From positions 67,523,217 to 67,587,216 of the forward strand of contig NC_081554.1 of NCBI RefSeq assembly GCF_963082655.1: a DNA stretch of 64,000 nucleotides. The letters are read 5' to 3'. The notes below the pieces were generated by a model. That model made no database searches. It worked only from the letters and a program-made list of their open reading frames with translations, and was not told the origin of the DNA. How positions within the stretch are numbered: the first letter of the stretch is position 1; the number at the start of each line of letters is the position of its first letter. Positions 1 to 64,000 of this stretch are shown here, piece after piece. The translations under genes were made by a program, and so were the position numbers. The stretch comes from Stomoxys calcitrans. Taxonomy: Eukaryota; Arthropoda; Insecta; Diptera; Muscidae.

Positions 1-1040
1 AAGGAGCGGCATAGAGTAGGGCGGCTTTTGAGCGAAGATCGCTGATGAATGCTGATCATGGTACTGAATCTGTGAACCCAACCTATAAACAGAAATTAGT
101 CTCTATGATAACCGTATTAATGGACGTGGGCTGAGGCTGTATGTTACAGGTTGCCCAAGGCCATGTAGCTGATCTTTTTTACGGAAAGACAACACTTATG
201 CTTGGGCTAAGGAAGTAGGACCCCGGCTTTTCAAAGAGGCTCGACTGCACTGGACACATATGGAGGCGGTATTCTGAAGGGTTAATAGTTATTGTTGTAG
301 CCACATTTGTTACATTCTCGTTAAGCCCCTATAGGTGAGCAAGCTCGTTCGGGTTCATATTATTAACCTGTGGTCGAGCCCGGCTGCCCTCAGCTCAGCT
401 TCTCGTTGTTTTTATTCTTGTTGTGCTCACAGCCTTCCCATGCCGGGAGGGTATGGGAAGAGAAGTAGTTGGAACGGCGTCACAGCCCTGTAATCGCTGG
501 ACAAGCCACACGATTTTCGGTCAACACATTTTTACATACCCTGATTTTTTCTACGCAAAGCCCTCCCGTCATTTCGAATTACTATGTTCATGAAATGGCT
601 ATCTGGATGAAACTGTCACCTATAAGGGATCCTTATAATGCCTGGTCGCCATCCATATATGTAGGTTGGTTGCCTTTTCCTACTCTTTTTCATTCTACTC
701 GTTATCTTCGTCATTGTTAAGAACAGCTCAGAAGTCCGATAGTTTGACCTTGTTGAGACTTTGACTTACACGTGCCGTTTAAAGCTGCTGTCATGCTATA
801 CAAGTCATAAAACTCATGCTGAAGCTAAACAAATCGAAGTTCTTCAACAAGGTCCGAGGGTTTGGACCAGCTAGATCGTTCTGAATGGTCAGCGGAAAAC
901 TGTGGACCGCCAAGCTAAGGTACGAATGTTTAAGATGTATCACCCCTGATTTGTATTTGATGTTTCTTTCTCTCAATCACATGTATGCAGAAATTTTTTA
1001 TATTTTTCAACTATATTTCAGTAGTGTCTGTGTGCCTAGA
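1..1040. other. Non-coding stretch with one dispersed-repeat fragment
   Basis: I see no gene here. Positions about 290-470 match a dispersed repeat (here called repeat A) that recurs at 6299-6720, 11862-12290 and, inverted, 24820-25150. Its signature is 'gttgttgtagccacatt' followed by 'gctagcaagctcgttccgg'-like sequence. Short open frames in this stretch have no coding character that I recognise. Confidence 0.5.
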
Positions 1041-1044
1041 TTCG

Positions 1045-2590
1045 TGCGCTAGGTTAGGTTGAAAACTGGGTGCGGATAGCCCCATGCCACTATGACATGC
1101 ACTTGAATCAACTGGGCTACATTCTGGCCATAATCGTATAGTTCTAGGAGACTTTAATGTGCATCACGTTACATGGCATTCTCCCCTAGGTAACGACCAT
1201 CGGGGCATAGCTTTGGCAGAGCAGATTGAAGGCTACACATTTTGCACTGTGAATTAGGATGGCTACACTAGAATTACGAGGAGTTGCAACAGCTCGTCAG
1301 ACATTTCCATTGCATCCCATGATCTCCTGAGTGACGTAACCTGGCATGCCGTCATTTCTTTGGGAACAGATCACCTTCCCATAATTCTCATCATCGATCG
1401 ACCACCCGACTTAATAACCTCTGAGTACCGTAGGTTTAACAATCAAATAAAGGCCGATTGGTTCAGAGAGTACACCTATCCCATGGCAGCCGGTTGTACG
1501 TACCGGATTAACCCGATGGAGTCCTCATCGGCAAGGGCTGCCGTCTCAGTGTACATCACACTGCTACAATAACAACAATCACCGTTTCTGTGAACTGACC
1601 GCCCCTCAAATGTTCTACTTGCCGAGAGGAAATTCCGAGACATCCATAACCCAGCAGCCGCTCGCTTTATACAAGCCGGTCGAGTACCTCAAGTGCGGCC
1701 AAATTTCCCATCGCAGGCAGTTCTCGCAGACGAGCGTGATGATTACGTTATTCGGACCCCACTAACCCCAAAATCAGCGAGCTGAATCTGGAAAGTCAAT
1801 GAACATAGGCGGAATTAGTGGCTGGAATACTTGGAGCAATGGCACCGGTTTAGACAAGATGTGGTCTACAGTTAAATCACTCTCGAACCCCGGTAGACGG
1901 AATGACAGGACATTAGTCACTTTCGGCGACGTAACTGTGACTGTGGTCTCTGATCTGATGGACAGCTATCACAGTTCCCCGTGGCTCTAACTCATCCAAG
2001 GCGTGTTGGTGCTCACGACGGATTCTCTTCACTGATGCTAAAGAATCTGGATCTACCTGGAGTCGAGTACCTTGCAACTGTTCTCAACCTGTCTTGAACA
2101 TTCCTATAGTACCCGATGGCTGGAAGATGGACAGAGTGATCCCGCTACTGAAGTCTTCTCTCGCCAGTAGCCAAGACGCTTGAGGAACTACTCCTTCCGA
2201 GCCTCGTTGAAGAATTCTCGAGCATCAGGTTGGACTTTGAAGCCTGCTTAGCACAACAACAGCTTTGCATGCCATCACCACGGATATTTGCCGCGGCTTC
2301 AAACAGTCCAGAACATGTGATAGGACGGTCCTCTTGGCACTAGACCTATCGAAGACATTCGACAAGCAATAACAAACTACTTGAGGACATCGCCAATACT
2401 TCGATCCAGCTAGACCTGGAAAGCTGGGTCGCGAATTATATGTGTGGTCACCAATCATTTGTGGAAGTTAGGGCAAAGAAATCGAAATACGGTAGAGTGA
2501 AACAGGGAGTTCCCCAAAGCGGGGCGATCTCTCTGCCAATGTTTAACCTCTACCTATACTCCATTCCTCCCACATGCGTGGCACATTATT
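1045..2590 (+). mobile_element. Decayed non-LTR retrotransposon (LINE) with endonuclease and reverse transcriptase remnants
   Basis: Translating the plus strand in shifting frames gives recognisable LINE pieces. An APE-type endonuclease segment lies at about 1130-1470, with 'LGDFNVHH', an 'SDISIAS'-like stretch and 'GTDHLPI'. Reverse-transcriptase blocks follow, with 'VKQGVPQSGAISLPMFNLYL' at about 2495-2570. Frameshifts and stops interrupt the frame many times, so this is an old inactive copy. A 'taggttaggttg' motif near 1050 recurs, inverted, at the 5' end of another LINE near 24610-24630, so about 1045 may be a 5' boundary. The clade is Jockey-like on general appearance; a finer call is not possible by eye. 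A short dispersed repeat (about 1477-1575, minus orientation, also at 5815-5930 and 53465-53545) is embedded in it. Confidence 0.75.
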
Positions 2591-2753
2591 GTTAGTTCGA
2601 TATGCCTCCTTATATAATAAATACCTTCTTATATATAACTTCTTGGATATGAAACTGAGAATCTGATTCATACTCAAATTAAATTTTCTTATCTGCGTGG
2701 TACATTATTATCAGTTCAATATACCCCCTATATATATACAAATACCTTCTTAT
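2572..2753. repeat. Direct duplication flanking the 3' end of the RGG-protein exon
   Basis: Two diverged copies of about 65 bp ('gcgtgg[c/t]acattatt...ataccttcttat') lie at 2572-2636 and 2690-2753. The right copy contains the splice donor of the minus-strand exon that ends at 2746. The left copy repeats the same donor-like 'aag|gtattt' on the minus strand. Confidence 0.6.
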
Positions 2754-3723
2754 CACAAAGCATACACTGCTCTAACTTTTCTGTCGACGATTTTTTCTTG
2801 TCCTTTGTGGACACTTTGCTTTTTGGTAATGAATCTCCAATATCTTCTCCATCTGAATCATCGTCCAAAACAAATTTATTTTTAACCTTGCCCAAGCAAA
2901 CGACGTCGTCTTCAGATTTAGTTTTCTTCTTTTTAGATTTTTTTACTTGCTTAGGAGGTTTTGGCTCCACCTCTTCTCCCTCTGAAGATGACGTCGAAGA
3001 ATCAGTTTTGCTACTTTTATTTGAAGACGTTGTTGTTTTACTCTCGGCCAAAGGTTTTAATCTTATGTGTATTGGCGATTGGGCTTTGGTAATGGCTTCA
3101 TTATTTGATTCCCTGGATTTTTTGGACTCGTCTTCGTCGCTTGATGATGTATCACTGGAAGACGATGAAGAACTGGAAGATGACTTTCTTTCAACTTTAA
3201 TCTTTACTTGTTTGATTTTTGTAATCTTTGTGGTATCTGTATTCAAAGTTGTTGTTGTTTCATTTTTCTGTCCGCCTGTGCTTGTAGAACTCAAATCCTT
3301 TCTTACCGATTGGCAATTCGCTGAGCCAAATGGGTTTGATGTGTCTTTTAAAGGCTGACTACCACTTGCTTCAAAATTCCTGATATTGTTTTGACAGGTT
3401 TTTGGATTCTCGGCAATAGGGTCTGGTTCAGGATTTTGATCATTATTATTGTATATATTTGAAGTGCCACTGAAACCTTTTTGATTGCCACCGCACCGAT
3501 TTTTGTTATTGTTGGAGTTCCATGAGTTTTTATTCCAATTTTGCTTATTTTCTCGTGCTTCGATATCAGCAAACTTTTGGAAGCCGGTATTTCTTCTGCC
3601 ATTACCATAAGGCTGTTGACCACCACGCCCACCGCCATAACCACTATTAAAATTTCTGCCACCATGGTAGTTATTGTTCATCCCGCGCGAATTATTCCAA
3701 TTTCTGTCTCTATTTACATTCAT
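2746..3723 (-). CDS. First coding exon of an unrecognised RGG/Ser-rich, lysine-rich protein with a possible zinc-finger start
   Basis: I do not recognise this gene. The exon starts at ATG 3723 and gives 326 codons up to a good splice donor: minus strand 'gataagaag|gtattt', with the last exon base at 2746 and phase 0. The N-terminal 50 residues are Asn/Arg/Gly-rich with GGRGG-type repeats, like RNA-binding RGG boxes. Residues about 175-200 hold a run of serines within acidic sequence. Residues about 225-290 alternate acidic and lysine-rich blocks (KKSKKKK), suggesting a disordered nuclear protein. The last residues, 'LEQCMLCDKK', place a Cys-x2-Cys at the exon edge, which could open a zinc finger completed in the next exon. 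No following exon is visible in 1-2745, which is LINE debris, so the rest lies outside the window or is missing. The long plus-strand frame over it (2798-3358) is an antisense shadow. Confidence 0.7.
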
Positions 3724-3949
3724 ATTATTTTTTAAATATTTTTAACAAACTGGGAAAATATGCTCGCTCTGTTTATATTGGACATACAGGTGATCGCCAA
3801 CACTGTGAATACGCATCGTAACGTAACGTATACTATTATGATAGCGTAGCAGAATATGAGGCGTTAACACCAAGTACTTAATCTGCCACTATTAAAGAGT
3901 ACGAAATAATAGCAAAACTGTTGTGGTTTAATAATGAAGAAGCAGCAAA

Positions 3950-4560
3950 TTATTATGGGTTCATAAGGATCTCTAGGCCTTTGTTATGAAGAATTGTACG
4001 TTGATATTGAGTATGAGAAACGCATGTTTCTATGAAGTGTTTTACAGATGGAGGATTATCACATTTCGGACAAGAGTGATTTAAGTTTTTATCTAGCAGG
4101 TGTCGATGCGTTGCATTGGTATGGCCCAACCTAAGAGGCTAAAAATACGAATTTTTCTCTTATCTATATTTGTTATATTTGTGAGGTAAACTGGCGTTTC
4201 ATTGCTAGAATTTATTACACTGTAGTGATAATGTTGAAATAGTTTGCGATTGTTGGAGTGTTGTTTTTGAAGTTCCATAGTAATAGCCTTTTCAAATCTA
4301 TTCTTTCAGCTAATGGATCTGTAATCGGCGTATTTAGCTGCGGAGTCTGCTTGTACGTTCCCGGTCAGACTAACATTCAATTAGTTTGTCGCGAATCATA
4401 TTAACTGATGTCCGGAGTCAGTTTGAGGTATTGGTGACGGCTTTTAAAACTGATAAGCTGTGAGAAAAAATTATAGTCTTCTTTTCAGTAGTAATTGGCT
4501 ATGCGATAAATATAGTTACACACAATTCTATAATCTTTTATCTACTTATCGAGTGGTTTG
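3950..4560 (-). mobile_element. LINE 3' fragment (RNase H / terminal region), degenerate
   Basis: On the minus strand, interrupted frames read 'GNVQADSAAK' (RNase H style, about 4335-4365), then 'LGHTNATHRHLLDKNLNHSC' and 'CDNPPSVKHFIETC' (about 4000-4130). The terminal pieces look like the 3' part of an insect LINE ORF2. It separates the two divergent host genes at 3723 and 4865. Stops and frame changes make it non-functional. Confidence 0.6.
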
Positions 4561-4864
4561 TTCTCCCACCATGCGTTTGATGTATTTTAAGAATTTAACA
4601 TAATTTTTGATTAAATTATATAAATGGGCTGAGTTAAGTATCCTTTTTTGTATCTTGTTTTCACAATGTAGTTAATTTTCTTGTCCTGGTTTATTGGCCC
4701 AGTAATCTAAACTTGTAAACACCCCTTTATTATATCAGAGAAGTTGCGTACTACTCAACTCTACGAATTAACTAATTTGTATTAGTATTCCACGGGATTA
4801 GCACCATGCTTTTACTGTTTATTTAAATTGTTTCTGTAATTTCTTTTGATTGAAGCAAATAAAA

Positions 4865-5644
4865 ATGAGTGCTGGTGCAAAAAAACTCAGCCTAAAGTTG
4901 GAGTATGGAAAAAACGGCAAGGGCAAGAATAAACAGCAGGATAAAATTGCACAGTGGGGTGTGAAAAAATTCGATCCAATTGCTCAAAGCAATGAGCCTA
5001 AAAGTAATCCCTTCCGAGGACCTAGCACTATGAAGAAATTTGATCATGACAATGGTATGAGAAAAAAATTCAATAGCCGAAAGCCATTTAAACCAAAGGC
5101 ACCGCTTAACGTGAAGCCGGAGGATCCTACGCCATGGCATAAATTTAAAGACGAAATAAATAATAAACAACGCGAAGATGAACACACTTCCAAACAAGCC
5201 AATTGGGACACAGACGAAGCTAAGAAGGTTTTGCAACAACGCGAACAAAACTATCGCAAATTGTTGATGGAACAGAAACGAAATGAAGCAACTAGTTGGG
5301 AAGATTTTGGTGAAGGTAGTGAAAAGAAAGATGAAGTCGGCAAGTCCACGTCCAAAGCCAAAAACAAAAAAGAAAAACGAAAGCATAAGAAATCCAACGA
5401 TGCAAACGACGAAGAAGGTCTTGTAGACACTAGCAGTCCCAAGAAACAAAAGCAATCATATGATCCAACTCCTTTAGTCGATAAGCAAACATTGAAAGAT
5501 TTCGATGCCTCAAAGTTAGATTTTAAGCAAAAGGATAAAATTCGACAAATGTTGACAAAGGCTACAATGATTCGCAAAGGCTCTGTTGGAGATGCTCTAA
5601 AACACTTTCAAAATAAAAAGAAAAAACTACATAAGAATAAGTAG
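4865..5644 (+). CDS. Lysine-rich, probably nuclear/nucleolar protein, 259 aa, unrecognised family
   Basis: Intact single-exon frame from ATG 4865 to TAG 5644. I chose 4865 because it is the first true ATG (context 'aaaaATGagt'); the frame upstream opens only on a TTG. The protein is strongly basic and low in hydrophobic residues, with Lys-rich runs throughout (for example KNKKEKRKHKK about residues 164-174 and KKKKLHKNK at the C-terminus). Residues about 110-150 are Glu/Lys/Gln-rich and probably helical. A more conserved-looking region may be 'DFKQKDKIRQMLTKATMIRK' near the end. There is no signal peptide or membrane segment. The composition suggests a nucleolar or RNA-associated protein, but that is inference only. 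It is divergent from the RGG-protein exon at 3723, about 1.1 kb away. A compact single exon could be an ordinary short gene or an old retrocopy; I see no poly(A) tail or flanking duplication. Confidence 0.7.
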   Translation: MSAGAKKLSLKLEYGKNGKGKNKQQDKIAQWGVKKFDPIAQSNEPKSNPFRGPSTMKKFDHDNGMRKKFNSRKPFKPKAPLNVKPEDPTPWHKFKDEINNKQREDEHTSKQANWDTDEAKKVLQQREQNYRKLLMEQKRNEATSWEDFGEGSEKKDEVGKSTSKAKNKKEKRKHKKSNDANDEEGLVDTSSPKKQKQSYDPTPLVDKQTLKDFDASKLDFKQKDKIRQMLTKATMIRKGSVGDALKHFQNKKKKLHKNK

Positions 5645-5814
5645 TTAATGCTTAAGATGTACTTATTTGGTTTTAATTTTATTTTAAATTTTATTTCTTT
5701 AAATACATTATTAGGCGAATCCACAGGCCTCGAAGCTAGAAAAATATGGCCAATAATTGATAATCAGTTCACTTGGGAAACATGGCTGCTGTTATCACTA
5801 GATACTAGTCCCTC

Positions 5815-5930
5815 GGTTGTTGTTGTTGTAGCAGTGTGTTATACACTGAAGCGGCAGCCCTTGCCGATGAAGAACTCCATCGGGTCAAACCAGTATGTAC
5901 AACCGGCTGCAATTCCCTCGGTAATTATTC
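5815..5930 (+). repeat. Short dispersed repeat (about 110 bp)
   Basis: The stretch 'gttgttgtagcagtgtgtt...acactgaagcggcag...ccatcgggtcaa' recurs at about 12630-12675 and 53465-53545, and inverted at about 1477-1575. It directly precedes the long (TA)n tract. Confidence 0.6.
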
Positions 5931-5944
5931 TTATATAAAATATT

Positions 5945-6288
<344 letters not shown>

Positions 6289-6298
6289 TATGTATGTT

Positions 6299-6720
6299 TG
6301 TTGTTGTTGTAGCCACATTTTCATGTGGAGGTGGCGATCCTCGTTAAGCTCCTGCGGGCTAGCAAGCTCGTTCCGGTCCAACAGACCGATCGCTGCGAGT
6401 ACTGGATGGTCATTGGTTATTTTAAGGCGCCAATAACTCGCCTTGTCTTATGGAGCATCATAGGAAATCAATATTTGTGCAAGAGCCGATGTCGCCCGGT
6501 CTCTCATTGAGATTCTCCGCTCAATATCGCTGTTTGTCCGCGACTGTCGTTGCAGCTATTTCGTATGAAGCATACCACTATCTGCAATCTGTGGACGCGG
6601 CCGGTAGCTCGCAGCTAAGCTTCTCGTGACAGCCCAACAGATAGGACCCTAATTCTCCAGCCTGCATGGTGCTCACGGCTATCCCGTATTATGTACCAAC
6701 TGCAGCAGAAGTTGAAACAA
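6299..6720 (+). repeat. Dispersed repeat A
   Basis: About 420 bp, starting 'tgttgttgttgtagccacat' and including 'gctagcaagctcgttccgg' and 'cttctcgtgacagc'-type sequence. Related copies lie at about 290-470, 11862-12290 and 24820-25150 (inverted). There is no coding content. Confidence 0.65.
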
Positions 6721-6889
6721 GTAAAAACGTGTTAAGTTATGCCGTGCTGAACTTTAGAGACCCACCACCATGGATATATTAACCATACTATTTTATTATA
6801 ACTCCATAGTTATATCTAAATGCGTGCTGGCCTGCATCATATTTTCTTCAGGTACCGACAACTCTTATACAAGTAATAGTTTCAGCGAA

Positions 6890-7660
6890 ATCAGACAATA
6901 AATCCGCTTTTTATGGGATTTTGACCCTAAATTGCAACATCGGTCTATATGGCAGCTATATCTATATAGTCTGATCTGGATCATATTTGGATCGGATGTC
7001 AAGAGGCTTAAAACAACTCATTATTTCAAATTTCAACGAAATCGGCTATTAAATTAAGTTTAAGGGCTTCAGACCCTTGATCAGCATATCGGTCTATATG
7101 GCAGCTATATCCTAATATCTTCCGATCTTAGCCATATTTGAATCGGGAGTCTTAAAACAACTCTCTGATTAAAATTTGAGCGAAATTGGGTTATTTATTA
7201 TAAGTCTGTTATGGGCTTCAGACCTTCAGCGATCGACAGATCGCTCTATATGACAGGGCTGTCACGAGAAGCTATATTTGGGTTGGATATCAGGAGGCTT
7301 AAAATAACTCACTGTTTAAAATTTCAGAGGAATCGGGTAATAAATAAAGCTTTTATGAGTTTCAGAACCCAGAGCCATATTTCAGCGTAATCGGGTAATA
7401 AAGCTTTTTATGCCCTTTATCGGCAGATTGGTCTATATGGCAGCAATATCCAAATATGGTCCGATCTGAACCATGTTTGAGTGGAATGTCGAGAGTCTTA
7501 CAATAACTAAATTTTTCAGCGCAATCGGGTAATAAATAAAGCTTTTATAGGCTTTAGACCCTTTACAGACTGATCGGTCTATATGGCAGCAATATCCAAA
7601 TATGGTCTGATTTGGCCTGTTCAAGAACTTGACTTTCGTGCAGCAAAAAGACCTATTAAT
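6890..7660. repeat. Tandem block of the 'cggtctatatggcagctatat' family
   Basis: Diverged repeats carry 'cggtctatatggcagctatat', 'ccgatct' and 'aaatttcagcgaaatcgg'. The units fall roughly 120-160 bp apart. The same family forms blocks at 10310-11350, 32080-32560, 33720-34690, 36420-36960, 38880-40140 and 40140-41115. It is non-coding. Confidence 0.75.
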
Positions 7661-8770
7661 TTTGAAGGCTGTAGAATGATTACAACAGAGGACGGACAGA
7701 AACTCGGACGTCGTTAAATCGCCTTAGAATTTTACGACGATCCGAAATATATGTACTTTGTGGGGCCGAAAATTGATATTTCGATATGTCGGAAAAGGAA
7801 TGACTAAATGAGCCGGATTTTTTCACAAAGGTAAGAAAGCTGGTACGGTGTCTATAATGGATCCGTTCCCGCACGGAATAGCTTTTAGCACCACACCGGC
7901 TGGAACATTGAGATCCCATCTGGGTGGTGTTCATTGCTGTCACGAGAAGCTTGGCTGCAAGCTACCGTGCGCGTCCACAGGTTGCGGATAGTGGGATGCT
8001 CCATATGGAGTGGCTACAACGGCAGTCGCTGACAATCAGCGGTATCGGCTCTTGTACAAATACTGAGCCGATACTTTCCACCGATTGTAAGCAGGGACCG
8101 CACGATACACGTTACCTGTTTAACTGCCCAACCAGACCCACTCGACTCAGACTCAGATCCTTGTGGACGCACCCCATCTTAGTCGCAGATTTCCTGGGTC
8201 TTGGCACTCAAAAGAATCAGCCAACCAGAGTGCCATGCTCTATTTTATGCTTTTGGAACAATGGGCACCTTTGAACTATGGGAATTCTTCTGTTGGAAGG
8301 TGGTGTATGGTGTGTGGTCAGAAGGGGATTGAATGCACTCTACTCCTGTCGCAACTCGATGAGGAGTTAGGGTCTCCGATCGGGATCTATATACTGCAAA
8401 CTACATTGAGTTCCTTGGAATTGGGCAGTCATATAGGCTTTTGGACGAGGTAAGCATCTTCCAGGCAGAGGTTTTAGCGACCCTAAAGGCACTGTTGATG
8501 AGTCGATGCAAATGCTGCTAGCTTATCAGACTGTCACAATACACATACGTCGACGGCAGGATGCCCCTTAAGCATTAGTGAACCTCTGGGCTGGGATTGG
8601 TAAGACGATGCAAAGAGCTTCTTCAAACCATGGGGAAGGCTGTCTGGCTCTGCTGCCATCAAGGGGTGGTGGGAACGGAGCTGGCCAAGTATGTAGTGCA
8701 GATAAGAGCAGAATGTTGGTGCTGACGACCTTTTCCAACACGTCTTATTTACTAGATAATGGCTAACTAT
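7640..8770 (+). mobile_element. Mosaic of LINE 3' fragments and repeat A pieces
   Basis: A plus-strand frame at 8090-8210 reads 'GPHDTRYLFNCPTRPTRL' then 'LWTHPILVADFLGL', typical of the C-terminal tail of insect LINE ORF2. A second RNase H-like piece at 8440-8530 reads 'YRLLDEVSIFQAEVLATLKA'. Between 7920 and 8060 there is sequence related to repeat A (gctgtcacgagaagctt...). No intact frame is present. Confidence 0.6.
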
Positions 8771-9051
8771 GCGCTTTGAAATCTATATAGGCAAACTTTT
8801 TAACATTTTGTTGACAAACCATATGCTTGCTTGGCAGTCCCTTAATGGCACAACATACGGAATAGTTATGCCAATTTTAATTAATTGGATTATTGCAAGA
8901 ATAGTCGAAGACAAGTGATAGAAAGCTGCATGTGCTTACACTCAGTGTTAGTTAACTTTCAAACGTTGAACAGTTCATAGTTGTCCTAAGAAAAGAAAAA
9001 ACAACAAAAAATACCTTAAAGGGTCCAACGGCAGTTTTAGAGCTAGACACA

Positions 9052-10241
9052 ATGAATTGTGGTTACATGTATGAGGTGCGTCGAAAGACTGATGATATCG
9101 ACGAGGAGTTACGACAAAGAAACGAAAATCTTAAAAGACATATATCGGAGGAGGAAGAAGACGATACAGATGTATGGGAGGTACCACAAGAGAGTTTTGA
9201 CAATGCCTATGAACAAGTGATAAATGAAATGGAATTTAATGAGACAATCAATGACAAGGCCAAAAATGATATAGGCTTCACAGTGGTAAGCCATAAAGGT
9301 GAAGAGAGTAAAGAATTGTCAGGATGTCCCCCTCAAAAGATACACTTAAGTTTGAGTGCTGAACAAATTTCTTTAAAGTTGTTGCCGCAGCAGAACTTGG
9401 AACATTTTAAAAAATCCATTAAACAGCAAACAATCAATAAATCAATCAATACGGAAACGGATATAAAAAGGCCAGTGACCGTGGTTAATACCGCAAGTGA
9501 AACAAGCATATGTGCAACCGCCCTTAACTGCAGTGGTAGCAGTGGCAGCTTAACTACCACCACCACCACAACAACCAATAGCAGTGTCAAATGGAAAAAC
9601 GTTAAAATAAATAAAGAAAAACCAGACTGCGAACATGAGAGAAATAAAAAGCCCTTTGCCTTGGGTATTATATCGATAAATAACTTAGTTGAGCCACAAA
9701 AATCAAGCAAAACTATAGAAATTCATAATAATGAAATTCTGCTAGCAAAAGCATCCGAAATAAAACTGAGTTCTTTGAAGCCAGCAACAACAACAACCCT
9801 GGCCCCCACTGAAGGTAGTGGATCAACAGGTGCAAAATCTTTTAACAAAATTCTAAATACTAGGCGTAAATTTTCGTTGGGCTCTTCATCGTTTCGCTTT
9901 AAAAAGCCTGCCGACATGAACGAGTTGCCCAAGTGTTGGCCAGTGCCGAATTATGAGATAACCTTAAATGATATACTCAGTCCAGCTATTTCTGAACACA
10001 GTTTCAGTTCTAGTGCCGGAATTTTAACATACGAGAATCCAATTAATGTTAGCGACAAAAGTACTAATCCATTTAGATTTGAAGATGGCAATGCAAAGAG
10101 CATCTTGCTAGAGCGGCGAGAACAACGAAATCCTTCTATTTTAGTTACACAAGCTTCATCCTCATCTTCGTTGACACTGAAACGTGCCTCGATAAAAAGT
10201 ACATCTTTGGAAACTTTTGATACAGCATCTTCTGTGTCAAG
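9052..10241 (+). CDS. First coding exon of an unrecognised acidic/Ser-Thr-rich protein
   Basis: I do not recognise the family. The exon starts at ATG 9052 (context 'gacacaATG') and runs 396 codons plus two bases to a strong donor 'tcaag|gtgagt', with the last exon base at 10241 (phase 2). The first 60 residues are charged, with an EEEEDD stretch and 'DDTDVWEVPQESFDNAYEQV'. Residues about 160-175 are a Thr run. From about residue 270 the text becomes more structured: 'SFNKILNTRRKFSLGSSSFRF' and 'LPKCWPVPNYEITLNDILSP'. The rest looks disordered and could be a phosphorylated cytoplasmic or nuclear scaffold; that is only inference. No further exon is visible downstream before Asator, so the gene either continues through a very long repeat-filled intron or has been cut off by insertions. 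Confidence 0.65.
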
Positions 10242-10309
10242 GTGAGTGATTGTCATAGAAGAAAACTGTAATTAGCGCTTGAGTAGCCATAAGTCTGTGG
10301 AAAAAAGGT

Positions 10310-11350
10310 AGAAAACAAGAAATCAAGATCCTAGATCGGTTTATATGCCAGCTATACAAGGTTATGTCCAGATTTGCGCCAAACTTAGCACTGTTATTGT
10401 AAGTCATAACAATTGCGCCCTCTAGCGGCTCAAGAATCAAGATCCAAGATCGGTTTAGATGGCAGCTATAACAGGTTATGAACCGATTTGAATTATACTT
10501 AGCACAGTTGTTGGAAATGATACCAAAACATCACGTGCAAAATTACACCCAAATCGGAAAAGAATTGCGCCTCCTAAGAGCTGAATAAGTCCAGACCCCA
10601 GATCGGTTTATATGGCAGCTACATCAGATTATGAACCGATTTGAACCAAACTTAAGGTTATAAACCGATTTGAATTATACTTAGCTCAGTTGCTGGGAAT
10701 CATAACAAAAAACCTCATGTAAATTTTCAGCCATATCGGATGAGAATTGCGCCCTCTAGCGGCTCAAGAATCAAGATCCAAGATCGGTTTAGATGGCAGC
10801 TATAACAGGTTATGAACCGATTTGAATTATACTTAGCACAGTTGTTGGAAATGATACCAAAACATCACGTGCAAAATTACAGCCAAATCGGAAAAGAATT
10901 GCGCCCCCTAAGAGCTGAATAAGTCCAGACCCCAGATCGGTTTATATCGCAGCTATATCAGGTTATGAACCGATTTGAACCATACTTAGCATAGTGGTGG
11001 GAAGTGATAACAAAACACCACGTGCAAAATCTTAGTCAAATCGCATGAGAATTGCGCCCTCTAGAGGCTCAAGAAGTCAAGACCCAAGATCGGTTTATAT
11101 GGTAGCTATATCAAAACTAGGAACAATTTGGCCCATTTACAATCCCAATTTCAAGTGAATAGCTTTACTCCTTCGAAAGTTAGCGTGCTTTCGACAGACA
11201 GACGGACGGATATGGCTAGATCGACTTAAAATGACATGACGATCAAGAATATATGTACTTTATGGGGTCTTAGACGCATATTTCGAGGTGTTACAAACAT
11301 AATTATGAAATTAGTATACCCCCATCCTATGGTGAAGGGTATAAAAATAT
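10310..11350. repeat. Tandem repeat block (about 180-bp unit family)
   Basis: At least five diverged copies of a unit with 'agatcggtttatatggcagctat', 'aggttatgaaccgatttgaa', 'cttagcacagttgttggaa' and 'gagaattgcgccctctagaggctc'. The segment at about 10440-10600 is repeated nearly exactly at 10785-10945. The block ends in 'atatgtactttatggggtct' and 'cccccatcctatggtgaagggtataaaa', an end also found inverted near 32070-32160. Confidence 0.85.
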
Positions 11351-11861
11351 TAATAAGGGAAAGCTTTCGCGGTGAGTTAACGAAAAATGCGGGAAGATAT
11401 TCTTCATTGTGTTCACTGTGTTTTATTTTAGTCCCTTTCAATGCAAGTCAAATGTTCCGGATAGAATATTAGTGCAAGGTTTTACTGGTAAGTTATCGAT
11501 AGGATGCGATAACAGATAATAATAAACAATTTATCGTTATTTGCAATATATAGTTCTAAAATAAAACACAGTGGTCTTAAAACTAAAGTTTCTTCGACAA
11601 GGAATACGGCGAGGAATATTTTTGTAAAATATTTTAACCCTTAAGCGACTTAATGAATGGTTTTTTTGATCTCGATCTTTAAAAGGGGGTTTGAAGAAGT
11701 TCATAATTCTTCAAAACGCGATTGTACTTACTTTTATATTTAGTTGGCTGTCACAGAACGTTTGTTCTACTAGGTGACTTCAGCATAGATTTTAAAGCGT
11801 CTAGATCTTCTAAACTCCTTCACCAATTTCTGATTCTCCACCTTGTCATTCCGCCGAAGTT

Positions 11862-12290
11862 TTGGTTGTTGTTGTTGTAGCCACATTTTCATATTGAGGT
11901 GGCGATCCTCGTTAAACTCCTGTAGGTGAGCAAGCTCGTTCCGGCTCAAAGGACCGATCAGCTGCGAAAACAGGTTATTTAAAGGCGTCAATAATCCGCC
12001 TTGTCATATCGATCATCATAGGCATTCAGTATTTGTGCAAGAGCCAGTGCCACCTGACCTCTCACTGAGACTCTCCGCTCGATACCGCCGATTGTTGGCG
12101 ACTGCCGTTGCAGCTACTCCATATGGAGGATACCACTATCAGTAACCGGTAGACGCGCCCGGTAGCTTGCAGTTAAGCTTCTCGTTATAGCAATGAACAC
12201 CACACAGATGGGACTTCAATGCTCCCGCCTGTATGGTACTCACATCTTTCCCGTGCTGGGGGAGTTTAGGTCTTCCCCATTTGCATACAC
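11862..12290 (+). repeat. Dispersed repeat A
   Basis: A further copy of the repeat at 6299-6720, in the same orientation, with the 'ttgttgttgtagccacattt' start and 'gagcaagctcgttccgg'. Confidence 0.65.
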
Positions 12291-12904
12291 CATCATGTTA
12301 GTTTTCAAATGTCATCATTACTGACCTTTGAGTAGGCCAACATTGTCTTAAAGCCCTTGTTTCATTTTGTTATTAGTTATGGTATACGCAGATTGCTCTG
12401 AAGTATCTTTTTCTCAAACACTCCAAGCACGCACTCTGCAGCTTTCACAAGTACCCATGTTACGAAACCATATAACAAAACGGGTTGTTGTCAGTGGCTT
12501 GTAAGTGTATATTTTGTCTGTTGACAGGTGGCTTTGCTCTTGAACTACCTGCTTAATACAAAGATTTTATTAGTCAATATTATTTTTCGTCTTACATACT
12601 TCAAACTGGTGTCTATCTTTGGTTTTGTTGTTATTTTTGTAGCAGTGTGTTGTACACTGAGGCGGGTATTGCTTTGGAAACTATTCGTCAAGGGGTATAA
12701 TAGATTTTCACGTGTAATGTTGAAGGGCTTTTAAAACTTTCAATAGAGGTTTTTGAAACTATGAAGCAAGGCTTTTAAAACTATGAAGCAATGCTTTTGA
12801 AACTATCCGCCAAGCAAGCAAGGCTTATGTAACAATATTTGGAAAATTTGGAGGAAGGACATTAGAAGATTTGTGCTGAGATTCTCAAGGGAAACAGTGG
12901 AATA

Positions 12905-12990
12905 AAAATTGCTGTGAGTAAATAAAGGCATTGGAGACCGCCTATGGTGCTGAACATCTGGGTTCGAATGTTCATGGTAGTATGTTTGCA
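12905..12990 (+). repeat. tRNA-like SINE head fragment
   Basis: The segment has 'ggcattggagaccgcctatggtgctgaa' followed by a B-box-like 'gggttcgaatgttc'. It resembles the tRNA-derived head of the SINE at 25395-25717 but is diverged and lacks a tail. Confidence 0.4.
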
Positions 12991-13089
12991 TTTGCAAGAA
13001 AGGCATTTAAAACTATTATGCAATATCTAATGTCCAGTACTGTATTACCGATATCTTCTTATATATCAAAATAAATTTGTGTGTTGTTT

Positions 13090-15330
13090 GTAGGTTTGTT
13101 TGTTTGTGCGTTCTTTATTGACTCAGAAACTCCTGAACCGATTTTCTGAAATTTTCACAGGTGGTGCATAATGTTCCTGTGGTAAAAATGATGAGGGGGG
13201 GGGGGGCGTACCCTCCCCTTACCCTAATTTTCAGAAACGCTAGATTTCGGAGATGGGTGGTGCGATTTAAGCGAAATTTTGTGTGCTCTCTTATAGTAAC
13301 CTACAAACAAAACTTTGGTATACAAATTTCGGATGGGGTACATAGGGTGGGGAGGGGGCGCCCACCCCAAAACCTACCAAATATATATATATATACACCA
13401 ATCACTACAATATGGGATTCAAATGTAAACGTATCTGGTACCTGGATTAACATTAAAACCGTATCTGCCATCCAATTGTCGGCCCCAAAAGTTTGGGGTA
13501 CCACCCCAAGCCATCGGACATATTTACCGACCATGGCAATATGGGACTCAAATGAAAGACATTTGCGAGTAAAATACGAATTTGGTATCTAAATTTGGGA
13601 CAAAGTTTCTGGTGACCCACCCCTTCCCAAAAACACCCCCCAAAAAGGACTTATTTACTAACCATGGCAATATGGTGCTTAAATAAAAGGTATTTGAGTG
13701 TAGAATACGAATCTAATATCCAGATGTGGGACCAAGTGTTTGGGGGGCCGCCCATCCCCGAGAACATCCCCCAAAGAGGACAAATTGAAAGGTCTTTGGA
13801 AGTAAAGCACGAATCTGATATCAATGTTCGGGAAAAGTATATATGGGGCCATCCCACCCCCATAACACCACCCAAATAGGAAGTATTTGCTGACCATTGC
13901 AATATGAGGCTCAAATAAGAGGTTTTTTAGAGTAGAACACAAGATTGATATAAATTTTCAAAGTCAAGTCACTGAGTGGCCGCCGCATCCCCCAAACTGG
14001 TCATGTTTGCTGACTATGGAAAAATGGAGCTCAAATCAAGGGTATTTGGGAGTAGACCATGAATCTGACATCAACATTCGGCACCAACTGTCTAGGGGAC
14101 GTCCCATCACCATAACAACTACCAAGTATAATGTATTTGCTCACCAAGACAATTTGGGTCTTCAAGACAGTGGAGCTTTATATTCATATTGTAGTTTTAG
14201 GGCCCATACCTTAAACTGGGCATATTTGGTTGCCCAAAAAGTAATTGCGGATTTTTCATATAGTCGGCGTTGACAAATTTTTTCACAGCTTGTGACTCTG
14301 TAAATGCGTTCTTTCTTCTGTCAGTTATCAGCTGTTACTTTTAGCTCGCTTTATTGTAGTTTTAGGGCCCATACCTTAAACTGGGCATATTTGGTTGCCC
14401 AAAAAGTAATTGCGGATTTTTCATATAGTCGGCGTTGACAAATTTTTTCACAGCTTGTGACTCTGTAATTGCATTGTTTCTTCTGTCAGTTATCAGCTGT
14501 TACTTTTAGCTCGCTTTAGAAAAAAAGTGTAAAAAAGTATATTTGATTAAAGTTCATTCTAAGTTTTATTAAAAATGCATTTACCTTCTTTTAAAAAATC
14601 CGCAATTACTTTTTGGGCAACCAATATTTGCTGGCTTTTTCAATAGGGGGTTTAAGTGAATGGTATTTGAGATTAGAAAACGAATTTGTATTCCAATTTT
14701 AAGACCAATGGCAATATGGGGTTCAAGTATGTGAGAATAGAGCACGTTGCTGATATATTTTCTGGGCCCCTAAATCGGGCACATTTACCGACCATGTCAG
14801 TGTGGGGCTTAAATGAAAGGAATTGGGGGGGTAGAGCAAGAATTCATACCCACTTACGGGACCAATTTTCTGAGGGTCTACCCCTTTCCCAAAATACCCC
14901 ACAAACAGCTATATTTTACTGACCATCGCAATATTGGGGTTAAAATAAAGGTATTTGGGAGTAGAATACGAATTTGATATCCAAATGTAGGACCATGTAT
15001 TTAAGGCATCACCCCATCCCCAAAATACCCCCCAAAGGTTAAAAATTTTTTGACCATACCATATGTGGCTCAAATGCAAGATATTTGAGATTAGAAAACG
15101 AATTTGATAACCAATTTGGGGCCATGTGTTTGGGGGAACTCTCATCTTGTAAACTCCCCTTAAGCCAATGCCAATATGGCAATATGAGGTTTAAATAAAT
15201 GGTATTTGAGAGAAGAGCACGATGCTGATATTTTTTCAGGGCTAAGTGTCTGGGGGACCACCTTACCCCCGAAAACACCCCTTAATTAGACATCATGAGA
15301 ATATCGGGCTAAAATAAAGTATTTTAAGAA
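13090..15330 (+). repeat. Minisatellite-bearing element, about 130-160 bp units
   Basis: It begins with 'gtttgtaggtttgtttgtttg' and 'cctgaaccgattttctgaaattttcacag'. Many diverged units follow: 'accatggcaatatggg.ctcaaatgaaaggtatttg..agtagaatacgaatctgatatcca', then 'ccaagtgtttgggg.ccgcccat.cccc'. The same family fills 47820-48960 and, in reverse orientation, 60930-62150. Open frames within it are by-products of the repeat. A mariner MITE (14224-14624) is inserted in it. Confidence 0.8.
14189..14624. mobile_element. Mariner-type MITE with an internal direct duplication, inserted in the minisatellite
   Basis: The right part (about 14388-14624) is a nearly full MITE of the family at 15823-16060, ending '...aattactttttgggcaacc-aa' before TA. 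Its left part is duplicated: the segment at about 14189-14352, which includes 'gggcccataccttaaactgggcatatt' of the minisatellite plus the first 130 bp of the MITE, is repeated at 14353-14517. Confidence 0.7.
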
Positions 15331-15822
15331 TGGAGTACACCTTGTCTCCAAACTAAAATTCGTAGACCAATAAAGATCATATGGGATTCAGACAAAGTCG
15401 CTTATATCGTTAAACTGTTAGTCAAAGATATACTAATTTCGTAGCATGGTATTTCACTAAAAGTTCTTTAATTGTCGAAAATAAATATTCAAACGGAAAT
15501 TTTGTTTAATATAAAGTAAAAGAAGGCGCAGCAGCTAGTACATAAATATAATCACCAAGGCAAATGGGATCAACGATGTGAAAAAAGTCCGATTTCTTAT
15601 TTTTGCACTCCGGATCTAGATTCACTTTGTCATGCCATTTAGCAAGATCTTGATACTTTGGCAATATATTTCGAGTTTGTCTGAAAGAGATCACCTTTGG
15701 GATAGTCACGGATTGTTACTCGCTAATATTGATTTTAACCAATAGAAACATCAATAGCCCTATACTAATGTAGAGGGTAGAGTAAACGTACATACTGGTT
15801 GTTATTTCCATTACGTAATGTA

Positions 15823-16060
15823 TTGGGTTGCCCAGAAAGTAATTGCGGATTTTTCATATAGTCGGCGTTGACAAATTTTTTCACAGCTTGTGACTCTGTA
15901 ATTGCATTCTTTCTTCTGTCAGTTATCAGCTGTTACTTTTAGCTTGCTTTAGAAAAAAAAGTGTAAAAAAAGTATATTTGATTAAAGTTCATTCTAAGCT
16001 TTATTAAAAATGCATTTACTTTCTTTTAAAAAATCCGCAATTACTTTTTGGGCAACCCAA
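15823..16060. mobile_element. Mariner-type MITE, 238 bp
   Basis: Perfect TA target duplications (15821-15822 and 16061-16062) flank terminal inverted repeats 'ttgggttgccc[a]aaaagtaattgcggattttt'. The interior is AT-rich and non-coding. Near-identical copies are at 17209-17444, 27824-28060 and 28673-28897. Confidence 0.9.
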
Positions 16061-16062
16061 TA

Positions 16063-17206
16063 TTATACTTTGTTAATTTGATGCTGGTCGGGGGTGCGTT
16101 TCCCAACAACATCTCTGGTCTGTATTTCCTTCTTCTTCTCTCTCTCAGTCAGGACTGTTCTTAACTCTAAGCTAGAAATATTTATAATTTTCATTACAAT
16201 TAAATAAATAATAGACAGTACAAGGTCATATTCTTATTTCTTCGATTCTTTTGATTCTTTTATTGAATACAAATACAGTTCATGATTTGTATGAAATTAT
16301 GACATGATGTTGTAAGTTTTCTTTTTGTTTTTGTTTTTGCGAAAAAGCAAGCATGAAATAAATAAATAAATAAATAGATGAAAAAACGCACGCTTAGTCT
16401 CTGAATTAAAGGAGAGCAAAAAACATAACTAAAAACGTATTAAACTATTAAGAACAATAATGGAAACTAAATACAATGTACCTAAACCTATGCTAAAATT
16501 ACAAAACATTCACCCTACATTGAAAAATCTACAATAAAATTTAAAACCACAGTTGATTGCTACTGTTCCCGCACAGCGGTACTCGACTAGATGGTGACTT
16601 CTCCGACTTGACCTCAGAGCCAGGAAAATGGATAGCCTAGGTACACAGTATATACACATTTATCCTATGGAGAGAGAAAGAGACAGAGAGAGAGAGGGAA
16701 ATTCTATATAATTATGAAAAATTTAGAATAGAAATTGCTCCCACAATAACATACCATTTTGGGCCGGCATATTCGCCGCATCACTGAAACAGTGATGCGT
16801 ACTCCATAACAACTGATTGGCAATTGACATTGACATTGACGTCTCCACCACCACCGTTTGATGAGCGATGACAGTAAGATCCCATCATCCATTCCTAGTG
16901 AGAGGGGGTAGCTTAGCATTAACCATAGTGTATGAAATCAGTGTTAACGTCCACCTTGTCCAGGTGGGGCAATAATGTCGCATTAGGAATGACTCAGAGA
17001 TTTGATCACGGAGTAACCATGGTTTGTGTGAGAAGTATTGGAGGAGGATGTATGGTCGTGCCAGACCCACAAACATTTGTAGCGATAGCAATTAGAATTG
17101 AAGACATTTTGCTGGAAAAGAATAAAAAAGAAAAACATTAAAAATTTTATAATGGCATTTAATGTAGAAGGGTCGGAATTTTTATAACCAATACCAAGGA
17201 TGATCC
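16063..17206. other. Unique-looking non-coding stretch with simple repeats
   Basis: No coding exon is recognised. It contains pyrimidine-rich sequence at 16125-16150, (aaat)n-like sequence at 16356-16378 and a (ga)n tract at 16670-16700. The composition is less repeat-like than its surroundings, so it may be intronic sequence of the gene starting at 9052 or true intergenic DNA. Confidence 0.4.
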
Positions 17207-17208
17207 TA

Positions 17209-17444
17209 TTGGGTTGCCCAAAAAGTAATTGCGGAATTTTTAAAAGAAAGTAAATGCATGTTTATTTACTCTTAGAATGAACTTTAATCAAATATACTTC
17301 TTTTACACTTTTTTCTAAAGCAAGCTAAAAGTAACAGCTGATAACTGACAGAAGAAAGAATGCAATTACAGAGTCACAAGCTGTGAAAAAATTTGTAAAC
17401 GCCGACTATATGAAAAATCCGCAATTACTTTTTGGGCAACCCAA
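17209..17444. mobile_element. Mariner-type MITE, 236 bp (inverted relative to 15823-16060)
   Basis: TA duplications at 17207-17208 and 17445-17446. The same terminal inverted repeats and interior as the copy at 15823-16060, read from the other strand. Confidence 0.9.
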
Positions 17445-17654
17445 TATGTTGGCGTATATTTATATGACGGCAGCTATAAAAAAAGTGGACCCTTGGGTAT
17501 TGTATTCGACGTGGATGTGCAATTCAAACTTTTATGTCAAAGGCCAGAGAAGTCGACTAGATATACGCAACACTAAAAAAAGGTGTATAATGCAGCCATT
17601 TTCAATTTGGCTCAATTCGGACCATACTGCTTAAGACAACTGAGGGATTTAAAA

Positions 17655-17900
17655 CAACAATTTCAAAGAAAACGGACTATCCTCAGATTCAGGGCCAATT
17701 TCGCGCCTACGGCCCGTCTACATAGTGCCCAACATCTGTGGCCCACCTTCGTCTTCCTCGTGAACAGGCATATTTCAGTCTTCTCTGGGTAAACATTGAG
17801 ACCTCTGGGTCTAGCCCAGTCATATGCCATATGCCAGACCCTTTCGGCCCTTCTGCATAGCTCGTTCGGATCCTTACCCCTTAGAAGTATTATAACATCG
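17655..17900 (-). mobile_element. LINE copy 1, downstream (3') reverse-transcriptase segment, split from 23250-24640 by a Transib
   Basis: The minus-strand frame carries 'ILLRGKDPNELCRRAERVW' and 'GLNVYPEKTEICLF', the sequence expected just after the YADD motif of an RT. The upstream half of the same RT lies at 23250-24640 on the same strand. The two halves are separated exactly by the Transib element and its 5-bp target duplication. A related degenerate segment is at 52490-52680 (minus). Confidence 0.85.
17896..17900. repeat. Target-site duplication CATCG, left
   Basis: The five bases 'catcg' immediately before the CACAGTG terminus are repeated at 23250-23254 immediately after the right terminus. 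Five-bp target duplications are the hallmark of Transib/RAG transposition. Confidence 0.93.
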
Positions 17901-19331
17901 CACAGTGGGCCAAATGGCAAAAAAATTGGAAATAAGTCTACAACTTTTTATCTGTTGATTTTAGCCATACAAAATGTTCTAGACATTTGTAGAGGAGGAC
18001 ATAGGCTTTCAGAAAAGTGCTGTTGTTGGTCCATATCTTTAATACAGGGTGAGCTACAGGGTGTGAAAGTTGACCACTTTTGACTTCTCCAAGCTTCTGG
18101 GGGCCATAACTTTTGATCTACTCAACCGATTTACATGATTTAGGACTCTAGAGAAAGAGCTTGACAAGATCTAAAAAACTTATGCATAAAGTACCATGCC
18201 ATCGTGTACTGTTAAGGAGTTATGAATTGTTTAATTTTAAAATATGAAAATTTGGCCTTGGTTTTTTTCAGTGTTTTTTTAATAACTCCGTCAATTTTAA
18301 AGCTATAAACTTCATACTTCACACAAATTATGCCAGCATATGTGTGCATAAAATACAAAAGGAATCACGTGAATATCTTTGGCGGTTTAAAAATGGCATC
18401 GTTTTCAATATGAAAAATATTTTTTTTGTCAAAAAATTGCAAAATTTTTCAAAAAAGATACTCCCATTTCCTTTAAGTTTTCGCAAACTTTGGCCGTCAA
18501 AGCATTATCATTTCTTTCCATTTTCACAAAGTCGAGGTATTAAGAAAAGTTTTAAGTGCTAATTTGGCTAATTTCGATATCAAACAACACCGTTATCTTA
18601 AGACCAAAATGGCCAATTTTTTTACTAAACTTCAAAAGTTTCTCACTGGAAAAAAAGTTCCACGGGGATTTTTTCGCATTTTTTGAACTTAAATGAAAGC
18701 TTAAAATGTTCCCAACATTTTAAGGTATGTCTCGCCATATCCTAGCCATAAATGAGATCGTAGCGATCAAAATACTGAAAAAAGTCAATTTTCAAGTAGT
18801 GCTATATTCATTGCTAAAAAACAAGTATTACGTCACATTTTATTGCAAAGATGTTAAATAAACTTTTATTTGGTAACACTTCTTCTACAAAACACAAAAA
18901 GAATCATGGAAATATCTCTATTCTATTCCATTTTATGGAACCGGCAATAAAAAAGTCAATTTTTCAAAAAAGTCGAATTTCCCAAATTTTGTTTTTGTTG
19001 TCCTAATTGCACATGACACACTATAGCCATATTTACGCAACATACCTTATCGTAAAGGAAATTTTCATACCTTTCCAACGATGTATACAACATTTCTCAA
19101 CTCGGATTCTATCTACTCTAAAATTCATTTACACTTCATTAAACTCTATATAAAAATGTCTATTTGTGAAATGGAACCTTATATGGGGCCTACACTAAAA
19201 CATTGATAGATTTGCCCAGGGTTTACAATACAAATGTGTTAGAATAAAAAAAGGTCTCCTGCCAAAGTTTAAAAAAATTGGAATAAAAATATGTGTTTTA
19301 GAGCGAAAACACTTCGCATCGGCGTGCGTTT
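17901..19331 (+). repeat. Left terminal inverted repeat of the Transib element, 1,431 bp
   Basis: Begins CACAGTGGGCCAAATGG and ends 'cggcgtgcgttt' at 19331, where homology to the reversed right end stops. Mismatches to the right arm that I saw: one in 'ttcgcattttttgaac' (about 18684) and one in 'gtatacaacatt' (about 19087). It contains a 72-codon open frame (18344-18562) that is duplicated in the other arm and has no recognisable features. Confidence 0.93.
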
Positions 19332-19727
19332 GTATAGTACCTACATCTATTTTTAATGTAAGCTGATGATTTTTGAATAAAAAGTAACCTAGAAATATAC
19401 CTGCATATATATATATATTTGTGTTAAGATTTGATGCAGACAAATGTTACCTGTTTCGCTATGTCGAATTCCCAGGAAATCCACCGTATCAATGAATGTG
19501 AAAAAACCTACCCATAAAAAATTCATTGTCATTTTTTTTAACCAAATTCGAGTCCAGGTAAATAATTATAGAAGAGTAAGTAAAAAGAGGCACTTTGGAC
19601 CCCTTTTTACGATTGCGTCTGATACCTGAAATGGGTCATTAATTGTGAATATATTGCATAAATATTTGAACAAAATCCAAATTTTCTTCATTATATTTTG
19701 TAGAGGCGTAAAGGACATTTATAAGTT

Positions 19728-21770
19728 ATGGAAGTCATACTGAAGTATTCCACTCTTTCGAAAATTGTATGGGACATCAAAAATGATTCCAAATCATACA
19801 CGGAGTCATTTAAGGAACTTGTTTACACTTTGGACCACATATATGGAATAAGGCTAAATAAAGACGCTTTAGACAAACTTGAAAAATTCTACAAATCATT
19901 TGAGAGAAGGTTGCCAGAATGTTCATTCGCAAAAATCAAGTTTTTCAAAATGTATGAGAAGTGGCTGAAATCGGATCTACTTATTGAAATTAAACCGCTG
20001 ATTCCCGGCCGGCCTAGCAAAGCATACGACGAAGTTACGGAGAAAACCAAAAAGAAAAAACAAGAGGAACTATTGGCGGCACATCCGCCAAATTTAATAA
20101 AAGATACGTTCAAAACAGCATTGTTAAAAACACAACCAAAAAATGTTGGACGAATTGTCGATGTTTTACCATTAGCATCTCCGAAAAGGGTAAAGAGAAT
20201 GGTAGAAAGTATTCCAACTCCAAAATCGACTACAGAATTCACGGAGGAAGATGCACTGGCCCTGATTTTGAACCTAGGCCTCTCAAGAAACAAATACTCA
20301 ACAATGAGGAAGGCTCTTCGTGAAAAAGGATGGGGTTGTTTACCCTCAAAACATAAATTGTACAACACCAGGACGAAAATGGTGCCATCAAATATATACG
20401 TGGACGAATTAAAAGCAAGAGTGAAACTTGCTGATCTTGTTGAAAATACAGCTGTTAGAATTATTTCTAATTTTACTGAAGAACAGTTGAACACATGTAA
20501 TAATTCCGAAGTGGTTTTGATCAGCAAATGGGGTTGTGATGGATCATCTGGATTTTCCGAATATAAGCAACAAACAGAAATAGATACCAACTTCGCATCA
20601 ATTTTCATGGCATCATTAGTACCATTGAGAATGAGATTGTACAAGGACCAATCTTCATCATCGAAAGAAAATGCATTTCAAGATATATGGATAAATAGAA
20701 CACCTGGGTCAAAATATTTATGTCGCCCAATTCGGTTTGAGTATACAAAGGAAGACCGGAACACAACACGATCTTTGGTGAACGAAATAAAGGAAGAAAT
20801 TGCTGCATTACCCATGATTGTTATAAACCAATTGGGAAGAAATATAAAAGTTTCGTTTCAACTACAACTCACTATGATCGATGGAAAGGTGGCAAACGCA
20901 TTAACTGGCGTTATGTCCAATTGGAGATGCAATATTTGTGGCAAGAAGAATGGGCAATTCGAGGACAAGTCTGATGAAAATTTAGTAAACGAAAATGCGC
21001 TCAATTTCGGTATTTCGCCCCTGCACTGTAGAATTCGATTCATGGAGTATTGTTTGCATTTATCGTATGACCTTAAATATCGGACTAGCCCTGGAAACCG
21101 CGATGTCTCTGCTAGAAACAACCAAGATCTTCACAAAATGAGGCAGGAAGAGAAGAATCGAATCCAGTTGGAGTTTAAACAAAAGGGACTTATAATAGAT
21201 AAACCTCTTTACGGATACGGAAGCACAAATGATGGCAACTCGGCAAGGCGGTTTTTTGAGGACCCCGTATCGACATCTAAAATAACCGGTCTTGATGAAC
21301 ACTTGCTAAGACGATTCAAAGTGATTTTGGCTGTAATCAATAGCAAAAAGATGATAAATTCAACCAAATTTGAAGCTTATAGTAATGACACAAAAAACAT
21401 TTTATCTGATTTATATTCGTGGAAAGCTTTAACACCGACAGTACATAAAGTCTTACATCATGGCAAGGAAATTGTGGAATACAACATACTTCCGTTAGGA
21501 GAACTTACAGAAGAAGCTCAGGAATCCCGTAATAGAGATGTTAAACAGTTCCGGCTTTTCAATACCCGAAAGAGCACCAAATTTAACCAAAATTATGATT
21601 TACTTCAATATTTATTGTTATCGTCTGATCCGGTACTATACAGCATCAGAACTAAATGGCTACCAAAAATATGTGACGATATAGATAAGGACGATCCCGA
21701 TGCCATTCAAATTAAAGAGCTTTTAAATTTTGATACCTTAGATTATTTGGTAGAGAATAAAATCAAATAA
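19728..21770 (+). CDS. Transib/RAG1-like DDE transposase, 680 aa, intact
   Basis: Catalyses cut-and-paste transposition of the flanking element; homologous to the RAG1 recombinase core. Starts at ATG 19728 and ends at TAA 21770 with no interruption. The catalytic triad is present. Asp271 lies in 'KWGCDGSSG' (RAG1 D600 position). Asp385 lies in 'LTMIDGK' (D708 position), followed by the zinc cysteines Cys401-x2-Cys404. Glu599 lies in 'LTEEAQESRNRD' (E962 position). The zinc histidines H573 and H578 in 'VHKVLHHG' match RAG1 H937/H942. After the Glu, 'KQFRLFNTRKSTKF' continues the RAG1/Transib C-terminal pattern. Residues about 94-115 are basic (GRPSKAY...KKKKQ), perhaps DNA-binding. A 'ttgtag' acceptor-like site at 19703 and a 'cag|gtaaat' donor at 19557 suggest a 5'-UTR intron; joining them gives a stop before the ATG, so they do not extend the protein. 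The family assignment is secure from motifs; activity is inferred. Confidence 0.93.
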   Translation: MEVILKYSTLSKIVWDIKNDSKSYTESFKELVYTLDHIYGIRLNKDALDKLEKFYKSFERRLPECSFAKIKFFKMYEKWLKSDLLIEIKPLIPGRPSKAYDEVTEKTKKKKQEELLAAHPPNLIKDTFKTALLKTQPKNVGRIVDVLPLASPKRVKRMVESIPTPKSTTEFTEEDALALILNLGLSRNKYSTMRKALREKGWGCLPSKHKLYNTRTKMVPSNIYVDELKARVKLADLVENTAVRIISNFTEEQLNTCNNSEVVLISKWGCDGSSGFSEYKQQTEIDTNFASIFMASLVPLRMRLYKDQSSSSKENAFQDIWINRTPGSKYLCRPIRFEYTKEDRNTTRSLVNEIKEEIAALPMIVINQLGRNIKVSFQLQLTMIDGKVANALTGVMSNWRCNICGKKNGQFEDKSDENLVNENALNFGISPLHCRIRFMEYCLHLSYDLKYRTSPGNRDVSARNNQDLHKMRQEEKNRIQLEFKQKGLIIDKPLYGYGSTNDGNSARRFFEDPVSTSKITGLDEHLLRRFKVILAVINSKKMINSTKFEAYSNDTKNILSDLYSWKALTPTVHKVLHHGKEIVEYNILPLGELTEEAQESRNRDVKQFRLFNTRKSTKFNQNYDLLQYLLLSSDPVLYSIRTKWLPKICDDIDKDDPDAIQIKELLNFDTLDYLVENKIK

Positions 21771-21818
21771 TACAAAACTAAAATGCTTTTTTATTTTGGG
21801 AGTAGCTAATATACATAT

Positions 21819-23249
21819 AAACGCACGCCGATGCGAAGTGTTTTCGCTCTAAAACACATATTTTTATTCCAATTTTTTTAAACTTTGGCAGGAGACCTTT
21901 TTTTATTCTAACACATTTGTATTGTAAACCCTGGGCAAATCTATCAATGTTTTAGTGTAGGCCCCATATAAGGTTCCATTTCACAAATAGACATTTTTAT
22001 ATAGAGTTTAATGAAGTGTAAATGAATTTTAGAGTAGATAGAATCCGAGTTGAGAAATGTTTTATACATCGTTGGAAAGGTATGAAAATTTCCTTTACGA
22101 TAAGGTATGTTGCGTAAATATGGCTATAGTGTGTCATGTGCAATTAGGACAACAAAAACAAAATTTGGGAAATTCGACTTTTTTGAAAAATTGACTTTTT
22201 TATTGCCGGTTCCATAAAATGGAATAGAATAGAGATATTTCCATGATTCTTTTTGTGTTTTGTAGAAGAAGTGTTACCAAATAAAAGTTTATTTAACATC
22301 TTTGCAATAAAATGTGACGTAATACTTGTTTTTTAGCAATGAATATAGCACTACTTGAAAATTGACTTTTTTCAGTATTTTGATCGCTACGATCTCATTT
22401 ATGGCTAGGATATGGCGAGACATACCTTAAAATGTTGGGAACATTTTAAGCTTTCATTTAAGTTCAAAAAAAGCGAAAAAATCCCCGTGGAACTTTTTTT
22501 CCAGTGAGAAACTTTTGAAGTTTAGTAAAAAAATTGGCCATTTTGGTCTTAAGATAACGGTGTTGTTTGATATCGAAATTAGCCAAATTAGCACTTAAAA
22601 CTTTTCTTAATACCTCGACTTTGTGAAAATGGAAAGAAATGATAATGCTTTGACGGCCAAAGTTTGCGAAAACTTAAAGGAAATGGGAGTATCTTTTTTG
22701 AAAAATTTTGCAATTTTTTGACAAAAAAAATATTTTTCATATTGAAAACGATGCCATTTTTAAACCGCCAAAGATATTCACGTGATTCCTTTTGTATTTT
22801 ATGCACACATATGCTGGCATAATTTGTGTGAAGTATGAAGTTTATAGCTTTAAAATTGACGGAGTTATTAAAAAAACACTGAAAAAAACCAAGGCCAAAT
22901 TTTCATATTTTAAAATTAAACAATTCATAACTCCTTAACAGTACACGATGGCATGGTACTTTATGCATAAGTTTTTTAGATCTTGTCAAGCTCTTTCTCT
23001 AGAGTCCTAAATCATGTAAATCGGTTGAGTAGATCAAAAGTTATGGCCCCCAGAAGCTTGGAGAAGTCAAAAGTGGTCAACTTTCACACCCTGTAGCTCA
23101 CCCTGTATTAAAGATATGGACCAACAACAGCACTTTTCTGAAAGCCTATGTCCTCCTCTACAAATGTCTAGAACATTTTGTATGGCTAAAATCAACAGAT
23201 AAAAAGTTGTAGACTTATTTCCAATTTTTTTGCCATTTGGCCCACTGTG
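21819..23249 (-). repeat. Right terminal inverted repeat of the Transib element, 1,431 bp
   Basis: The reverse complement of 17901-19331 with two substitutions seen. It ends in CACTGTG at 23243-23249, that is CACAGTG on the minus strand. Confidence 0.93.
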
Positions 23250-23254
23250 CATCG
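23250..23254. repeat. Target-site duplication CATCG, right
   Basis: Matches 17896-17900. In the minus-strand LINE frame these bases fall in the codons of the YADD motif. Confidence 0.93.
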
Positions 23255-24640
23255 TCTGCATAGCAGACGGGTTCAAATCCCTCCTTAGTCCGCATCCGTA
23301 ATAGGTCATTTATGGCGGTCACCCATAGGAGTGGCGATAAAATGCCCCCTGTGGCGTGCCCTGTGCCACTTTCTCCCTTATATTTATGCCATGGGACACA
23401 CAATTTATCCACCTGTTCCTTAGCATATGGTTTATCCAGTCTCTAAGGACCGGGTCCACCCGGTACTTGTCTAAGGATTGGATCAGAGTGTCGGTCCGCA
23501 CATTGTTAAAAGCCCCCTCGATGTCAATGCATACCGCCATTGTGTACGTTTTGGCATCGAAGGATTCTTCTATTTTATGCACAACCTCGTGCAGGGCAGT
23601 CTCTACCGACCTTCCCTTGACATAGGCATGCTGTTTGTATTTGAGCAGTTCGCGGGATGTCCTACTCTTTATCATGGTGTCCACAATACGTTCCATGGTT
23701 TTGAGTAGAAAGGATGTAAGGCTTATGGGTCTGTAGGCCTTTGGTGTCGCATAACTTGCCTTGCCGGGCTTGGGTTTAAACACCACCCTTGCCTCCAGCC
23801 AGGCTTTCGGAGTATATGCAAGTCCTAGGAACGCTGTGAAAATTTTGGCCAGATGAGGCACCAGATAGTCCGCCTCTTTCTGTTGTAACGCCGGAAATAT
23901 TCCATCAGGTCTGGGTGACTTAAATGGTTTGAAGCTACTCAAGGATTCTTTCACCATAAATTCCCTAATTATAAACCTTCGATCAACGTCTTTATTCCAA
24001 GATTCCGGTGTCTCCGTGAGTCTCTTCGTATCCTGTGGAAAATGGGCTTTCATCAAAAGCCTCAACATGTCCTTTGCTGTCTCCGCTCTCACTCCCATGT
24101 CGTCTACTAAAGTTTCAGTTTGGACATGGGTTTTTGAGAGAAGCTTTTTTATCTTGGCGGCGTCATTAACGCTATCGACCTGTTCGCAGAAAAGCTTCCA
24201 GGATGCACGTTTTGCCGCTCTGGTAATCTTATTGTATTCCTTGAGCCATGTGTAATGCACATCCCAATAAACTTCCGCGTTTTTACGACGTGCTATGTTA
24301 AAAAGTCTGGGGACCTCTTTCCCAATATTGCGAATCTCCCCGGTCATCCAGGATTTTTCTTGGGCTGATTTCCTTTTCCAAAGAGGACAACTATCTTCAA
24401 AGGACCCCATCAGTGCAGTCGTAATCCTGTTGACATTTCGTTGGAGCATTTCTTTTGTCATACCGGCACTTGGGTGGATACACAATACCAGACATGAACC
24501 AACTTAGGGGAGTGGTATTAAAAACAATTAAGGATTTTGTTAGTAGCACGGTTACTGGCTTAGGTGTATGCCCATAGTGGCATGGGGCGGATTAATATCT
24601 GCACCCTCTTTTCAACCTAACCTAACCTAACCAAATAGAG
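23250..24640 (-). mobile_element. LINE copy 1, ORF2 reverse-transcriptase upstream half
   Basis: A long minus-strand frame (24485 to about 23319, then a frameshift to about 23254) encodes the pre-RT region 'AKDMLRLLMKAHFPQDTKR' and the RT core: 'KSPRPDGIFPALQQK', 'YRPISLTSFLLKTMERIVD', 'KQHAYVKGRSVETALHEVV', 'AVCIDIEGAFNNV' (first catalytic Asp), 'QGTPQG', then 'CYADD' at the insertion edge. A frameshift near 23320-23340 breaks the frame, so it was already damaged or is a sequencing slip. The 5' end near 24630 carries 'ggttaggttaggttgaaaag'-like sequence. A related copy is at 37100-38860 (plus). Jockey-like clade by motif style. Confidence 0.88.
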
Positions 24641-24819
24641 ACCTATGTGGACCATATTCAAAACAGATACCAAAAGGTCTACATAATAAATCTCATTGCT
24701 CCACATTTTATGGCAATTCGATAAAATAAACCATTATCCAAATATGTTACGGCATGGGATGCATGTGAGGAACACAAAGGTTAGAACTTTATACTCCGAT
24801 CTATGTGTAGTTCATCGAC

Positions 24820-25150
24820 GTCACGAGAGGCTTAGCGAAGAGCTACTGGGCGCGTACACAGGTCGCGGATAGTGAATACCACCATACGGAGCAACTGCAA
24901 CTGCACTCACGCACAATCAGTGTTATCTAGTGGAGAGTCTCAGTGAGAGGCCGAGCGATACCAGCTCTTACTTAAATACTGTGTGCCTATGATTCTCAAA
25001 ATGACAAGGCAAGTTACTGATATCTTTAAATAACCAATGGCCATAACGTTCGCGTGGTGATCAGTCCTATGGACCGGAACGAATTTGCTCATCAATAGGA
25101 GCTTGGCGAGGATCGCTATCATCAAATGGAAATATGTGGCTACTACAACA
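24820..25150 (-). repeat. Dispersed repeat A (inverted copy)
   Basis: The reverse complement shows 'gttgtagccacatat...gatcctcgccaagctcc' and the tail with 'cgtcacgagaggctt' on plus. It is the same family as 6299-6720. Confidence 0.6.
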
Positions 25151-25400
25151 AATATATTTCAATAGGTTCGGAAATCGGAGTTTTTAGTGCTACTCACTGT
25201 TTTAAATGTCAGCGAAATCGGGCATTGGGCCGAAATTGGACAATGGGCTTTAAGATTATAAACAACTTTATCTAAATATGTTCCGATGTGGACTATAGTC
25301 GATTCGAATAAATGGAAGCCTATTGCAACTCACACTCTTTCATTTAGGTTTTATAGGATTTAACCCCAAAATCGGGGGATCGGTATATATGGCAGCTATA
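25150..25400. repeat. Diverged fragments of the 'tatatggcagctatat' family
   Basis: Short matches to the tandem-repeat family ('ttttaaatgtcagcgaaatcggg', 'cggtatatatggcagctatatcc'), ending exactly where the SINE starts. The SINE probably inserted into this repeat. Confidence 0.5.
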
Positions 25401-25717
25401 TCCGTAGCGCAGAGGTTAGCATGTCCGCCTTTGATACTGAACGCCTGGGTTCGAATTCTGGCGAGACCATCAGAAAAAATTTTCAGCGGTGGTATTCCCC
25501 TCCTAATGCTGGCAATATTTTTGAGGTACTATGCCATGTAAAACTTTTCTCCAAAGAGGTGTCGCACTGCGGCACGCCGTTCGGACTCGGCTATAAAAAG
25601 GAGGCCCCTTATCATTGAGCTTAAACTTGAATCGGACTGCACTCATTGATATGTGAGAAGTTTGCCCCTGTTCCTTAATGGAATGTTCATGGGCAAAATT
25701 TGCAAATTTGCAAGAGA
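25400..25717 (+). mobile_element. tRNA-derived SINE, nearly full length
   Basis: The head is tRNA-like: A-box-like 'gtagcgcagaggttagcatg' and B-box 'gggttcgaattctg'. A body follows with 'tcagcggtggtattcccctcctaatgctgg', 'tcgcactgcggcacgccgttcgga' and 'ataaaaaggaggccccttatcattgagct'. The tail has 'ttccttaatggaatgttcatgggcaaaa'. A truncated repeat of the 'catcagaaaagttttcagcagtggg' segment follows at 25718-25745. Other copies: 28085-28345 (minus), 35335-35590, 49085-49330, 62815-63115 (minus). It is transcribed by Pol III in such families and mobilised by LINE enzymes. Confidence 0.85.
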
Positions 25718-25743
25718 ACATCAGAAAAGTTTTCAGCAGTGGG

Positions 25744-27330
25744 TTATCTCTTTCTAACTGCTAGTGCGGGACACACACACATAAGGTGTTCTATAGTCTC
25801 CTCTTCCTCGATGTCCCTACAGCTTCTGCAAAAGTCGTTGCTGACAACCTTCAGTCTGTCAGCATGTTTTCCGATTAGACAGTGACCTGTCATGACGGAC
25901 ACAATGACTGAGACGTCTCTTTTAGCCAATGACAGCAAAGCAGTAGACCTCTTCAAGTCTAGATGAGGCCACATAGTTTTGGAATGTTCACAGCCCCCTG
26001 TTTGTGGCCATCTATCATTCGTTGCCCTTCGGGCCTGGTCCTAAAAACCTGGCTTACATGTCGCTAGAGGCATACCCTCAGATTCCAGTGTCTCTGGAGT
26101 GTGTAAGGTAGTTCCTAGTCTCGCAAGCTCGTCCGCTTTAGGGGATTCCCTGGGATATGTCTGTAGCCTGGCACCCAGAACACGTGAATTTTGAACTGTT
26201 CAGACATCTCGCTGAGAGATCTGCGACAGTCGAGGACGGTTTTTGTGTTCAGAAATACGTTCTCCGGCGATTTAATGGTTGTCTGGCTGTCTGAGAAGAT
26301 ATTTATGTCAATCGTCGTGATGACATTATATCATCACGTTTTTCACCACTTCAATAATTGCAAGGATCTCTGCTTAATACACACTACAGTGGTCGGGTAA
26401 CCTCTTCGATATGACCAGTTCTAGATCTTTAGAGCCATTCCTATAGAAGTCTATGTAACTTCTGTTACCAGGGATATCGTAGTTTCAATCGTTCTATCAG
26501 GAATAGTGGTACAGTAATTTTTATCAAAAATCGGCTCAGGTAGGATGTAATCCACACTGCCTGGCACATCGGATATTGTATCAAGGATAACACAATATCA
26601 GTAGCCGCCACATGGCCAATGAGAAAGCTCCCTTAACCTCACGGCATTGGTCGCTGAAATTTGGGTAGCCACAAAGTCCAGAGGAATAAGATGTAGCATT
26701 AAATTCAGTGCATCAGATGGTGTCGTCCTCAGTGCGGCTGTGATGCACAAAGAAGCCATCCTTTGGATATGGTTAAGTATTGAGAAGTTGGTGGATTTTT
26801 GAAGCTCCGTCCACCAGACCATAACACCATATATCATAATAGGTCTGACAACTGCAGTATATACCCAATGTATCTAGACTAGTAGTCTTTGGAATAACCT
26901 GTGCATCGAATTCCCGAGCCCAATTTAGGGAATCTCTCTCCCTTTCAGTGAGAGTCTTAGGATCATTCGCACCAAGCCTCTCAATAAACCTGAGAGCGAT
27001 GCGTCTTCTATTATTCCAACCTCTTAAAGAGCGTGTTGGTTTGCAGGGGAAGGCCGATGGCCTAGGCCAATTATAGGCATGTGAAGAAGGAATAGGTTCG
27101 TCCTTGTCCTTTAGACTCGAACCAGGTGTCTTCGTCAAAAGCCCCTGCTGACCAGTCGTCTGTCGGCTAGTGGAGCTTGAAGCAGCCGCTCCACCAGTCG
27201 AGATTTCAGTAGCAGGCAACATGCTATGGCCTGATAGCACCACCGCAGCGGTTGGGTCTTTGGAGTCCATTCTAAGCCTACTCCCGGGCTCTAGATCTGC
27301 GGCTCCACTGGGAACAGACGCAGATCATCA
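25744..27330 (-). mobile_element. Internally deleted LINE: ORF1 N-terminus fused to the 3' end of ORF2
   Basis: On minus, 27270 to about 26890 encodes a gag-like ORF1 N-terminus with Ser/Thr-rich sequence, 'LRGWNNRRRIALRFIERLGA' and 'TLTERERDSLNWAREFDAQV'. Immediately after, about 26866-26590 encodes the post-RT region ('IYGVMVWWTELQKS', 'ITAALRTTPSDALNLMLHLI'). RNase H remnants follow (about 26030-26400), then the tail 'VIVSVMTGHCLIGKHADRLK' and 'CRSCRDIEEEETIEHLMCVC' (25744-25930). The endonuclease and RT core are missing. The same LINE family is at 42970-44410 (minus) and 54350-55780 (plus). Confidence 0.8.
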
Positions 27331-27369
27331 ACCGCTTAAAAGATACCTCTATCGCAACTATCCTTGAGT

Positions 27370-27821
27370 GACTTAAATTTTTCTTCCAAAAATAAAGACC
27401 TATTATGAGTTACAGGAAAAGTCAGAGTGAAATAACAATACGTCCGCTTTACTTAACGGTTCAAATCAAAAGTCATATCAAAGGTAACACTAGTATCACC
27501 ATGGATCATCATTGCTTTGCTTCCATGGCTCGCCGAGAGTCAAACCGAAGCTTATGCCAACTCGGCGGCAACAATTTCAGCATTATCAATCAGGTAGTCT
27601 CGATTCCAAAAGTCTGAAGATCGAATGATGAAGATTTCTTTTTAACCGTAGACAGACTTGTGGACCTTATCTGGGTCAATGGCCCGAAAGCCAGTACAAC
27701 GTGTCATTGAAGTGAAAACGTCGCGTGGGAAACGTCTGCGGGAAGGGTCTAGAAGGCTAAACACATATCTTTTATCGAAGCCCATCGTCTGCGAATAACA
27801 GAATAAATACTATCTAAATAC
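27370..27821. other. Non-coding stretch, no recognised feature
   Basis: No gene or repeat family is recognised between the LINE 5' end and the MITE at 27824. Confidence 0.4.
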
Positions 27822-27823
27822 TA

Positions 27824-28060
27824 TTGGGTTGCCCAAAAAGTAATTGCGGATTTTTTAAAAGAAAGTAAATGCATTTTTAATAATACTTAGAATGAACTTT
27901 ATTCAAATATACTTTTTTTACACTTTTTTTCTAAAGCAAGCTAAAAGTAACAGCTGATAACTGACAGAAGAAAGAATGTAATTACAGAGTCACAAGCTGT
28001 GAAAAAATTTGTCAACGCCGACTATATGAAAAATCCGCAATTACTTTTTGGGCAACCCAC
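27824..28060. mobile_element. Mariner-type MITE, 237 bp
   Basis: TA duplications at 27822-27823 and 28061-28062. The right terminal base pair has changed (ggcaacccac instead of ggcaacccaa). Same orientation as 17209-17444. Confidence 0.88.
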
Positions 28061-28084
28061 TAAATTTCCCAAGAAGATTCCATT

Positions 28085-28345
28085 AAGGAACAAGGGTTAC
28101 TTTTTTCATATCGATGAGTCCAGTCCCATTACAGTTTAAGCTCAATGATAAGGGGCCTTCTTTTTATGCAGAGTCCGAACGGCGTGCCGCATAGGGACAA
28201 CTCTTGATAGAGAAGTTTTAATATGGCAGGAAAGCTCACAAATGTAGCCACCAATAGTAAGAGGATAACCACCGGTGAAAAATTGTCTTATGTTCACACC
28301 GGAGTCATAGGTGGACATGCTAACCTCTGCGCCATGGTGGCCTCC
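28085..28345 (-). mobile_element. tRNA-derived SINE, minus orientation
   Basis: Reads as the reverse of the SINE at 25400-25717: tail 'ccattaaggaacaaggg', body 'ctcaatgataaggggcctt', 'gaacggcgtgccgcat', and A-box-complement 'acatgctaacctctgcgcca' near 28316-28335. The B-box part is diverged. Confidence 0.75.
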
Positions 28346-28672
28346 AGAATGACTAGGGTCTCGGAAAATCCCTTACAGTCGGACAGGTAGGAAAGGTCTC
28401 GAAGGCAAACCTATGTTATATTCAAAGAATACAGGGTGCGTCAGAGAAACTTACTTGTTGGAAAAAACTCCCAAGCGGCAAGTTAAGCGCGGAGGGGGTC
28501 GAGGGTGGACAGGGGCGCATCTGGAGGGGTAGTCTCCATGCTCAGCGAGGGTCTTAGAAAATCTTAAATTATATTACCCAAAAATTAAAACAAAATTAGG
28601 ATACATCCCATCCCATGGTGTTGGTTATAAACATGGAAAGAATTTAACAAATAGTACAGAATTTGAGATATA

Positions 28673-28897
28673 TTGGGTTGCCCAAAAAGTAATTGCGGAT
28701 TTTTCATATAATCGGCGTTGACAAATTTTTTCACAGCTTGTGACTCTGTAATTGCATTCATTCTTCTGTCAGTTATCAGCTGTTGCTTTAGAAAAAAGTG
28801 AAAAAAAAGAATATTTGATTAAAGTTCATTCTAAGTTTTATTAAAAATGCATTTACTTTCTATTAAAAAATCCGCAATTACTTTTTGGGCAACCCAA
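28673..28897. mobile_element. Mariner-type MITE, 225 bp
   Basis: TA duplications at 28671-28672 and 28898-28899. Same orientation as 15823-16060, with a small internal deletion in the 'gttacttttagctcgctttag' region. Confidence 0.9.
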
Positions 28898-28899
28898 TA

Positions 28900-31489
<2,590 letters not shown>

Positions 31490-33668
31490 ATGCCAGTAAT
31501 TCCATCATCTTTAACTTGCGAAATTTGCTATGAAATCCTCAAGGATCCACGCTGTTTGAATTGCTTGCACACATTCTGCTTGGAGTGCTTAGTCGAAGAA
31601 AGTTTTCGCCAAGATGGAAATAATCCCTTCGTGCCATCAGCACTGTATCCAACAATTGACGAAGAGCAACAATATACAAAATCATCGCAAAGTGAACAAA
31701 ATTTGAAAGGTATTTGAAATAAAAAGTTTTCCAAGTTTAAAGAGTAATTAATACGTAGTATGAATTATTGCATTAACGAATGTGGTTTATGTGTGCGTAT
31801 ACTTAACAATGTTTACAAAAATTAATAATACTCATACGACACCGGTGTCCATGTTTTCGCATAACAGTGATTCAACACGCGAAAAAAATATGTTTGAGAT
31901 CATAGATGGGCAACAACACACAACCGCACATAATCATTACCCCCCCGCGGACATAGGAAAAACGAACACAAGCACACGGATGTATAAGCAACTCCTGTGC
32001 CTTCGGTCGATCGACGCATTGTTGTTGTTTTACACTTGGTTGATTGGTAGGGATATACACACAAACACAATTTTTATATCCTCCACCATAGGATGTGGGT
32101 ATACTAATCTAGTCACACCTCGAAATATTGATCTAGGACCCCATAATGTGCGTATGTTCTTGATCCTCTCGACATCCTGAGTCGATCTAGCCATGTCCGC
32201 CCGTCCGTCTGTCGGAATCTCAATAGCGGCCGAACGCGTAAAGCTAGCCGCTTGAAATTTTGCACAGATACTTCTTATTGATGTAGGTCATTGAGGATTG
32301 CAAATGGCCCATATCGGTCCAGTTTTGGATATAGCTCCCACATAAACCGATCTCCCGATTTGAATTCTTGAGCCGCTGGAAGCAGCAATTTTTGTCCGAT
32401 TTGGCTGAAATTTTGCACATAGTGTTGACTGTAATGACCAACAGCTGTGTCAAGTACTGTTCAAATCGCTCTGTAACCTGATATAGCTCCCATATAAACC
32501 GATCTCTCGATTTGACTTCTTGAGCCCCTGGAAGCCGCAATTTAGCTCAATTTGTAAAGAAGTTACCATTTTGTATGTTTTAGTATCTATTTTACACTTT
32601 TTGGTACCAAAATGTACGAATTTTGAATGTATCATTTAGTCACCCATTATATATTTCCTTTTTGTACCCACATGACAAATTTCAGTCCTCTAGCTCCATC
32701 TGAACAGAAAGTACCAAATGGTACCAATTTTGGTACCAAAATGTTAGAATTGTGAAAAAATCCCTTATTCGAGTATCATATATTTCTAAGTTTTACGTAC
32801 ATCCCAAATTTCAATCCTCTAGCTCTATCTGCACAGAAAGTACCAAATGGTACCGTTATTGATACCAAAATGTACGAATTGTAAAAAGACCTTTAGCTTG
32901 ATCTATAAAGGAAGTACTAAATGATACCAATTGCGGTACTAAATGTACGTTTCCTTCCGTTACGTCGTACGAATGTATGAATTTTGAATATCACCTATCA
33001 TATATTTCCTCCTTTTACCTACATACCATATTTCAGACATTTAGCTCCATCTGTAATGAAAGTTACTAAATGATACCAATTGCGGTACTAAAAGTACGTT
33101 TCATCCCGCTACCAGTAATATTTTTCCATTTTTTTCTCTTTACCCTGATTCTTTTGCACTAGATGTCTTTTAAGTCGAATTTCAAAATTCTACCTCTATC
33201 CATCCGCCCTGTACAAAGTTCACCCATTTCATAACTTTTTGGTACTTTTTTTAGTACCTAAATGTATAAATTTCCAAAAAGTCTTATAGTCACCCAATTA
33301 TGGTTGCCAAAGTGTACCTAAGTTCCAAAATTTAGAGTTCTAGTTCAACGAACAAAAAAAGTACCAAATAGTACCAATTTCGGTACTGAACGTATTATTT
33401 CTTCCACTTCCCGTACGATTTTCCATTTTTTTTACAATACCTTATTTTTTCGAGTTCCTCTTTAATTTCGCACTAGGCAAATTCCGTTCGCACTAGGCAA
33501 ATATGTACCATTTCGTACTTTTTACAATAGTACCTAAAGTTACGAATATTACCAAATCCAGCCTTATCCCGAGCCCATGACCCAAGACCAACATTTGTGC
33601 ATGATTCTAGCATTAGCCGTTTTGGCTGGGCGATGATCAGTCTGTCAGTAATCAGTCAGTCACGCTAC

Positions 33669-33721
<53 letters not shown>

Positions 33722-36700
33722 TATATTCATGATCTTCTTGACATTTAGAGTCGATTTAGCCTGCCTGCCGAAAGCACGCCAACTTTCGAAGGAGTGAAGC
33801 TAGGCGCTTGAAATAATACAGAAATACTTCCTATTAGTGTAGATCGGTTGGGATTGTTAAAGGGCACTATCGGCCCATGTTTTGATATAGCTGCCATATA
33901 AACCGATATTAGATCTTGACTTCTTGAGCCTCTAGAGGGCGCAATTCTTATCCAATTTGGTTGAAATTTCGCATGAGATGTTCTCTTCTGACTTCCAATA
34001 ACTGTGTCAAGAATGGTCCAAATCGGTTCATAACCTGATATAGCTGCCATATTAACAAATCTCGGATCTTAACTTCTTTAGCCTCTAGAGGGCGCAATTC
34101 GGATCTGACTCGGCTGAAATGGTATGAGGTATTTTGTTTTGACTTCAATACCTATGCTAAGAATGGTCTAAATCGACGCATTACCTTCATTGACTTCTTG
34201 AGCCTCTAGAGGGCGCAATTCTTATCCAATTTGGTTGAAATTTCTCATGAGATGTTCCGTTCTGACTTCTAATAAATGTGTCAAGAATGGTCAAAATGGG
34301 TTCATAAGATATAGCTGCCATATTAACAAATCTTGGATTTTGACTTATTAAGCCTCTAGAGGGCGCAATTCTTATCCAACTTGGTTGAAATTTCGCATGA
34401 GGTGTTCTGTTCGGACTTGCGATAACTGTGTCAAGAATGGTCAAAATCGGTTCATAACCTGATATAGCTGCCATATTAACAAATCTCGGATCTTGACTTA
34501 TTAAGCCTCTAGAGGGCGCAATTCTTATCCAACTTAGCTGAAATTTTGGATGAGGTATTTTGTTTTGACTTCAATACCTAATCTTAAAATGGTCTAAATC
34601 GACTCATTGCCAATTTCGGAACTTGACTTCTTGAGCTCTTGAAGGACACAATTCCTTTTCGATTTGGCGAAGGTTTTGAACAAGATACCAAATTAGATCT
34701 ATCTCCCATATATGTACATTGAAGGCAGTATGAAATAAGTCCCCAATACAAAAAATTCCCAAACTGGAAATGAAATCCCAAATGTAGAGCTTAAATCATA
34801 ATGAAATGAGACCCCAAAATTAAAAATGATATAAAGCCCAACGAAATGAAAAACACCACAAACTAAAATGAAAGAAGAACCCAAAATTTGGGCCATTAAA
34901 ATTTTTCAAACTGTGCTGCTCCTCTGTTTTGTTGTTAATTTTTGTAAAACGAAATAAAGCCCCAAAAATTACTTTTGGGGGGCTTTGTTTCATATCCAAA
35001 TTTGCGGCTCTAAGCGGATTTGACTATAGCTATGTCCGTCTGTCCACGTATGCTTTCTGTACTGATATATATCCGTCTGTGTCATTTTTTGGAATCAAGT
35101 TGGATATGGTATTTGTTACTTAATGCGTTAAAAAGAAATACTTTTTGTATGTTTGGGGTACTCTAATGTACATATTTGCATATTTACTCCCCTATGCACA
35201 TTTGTGGCCACAATATTTGCTCCTATATGTATCTTAGCGGTAGTACTATGTCTACTTGGTAATGCCTCATTATCTACCAGTTTAGTTTCCTATCCAACTT
35301 TACTTTCAAAGCTGAAGGCCATCATGAGACATATGTTAGTATATCTGCCAATAACGCTGAACGCCGGAGTTTGAATCCTGGTGAGACTATTAAATACAAA
35401 TTTCTAAGGTTGCGACATCGCCTTTTTAATGTGGTAACATTTCTAATGTCTTCGGCTATATTAAACTTCTGTACCAACAGATGTTGCACAGCCACACTCT
35501 GTTTGGACTGGTCTAAAATAAAATGTGGATACTGCTAATTGGTATCAGAGAAGTTTCACCGCTGATCCATAATGGGATGCTTGCGGGCAAATTTGCATTT
35601 TATATTTTTCAATTATTTTGTAAAATTTTAAAATTTGTATAAGTTTATTGTAATTGTTGGACTAAAATATTTGAAGCTTCAAATTGTTAGATTTAGCCAG
35701 AAAATGAATACATATTTAGATATCTATATGATGAAATGTTATACTTTTTTTTATTGATCAGTCATTACAATTGGAGAAAAAAGAGATTAAATTATTTTTT
35801 CATATTAAAGCTATAAAGTTCTTCATTAATACAATAATATCAGTAATGTAAAATGTAAGAGATTTAATTTAGAGTACATATTTGCTTTTACCAATTTTGT
35901 TTTTTTTTATAATATTTTTTTTTTCTTTAATAAAAATGCTATTAAGTGTCTATTTGAGATAATTAACAAGTGATCTTGGTTTTAGATATAATGTATAAAT
36001 CTATATAAATATGAATAACGATTGTACCAATATATATATATATACGTTTGGCGTATGTAAAATACTTTTCTGTTTCTTTTAGAAAACAATTAATTTTATA
36101 ATATCATTGTGTAATACTTTAACTTAACTGCTTATATCATGAATACATGTTTGTATTTTTTGAAAGAGATTTGAGATTTGTTATATAAGATGTGGACAAA
36201 ATTATTAGATTTTTTTTTCAATAATATAACTAATTTTTTGATATCATTAGTTGATTAATTTGCTTATATTAATAAGTTGAGTCGCTTAACAGTGGGACAA
36301 AATAGAGAAAATTTGGATAAGCAAGTCAAATCTATATGGCTGGGACGGGAGAACTTCTCTCAAAACCATTTGATGAGAATACCCCAGAACCAATCCCTAA
36401 TGACTAGAGATGGGTTTCTACGATAAAGGAGAATTTATCATACGATTTGGATGAAATTTAAAGTAAAGATACTCTACACAATAATCAATATCGAGAGATC
36501 GGTCAATATGGCTGCTATATCCAAATATGGTCCGATCTGGACGATATTCAACAAAAAGGTTTAGACGGGTACCAAAACGCACTGTTTTAAATTTCATCCA
36601 AATCGGATGAAAAATGCTCCTTTTATGGGCTCAATTCTTTATATCGGGAGATCGGTCTATATGGCAGCTATATCCCAATATGGCCCGATCTAGACGATAT

Positions 36701-39700
36701 TCAACAAAAAGACTTGAAGGGTTACCAAAACGCACTGTTTTAAATTTCATCCAAATCGGATGAAAAATGCTCCTTTTATGGGCTCAATACTCTATATCGG
36801 GAGATCGGTCTATATGGCAGCTATATCCAAATAGGGCCCAATCTGGACCACATTTGACAGGCATGGGTAGGGGTCTACCAGAACAAACTGTGCGAAATAT
36901 GAAACCATCAAAAATTGTTTCATATAAATAAATACCCAGCTTTTGGGTATAAATGGGTAAATACCCGGGTATTTACCCAATTTACCGGGTACATACCCAA
37001 AAGGTAAATACCTCTATATGGGTAATTACCCATCGCCCATCTCTTCTAATGACGGTATAGAATTTCTACCACATAGTCAGAATTAGGTCAGCATAGAATT
37101 ACATGAGAGTAAGAGCCGAGATAACGGAGAGCATGTTAAGGTTTTGATGAAAACGCATTTTCCACGGAGATACCGGAATCATAGAATAATGAGGTTGATC
37201 GAAGGCTTATCATTACGGAATGTATGGTAAAGGAAGCGTTGAGGAGCTTCCAACCTTTTAAGTCACACGGACCTGATGGAATATTTCCGTCATTACTACA
37301 GAAGGAGACTGACTATTTGGCACTCCAACTGGCCACTATTTCCACAGCTTGATTAGAACTTACGTATATTCCGAAAGCCTGGCAGGAGACAAGGGTGGTA
37401 ATTATAACCAAGCCTGGCAAGGCAGGTTATGCGACACCAAAGGCGTAAAGACCTATAAGCCTTACGTCCTTTCTACTCAAAACCTTGGAACGTATTGTGG
37501 ATACCAAGGAGACAAGGGTGGTAATTATAACCAAACCCGGCAAGGCAGGTTATGCGACACCAAAGGCGTAGAGACCTATAAGCCTTACGTCCTGTCTGCT
37601 CAAAACCTTGGAACGTATTGTGAATACCAAGATAAGGAGTAGGACATTCAGCTATCTGCTCAGATACAAACAGCATGCCTATATCAAGGGAAGGTCGGAG
37701 GAGACTGCCTGGCACGAGTTTGTGAATACAATGGAAGAATCCTTCGATGTCAAGACGTACACATTGGCCGTATGCATTGACATCGAGGGAATGTTTAACA
37801 GTGCGCGGATCGACACACTGATCCAATCCTCAGACCAGTATAAACGATATGCTAAGGATCAGGTGGATAAATTGTGGGTCCCATGATATAAATAAAGGAT
37901 GATTGTTTAGCTATTATCTTTTCGGCAACACTGGTTTAAACAGCTCACGCACGTTTCGTGTTTTGTTTCACTGTCAAACATCTTTAGTTTGGTCTATATT
38001 TTAGCCATGAATCGTCTTACAAACGAACAACGCTTGCAAAGTATTGAATTTTATTATCAAAGTGCGTGCTCTGTTAAGGAAGTTCATCGCGCGCTTCTTC
38101 CGTTTTACAACGAAGCTCATTTTTGGCTCAACGAGTACGTAAATAACTAGAATTGTCGATTTTGGAGTGAAGATGAGCCAGAAGCATTGCTAGAGCTACC
38201 AATGCATCTAGAAAAAGTCACAGATTGGTGCGGTTTATGGGCTGGTGAAATCATTGGACCGTACTTCTTCAAAGATGATGCGAATCGTAAAGTAACTGTG
38301 AATGGTATCCAACTTTTTGTGCCTAAAATGCAAGAGCTTGATTTGCATGACATGTGGTTGCAACAAGCCGATGCCACATGTCACACAGCACGCGTAAAAT
38401 GAGAGGCGAGTTCGGTGAACATTTAATTTCACGTTTGGGACCGGTCAACTCGGCGCTTAGATCGTGCGATTTAACACCTTTAGACTATGTTTTGTGGGGC
38501 TATGTTAAAGCTAATATCTATACAGACAAGCTCGCTTCAATTGATGAATGGGAAGACAACATTAAAGCATTTATTGGTGAGATACCGGCCGAAATGTTGG
38601 CAAGAGTATGCCAAAATGGACATTTTACGGCCACCATAAATAGCCTATTACGAATGCTGGCTGAGCAGTGATTTGAACCCGTCTGCTATGCAGACGATGT
38701 TATTTCTAAGAGGTAATGATCCAAATAAGCTATGCAGAAGCGCCGAAATTGTCTTGCAGATGGCACACGACTAGGCTAGACCTAAGGGTCTAAATTTTAA
38801 CCCAGAGAAGACTAAAATCTGCCTGTTCATGAGAAAGACGAAAGTGGGCCAGTTTGATGCACAATGTTTCCTCAATAAAACGATTCTAACATCTGAGCCT
38901 CTAGAGGGAGCAGTTCTCTTCCGATTTGATTGAAATTTTGCACGTTGTGTTTCGGTATCACTTCTAACAACTGTGCTAAGTATGGTTCAAATCGGTCCAT
39001 GTTTTGATATAGCTACCATATAAACCGATCTTGGGTCTTGACGTCTCGAGCCTCTAGAGCGCGCAATTCTCGTCCGATTTGATTGACATTTTGCACGTTG
39101 TGTTTGAACCATACTTAACAACTGTGCTAAGTATGGTTTAAATTGGTTCATAACTTGATATAGCTGCCATATAAACCGATTTTGGGCCTTGACTTATTCT
39201 TCTTATCCGATTTGGCTGTAATTTGCACGTGGTGTTTTAGTATCATTTCAACAACTGTGGCGCAAATCGATACATAACCTGATATAGCTGCCATATAAAC
39301 CGATCTGGATCTTGACTTCTTGAGCCGCTAGAGGGCGCAATTCTCATCCGATTTGGCAGAAATTTTGCATGAGGTGTTCTGTTATGACTTCCAATAACTG
39401 TGCTGGGTATGGCGCAAATCGGTACTTAAACTGATATAGCTGTCATATAAACCAATCTGGGATCTTGACTTCTTGAGCCTCTAGAGGGGGCAATTCTCAT
39501 CCGATTTGGAGGAAATTCTGTACAACGGCCTCTAGAGGGCGTATTCCTCTTCTGATTTAGCTGACATTTTGCATGAGGTGTTTTGTTATAACTGCCAACA
39601 ACTGTGCTAAGTATGTCGCAAATCGGTACATAACTTGATATAGCTGCCATATTAACCGATCTGGGATCTTGACTTCTTGAGCCTCTAGAGGGCGCAATTC

Positions 39701-42700
39701 CCATCCGATTTGGAGGAAATTTTGTACAACGGCTTCTCCCATGACCTCCAACATACGTCTCCAATATGGCCTGAATCGATCTATAGCTTGATACAGCTCC
39801 CATATAAACATATCTCCCGATTTTGCATCTTGAGCCCCTACAAGACGTAATTCTTATCCGAATGAACTGAAATATTACACAATGACTTGTACAATGTTCA
39901 GAATTCAATTCATTTATGGTCCGAAGCGGACTATAAATTGATATCGTTCCAATAGCATAACTGTTCTTATTCATTATTCTTTATTTGCCTAAAAAAGAGA
40001 TACCCCGCAAAGAACGCGACAAATGCGATCCATGGTGGAGGGTGTATAAGATTCGGCCCGACCGAACTTAGCACGCTCTTACTTGCTATACCCTACACCA
40101 CCACTGTGGTACAGGGTATTAAAAGTTTGTGCATTTGTTTGCAACGCTAAGAAAGAGAAGAGCTAGACCCATTGATAAGTATACCGATCGACTCAGAATC
40201 ACTTTCTGATTCGATTTAGCCATGTCCGTCTGTGAGTCCATGTTTTCTTGTTATCAAAGTGCAGGTCGCATTTGTTGTCCAACATATCACTTTTTTGAAG
40301 ACGCTAATGATTTTGGTAAAAATCGGTTTAGATTTAGATATAGCTCCCATATATATGTATCGCCCGATTTGCACTTAAATCGCCGTAGTAACTACAGTTT
40401 TCAACCGATCTTCACAAAATTTGGCATGGCTTGTTTTGTTAATGGTCTTAACATATGTGCAAGATTTCATCAAAATCGGTTCCAATTTAGATATAACTCC
40501 CATATATATTTATCGCCCGATTTGCATTTAAATGACCATAGTTACTACAATTTTCAACCGATCTGCTCAAAATTTGACATGGCTTGTTTTGTTACTGATC
40601 TTAACATATGTGCAAATTTCATCAAAATCGGTTCAGAATTAGATATAACTCCCATATATATGTATCGCCCGATTTTTACTTAAATGGCCGTAGTACCTAC
40701 AGTTTTCAAGCGATCTGTACAAAATTTGGCACGAATTGTTTTGTTTCTGATTTTAACATATGTGCAAGATTTTATCAAAATCGGTTAAGATTAAGATATG
40801 GCTCCCATATATATGAATTTCCCGATTTGCACTTAAATGGCCGTAGTTACTACAATTTTTAACCAATCTGCACAAAATTTGGCACGGATAGCTTTGTTGC
40901 TGTTTGCGTTCATCAATATCGGTTCAAATTTGGACGTAGCACCCATACATATTTATCGCCGGATGTGCACTTATATGGCCGTTGTAACAACAATTTTCAA
41001 ACGATATAGCTCTCATATACATACGAATTTATATATTGCCCGAATTTATAATTGTAGGGTAGGTGTAGGGTATTTTATAGTCGGCTCCGCCCGACTTTTG
41101 CCCATCCTTACTGGTTTTTAAATAAAATGGTTATCCTATTTTTTCTTTAAAAATTTGTCCCGCTGTAGCGCAGAGATTTTTTTCTTTCTCTATTCTATAA
41201 CTTTGTTCAAAAAGTAATTGGCAATCTGATTTTCTATAATTCTAAAGTAATGTTGTTTTTGTATTTGGCATTGTTTTATGATTTATAATCATATACATAC
41301 TGCTGATAGGGCATCATAGTCCAGGCGATCCAATATAACACTGGCAGAACCTTGAAACTTGATTGGTTCACTCTGGGCCTTGCTTTTTTTTAACAAATTG
41401 TGTTATTCAAAAATTCATAACAGCTTAGATGACCATCGGCAGCTGCGGCAGCAGCTTCATTACGTGTTTTAACGAAATTACTCACCCAATGTGTGGTGAG
41501 ATCCAAATATTTGGTTTTCTTGCCAGGATTATAGTCGAGAAAGCCTGCCTTGGGTATGACCTCCTCAATTTGACTGCCGTCGGGCCAATTATTATAGCTG
41601 GCCACATTGATAAAGCCAACATGATTAAGTATGGCAGTTCGCCAGGCAACACCATAGTACTGTGCAATAGAAAAGACGAAATCAAATAGGACAAACCAAA
41701 CAAAAAAAAACAAGGCAGGATTTTGATTGAACTCTTACAGTCGGAACTGGTTGGATTATAACAACAACATTGTTGAGATAAGATTAAAATTCAAAAAATC
41801 TAATTGTGTTTCATTTTATGTGATTCCTTCAAGCAAACTGGCTTTCTAATGAATTGAATTATGAGAGCTTATGAAATGCCACAAACGACTGAATAGTATT
41901 GCATTTTGTTGACAAAAATTATTGAACACTAACAGGCGTTGTTCATTTGCCAGGTTCGACTGTAATAATATTTGCTATAGTTCATTTTTCTATATATCAT
42001 GCGTTGTATATGCTCACCCTTCCATTACTGCGATGCCTTTGTATATCTCCATGTCTTGGAAATTTATTGCGTTCTGCAAATCCTGGACCCACTGTTGGCA
42101 CAAACAACATTTTGTATGTTAAGGCAAATGATTTTAGGTAAGACCAATTCTTCCAAGTGCTGGCGAATGTGGCTCCATTGCTTGGCAATTTACTATAGAA
42201 ACCGTCTAAACAAAGCCGCTTCATATAATCGGCATGATTTTTAAGTCTAAGAAAAGTGGAGAATGTACAACAAAATAAGTTGTTGCTTTATAATATCACA
42301 AGAAATTCAATTCAAACCAGTTTGCAGGAAGGGCTAAAAAGTAGCACACATTTGGTGTAAAAATAAAATGAAACACTAGTATTTGGTTCTTTGTAAACCA
42401 ACGCACTAAATAACTATTGAAGTCAATTTTCATAGTACATTTGATTTTTCTAATGTCTACCTGATTCTTCAGTGTTCAGTCTCAATTAAGCAACTTTATA
42501 TCACTGACTGACACAACTTAGATCACTGAGATAAATTTTCTTTGATGTTTTCATTGGGCTTTAAACACAGGAATTAGATGTGGTAGTCGACCTTGATCGA
42601 TCTTTGCAATACAGTCCGCAGACATTCCAATTACAATCAAGAGAATACAACACTGTTAGGAAAAAAATTAAAATTAAATTTTAACAAAAATTTACACTTC

Positions 42701-45700
42701 ATGAAAATTTTTCATGAGGCTCAGAAGAAAAGGTTTCCGCAAAATTTGTATAAAAAACATTCCATAAAATGATAAGAATAAATAATATTTGCTGGGAATT
42801 ACGAGATGGCTCCCAATTAAAATGTAAGATGACATACGTGGTTGTTGTCTTGGATAACTAAAATGCGCCATACCTCAAAATCCGACGCCATACCTCAAAA
42901 TCCACCCAAACGAACAAGTTAACCGATTGGAACAATATGGGTATCAAATGAAAGGTATTTAAGAAAATAGTACGTGTACGAGTGTCTGACAAGATATTTA
43001 TGTCAACCGTCTTTATAAAATTTCATCTTAGCCATTCCACCACTTCTTTAAATGATAAGAATAAGTAATATCTGCTGGAAATTACGAGATGGCTCCCAAT
43101 TAAAATGTAAGATGACATACGTGGTTGTTGTCTTGGATATCTAAAATGCGCCATACCTCAAAATCCACTGCCATACCTCAAAATCCACCCAAACGAACAA
43201 GTTTACCGATTGGAACAATATGGGTATCAAATGAAAGTATTTAAGAAAATAGTAAGAGTACAAGTTCTGAGAATATATTTATGTCAACCGTCTTTATGAA
43301 ATCTCATCTTAACCATTCCACCACTTCTTTAAATGCAAGGACCTCCGCTTGATGATATATACTAAAGTGGTCAGGTAACCTTTTCGGCATGACCAGTCTT
43401 AGTTCTGCAGAGTACATCCCAAAGTCCACCTAGTTTTCTAATGTGGAATCCGAATGGATCTGATGAAAAGTCTATGTATGATAGTTCCAATCTGTTCAAT
43501 CAAGAAAAGAAAAACAGTCGTAATTGTTGTCCGAATTTTGAATTTTCGAGCCAAAGATCAGCAAACTTAATTTAAAGATGATCAATTTTCCTACTTTTTA
43601 AGGAAACATTCCCTTTTATGAAAACATTTTTCTTCATACTTAGAATTTTTCATTTTAAATGGTAGTTTAATAAATCCATAACTTTGCGTCCCGTTATTAA
43701 AGACAAAAATTTTAAATGGAGGTTAAAATATCATTGAAGGTTGGGAAATTGACCTTGGGACAAGATAACAGTGAACCGTAGTTAAAGACCCAGAAAAGCC
43801 TTACTAATAAATGGACAGTCATCTATGAAGTAAAATAAGAATCAGTCAGCTATCAAAATTTGAAACAGATCGTCATGTCCGTTAGTAAATAGGAAATTTA
43901 ATTTAAAAATAGCATCTTTATTCCTACGTTTTGATTATTTGGCTCCTTTTCATTGTTAAATTCCTAGGAATAGCGAAAAATCTTTAAATTTGGAACAACT
44001 TTTTTTTCAGTGCAGCCACAATGTCCAGAGGCATAGGTTGTAGCATTAAATTCCGTTCTGCTGCGATGCAAAAGCAAGCCATACTTTGGTTGCGGCTGAG
44101 TATTGAACAGTGGGTGGACTTTTGAAGCGCCGTCCACCAGACCACAACACCATATAACATTATTACTCTAACAACTGTAAATGCAGCCAGTGCATAACAC
44201 GCGGTTTAAGCTCCCAACATTTGCCAATGGCTCTCTGGAAGGTATATAGGGCAAGAGTTGCCCTTTTTGTCGTTTACAATATGTTTGATTTGAAGTTCAA
44301 TTTCCTGTTCAGCAAAATACCCAGGTATTTTCCGCTTTCTTTCCTCTCAAGGAGACAGGTGCCACTGTGGGTAATTTGTGTCTCCTGCTTGAAAAAAAAC
44401 ATAGCAACCATTTTCGATATATATACTCTTAGAGATAGAGTGCCGCCGGGAAACTCCCTTAATCAGAGATACTAGAGGTGTGCAAATGAGTCGTGAGCAG
44501 TGTTGCCGTTTTCGGTAGGTTCCTACCAAAATTGGTAGTTTTTTATTCTCTTGGTAGATTGGTAGGCTGATCTCAATTTTTTGTAGGATAACTCAATATC
44601 GTTTCTGTATATTTGTTAAAAGTGCAGAGCAAAACCATGGATGCCGAAGGACCAAAAACTGTTACAATGGGTCTTACTGCTTCAAATTTTAGTAAAAAGG
44701 CCATAAATTCTGATATTGAATGTTACTGATACGAATTTTAAGGCATCTCTTCCAAATTTTGTTAATTCTGGGTAAGAAATTTGGCTTATGTGCGTTCAAT
44801 GCCTTCAATAGGAAAACAGGGCTATGTGGCAGATGCGTAAAAATATGGTCGGGTCTGGTCCATACTCAGATGTTGAGCCATCCATGCAACTCACTGTAAA
44901 ATGATTAGTAAAAGCGCACTTCTGGTCTCAAGCATTTAAGTCGGCAGATCGATTTATCCAAACTCGGCACAGTTGTTCAGTATTAACGGGGCAAAAATAC
45001 CACTTTATGAACTCAAGATTTCTTATCGGGAGATGGGTATAAAGGGTGCTATATGAAGATATAGACCATCTTTGAACGTAATCGTGTCACGCGTGAGCCA
45101 CGTGGTTCGTGACCGTGATTGAATTAAAGTCCTTCATGCGTGAGCGTGAGCGAATGAAATTCCGCTCAAGACGCTAATCACGATTCCCGAGAAACTCACG
45201 AGAAAAATCAAAATTCACGCGATACTCGAAAGTGGTGATTTTCCCGTGAGTTGTATCTCATGAGCTGTGAGACAATAATAAATTATTGATGGATATATTC
45301 CAAATTAGAGAACGATAAAGATGTAAAGATGGGTTAGCAGAGCGACACCAAAAGGATGCATTGCTTGGGTCTCTAGGGATATTTTTCCTAAGATGTCTTT
45401 CTATCAACCTCTCTAGAGTTTTCATAAAGGATGAAAGACTAATCGGACGAAAATCTTTCGCCTTCGTGTCGTAAAGTTTTCCTGCTTTCGTCCATCCCAC
45501 AGCTATATATGACATGCTGATACAAGCAGAGTATATCTACCTTAACCAAGGAACCAGTCTATCAGACACAGCTTGTAATTCAAGGAGTCGAAACTTTTTA
45601 TGGCCCAAAGGATTTTCGGCTCAGACACAATTTCCCCAATAACTTCCGACTAATGCATAGCAGTGACAACCTTTTCTGGCGCCATGTTTTCCGCTGGAGA

Positions 45701-48700
45701 ATTTTCCGGGAAATGTGTATCAACGAGAAGTTTTAGTGTTTCCTCACTAGACATTGTCCATACATTCTCTGACTTCTTAATATACCCCACCGTAATAGCT
45801 CTCGAGAATAGGACCTTCTTAAGCCCAGGGGCCTCCGATGTATTCTCGACGGAGCTGCAGAACTCCACCCAGGATTTGTTCTGAGCCTTTTTTCAGCACG
45901 CCCTTATATTTTATTAGCTCAGCTTTATAGATGTCCCAATAGTGTGGTGCCCTATTGACTTTCGCCCTGTTAAAGAGCCTTCAGCAACCCTTCCTTAGAC
46001 CAATCAGTTCTAGGGTCCACCATGGCGGTCGCTGTTTGCCTCTTAGTTTAGATCTAGAACATACTGATACAAGCGACTCGTGCATGACCTTCGTGATTCA
46101 CTTGACCATAATGTCTATGTCTCCGCAGTTTCCACTTCCTTTTCTGGTTTCGAAGGTATTGTCGTGCAGAATGTGTGCCGAAATTTATCCCAATCGGCGG
46201 ATTGGGATAAATTTCTTCAGTTTTGCTGAGAAACCACTTCTGCAGTTTTCTACTCCAAGGCTTAAACGATGACCTCCTGTCAAAGGAGACGAATTACCTA
46301 GGCATAGTCCTTTATCCCAATCCGTCTTTCTTCAGTTTAGCCGAGAAACTACTTCAGCAGTATTCTACTCCAAGGATTAAACGATGACCTCCTGTCGAAG
46401 GAGGCGAAGTACCTAAGCATAGTCCTTGATTCGAAACTGTCCTGGAAGAGGAACACCGAGAAAGAACCCGTAAGGCACTGTGCGCTTTTTAATCCTGCAG
46501 GAAGATGTTCGGTAGGGAATAGGGGGTGACTCCCAAGATGATTTATTGGATGTATACGGCCATAGTGAGACCAGTACTGGTATGGTGGGATGCCGTAGGG
46601 AAGAGGACGCGTGCGAAGGAATTCAAGAAGATGCAGAGACTGGCCTGAGTCGGGATCACAGGGGCACTGAGATCCGCACCACAGGCAGGCCTGCAGGCGA
46701 TGCTGGATATGCATCCTATTGGGGCTTATATTTGAAACTGCGCCGCCAGTGTCGTGCTTAGGCTGAAAGTTCTCGGCATGCTTAGGCTCAAGGCCTTGGG
46801 GTTGAGGATGGTGAGGTCGAGATGCGTGGCGGACTGTTTAGAATACCTGGATAGGCTCCGGGCCCACGACGAGACGCTGACATGGGTTCCTGGGCATGAG
46901 GAGATTCCGAGAAATGAGAGGGCGGACGAGTGCGCCAGGAAAGGTTCGTCTGCGCCGGTCGGACCAGTCATCGGTCTTGCCTACGTGCCATTTGTCGAGC
47001 TACTGAACACAGTAGATGGGATGGCCAGGGCGGCGTCGGTGACGAGGTGGGACTCGTAGACGGTTGCCGAAGGTGCTATGGCCGGTCATCGACCGGAGGA
47101 GGACGAGGGTCAATGTGTACTTTGACAGGGGTCATAACCAGCTATAGGCCTCATGGCGGCGAGCATGGGGATACCGCACAATGACTTTGTAGGAGATGCA
47201 TCAATGAGGATGAGGAGGAGACTATTGAGCACTTGCTGTGTTTCTCTCCGGATTTGCAGAGACGTAGGCCCTCCTTTCTGGGGAGCCGTTTCTTCTGTGA
47301 TCTGGGTGAACTTGCAAACGAGGGAACAGTATGATTCCGACGGGGGGTGCCACGTGCTTGCGTAGGGACGGACGGTTCTTCACCCCCCGCGCGGGTTTCT
47401 CTACTCCTCCTGTCTTTTTCTTTTATTCGTGTATAACCTCTAATACGAGGTCTCAAATTTTTTTTCTTCCCTTTCTCTCTCTAGGGTAGAACAATGGGCC
47501 AAACAGGACTTCGAGTGAATTCACCTTTGGTGGGCAGCCCATTTCACCTAACCTAAACGATGGCCAGATAAGCTGTGGTCATCCAACACTTCCCATTCAC
47601 ATATCCTTCCACTGATGTTCTCTGATAGAAAGGTTAAATCTAGTACCTCCTGCCTGTTCCTGGTAAAAGAGGTAGCTTTATTTCTTTTGTTACAAAATGC
47701 CAGATTACAACTTGTAATATATTCGATAAGCAGCTGACTCCTTTCGTTGATATCCGTGTGCCATACAATTTCAGTCTAAGCTGATAATAACTGCGGCTTC
47801 CAGGGGCTCAAGAAGTCAAATCTAATCTACTTTATATGAGGGTGTATGTCTCTTTGTTGGTTTGTTTGTTTGTCTGTTCCGTATAGACTCAAAAAAATTA
47901 TCCCGTGGTGAAAATAGGGTACTATATTTTTTGATTTCTGAAAGGGATACGGACCCTCCCCCTTACCCTAATTTTTATAAATCTCGGAGATAGGTGGAGG
48001 GATTTAAGCGAAATTTTGTGCGATCTCTTATAGTAACCTAAAAACAAAAATTTGGTATCCAAATTCCGGAGGGGGCACCTTGGGGGGATGCCCCACCCCA
48101 AAACCTACCAAGTATATATGTACATAGACCAATCACAACAATATGGCACTCAAATGAAAGGTATTTGCGAGTAGAATACGAATCTGATATCCAAATTTGG
48201 GACAAAGTTTCTGGTGGTCTACTCCTTCCCCAAAACACCCCGCAAAAAGGACTTACTTACTGACCATGGCAATATTGGGCTTAAATAAAAGGTATTTGAG
48301 TGTAGAATACGAATGCGATATCCAAATGTGGAACCAAGTGTTTGGGGAGCCGCCCGTCTCCAAAAACACCCCCCAACGAGGACAAATCTACGACCATAGC
48401 AATATGGGACTCAAATGAAAGGTCTTTGGGGGTAAAGCACGAATCTGATATCAATATTCAGGAAAAGTGCTATTGCGCCATCCAACTCACATAACACCAG
48501 CCAAAAAGGGCATATTTGCTAAACATTGCAATATGGGGAGGAAGAGGTATTTTAGAGTGGAACACGAATCTGATATATATTTTCAGGGCCAACTCACTGA
48601 ATGGCCGCCCCATCCCCCAAATAGGACGTATTTGCTCACCATGACCAATATTTTGCCATTGGTCTTAAAATTGGGTATCAAATTTGTTTTCTTATTGCAA

Positions 48701-51700
48701 AAGTCAGCAAATATGTCTGGTTTGGGGTATGGGCCCTAAAGACTGTCAATATCGAACTCATCTCTCTTGAGGCCCAAATTGTCATAGTGAGCAAATACGT
48801 CCTATTTTGGGGATGGGGCGGCCACTAAGTGAGTTGGCCCTGAAAATATATATCAGATTCGTGTTCCACTCTAAAATACCTCTTCCTCCCCATATTGCAA
48901 TGTTCAGCAATAGCACTTTTCCCTAATATTGATAACAGATTCATGCTTTACTCCCAAGCGGATCAAATAAATGTTGTTTTAGAGTAGAGTACGATGCTGA
49001 TATATTTTCATGACTAAGTGTTTGGGGTACCACGCGCTCCCTAAAATACCTCTTAATCGGACATATTTACCAGAAAATATTGGCCAGAAAATAATGAAAC
49101 ATTTTCAGCGATGATTATTCCCTCCTAATGCTGGGAACATTTGTGAGGTACTATGCCAAGTAAAAGCTTCACCTCAAAGATGGGTCGCAGTGCGGCACGC
49201 CGTTTTGACTCCACTATAAAAAGGAGGCGCCTTATCATTGGGCTCAAACTTGAATCGGACAGCACTCAGTGAAATGTGAGATGTTTCCTGTTCCTTATGG
49301 AATGTTCATGGGCAATTTTGCAAATACTAAAAATACTTCCATAGTGTGAACAAATATCCTTACAATTTTATATACACGCGAAATGCCAGCCAAGAAAAAT
49401 AATGTTCTTAGCGAAATGTATTGTATTATATACCCACGTTTAAAGTATTTTAATGTCTTATTTGGCGCTTTCGTATCCCGTTTCTAAATGAAAATTATTT
49501 ATAACAATAGAATAGACAAATTTTAAGTGCTATAGTGTCAAATAGATTTAAAATACCATTGGTGATACTAAAATTTATATAGTGTTTTACCAAAAACCCC
49601 TTTGAAAAAGTTTGATTTTTTTCGTCCTCCATGAAAACTGGTTTGATTTGAGCAACCGCATTGTCCCCACAATCTCTTACCTTATGTGGCCAATAAAGAA
49701 TGCATCTAAGGTATACCTCAACGAGTCCGATGATTTACAAAATGCCTGAGCAGTTGAGGTATCCATTAATTTATAGGCATTACTGATATAGATTACTGGT
49801 GTCAAGGATTTACGTGTTCGCGAGAACACCTTAAAGAACCCTGGATAGTTATAGAATCGCCTTACATCCAGCAATTGTTGCTGTAAATATGCATACGTTT
49901 GATTTCCGGCCACGGTTATTTCAAATGTTATGGATAGATTAAATTTTGGTGCTATATGGAAGATAGTGCGATAGACTTCCAACTCGCTTGGCACCTTTCC
50001 CGACAAACTTAAAATCAAAACACCCACTCCACAGTTGCGTATGTTTTCAAAATGCTTCTCGAATAGATCCTGCGTGGGCTTGTACAAACCCAATGCGGGA
50101 TAGAAAGCACTGTTTAGTATCTTTGGCGATGGCCGTATGGTGGAGCTCTGTGTGGTATTAGCAACACCATCACTGAGTAATTCCTTGGTCAGTGATGGAG
50201 TGGCGGACTTGCGTGTTTTATACCATGGCACTGGTGCTGTATAAAAGATATGTATGGCATTGGTAATGGAGTCCGCTATGGTGTGCTCCTCTTCGGGATC
50301 TAAATTGCTTTGTTTTTGTTGGCTTTTTAGATTTTCTATTTTCTCCTGAATCAAGCGTGACTTTAGCTTGTGTTCGTCATACTTTTCTGGTTGTATAATG
50401 CCATTTTCTCGTGGAGATTTCAATAGCAGCAGATTGTCTACGCGATTCTGTGATGATTGCTGTTGTTGGCGCTGCAATTGCTGCTGCTGCTGCAGTAGCA
50501 GCTGTTGAGATGCCTCATCGGCATAGGCCTGGGCCACAAAACGTTCATCGATTAATCTTTCGGGATTGACATGTTGCAAGCCATTGCTGAGTATCACCAA
50601 TGTTATCACAATCAAGGTGACTATCATAAATAATAGAATAATGCGAAATTTTCGTGGATTTTTGCAATACTTGGTAAAAATCATTTTGAAGTACTGGTGG
50701 CTGGTACTGCTGTTGCTGAACAATATAATCGTTTTTGTGTATGTATTGGTATTTATGTTGGAATGTGTGTTTCTGAGCAAATAGTTTCACATTTCCAGGA
50801 CATTTTCACATCCTTGAAATGGTTTTGTGTTACACATTTTCTTTTTTTTTTTTTCTTGCTTTAGCTACGAACCCAAATATTTTATTTATTGCTTTCACTT
50901 TTGCTTTAAATTATAGAGGCACTTTTTCCATTGAATTATTTTATTCTCTTCTTTTTTCTTTCCATGAATTGGTCTTTTTTTATATCTTTTTTTAGATTCT
51001 CGTCCGTTTCCGTTTTCTGTTCATTTCAATATGATTTTCACAGCTTCAATGATATCGAAATATCCACCCTCTTGCCAATGCTATTCTGTGTTCAAAGGTT
51101 TTGTTGGTAGGCTGTGTGTGAGTGTGCACTGTTCTGTGAGTGTCAGTCTGTATTTGAGTGCTTGTGGTTGAGTGCTGGTATGTGTAAAAGTGTGAATCCG
51201 TGTTGACCATGTGTTCACTGTCTTCTGTTTTGGTATGTACTGTTATTTTCTTTTCCTTGTAAAGCTATTTTCATTGTAAATAACATTGCATAAATGTTGT
51301 CCAGACCTTATGAATAGTTTGTTGGCACCCCTAATGCGCAAGTCTGTCAAATTATTGTTGACATGTTCTCTTCTTCAAAAACAAAAAATGGTGTTGCAAG
51401 TATAAATAGTTACTCTCCATACACTGGGAGAATATTTGTTGGAATTCATTGGAAAATATAATGCATGAGTATAATTATTCGAAATTTGTGATTATAGAAA
51501 TGGTGATTAATCGAATATCACTCTCTTAATAAAATCGCTAAGCCAGTTTTTTCCGAAAAAAAACTAAGGATTTAATTCTAAGCTAATAATAATCGATAAC
51601 TTACCAGTGCAACTCTGCACTGCTGTTTTTTCAACAATGTCCAGAAATAGACTGCTCTAGACGAGTAGGCCGTTAATAGAGCAGCTTCAATCATGTCACT

Positions 51701-54700
51701 AAATGCTGTGTGTCTCTAAGGAGATAGACAGACATTCGGTACTAGATATCGCTCAATCCTGGACATAGGGGCATGGTGTGGAAACTGTTTATGGCAAAAA
51801 AAGACACTGCATTAAAAAAGTGGATAATGGCTTAGGTTCAACTATGTGGCCTTCATAGACCCATGGTTGCTTGCTTGCTTGCTCCAGTTCGATTTTAATG
51901 CGATCCTTAAGGATCATCGCCCAGTTCTAAAGCGATGTCTTCGATTCCTCTCATTTCAAAGAATTTTTCGACTAGTCCTAAAGCTGTTTTTGTAAATCAA
52001 TGAAAGAAACAGAAGGGAAACGTGTCTTTTCAGAGCCCCTGTGAGTCACCAGTCCCTGGATATTTGAGATGCGACTGCTTTAAGATTTAACTAGGATAAG
52101 TAATGGAAAAGCTACTGGGTCTAAGACCTCACGCCTGACTAATGGAGAGGCTCTTTTTAAAAGCAAAACAACTTAGAGAGTGAGATTAACTTGCAAAACG
52201 GATAACTTTTGTTTCATTCTCTACCGGGTGCCGTGATCGAAACGAGTTTTTCATCATGCTCCTCACCAAGGTATGAGAACAAGGGTAAGTTATGGGGATC
52301 AAATGTTCTTGTTGTAATCGTGTGAAGTCTTTCCATCCAAAATTTGCTTGATGGACTATGTTAAATATCTATCGATCCGCCTATGTCAAGACAACATGTT
52401 CTCTGGACCTATTGTATTATCCTTACGTTGCACTTCTTTTCCATCGCACCAAATTATTCAGGCTTAAATGAGTATTGGTCTAATAATGCTCCTGTAGAGC
52501 CAGTGGACTATCCTCGGATTCAGGCTCCATTTCGAATCTACGGCCTGTCAATATAGTGGCCAAACCTGTAAGCCTTCTCGGTACGCTCCTAAATGTGACA
52601 CCAATTCACTTTTCTGTCCAAGATCACTCCTAAGTATTTTTACCTTGTCAGATATCGAAATCGATCTATTGAGGAAACGTGGAGCGTCATATTGGTTCAT
52701 CTTCATCGAGGGGCTTACTCAGGTACTCAAATACCAGTACAACCAGGTTCTTCGGCATTAGAGTAGAGATCTCCTTGGGGGCCAGCGCCTTGGTGCTTCG
52801 TTTGACGTTTCTAAATTAACGGTTGATTGTGGTGGTTGTTAATTATGAGTGGTAGTATGCGGAGAATCGCTCTCCTCTTCTATCACTATAGGGATGATCA
52901 ATAAATTGATAGTTAAACCATCTAAAGCATCTATGTCGCCGAAAAAGACCCTATCATACTTTCTCCCTAACGCATATTTTCGGATCAGTCCTTGCTATGT
53001 CCCCAAATGCCATAATAGCCATAAATTCCGCTGATGTTTGCTGACCACCTTACTGATTTCCAGAATCAATTTTCTAACTAGGATCATCCTTCTGATCGTA
53101 ATGACCCAATCTACACCCTCGTCTGCAAGTTACACTGCCTGTGCCGGGAAAATGGGTCTGGGGTTTTGGACGAGCTGGTATAGAGCGGGCGGATACTGCT
53201 TCAAATAATATCTCGGAATTTCTTTTCAATAAGATAAAGTATTGGTGTCCTCTCGCTGTCTAATCGATTGACATACGTTTAGTATTAATATGTTATGAAA
53301 GTCAGATGGTCGGTCAATGGGAGAATTACGGGAAGGTGGTCTAATCTCAATGAAATGGCAAGAAAGGCACAGAATTCGTGCATGATACAGGCGAATCACT
53401 GATACGCACCTATAATACTATTCGGGATTCCCAATCATGTAGAGTTACGGTTTCGTTCGTGATACGTTGTTATTGTAGCAGTGTGTTCTACACTGAGGCA
53501 GCAGGATTCCATCGGGTCAATCCGGTACGTATGTGTTTCTATCAACCGGGTATATATCGGCAGATTTAACATTGTGTAGCCAATCCAGCTGCCGTGGTTT
53601 CAACAGGAGATTACATCCTGTTACTCCTAGTCTGGATCGCTACCACATAATTTAACACTGTATATGATCCGTACGGTCTGGATGGTATTACATAGTTTGA
53701 TACCACATTAGCCTGGTTCATTGTTAAACTCATATGACAGCGATAAGAGCAATTATTTCATTCAGTCAAATACCTTTGGCTGTGATATTCTTTAATACAT
53801 ATTTCCCTACATTAAAGCAATTTTTTTATTACAGTTTACGATTCTTCGCAAACAAGAAAGTATTCATTATCGCCCGAACCAAAATCGGAGAGCAAAAACT
53901 CGGAACTTCTATCTGGCGGAAAAGCAACGGCACAAAAGCGACCTTCGTTAAGCTTTAAACTAAAAAGATTGCCCGACAATTCGCCCTCAATGGTATGTAT
54001 GTCCATGCAAATGTATTAATATCCATAGACCATAAAAGTCCTGAAAATATACAAATAATTTCAGTTGAAAACGGATCTTGAAAACATATCTTCCGAAACT
54101 TCAGTATCTGCAAATCAAACTTATTCTTCAGCTGCAAATCTATATCGCATACTTGTTTGTAAAACTTGTCAATTTGTGACTGAAATACCAATGGGAGGAA
54201 TTCGTCAATTGCCGCCTAATCTACTGGTAACTCGTAAAATAAACGAATATCGCTTGATGATGACGGATGAATTCAGTGATTCCTGCAGTTTGTGTTATGA
54301 GGAGACATATGTAAGTAAGACAAAAAGTATGCATAAAAAGGTGTAAAGTGGTCGCGTATGCTGATGACGTGGCAATTGCGATTAGGGGAAAATTTCCCAG
54401 TACTCTAAGAGATATACTTCACTAGGTATACTAGGTATAAATCCGTGCAAAACAGAAGTAGTTCTTTTCAGCTGAAGATACAAGTTGCCTACAATGGAAC
54501 CTGTCTCCTTGGGTGGAGAGAATGTTCCATTTACAGAAAGCGCAAAATACCCGGGTGTTTTGTGGAAAGGAAATTGAACTTCAAATCCAACATTTTGGAA
54601 AAGTCAAGAAAGGCAACTCTTGCCCTATATACCAGCAAGAGAGCCATTGGCAAAAGTTGGGGGGTTTAAACCGCGTGTCCACTGCATATACAATGGTCTG

Positions 54701-57700
54701 GTGGACGGCGCTTCAAAAGTCCATCTACTGCTTCATACTTAACTGGATCCTAAGGATGGTTTGTTTGTGCATCACTGCCGCATTGAGGACGACATCATCT
54801 GATGCACTTAATTTAATACTACATCTTATGCCTCTGGACATTGTGGCTACCCAAATTGCAGCGACAACTGACGTGAGATTAAGAGCCTTCTCATTGGTGA
54901 TGTGGCGGCTACAGGCACTGTGTTATCCTTGGTACAATATCCGATGTTCCAAGAAGTGTGGATTACACCCAACCTGAGCCGCTCTTTGATAAAAATACTG
55001 TACCACTATTCCTGTCATTACGACGATTGGCATAAATATCTTCTCAGACAGCCATTAAATCCCTGGAAAACGTATTTCTGAACACAAAAACCGCTCTCGA
55101 CTGTCGCAGATCTCTTAACGAGATTGCTGAACAGTTCAAAATTCACCTGTTGTAGGTGTCGGGCCAAGGAGATATCCCAGGGAACTGTAAGGCGGATAAA
55201 CTTGCGAGTCTAGGAACTACCCTACACATTCCAGGGATACTGGAATCTGTGGGTATGCCTTTAGCGATATGTAAGCTAAGTTTTCAGAACCAGGCCCGAA
55301 GGAAAACGAATGACAGATGTTCACAAAGAGGGGGCTGTGAGCATTCCAAAACTATGTGGCCTAATCTAGGCTTGTAGAGGTCTACTGCTTTGCTATCATT
55401 CCCTAGAACAGAGGTCTCAGTCATTGTGTCCGTGATGACAGGTCACTGTCTAATCAGAAAACATGCTGACAGTCTGAAGGTTGCCGGCCAAGACTTTTGC
55501 AGAAGCTGTGAGGACATCGGAGAAGAAGAGACTATAGAACACCTTCTGTGTGTGTCGCACTTAGAAGGAGTTAGAAGGCGTTCTCATTTCTTTCAGAACC
55601 TGTCTGTTTTAGCGGATGTGAACATTCGCAAGTTATTGGGCTTTTTAAGGCGATCTGGAGGGTTCAACGGTAGGAACTAGAAGGCATTTTTCTTCTTCTG
55701 TTCCTGTGGTGTCACAATGGACGAAAACGTCTTAGTGAGTCTGATGGCAGAGTGCCACTTAAACCTAACCTTACATTTTTCATGTTATTAAGGAGATTAA
55801 GCTGTAATCGGAAGCAATGCAGGAGGGGTATCGGGAGAAAAGGAGGGAGAAGAAATGTCTATTCCGAAGAAAGAAAAAGGAAATGGAAAGACGTGAGTGT
55901 GAGCGAGTTGAGATGTGCAGGAGTCAGAATGAAGTCCGGAAATTTTACCAAAAAACTGCAAGCAAACTGGGAAGATCGAAAGCCCGATGGAAAGATCAAG
56001 TGGTGGGAGCCACCTTGAAACTTGGTGTCAGAGATTTTAGAATAAACGCAGAAGATCGAGGCGCTTGAAACACTATTCTACGTTCGACTAGTGGAACAAA
56101 TGTTCTGTCATAGCCAATTAAGGAAAAAAAAAAGCTGTAATCAGACGTTAGTCATTCTCTTCAAAATCATTGATACAAATTGTACCTACTATGAACATAT
56201 AGTTCCAATCTAAGATGCCATTAACCACATCGTTACTTCTTTTCTTTCAGGCCACTCATTTTTGCGATATATGCAAATTAAAATTATGCACCCTATGCAA
56301 AGAAGCCCATGAACGACAAAAATCTACAGCAAATCATAATCTTCAGAAAACCACCGACTTCACAACAAACCAATTCCATACTCAAACTTCCATTCGAGAC
56401 AATAACAATCTAAAAATGAAATGCAGTCTACATGTAGGTTTTGAGATTAAATCATTTTGTCATAATTGTTTGCAAGTGGCCTGCGCTGATTGTTTGGTCC
56501 TGCAGCACAAGGGTCATAGGGTGGAAACTATTGATAAGGCTATTAAACATTATACGACAATATTAAAAGACTCAACCGAACAAACGCGTCTTATATGTAA
56601 AAGCGCTGAACATTCTTTGGAGAAATTGAATGCTTCTTCGCTAAGCATTAATCGTAAATGTGATGAACTGCAGACAGAAGTTGAGCAGTTTATAGAAAAA
56701 TATGCCGAAGCTGTGGAGGTGCATAGAAAAACACTATTGCAACAGGTGCAACGATCCAGGGAGACAAAAGTCCATGTGATTGGAGAGCAACAAGAGGAAT
56801 TGGGTTAGTAATTGTGATATTTAATAGAAATGACTTTTTAATACAAATGTTTCTAGACAAACATACACAAGCTGGACAAATGGCCATCACATTTAGCCAA
56901 GAATTGATGGATGTGGCCTCGGATGAGGAAATTTTATCTTTTTTCAAAATTCTTCTAAAGCGTTTCGAATATTGTCAGAAGATGAAAACTCCCATTGATC
57001 CTAAGGTAATGTACTCGTATTGAGAAACAACATAATTAAACTTATAACTATTTCATAGACCATTTACCATTTTCTGATAAATGATCAAAAATATTTTCAT
57101 ATATATTTGAATTCCAGATAATCAACACTCCTAATTTTCTACCTAAAATACAAGCTCCCTTGTCAAAAGATTCCCATGATATACCCATGTTTGGCATTAT
57201 AACCATGCAGATTGTGGAACCTTCACTATGTACACTACAATGGGATGGTAAGCCATATCTAGAGGAGATCTTAGAAAGAATTTTTTAAGAAGTACAATTT
57301 ATTTTTAGGATTTTCCCAATTAAGATTAAACAAAAAAGTAGAACTAACATTAATATCCAGAGATGCTGATGGTATACCCATGTGTCATGGGGGTTTAAAA
57401 ATTCAAACCCATGTTAAATACAAGGATTTAAATTCAAAATGTTTAAGAATGGAGGTAAAGGTTAAAACAATTTTTTAATATCATTAATGTACATATAAGG
57501 AATTTTTATTTTAAGGTTACTGATAATAGTGATGGTACTTATGGCATAGCTTTTACCCCGGATTCGGAAGGTACTATACTTCTAATGATTACCATAAACG
57601 AAAAACACATTAAGGTGAGTATGTAACAATGATTTTCACAAATGACCAACTAAGGAATAATCAGATTAGAGAAGAAATACTTGAAATATATGAAGTACAG

Positions 57701-58526
57701 TAGAAAACGGATATACGAAAGTCCAAAAATTTCAACCTTTTTTCTTTTATGTGTTTTTTTTCCTATGTATACAGAATTATTGCATATAAGAAACTAGTTT
57801 CTTATGCAGATATTTACAGATATAAGAATTTTTTTCTTATATGAGTAGTTTCCCTATTTCTATGTACATAATATAATCGGGCTGGGTTCGAAATAATGAG
57901 CAAATGTGAAAGTTCCACACTGTTCTATGAATATACACAAGACAACTCACTTTGGTCTGCATATTGTTTGTCTGTGGAATTGTTGTCAAATCAGGCATTC
58001 TCATCATTAAAATGATCTTATAGAACATTTTTTGAAGTGGAGCTTTCTGATTCGGTGCCTTACAAATATTTCTTTTATACGTTTGTTTCTTATAAAAGTT
58101 GTTTCTTATATCAAATCATTTTGTAATGATAAATCTTAGAAAAGACATAGTGTTTGTGGAATTATCTTAAAAACGTTTTTTTTATACATGATGTGATTAT
58201 ATGCGTTATATACCATAAACGGGTTTCATGTTTTTAAAGTCTAAATCTCATAAATGGTTAATTGTGAATTTCTATTACAGGGTAGTCCTTTCAGTTTTTT
58301 GGCCCGTTCGGTTAGGCCACACACTGGAGTTTATCATTGCTGCACATTTTGTTCCAGCAAAGGCAATAAGTTTGCCACCTGCTCCTGTGAGGGAAATATG
58401 CCTGGCTACAGTGGCTGTGGCCATGGTCACAGTGGCCATCCCGGACGTCGACATTGGTCATGTTGTGGTGAAGTTTCAAGAAATTCAGAATGTTACTTTG
58501 CTAATAGATCCTTAAATCCTAAGTAA
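31490..58526 (+). CDS. Trim45: TRIM45 orthologue, RING/B-box/filamin E3 ubiquitin ligase, nine exons, 648 aa
   Basis: Exons: 31490-31709, 53835-53992, 54065-54310, 56251-56803, 56857-57005, 57118-57247, 57309-57454, 57516-57614, 58281-58526. All junctions are GT-AG and the phases (1,0,0,1,0,1,0,0) join into one open frame of 648 codons plus stop. RING ligands: C10, C13, C25, H27, C30, C33 in exon 1; the closing pair C158/C161 comes only in exon 3. B-box 1 starts at C200/C203 and continues C213, C216, C221, C224. B-box 2: C266, H269, C278, C281, C286, C289, H294, H297. A coiled coil follows (about 300-400), then a filamin-type Ig domain (about 450-567, with 'VTDNSDGTYGIAF'). The Cys/His-rich end, 'GCGHGHSGHPGRRHWSCCG', is the TRIM45 C-terminal signature. 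Likely a cytoplasmic/nuclear ubiquitin ligase. Intron 1 is 22.1 kb and contains the antisense GH99 gene. Confidence 0.92.
32070..32560 (-). repeat. Tandem-repeat family block in Trim45 intron 1
   Basis: Inverted copy of the family seen at 10310-11350. It starts with 'tttttatatcctccaccataggatgtgggtatac' and continues 'tcgatctagccatgtccgcccgtccgtctgtcgg' and 'cccatataaaccgatctc'. Confidence 0.75.
32560..33560. repeat. Region of recurrent 'ggtaccaaaatgtacgaatt' modules
   Basis: Five or more diverged modules contain 'agtaccaaatggtaccaatt', 'ggtaccaaaatgtacgaatt', 'catatatttc' and 'ttcagtcctctagctccatctg'. The spacing is roughly 130-170 bp. It is non-coding and I do not recognise the family. Confidence 0.65.
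33674..33719. repeat. (TA)n microsatellite, about 45 bp
   Basis: Alternating TA, from 'tttta' to 'tagatatatt', at the edge of a tandem-repeat block. Confidence 0.9.
33720..34690 (-). repeat. Tandem-repeat family block
   Basis: Repeated 'gcctctagagggcgcaattcttatccaa.ttggttgaaatttcgcatgag' and 'cctgatatagctgccatat' about every 150-190 bp, inverted relative to 10310-11350. Confidence 0.85.
34690..35330. other. Non-coding intron sequence, no recognised feature
   Basis: It contains repeated 'gaaatga.accccaaaa'-type phrases at 34735-34890, an inverted 'ttttggggggctttgttt' / 'aaataaagccccaaaaa' pair at 34954-34992, and 'gatttgactatagctatgtccgtctgtcc' at 35016-35046, an end motif of the tandem-repeat family. 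Confidence 0.4.
35335..35590 (+). mobile_element. tRNA-derived SINE, diverged
   Basis: Contains 'gttagtatatctgccaataacgctgaacgccggagtttgaatcctgg', the tRNA-like head, then a diverged body with 'ggttgcgacatcgcc', and ends 'ataatgggatgcttgcgggcaaatttg'. Confidence 0.65.
35591..36415. other. AT-rich intron sequence without recognised features
   Basis: Very AT-rich, with poly-T runs and (ta)n at 36033-36043. No gene or known repeat is seen. Confidence 0.5.
36420..37045 (+). repeat. Tandem-repeat block, about 165-bp unit, with a telling tail
   Basis: Three units of 'atatcg.gagatcggtctatatggcagctatatcc.aatat.g.ccgatctggacgatattcaacaaaaag'. Then 'tacccagcttttgggtataaatgggtaaatacccgggtatttaccc' at about 36930-37030, built of short inverted 'gggta/taccc' motifs. 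Confidence 0.8.
37100..37885 (+). mobile_element. LINE copy 2, RT fragment with internal duplication, cut by a mariner
   Basis: The same family as LINE copy 1, plus orientation. Pieces include 'HGDKRMLRF'-like pre-RT text, 'PKAWQETRVV', 'KQHAYIKGRSEETAWHEFV', 'AVCIDIEGMFNSARIDTLIQ' and 'DQVDKLWVP'. About 123 bp (37388-37510) is repeated in tandem at 37511-37633. The RT continues at 38672-38860 after the mariner, at 'FEPVCYADDVIS'. It is degenerate. Confidence 0.8.
37886..38670 (+). mobile_element. Mariner-family transposon remnant inside LINE copy 2
   Basis: An ATG at 38007 opens 'MNRLTNEQRLQSIEFYYQ', the N-terminal helix-turn-helix of a mariner transposase. The frame then jumps from 'HRALLPFY' straight to 'NEAHFWLNEY', so about 100 residues including the first catalytic Asp are gone. 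Later pieces are 'MHLEKVTDWCGLWAGEIIG', 'LDLHDMWLQQADATCHTARV' (second Asp changed) and 'CDLTPLDYVLWGYVKA' (third Asp kept). Inactive. Terminal repeats are not recognisable. Confidence 0.85.
38671..38870 (+). mobile_element. LINE copy 2, post-YADD segment
   Basis: Reads 'FEPVCYADD' then, with a stop, 'NDPNKLCRSAEIVLQMAH' and 'KVGQFDAQC', the counterpart of 17660-17900. Confidence 0.75.
38880..40140 (-). repeat. Long tandem block of the 'tgatatagctgccatataaaccgatct' family
   Basis: About seven units of 'gcctctagagggcgcaattctcatccgatttgg', 'caactgtgctaagtatgg.gcaaatcggtacataacttgatatagctgccatat'. It ends with 'cgaacttagcacgctcttacttgctataccctacaccaccactgtggtacagggtattaaa'. Confidence 0.85.
40140..41115 (+). 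repeat. Second tandem block, about 165-bp unit
   Basis: Units of 'cccatatatatgtatcgcccgatttgcacttaaatggccgtagttactacaattttcaaccgatctgcacaaaatttggcatgg', repeated about five times. It ends 'ggtgtagggtattttatagtcggctccgcccgacttttgcc'. The opposite end motif, 'gtttgtgcatttgtttgcaacgc', is at about 40122. Confidence 0.85.
41390..50684 (-). CDS. GH99-family (endo-alpha-1,2-mannosidase-like) type II membrane protein, three exons, 500 aa
   Basis: Exons (minus): 50684-49681, 42246-42018, 41659-41390, with junction phases 2 and 0 and GT-AG sites ('ataag|gtaaga', 'cttag|actt', 'agg|gtgagc', 'cacag|tact'). Start: ATG 50684 in a good fly context (ttcaaaATG). Residues 10-33 form a basic-flanked signal anchor ('RKFRIILLFMIVTLIVITLV'), typical of Golgi type II enzymes; a Gln-rich stem follows (60-80). 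The GH99 domain runs from about 143 ('IHIFYTAPVPWY'), through 'SAFYPALGLY' (192-201), 'FDGIY'-like 'LDGFY', 'WKNWSYLKSFA' and 'LFVPTVGPGF', to the C-terminus. The family removes glucosylated mannose from N-glycans. However, the motif expected as NEWxEGTQIE is NNWPDGSQIE (434-443), so both catalytic Glu are altered. Closest family: MANEA/MANEAL. It may be a pseudoenzyme. Nested antisense in Trim45 intron 1. Confidence 0.85.
42767..43336. repeat. Tandem duplication, two units of about 285 bp
   Basis: Unit 1 (42767-43052) and unit 2 (43053-43336) both start 'aatgataagaata.ataatat.tgctgg' and include 'gagatggctcccaattaaaatgtaagatgacatacgtggttgttgtcttgga'. Each contains 'cgccatacctcaaaatcc' twice. 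The second half of each unit resembles LINE RNase H sequence on minus. Confidence 0.8.
42970..44410 (-). mobile_element. LINE ORF2 3' fragments (family of 25744-27330), degenerate
   Basis: Minus-strand pieces match the other copies. 'tctgacaagatatttatgtcaaccg' with 'ggtcaggtaacc.tttcg.catgaccag' (42985-43400) lies in the RNase H region. 'gccacaatgtccagaggcataggttgtagcattaaatt' with 'gtccaccagaccacaacaccatataac' (44025-44160) is the post-RT region. 43500-43970 between them has no recognised content. Confidence 0.65.
44470..45250. other. Intron sequence without a gene
   Basis: Contains a short 'ggtaggttcctaccaaaattggtag' inverted motif at 44513-44537, and 'cgtgagcgtgagcg' and 'cacgag' phrases at 45085-45250 that recur in short variants. 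No coding content is recognised. Confidence 0.4.
45258..45960 (-). mobile_element. LINE RT fragment, degenerate
   Basis: Minus frames read 'EETLKLLVDTHFPENSP' (45868-45650), then 'DFRPISLSSFMKTLERLIE' (45515-45258), in the order expected for a Jockey-like ORF2. Stops and frame breaks are present. Confidence 0.75.
45960..47560 (+). mobile_element. LINE 3' half with RNase H, degenerate
   Basis: Contains an internal repeat, 'ttctactccaagg.ttaaacgatgacctcctgtc.aagga' at 46248-46295 and 46371-46415. A plus frame at 46820-47030 has an RNase H-like end, 'THDETLTWVPGHEEIPRNER'-type with 'ADECARKG'. Then a tail with 'DEEETIEHLLCFSPDLQRR' (47205-47260) and a 3' end with 'caatgggccaaacaggacttcg' and 'cctaacctaaac'. 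G+C is higher than its surroundings. Confidence 0.75.
47820..48740 (+). repeat. Minisatellite-bearing element (family of 13090-15330)
   Basis: Same start ('gtctctttgttggtttgtttgtttg') and the same units, 'accatggcaatat.gggcttaaat.aaaggtatttgagtgtagaatacgaat'. Confidence 0.8.
48505..48911. repeat. Imperfect inverted repeat, arms of about 130 bp
   Basis: The left arm (about 48505-48641) reads 'tttgctaaacattgcaatatggggaggaagaggtattttagag...'. Its reverse complement lies at about 48786-48911, '...ctctaaaatacctcttcctccccatattgcaatgttcagca'. The spacer is about 145 bp. Confidence 0.8.
49081..49330 (+). mobile_element. tRNA-derived SINE, head-truncated
   Basis: Contains 'gcgatgattattccctcctaatgctgg', 'gtcgcagtgcggcacgccgtt', 'ataaaaaggaggcgccttatcattgggc' and 'ttccttatggaatgttcatgggc'. 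The tRNA-like head is missing. Confidence 0.8.
50785..52480. other. Upstream region of the GH99 gene and intron sequence, no gene
   Basis: The first 600 bp are pyrimidine-rich and repeat-poor, with (tgtg)n-like text at 51100-51230, probably the GH99 5' region. From 51640 on the sequence looks like degenerate LINE text but no convincing motif is found. Confidence 0.4.
52490..53240 (-). mobile_element. Degenerate LINE RT thumb/connection fragment
   Basis: The stretch 'cagtggactatcctcggattcaggc.ccatttcg..tctacggcctgtc' matches the minus-strand LINE at 17670-17710. 'gtatttttaccttgtcagatatcgaaatcgatctattgag' corresponds to the post-RT 'LSISDKVKYLG' type motif on minus. Confidence 0.55.
53465..53545 (+). 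repeat. Short dispersed repeat
   Basis: Matches 5815-5930 ('tgttattgtagcagtgtgttctacactgaggc', 'tccatcgggtcaatccggtacgta'). Confidence 0.6.
54350..55785 (+). mobile_element. 5'-truncated LINE with RNase H in Trim45 intron 3
   Basis: Starts at the RT catalytic motif ('VAYADDVAIAIRGKFPSTLRD') and runs through 'YPGVLWKG', 'MVWWTALQKSIY' and 'CITAALRTTSSDALNLILHL'. Then RNase H remnants ('ADKLASLGT', 'PGILESVGMPLAIC') and the tail 'VIVSVMTGHCLIRKHADSLK', 'CRSCEDIGEEETIEHLLCVS'. It ends in 'tggcagagtgccacttaaacctaacctta'. Frames are broken in several places. The same family as 25744-27330. Confidence 0.82.
55790..56135 (+). mobile_element. LINE 3' tail, RTE-like, degenerate
   Basis: Reads 'RRREKKCLFRRKKKEMERRE' and then 'KARWKDQVVGATLKLGVRDF'. 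The 3' part, 'cgaaagcccgatggaaagatcaagtggtggga.', is repeated at 60270-60420. It ends with a poly-A tract at 56125-56135, consistent with target-primed insertion in intron 3. Confidence 0.7.
57615..58280. other. Trim45 intron 8, no other feature
   Basis: AT-rich sequence with scattered 'ttcttat' motifs at 57780-58110. No gene is seen. Confidence 0.5.
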
Positions 58527-58584
58527 ACGTAAATATATGCTTCTATATATCTTCCAAAGTAACATGACTATTATTTATGTTATA

Positions 58585-58622
58585 AATAAATTGTTGTATC
58601 CACCATTAGTTAACATAATAAA
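58585..58622 (+). terminator. Candidate Trim45 polyadenylation signals
   Basis: AATAAA at 58585-58590 and again at 58617-58622, 59 and 91 bases after the stop codon at 58526. Confidence 0.6.
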
Positions 58623-59029
58623 TCACATACCATATAAAGGAAAATGTTCTAAATAATTGCGAAATATTCTAAAAATAAATGTTTGTTGACATTCAGTAAC
58701 TAGTTACTAAAACAGGGATGGTATTATCTGCTTTTTTGATCATAATTCGTAAGTAAAAAACATTTATTAAACACATGTACATATAAAAGTTCAGGCACTT
58801 CTTATGGGAAATATTTCCTCGATCTTTATGAAACATACGCTTTATACACGTATCTACCATGAAACAAGACATGAGATTTGGAGTTAAATTTTTAGTCAGC
58901 CAAAGGCTTCAATATTAGCCTGAAGAACAACAGCACCCAATTTCTTCATGTGATATGATGTCTTCTTATTTGAATGAAAGAGAACAGGTAGTAATTTTCA
59001 AGGAGAAATTCACAACCGATTGGTCTATC

Positions 59030-59445
59030 AAGAGGAGTACCACAGAGGTCTGTTTTAGGTATACTACACTTCTCTCTGTACATTAATGACATAATCGAGA
59101 TGCCTAGTTGATATTATATTCACATATACGCTGATGATGTTCAGCTATGCTTCTCGTTCAATATTTCCGATATTTATCTTGTATTGAGAAAATCAACCTG
59201 AATATGATGAGAATTGGCAGATGGGCTAAGGTCAATGTTCTTCATTTAATTAAGCTTTTTTATATTTCCAGGAACAAATACGATAGCAATAGTCTTCCAT
59301 CAGTCAGGAAAAATGGATGTGACTTTGAGTACACACCATTTGCGAGAAATTCAGGTGTCATTTTCAAAAATGATTTGTCCTGGAATAGACATATTGGCAA
59401 TACTATTGGTATAATGTACGGAATGCTCCGTTCCCTATAGTCCAT
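59030..59445 (+). mobile_element. LINE RT fragment, degenerate
   Basis: Plus frames read 'GVPQRSVLGILHFSLYINDI', 'IYADDVQLCFSFNISDIYLV' (YADD catalytic pair) and 'FARNSGVIFKNDLSWNRHIG'. A different family from LINE copies 1 and 2. Confidence 0.75.
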
Positions 59446-59499
59446 TCAATTTTTTATACCTTTAGAGATCAAAGTATGATTGTTAAGCCCTATTTGTTA

Positions 59500-60430
59500 A
59501 CAAAGCCACTATACTGGTGCGAGATTAATGCTAATTCGTAGAAACAAAGAAGGAATCTGGTAACTGACATAGATAGTGTGCTGAGGATATGGAAAGAACA
59601 TTTTTCCCAGCTGTAAGTGTCCGACGATGGCGGCGAAGAGGATGCTGCAGATCCAATCTCTGATAATGGTGTAGAATGTTTACTCTTCCTAGTCAGAATG
59701 AGGTCCAAGTAGCAGTGATCCGACTGAAGAACAACAAGGTAGCAGTGGCCGACGATCAGTTAAAATGGGTCTAGCAGTTAATGGAGATAAAACAAAATAG
59801 ATGGTTTCAACTCCCAAAACGCCTCGTACAACCGATCAGTTCAAGAAAATGGAGAAAGTTGCGAACCACAACTTTGAGATAGCCAGTAACTTTATCTACC
59901 TCGGCACAATCGTAACCGAAACGACCTATTTTGGACTAAGCAAGCAGTTTAGAAACAAGGGCACCTTTCGACAGACGAAGATTACACTAAACAAGGCTGT
60001 GATATTACCCGTATTTTTATATGGTTCTGAGGCATGGGTACTTGTGAAAGCAGACGCGGCAGTTCTTGAAGGGTTTGAGAGAAAGATTCTTCGTAAAATA
60101 TATGGACCAGTTTGTCGTAATGGAGAATATAGGCGTCGTATGAACCGCGAGCTGTATGACGACGATAGCATATTTAAACGTATCAAAATACAACGTTGCA
60201 TTGGCTAGGTCATGTTGCGAAAGTGGATAAAGAAGCTCCAGCAAAGAATACGGTGGTACACACAAACCGGGACGACCAAAAGCCCGATGGAAAGATCAAG
60301 TGGTGGGAGACATTTTGAAACTTGGTGTCAGAGATTATAAAATGAGCGCAGATCGAGGCACTTGGGACGCTATTCTACGTTCGGCTAGTGGAACAAACGT
60401 TCTGTCTTGGCCAATTAAAGTAAAGTAAGT
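59500..60430 (+). mobile_element. RTE-like LINE 3' end, degenerate
   Basis: The frame 59801-60208 carries 'NFEIASNFIYLGTIVTE', 'VILPVFLYGSEAWVLVKAD' and 'FERKILRKIYGPVCRNGEYRRRMN', the C-terminal region common to RTE-type RTs in insects. Then, frame-shifted, 'KARWKDQVVGDILKLGVRDY' at 60280-60340. It ends 'ccaattaaagtaaagtaagtaa'. Confidence 0.8.
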
Positions 60431-60439
60431 AAACCAAGA

Positions 60440-60930
60440 ATGGCTAAAAAATCATGTTCCGCCAGATGCCAATTAGATTGACTTTTCTATTTGGGCCATT
60501 TTAGAGAGGAATAAAAAAATATCCCAATATAGATGCGGTGGAGTAAACCATTATACAGGAATGTGGCAAAATACCAGCATAAGTGCATTTCATTTTCGGG
60601 CACCTCAGAGCTACAGCAGAGGCATCACTAAAAGAAAATATGGAAATATTTGATAACTGTTACATATTTTCTATTAAATTTGGTTTGCCATTTCATAATA
60701 TACTGCTAACATACGGCCCCAAATGGCAAGCCCTTATCTTTATTATAAAACTAGCTGAACCGGTCTCGCTCCTCTGCTCCTTTTTTACTTTATATGGAAC
60801 AAATTATCTTTTGAATATTTATTTTCGACAATTAAAGAGGTTTTAGTGAAATACCATGCTACGAAAACAGTATATGCATATCGCTTGACTAACAGTATAA
60901 CAATATAAGTGCCTTTGTCTGAATCCCATA
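60440..60930. other. Non-coding stretch without recognised features
   Basis: No gene or repeat family is recognised. Confidence 0.4.
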
Positions 60931-62150
60931 TGATCTTTATTGGAAATTGGTTATCAAATTCGTTTTCTAATCTCAAATACCTTTCATTTGACAAACATAT
61001 TGGAATGGTCGGTAAATTGTTATCCTTTGGAGGGTGTTTTGGGGAAAGGGCGGTACCCCAAATATTTACATGGTTCTAAATTTGGATATCAGATTCGTAT
61101 TCTACTCCCAAATACCTTTATTTAAGCCCCATATTGTGATGGTCAGTAAATAATTGCTGTTTGTAGGGTATTTTGGGAAAGGGGTAGACCCCCAGAAAAA
61201 TATTCTCGATTGATACCTCGGTGGGTATCAATTTCGTGCTTTACTACCCAATACCTTTCATTTGAGCCCCACATTGATATCGGTCGGTAAATATGCCAGA
61301 ATTTGGGGTGTTTTGGCAAGTGGGATGGTCCCCCAAACATTTAGCCCTGAAAATATATCAGCATCGTGCTCTCTATCATTTATTTGAACCCCATATTGCC
61401 TTGGCCTCAAAATTGGATATTAAATTCGTTTTCTAATTCGTTTCAGCAAATATATCCGGTTTGAGGTATGGGCCCTAAAAACTATGAATATTGTGATTCA
61501 CTGTCTTGAAGACCCAAATTGACTTGGTGAGCAAATACGTTCTATTTGGAGGTTGTTATGGTGGTGGGACGTCGCCTACTCGAGGTCTACTACCAAATAC
61601 CATTCATCTGAGCCCCATATTTCCAAAGTCGCCAAACATGACCGGTGGTCACTCAGTGACTTGGCCTTGAAAATGTCTGTCGGATTCGTGTTCTACTCTA
61701 AAATACCTCTTATTAGAGCCCCATATTGCAATGGTTAGTAAATAATTCCTATATGGGTAGTGTTTATGGGGGTGGGATGACCCCATAGACACTTTTTCCC
61801 GAATATTTATATGAGATTCATGCTTTACTCCCAAAGACCTTTCATTTGAGCCCCATATTCCTATGGTCGTAAATTTTTCCTCTTTGGGGGATGTTTTTGG
61901 GGAGGGACGGCCCCCAAACACTTGGTCCCACATTTGGATATCAGATTCGTATTCTACATTCAAATAGTTTTTGTTTAATCCCATATTGCCATGGTCAGTA
62001 AATATGTCCTGTTTTGGAGGTAGGGGTGGTCCCCCAAACACTTGGTCCGATAATTGGATATCAGATTTGTATTCTACTCGCAAATATCTTTCATTTGAGT
62101 CCCATATTGCCATGGTCGATCAATATGTCCGATTTAGGGGTTTTTTGCAC
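60930..62150 (-). repeat. Minisatellite block in reverse orientation (family of 13090-15330)
   Basis: Units read 'tggatatcagattcgtattctactc.caaatacctttcatttgagccccatattgccatggtcagtaaatat', the reverse complement of the units at 13160-15330 and 47870-48740. Confidence 0.82.
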
Positions 62151-62155
62151 GCGTA

Positions 62156-62735
62156 ACAAAGGACTTATTGAGAGGCGTCTATAGACTTAATATAGCCAAA
62201 CAAAAAATATTCAAAAGCCGTTTAATCGCACGACCTAGGCAGCCAATTGACCGGTTCTGGACGTGAAATTAAAATGTTCACCGAACTCACCTCTCAATAA
62301 GTCCTTTGTTACGCGTGCTGTGTGACATGTGGCAACGTCTTGTTGAAACCACATGTCATGCAAGTCAAGCTCTTGGATTTTCTGCCATAAAGAATTGGAT
62401 ATCATCTCCCGATAGTGCTCACCAATCAGAGTTACGTTACGATACGCATCATCTTTGAAGAAGTACGGTCCAATGATGCCACCAGCCCATAAACCGCACC
62501 AAACTGTGACTTTTTCTGGATGCATTGGTAGTTCTTGCAACGCTTCTGGCTGATATTCACTAGTCCGCTTCAATTGATGCATTGGAAGACAACATTGAAG
62601 CATTTATTCGTGAGATACCGGCCGAAGTGTTGGAAAGAGTATGCCAAAATTGGACTAAGCAGGTGGATCATTTGAGGCGCAGTCACGGTCAACATTTGCA
62701 TGAAATAATCTTCAAACATTCAATTATATAGACCG
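62156..62735. mobile_element. Rearranged mariner remnant, two halves in opposite orientation
   Basis: On minus (62567-62235) the frame reads 'EALQELPMHPEKVTVWCGLW', 'LDLHDMWFQQDVATCHTARV' and 'LLRGEFGEHF', a mid-transposase segment. On plus (62566-62733) the frame reads 'SIDALEDNIEAFIREIPAEV'-type text and 'HLRRSHGQHLHEIIFKH', the C-terminal segment. The two halves meet head-to-head near 62566. In a normal mariner both lie on one strand. Confidence 0.82.
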
Positions 62736-62814
62736 TACCTATAGATTAAATTAAAGATTTCATGCACTTTTTCTGAATTTTATATATATATATATTTTTT
62801 TTTTTTGAAAAGCA

Positions 62815-63120
62815 AATTTACCCATGGACATTCCATTAAGGAACTGGGGGCAAACTTCTCACATATCAATGAGTGCTGTCCAATTCAATTTTAAGCTCAA
62901 TGATAAGGGACTTTCTTTTTATAGGCGACTCCGAACGGCATGCCGCAGAGCGACACTTCTTTGGGAAGAAGTTTTTACATGGCAAAGTACCTCACAAATG
63001 TCGCCAGCATTAAGAGGGGATAACCACCACTGAAAATTTTTCTGATGTTCCCGCCAGGATTCGAACCCAGGCGTTCAGCGTCATAGGCGGACATGCTAAC
63101 CACTGCGCTACGGTGGCTTT
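62815..63120 (-). mobile_element. tRNA-derived SINE, minus orientation, full-length head
   Basis: Contains 'gggataaccaccactgaaaatttttctgatgttcccgccaggattcgaacccagg', then 'gacatgctaaccactgcgctacggtggc', that is a clean B-box (gggttcgaatcctgg) and A-box-like head on minus. The poly-T/TA tract at 62780-62807 precedes its tail. Confidence 0.85.
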
Positions 63121-64000
63121 TCTATAGCTCTTAAAAAATCACCCTTTATATACAACAACTTTGTGAGACTATACAACTCTTCTATATCTCGATATTATAT
63201 CAGCTGGGCTAGCGACATTACCTTTCCATTTCATTATACCTTGTGCTGCTAAAGAAAAAATGCTCTCTATTTTAGAATTCGCTCTCTTATTTTAAGAGTA
63301 AAAAAACTCTTTATAATCTGCTCTTTGGTACAATGAGAAGGAGTGTATAAACAGGAGAGCAAGAGCAAAATATTCATGTTGACAACACTTCTAATTATAA
63401 ATAGACATAGATACTTGTAAGGAAACATTCTCAAGTTTCCTTAAACGCTTGTTCTCCAGTTGACAGTTAGATAATCAGGGAATGACAAAACGTCATAATA
63501 AACGGAAATTTGTCAAGACAAATGATAAGAAGTAATGTGTAAAGCCAATAAAGCATTTTTAATTAATAAATAATTAATTATGCCTATCAGCAGGTGTACT
63601 TGTATATGGATTGGAGGGAAGTAAGTTATGTATTCAAAAGGGTATACATATTTTCATATTAGGAATTTTCAGGATGTTATTTTTAAAGGTTTTTTAATAA
63701 ATTTGTTTAATCTCCAAATCGATTATTATGAATATTAATGCAGGCAGTTTGCCATATTCAAACAGTCACTAATAAAATTGCTTGGCTTATACAAATAAAA
63801 TAGTACACGTACTCAGTACAACCACTAACTACATCACATTGCGCAAGGACAGAGGACCGGTTGTGGTGTTCAAGCATATTCGATTGGCAAAATAATAATA
63901 ATACGTCTGCCATTACCGTCATATTAGTCAGTTTGCAGCAGTGCATCAGGCAGAGAGCATGCAAGTAGTGACATAGTGATTATAACGGTTCGATAAAACT
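63121..64000. other. AT-rich sequence without recognised gene
   Basis: No coding exon, RNA gene or known repeat family is recognised. Sequence complexity is higher than in the repeat blocks. Confidence 0.45.

What the first reader, a model, noticed from the sequence alone, without database searches (positions are those of the whole stretch)
17901..23249. A complete Transib/RAG-type transposon with CACAGTG ends and 1,431-bp terminal inverted repeats
Seen: both ends start with CACAGTG, the consensus heptamer of V(D)J recombination signals. A perfect CATCG duplication flanks the element, and a single intact transposase with RAG1 motifs sits between the arms. Known: Transib elements make 5-bp duplications, end in CACWRTG-type heptamers, and have terminal repeats that I know as tens of bp long. 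Arms of 1.43 kb each (54% of the element) would make this a foldback-like Transib variant, which I have not seen described.
Basis: partly seen in the sequence, partly recalled or inferred. Interest (0 to 1): 0.9.

Follow-up and report, generated by a model that had tools for sequence, protein, structure and literature searches.

The report
Transib transposon with kilobase-long inverted arms
This is a complete, recently active relative of the transposon that gave rise to our antibody-shuffling enzyme RAG1, present in many near-identical copies in the stable fly genome, with unusually long mirror-image ends that appear to keep copying each other.

Summary
The element at 17901-23249 is 5,349 bp, with CACAGTG at both ends, CATCG duplications, 1,431-bp arms (2 mismatches) and one 680-aa Transib transposase. 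It is not an assembly oddity: of 37 copies examined, all have both ends, 36 have identical 5-bp duplications, and 35 of the 36 without an insertion are 5,347-5,354 bp. The genome probably holds several hundred copies (extrapolated).

Two results go beyond the finding. (1) The arms evolve in concert: arms within a copy differ by 1.29 of 1,431 bases, against about 3 between copies, and 8 of 36 minor alleles sit in both arms of one copy. This points to arm-to-arm conversion. (2) Two other Transib families in this genome have only 14- and 12-bp ends; one of two worn copies of a relative from the same transposase clade is flanked by inverted repeats of at least 0.3 kb.

Hztransib is already said in print to have "long TIRs", so this is a new variant of a known kind.

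The parts
17901..23249 (+). whole Transib element, 5,349 bp
   Evidence: same length in 28 of 36 copies
17896..17900 (.). left target-site duplication CATCG
23250..23254 (.). right target-site duplication CATCG
17901..17907 (+). left terminal heptamer CACAGTG (RSS-like)
23243..23249 (-). right terminal heptamer CACAGTG
17901..19331 (+). left arm (terminal inverted repeat), 1,431 bp
21819..23249 (-). right arm (terminal inverted repeat), 1,431 bp, 2 mismatches to the left arm
19332..19727 (+). unique spacer between left arm and ORF; its last 388 bp were the DNA probe
19728..21770 (+). transposase ORF, 680 aa; residues D271, D385, E599 fall on the HzTransib DDE triad
21771..21818 (+). 48 bp between stop codon and right arm; an AATAAA at 21756 overlaps the last codons
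23319..24485 (-). reverse-transcriptase ORF of the non-LTR retrotransposon that holds the insertion
38631..38851 (-). related LINE copy with the uninterrupted target (empty site)

Best explanation
Autonomous cut-and-paste Transib transposon of Stomoxys calcitrans, very recently amplified. Shown: two CACAGTG ends, 5-bp target duplications mostly of the form CRNYG, one intact RAG1-like DDE transposase with a predicted fold like HzTransib, and many near-identical copies. Inferred from HzTransib and RAG biochemistry: the transposase pairs the two heptamer ends, nicks at CAC, makes hairpins on the flanking DNA, excises the element and joins it to a target with a 5-bp stagger. Shown: the two 1.43-kb arms of a copy share variants that distinguish copies. 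Inferred: the inverted arms serve as repair templates for each other when breaks at the element, or in replication, are healed; conversion copies one arm onto the other, keeps both transposon ends identical, and arms are at times exchanged between copies. How the arms first grew to 1.4 kb is not shown; capture of internal sequence by arm extension during break repair, as proposed for Galileo, is the likeliest route.
For: HzTransib match E 6.8e-84 and fold match E 2.0e-31; triad D271/D385/E599. 37 of 37 copies with both ends, 36 of 37 with identical 5-bp duplications, 29 of 36 identical duplications CRNYG against 0.95% of window positions. Empty site. 65 listed places with 100% identical protein and 40 with 100% identical spacer, both lists capped. 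Arms: within-copy difference 1.29 against 3.11 (left-left) and 2.92 (left-right) between copies; total 45, lowest of 10,000 shuffles 77; 5 of 6 minor alleles with three or more carriers in both arms, 3 of 30 single-carrier alleles in both; all four allele combinations at two pairs of sites. Galileo is a precedent for arm extension and proposed conversion (PMC3573991, passages and part of its discussion).
Against: No transposition was observed and no reads or other strains were available. Pfam RAG1 is matched just below its cut-off (24.1 against 25 bits). One allele with three carriers (position 520) is in one arm only, and 7 of 35 copies have arms of different haplotype, so homogenisation is incomplete. 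Two of the eight both-arm alleles (596, 1180) are CpG G>A and could have recurred. The copies were chosen for an intact ORF, all but one from contig C1.
Confidence: 0.82

Rival explanations
1. The long arms, or their near identity, are an artefact of assembly or polishing: a palindromic chimera, or reads from one arm correcting the other.
For: Inverted repeats of this size are hard for short reads, and raw reads were not available. Cross-mapping between arms could copy alleles from one to the other.
Against: 37 of 37 copies at different sites have both ends and 36 of 37 identical duplications; 27 single-carrier alleles remain in one arm only, which full cross-correction would have removed. Families B and C in the same assembly have short ends.
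Confidence: 0.05
2. No conversion: the arms arose once, the family spread from several master copies, and shared alleles reflect recurrent mutation or several separate arm-duplication events.
For: Few haplotypes dominate, as with a small number of masters; 596 and 1180 are CpG changes that could recur.
Against: Six of the eight both-arm alleles are not CpG, and three of the eight are private to one copy yet in both arms (287, 1024, 1354). A new arm duplication would have to happen in the same frame each time. All four allele combinations at 165/380 and 596/1180 need exchange or recurrence.
Confidence: 0.1
3. The long arms are kept by selection for a job in transposition or expression (extra transposase sites, a promoter in each arm), not as a by-product of repair.
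For: Galileo's long arms hold several THAP binding sites (PMC3688188, abstract); Mutator arms hold binding sites and promoters (PMC3310237, abstract start in the listing). A divergent relative may share the form.
Against: No internal heptamer. The best internal look-alike of the terminus is reached by 37 of 1,000 Markov sequences and equally by the middle of the element. Families B and C spread with 12-14-bp ends.
Confidence: 0.3

Closest known systems
Hztransib (Helicoverpa zea, Transib)
   Same: Same transposase family, 5-bp duplication (GCTCG), described as having long TIRs (PMC1852546, passages)
   Different: 3,518 bp and a 489-aa product, so arms can be at most about 1.02 kb if they exclude the ORF (arithmetic); exact length is in a figure not seen. 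Protein 35% identical by structure alignment. The solved chain lacks a counterpart of residues 1-164 in the sequence match.
Transib families B and C of the same genome (found here)
   Same: Transib transposase, CAC heptamer (C: CACAGTG), 5-bp duplications
   Different: 3,237 and 3,053 bp with 14- and 12-bp terminal repeats; a different transposase clade
Galileo (P superfamily, Drosophila)
   Same: Cut-and-paste element with long arms, arm extension, chimeric copies and proposed conversion (PMC3573991, PMC4168063, passages)
   Different: Unrelated transposase with a THAP domain; arms with internal tandem repeats in some groups; in D. mojavensis its longest arms are in copies without the transposase ORF
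RAG-like transposons (ProtoRAG, RAGL)
   Same: RAG1-like catalytic core, CAC-type ends, 5-bp duplications (PMC7204232, passages; fold match to BbRAGL 6b40)
   Different: No RAG2-like gene seen: the one other ORF of 200 aa or more in the element is antisense inside the transposase; ends are symmetric and long
TransibSU and Transib MITEs of Helicoverpa
   Same: Transib-type ends and 5-bp duplications
   Different: 13-bp repeats (PMC4411706, passages) and 13-57-bp repeats (PMC9033116, passages)

Membership tests
Transib superfamily | Transposase homologous to Transib/RAG1 core | tested here: met
   HzTransib E 6.8e-84; Foldseek E 2.0e-31; Pfam RAG1 24.1 bits, just below the 25-bit cut-off
Transib superfamily | DDE catalytic triad | tested here: met
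   D271 and E599 invariant, D385 in at least 90% of 18 sequences; aligned with D126, D225, E436 of HzTransib (numbers from PMC6941560; alignment, offset of 17 by my arithmetic)
Transib superfamily | Termini beginning with a CACWRTG-type heptamer | tested here: met
   CACAGTG at both ends in 37 of 37 copies
Transib superfamily | 5-bp target-site duplication | tested here: met
   36 of 37 identical, one with a single mismatch
Transib superfamily | Short terminal repeats (usual, not defining) | tested here: not met
   1,431 bp here; 14 and 12 bp in families B and C
RAG-like (RAG1L-RAG2L) transposon | Convergent RAG2-like gene in the same element | tested here: not met
   No other ORF of 200 aa or more in the element but one antisense to the transposase; ORFs of 80 aa or more were listed, not searched one by one
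Foldback (FB-type) element | Long arms built of internal tandem repeats | tested here: not met
   Arms are long, but Tandem Repeats Finder gives one 17-bp x 2.2 run only (repeats are short)
Hztransib family | Nucleotide identity over the element | not testable with these tools
   Its DNA record was not available; proteins are far apart
A named Repbase/Dfam Transib family | Nucleotide identity to a catalogued consensus | not testable with these tools
   Neither library is available; besides itself the best listed proteins are 66% (84% coverage) and 58% (full length) identical

The most novel reading that the evidence does not exclude
A clade of Transib transposons carries kilobase inverted arms that act as mutual repair templates. 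Conversion between arms, and exchange between copies, keeps the two RSS-like ends identical for the life of the family. The form would be an inherited trait: seen in the young family A and in the old family D, absent from the short-ended families B and C of the same genome. RAG-type transposons would then have a symmetric, self-correcting alternative to the asymmetric ends that led to V(D)J signals.
Probability: 0.42. Interest if true: 0.68.

Novelty: new variant of a known kind. Interest (0 to 1): 0.6.

Why it matters
Few RAG-type transposons are known that look active today. This one has many intact, near-identical copies in a living, rearable fly, so excision and transposition can be tested directly. 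It sits beside two short-ended Transib families in the same genome, so the effect of arm length can be compared within one host. Concerted evolution of the arms is seen at sequence level in a RAG-type element, with a readable set of alleles for measuring conversion and exchange. Long inverted arms are also a known source of inversions (Galileo, PMC2775673, title and abstract start in the listing) and could make double-stranded RNA (inference), both testable in this host.

Tried and rejected
Internal extra binding sites: a 23-bp look-alike of the terminus near the inner end of the arm (19261-19283) is not clearly beyond chance (37 of 1,000 Markov sequences reach the score, and the middle of the element scores the same); dropped.

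Relatives in public DNA collections: viral contigs (8 stretches matched a pattern, none confirmed) and prokaryote genome contigs (19, none confirmed); no use.

Genome-wide count by the 36-base terminus did not complete, so the ratio of ends to ORFs (non-autonomous derivatives) is unknown.

Family D: the second D copy (L052) has no inverted repeat of its own in the fetched flanks (score 35, highest of 10 Markov controls 36). The first (L049) has one, 1942-2273 against 6896-7201, score 329 against 39, and a piece of another repeat lies beside its right outer part. Pieces of L049's left flank (1958-2941) match L052 inversely relative to the ORF at 79-94%. A separate repeat lying beside both copies is not excluded. 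I treat D's long arms as possible to likely, not shown; D's outer heptamers were not found.

Copies left out: L016 (insertion of about 1.7 kb in the left arm) altogether; L007 (66-bp deletion in the right arm) counted for ends and duplications, not for arm statistics. One search missed the ends of L004 and L005 because of changes close to the heptamer; one search includes them. Asymmetry of the 12/23 type was not looked for, since both ends are the same.

Papers: Kapitonov and Jurka 2005 is not held. The statement that I found no Transib with kilobase arms in print rests on (94 papers, 30 listed; 11; 0; 2; 36, 35 listed; 0, Stomoxys); only some of the listed papers were opened, as passages.

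Full report
What is in the window. The element runs from 17901 to 23249 (5,349 bp, 33% GC) between two CATCG duplications. Both ends begin CACAGTG and this heptamer occurs nowhere else in the element. The arms are 1,431 bp, gap-free, with 2 mismatches. Between them lie 396 bp of unique sequence, a 680-aa ORF (19728-21770) and 48 bp. The right arm starts 48 bp after the stop codon, and an AATAAA overlaps the last codons. A transcript ending there would not enter the right arm; this is inference, since no RNA data were available.

The insertion. The element interrupts a non-LTR retrotransposon. Leaving out the element and one duplication gives an open reverse-transcriptase frame of 141 codons across the junction. 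A related LINE copy at 38631-38851 has the uninterrupted target with one CATCG.

The transposase. The PDB sequence search gives HzTransib (6pqn and five more entries, E 6.8e-84) and then RAG1L and RAG1 weakly. Pfam's RAG1 model scores 24.1 bits, just under its 25-bit cut-off. A ColabFold model from 18 aligned sequences has mean pLDDT 81 and pTM 0.66. Its best Foldseek matches are HzTransib (6pqx, E 2.0e-31) and then RAG1. D271, D385 and E599 fall on the HzTransib triad. Besides the protein itself the best matches in the large protein set are 58% identical over the full length and 66% over 84% (178 matches, 120 listed), so no close relative outside this genome is recorded there.

The host. Protein P0054 is named Stomoxys calcitrans and lies on a contig of 271,964,629 bases, the length of contig C1 of the window's genome. 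The window's own host protein lies on a contig of 199,748,301, the length of C3, where the window lies. The genome has 1.07 Gb in 297 contigs.

Copy number. A protein search listed 65 places, all 100% identical over 680 aa and without stops, all between 0.33 and 140.8 Mb of C1. The list was cut by the tool: 65 were scored of 1,493 first-look candidates, and the window copy on C3 is not in it. A search with 388 bp of the unique spacer listed 40 places, all 100% identical, between 0.33 and 57.9 Mb of C1; 40 were scored of 792 candidates. At that density the genome would hold about 740 copies, near the number of candidates; this is extrapolation. Of those 40, 18 are in the list and 6 more show an open frame of 681 codons, so at least 24 of 40 have an intact frame; the rest were not examined. 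One search also lists places with 681-codon frames on C2, C3 and C4, and shorter or equal open frames on C4 and C5.

Structure of the copies. I examined 37: the window copy and 36 of the 65 places, the latter therefore chosen for an intact ORF and all from C1. All 37 have both ends. 36 of 37 have identical 5-bp duplications; L027 has CGTTG/CGTGG. Of the 36 without an insertion, 28 are exactly 5,349 bp, 35 are 5,347-5,354 bp, and L007 is 5,282 bp with a 66-bp deletion in the right arm. L016 has an insertion of about 1.7 kb in its left arm. The duplication fits CRNYG in 29 of the 35 identical pairs (29 of 36 with L016, AAACG), against 0.95% of positions in the window. For comparison, hopper and transib2 of D. 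melanogaster are reported with the target motif CCANTGG, transib2 earlier with CABHG (PMC3276498, passages).

Age. Left arms of different copies differ by 3.11 of 1,431 bases on average. With the Drosophila rate of 0.011 changes per site per Myr used in PMC3573991 (passage), that is about 0.1 Myr. This is an order of magnitude only, because conversion blurs it and the rate is borrowed.

Arms evolve in concert. In 35 aligned copies I compared left and right arm within each copy. They differ by 1.29 bases on average and are identical in 11 of 35. Different copies differ by 3.11 (left-left) and 2.92 (left-right). Dealing the right arms out among copies never gave a total as low as observed (45; lowest of 10,000 was 77). 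Of 36 minor alleles, 8 occur in both arms of at least one copy (positions 165, 287, 380, 518, 596, 1024, 1180, 1354). Among alleles with three or more carriers 5 of 6 are in both arms, the exception being position 520; among single-carrier alleles 3 of 30. So young changes mostly sit in one arm and older ones mostly in both. That is the mark of conversion between arms, or of an equivalent copying step. Two of the eight (596, 1180) are CpG G>A and could recur. All four allele combinations exist at 165/380 and at 596/1180, and 7 of 35 copies have arms of different haplotype at the five commonest sites, so exchange between copies is likely too. An earlier run on 25 copies gave the same picture (1.16 against 3.01 and 2.87; 0 of 10,000 shuffles).

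Controls in the same genome. A search with P0054 (74 of 1,342 candidates scored) found a second family B, 20 places at 100% over residues 1-523 and partial ones, and a third family C, 33 places 40-41% identical to B with stops inside the matched stretch. The fetched B copy is 3,237 bp with 14-bp terminal repeats (CACATTGGTTCAAG) and duplication CGGTG; the fetched C copy is 3,053 bp with CACAGTGTTGCC, 12 bp, and CGGCG. A second copy of each, 98-100% identical over the aligned pieces, has the same ends and perfect duplications (TGCCG, CGGCG). So short ends are found in two of two comparison families, and the 1.43-kb arms are special to family A and perhaps to D.

Family D. P0042 (48% identical to A) marks a degraded family. 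Its copy L049 is flanked by inverted repeats (1942-2273 and 6896-7201, 73% identity with gaps, score 329 against a highest control of 39). Pieces of L049's left flank match the flank of a second D copy, L052, inversely relative to the ORF over about 1 kb at 79-94%, but L052 keeps no inverted pair of its own. A tree of 24 transposases puts A and D in one clade of 11 (100/100), not as sisters, apart from B and C, C being a long and unsure branch. Long arms may therefore be a feature of this clade. Two worn copies are thin evidence; independent origin, or an unrelated repeat beside both copies, is not excluded.

Comparison with print. Hztransib is described as 3,518 bp with 'long TIRs' and a 489-aa product (PMC1852546, passages). 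The number is in a figure I did not see; by arithmetic it is at most about 1.02 kb if the arms exclude the ORF. TransibSU has 13-bp repeats (PMC4411706, passages), and Transib MITEs of Helicoverpa 13-57 bp (PMC9033116, passages). Galileo, an unrelated P-type element, is the best precedent for long arms with arm extension and proposed conversion (PMC3573991, passages and the first part of its discussion; PMC4168063, passages). I found no paper joining Transib with kilobase arms in the searches; most subscription papers and Repbase are not covered.

Verdict. The finding stands. The element is a member of Transib by each defining feature that I could test, a structural variant in arm length, and part of a recent burst.

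Noticed in passing
L047 2411-5647 and L050; L048 2957-6009 and L051 (genome contigs C1, C5): Two further Transib families, B (3,237 bp, CACATTG ends) and C (3,053 bp, CACAGTG ends), with near-identical second copies; B has 20 listed places at 100%.
   Followed up: partly
L049 1942-7201, L052: Degraded Transib family D in the same transposase clade as the window element; one copy is flanked by old inverted repeats.
   Followed up: partly
L016 about 852-2543: Insertion of about 1.7 kb in the left arm of one copy; the arm bases at the border are repeated on both sides over 9 positions, which would fit a 9-bp duplication by another element.
   Followed up: no
L027 element ends: The one copy with unlike duplications (CGTTG/CGTGG) also has arms of different haplotype (CATGA/CATAG), perhaps a hybrid of two copies.
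   Followed up: no
window transposase residues 94-99, in the N-terminal 165 aa: A GRPxKx[YF] motif, like an AT-hook or the GRPR of the RAG1 nonamer-binding domain (comparison from recall), present in 43 of 100 matched proteins of 590 aa or more; others have GAPxK or GRPxKxL. A candidate contact for the A-tract of the terminus.
   Followed up: partly
window 10655-11113, 33883-34576, 38895-40902: Arrays of about 150-bp units holding GAGCCTCTAGAGGGCGCAATTC-like sequence in several places and versions.
   Followed up: no
window 5932-6295: A TA dinucleotide run of 182 copies at 96% match.
   Followed up: no
window 63046-63117: ARAGORN calls a tRNA-His with anticodon ATG, an unusual anticodon for His; possibly a false or decayed gene.
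   Followed up: no
window 29867-31048: A host-like ORF that reads as a casein-kinase-1-type (tau-tubulin-kinase-like) protein kinase (name from recall, not searched).
   Followed up: no
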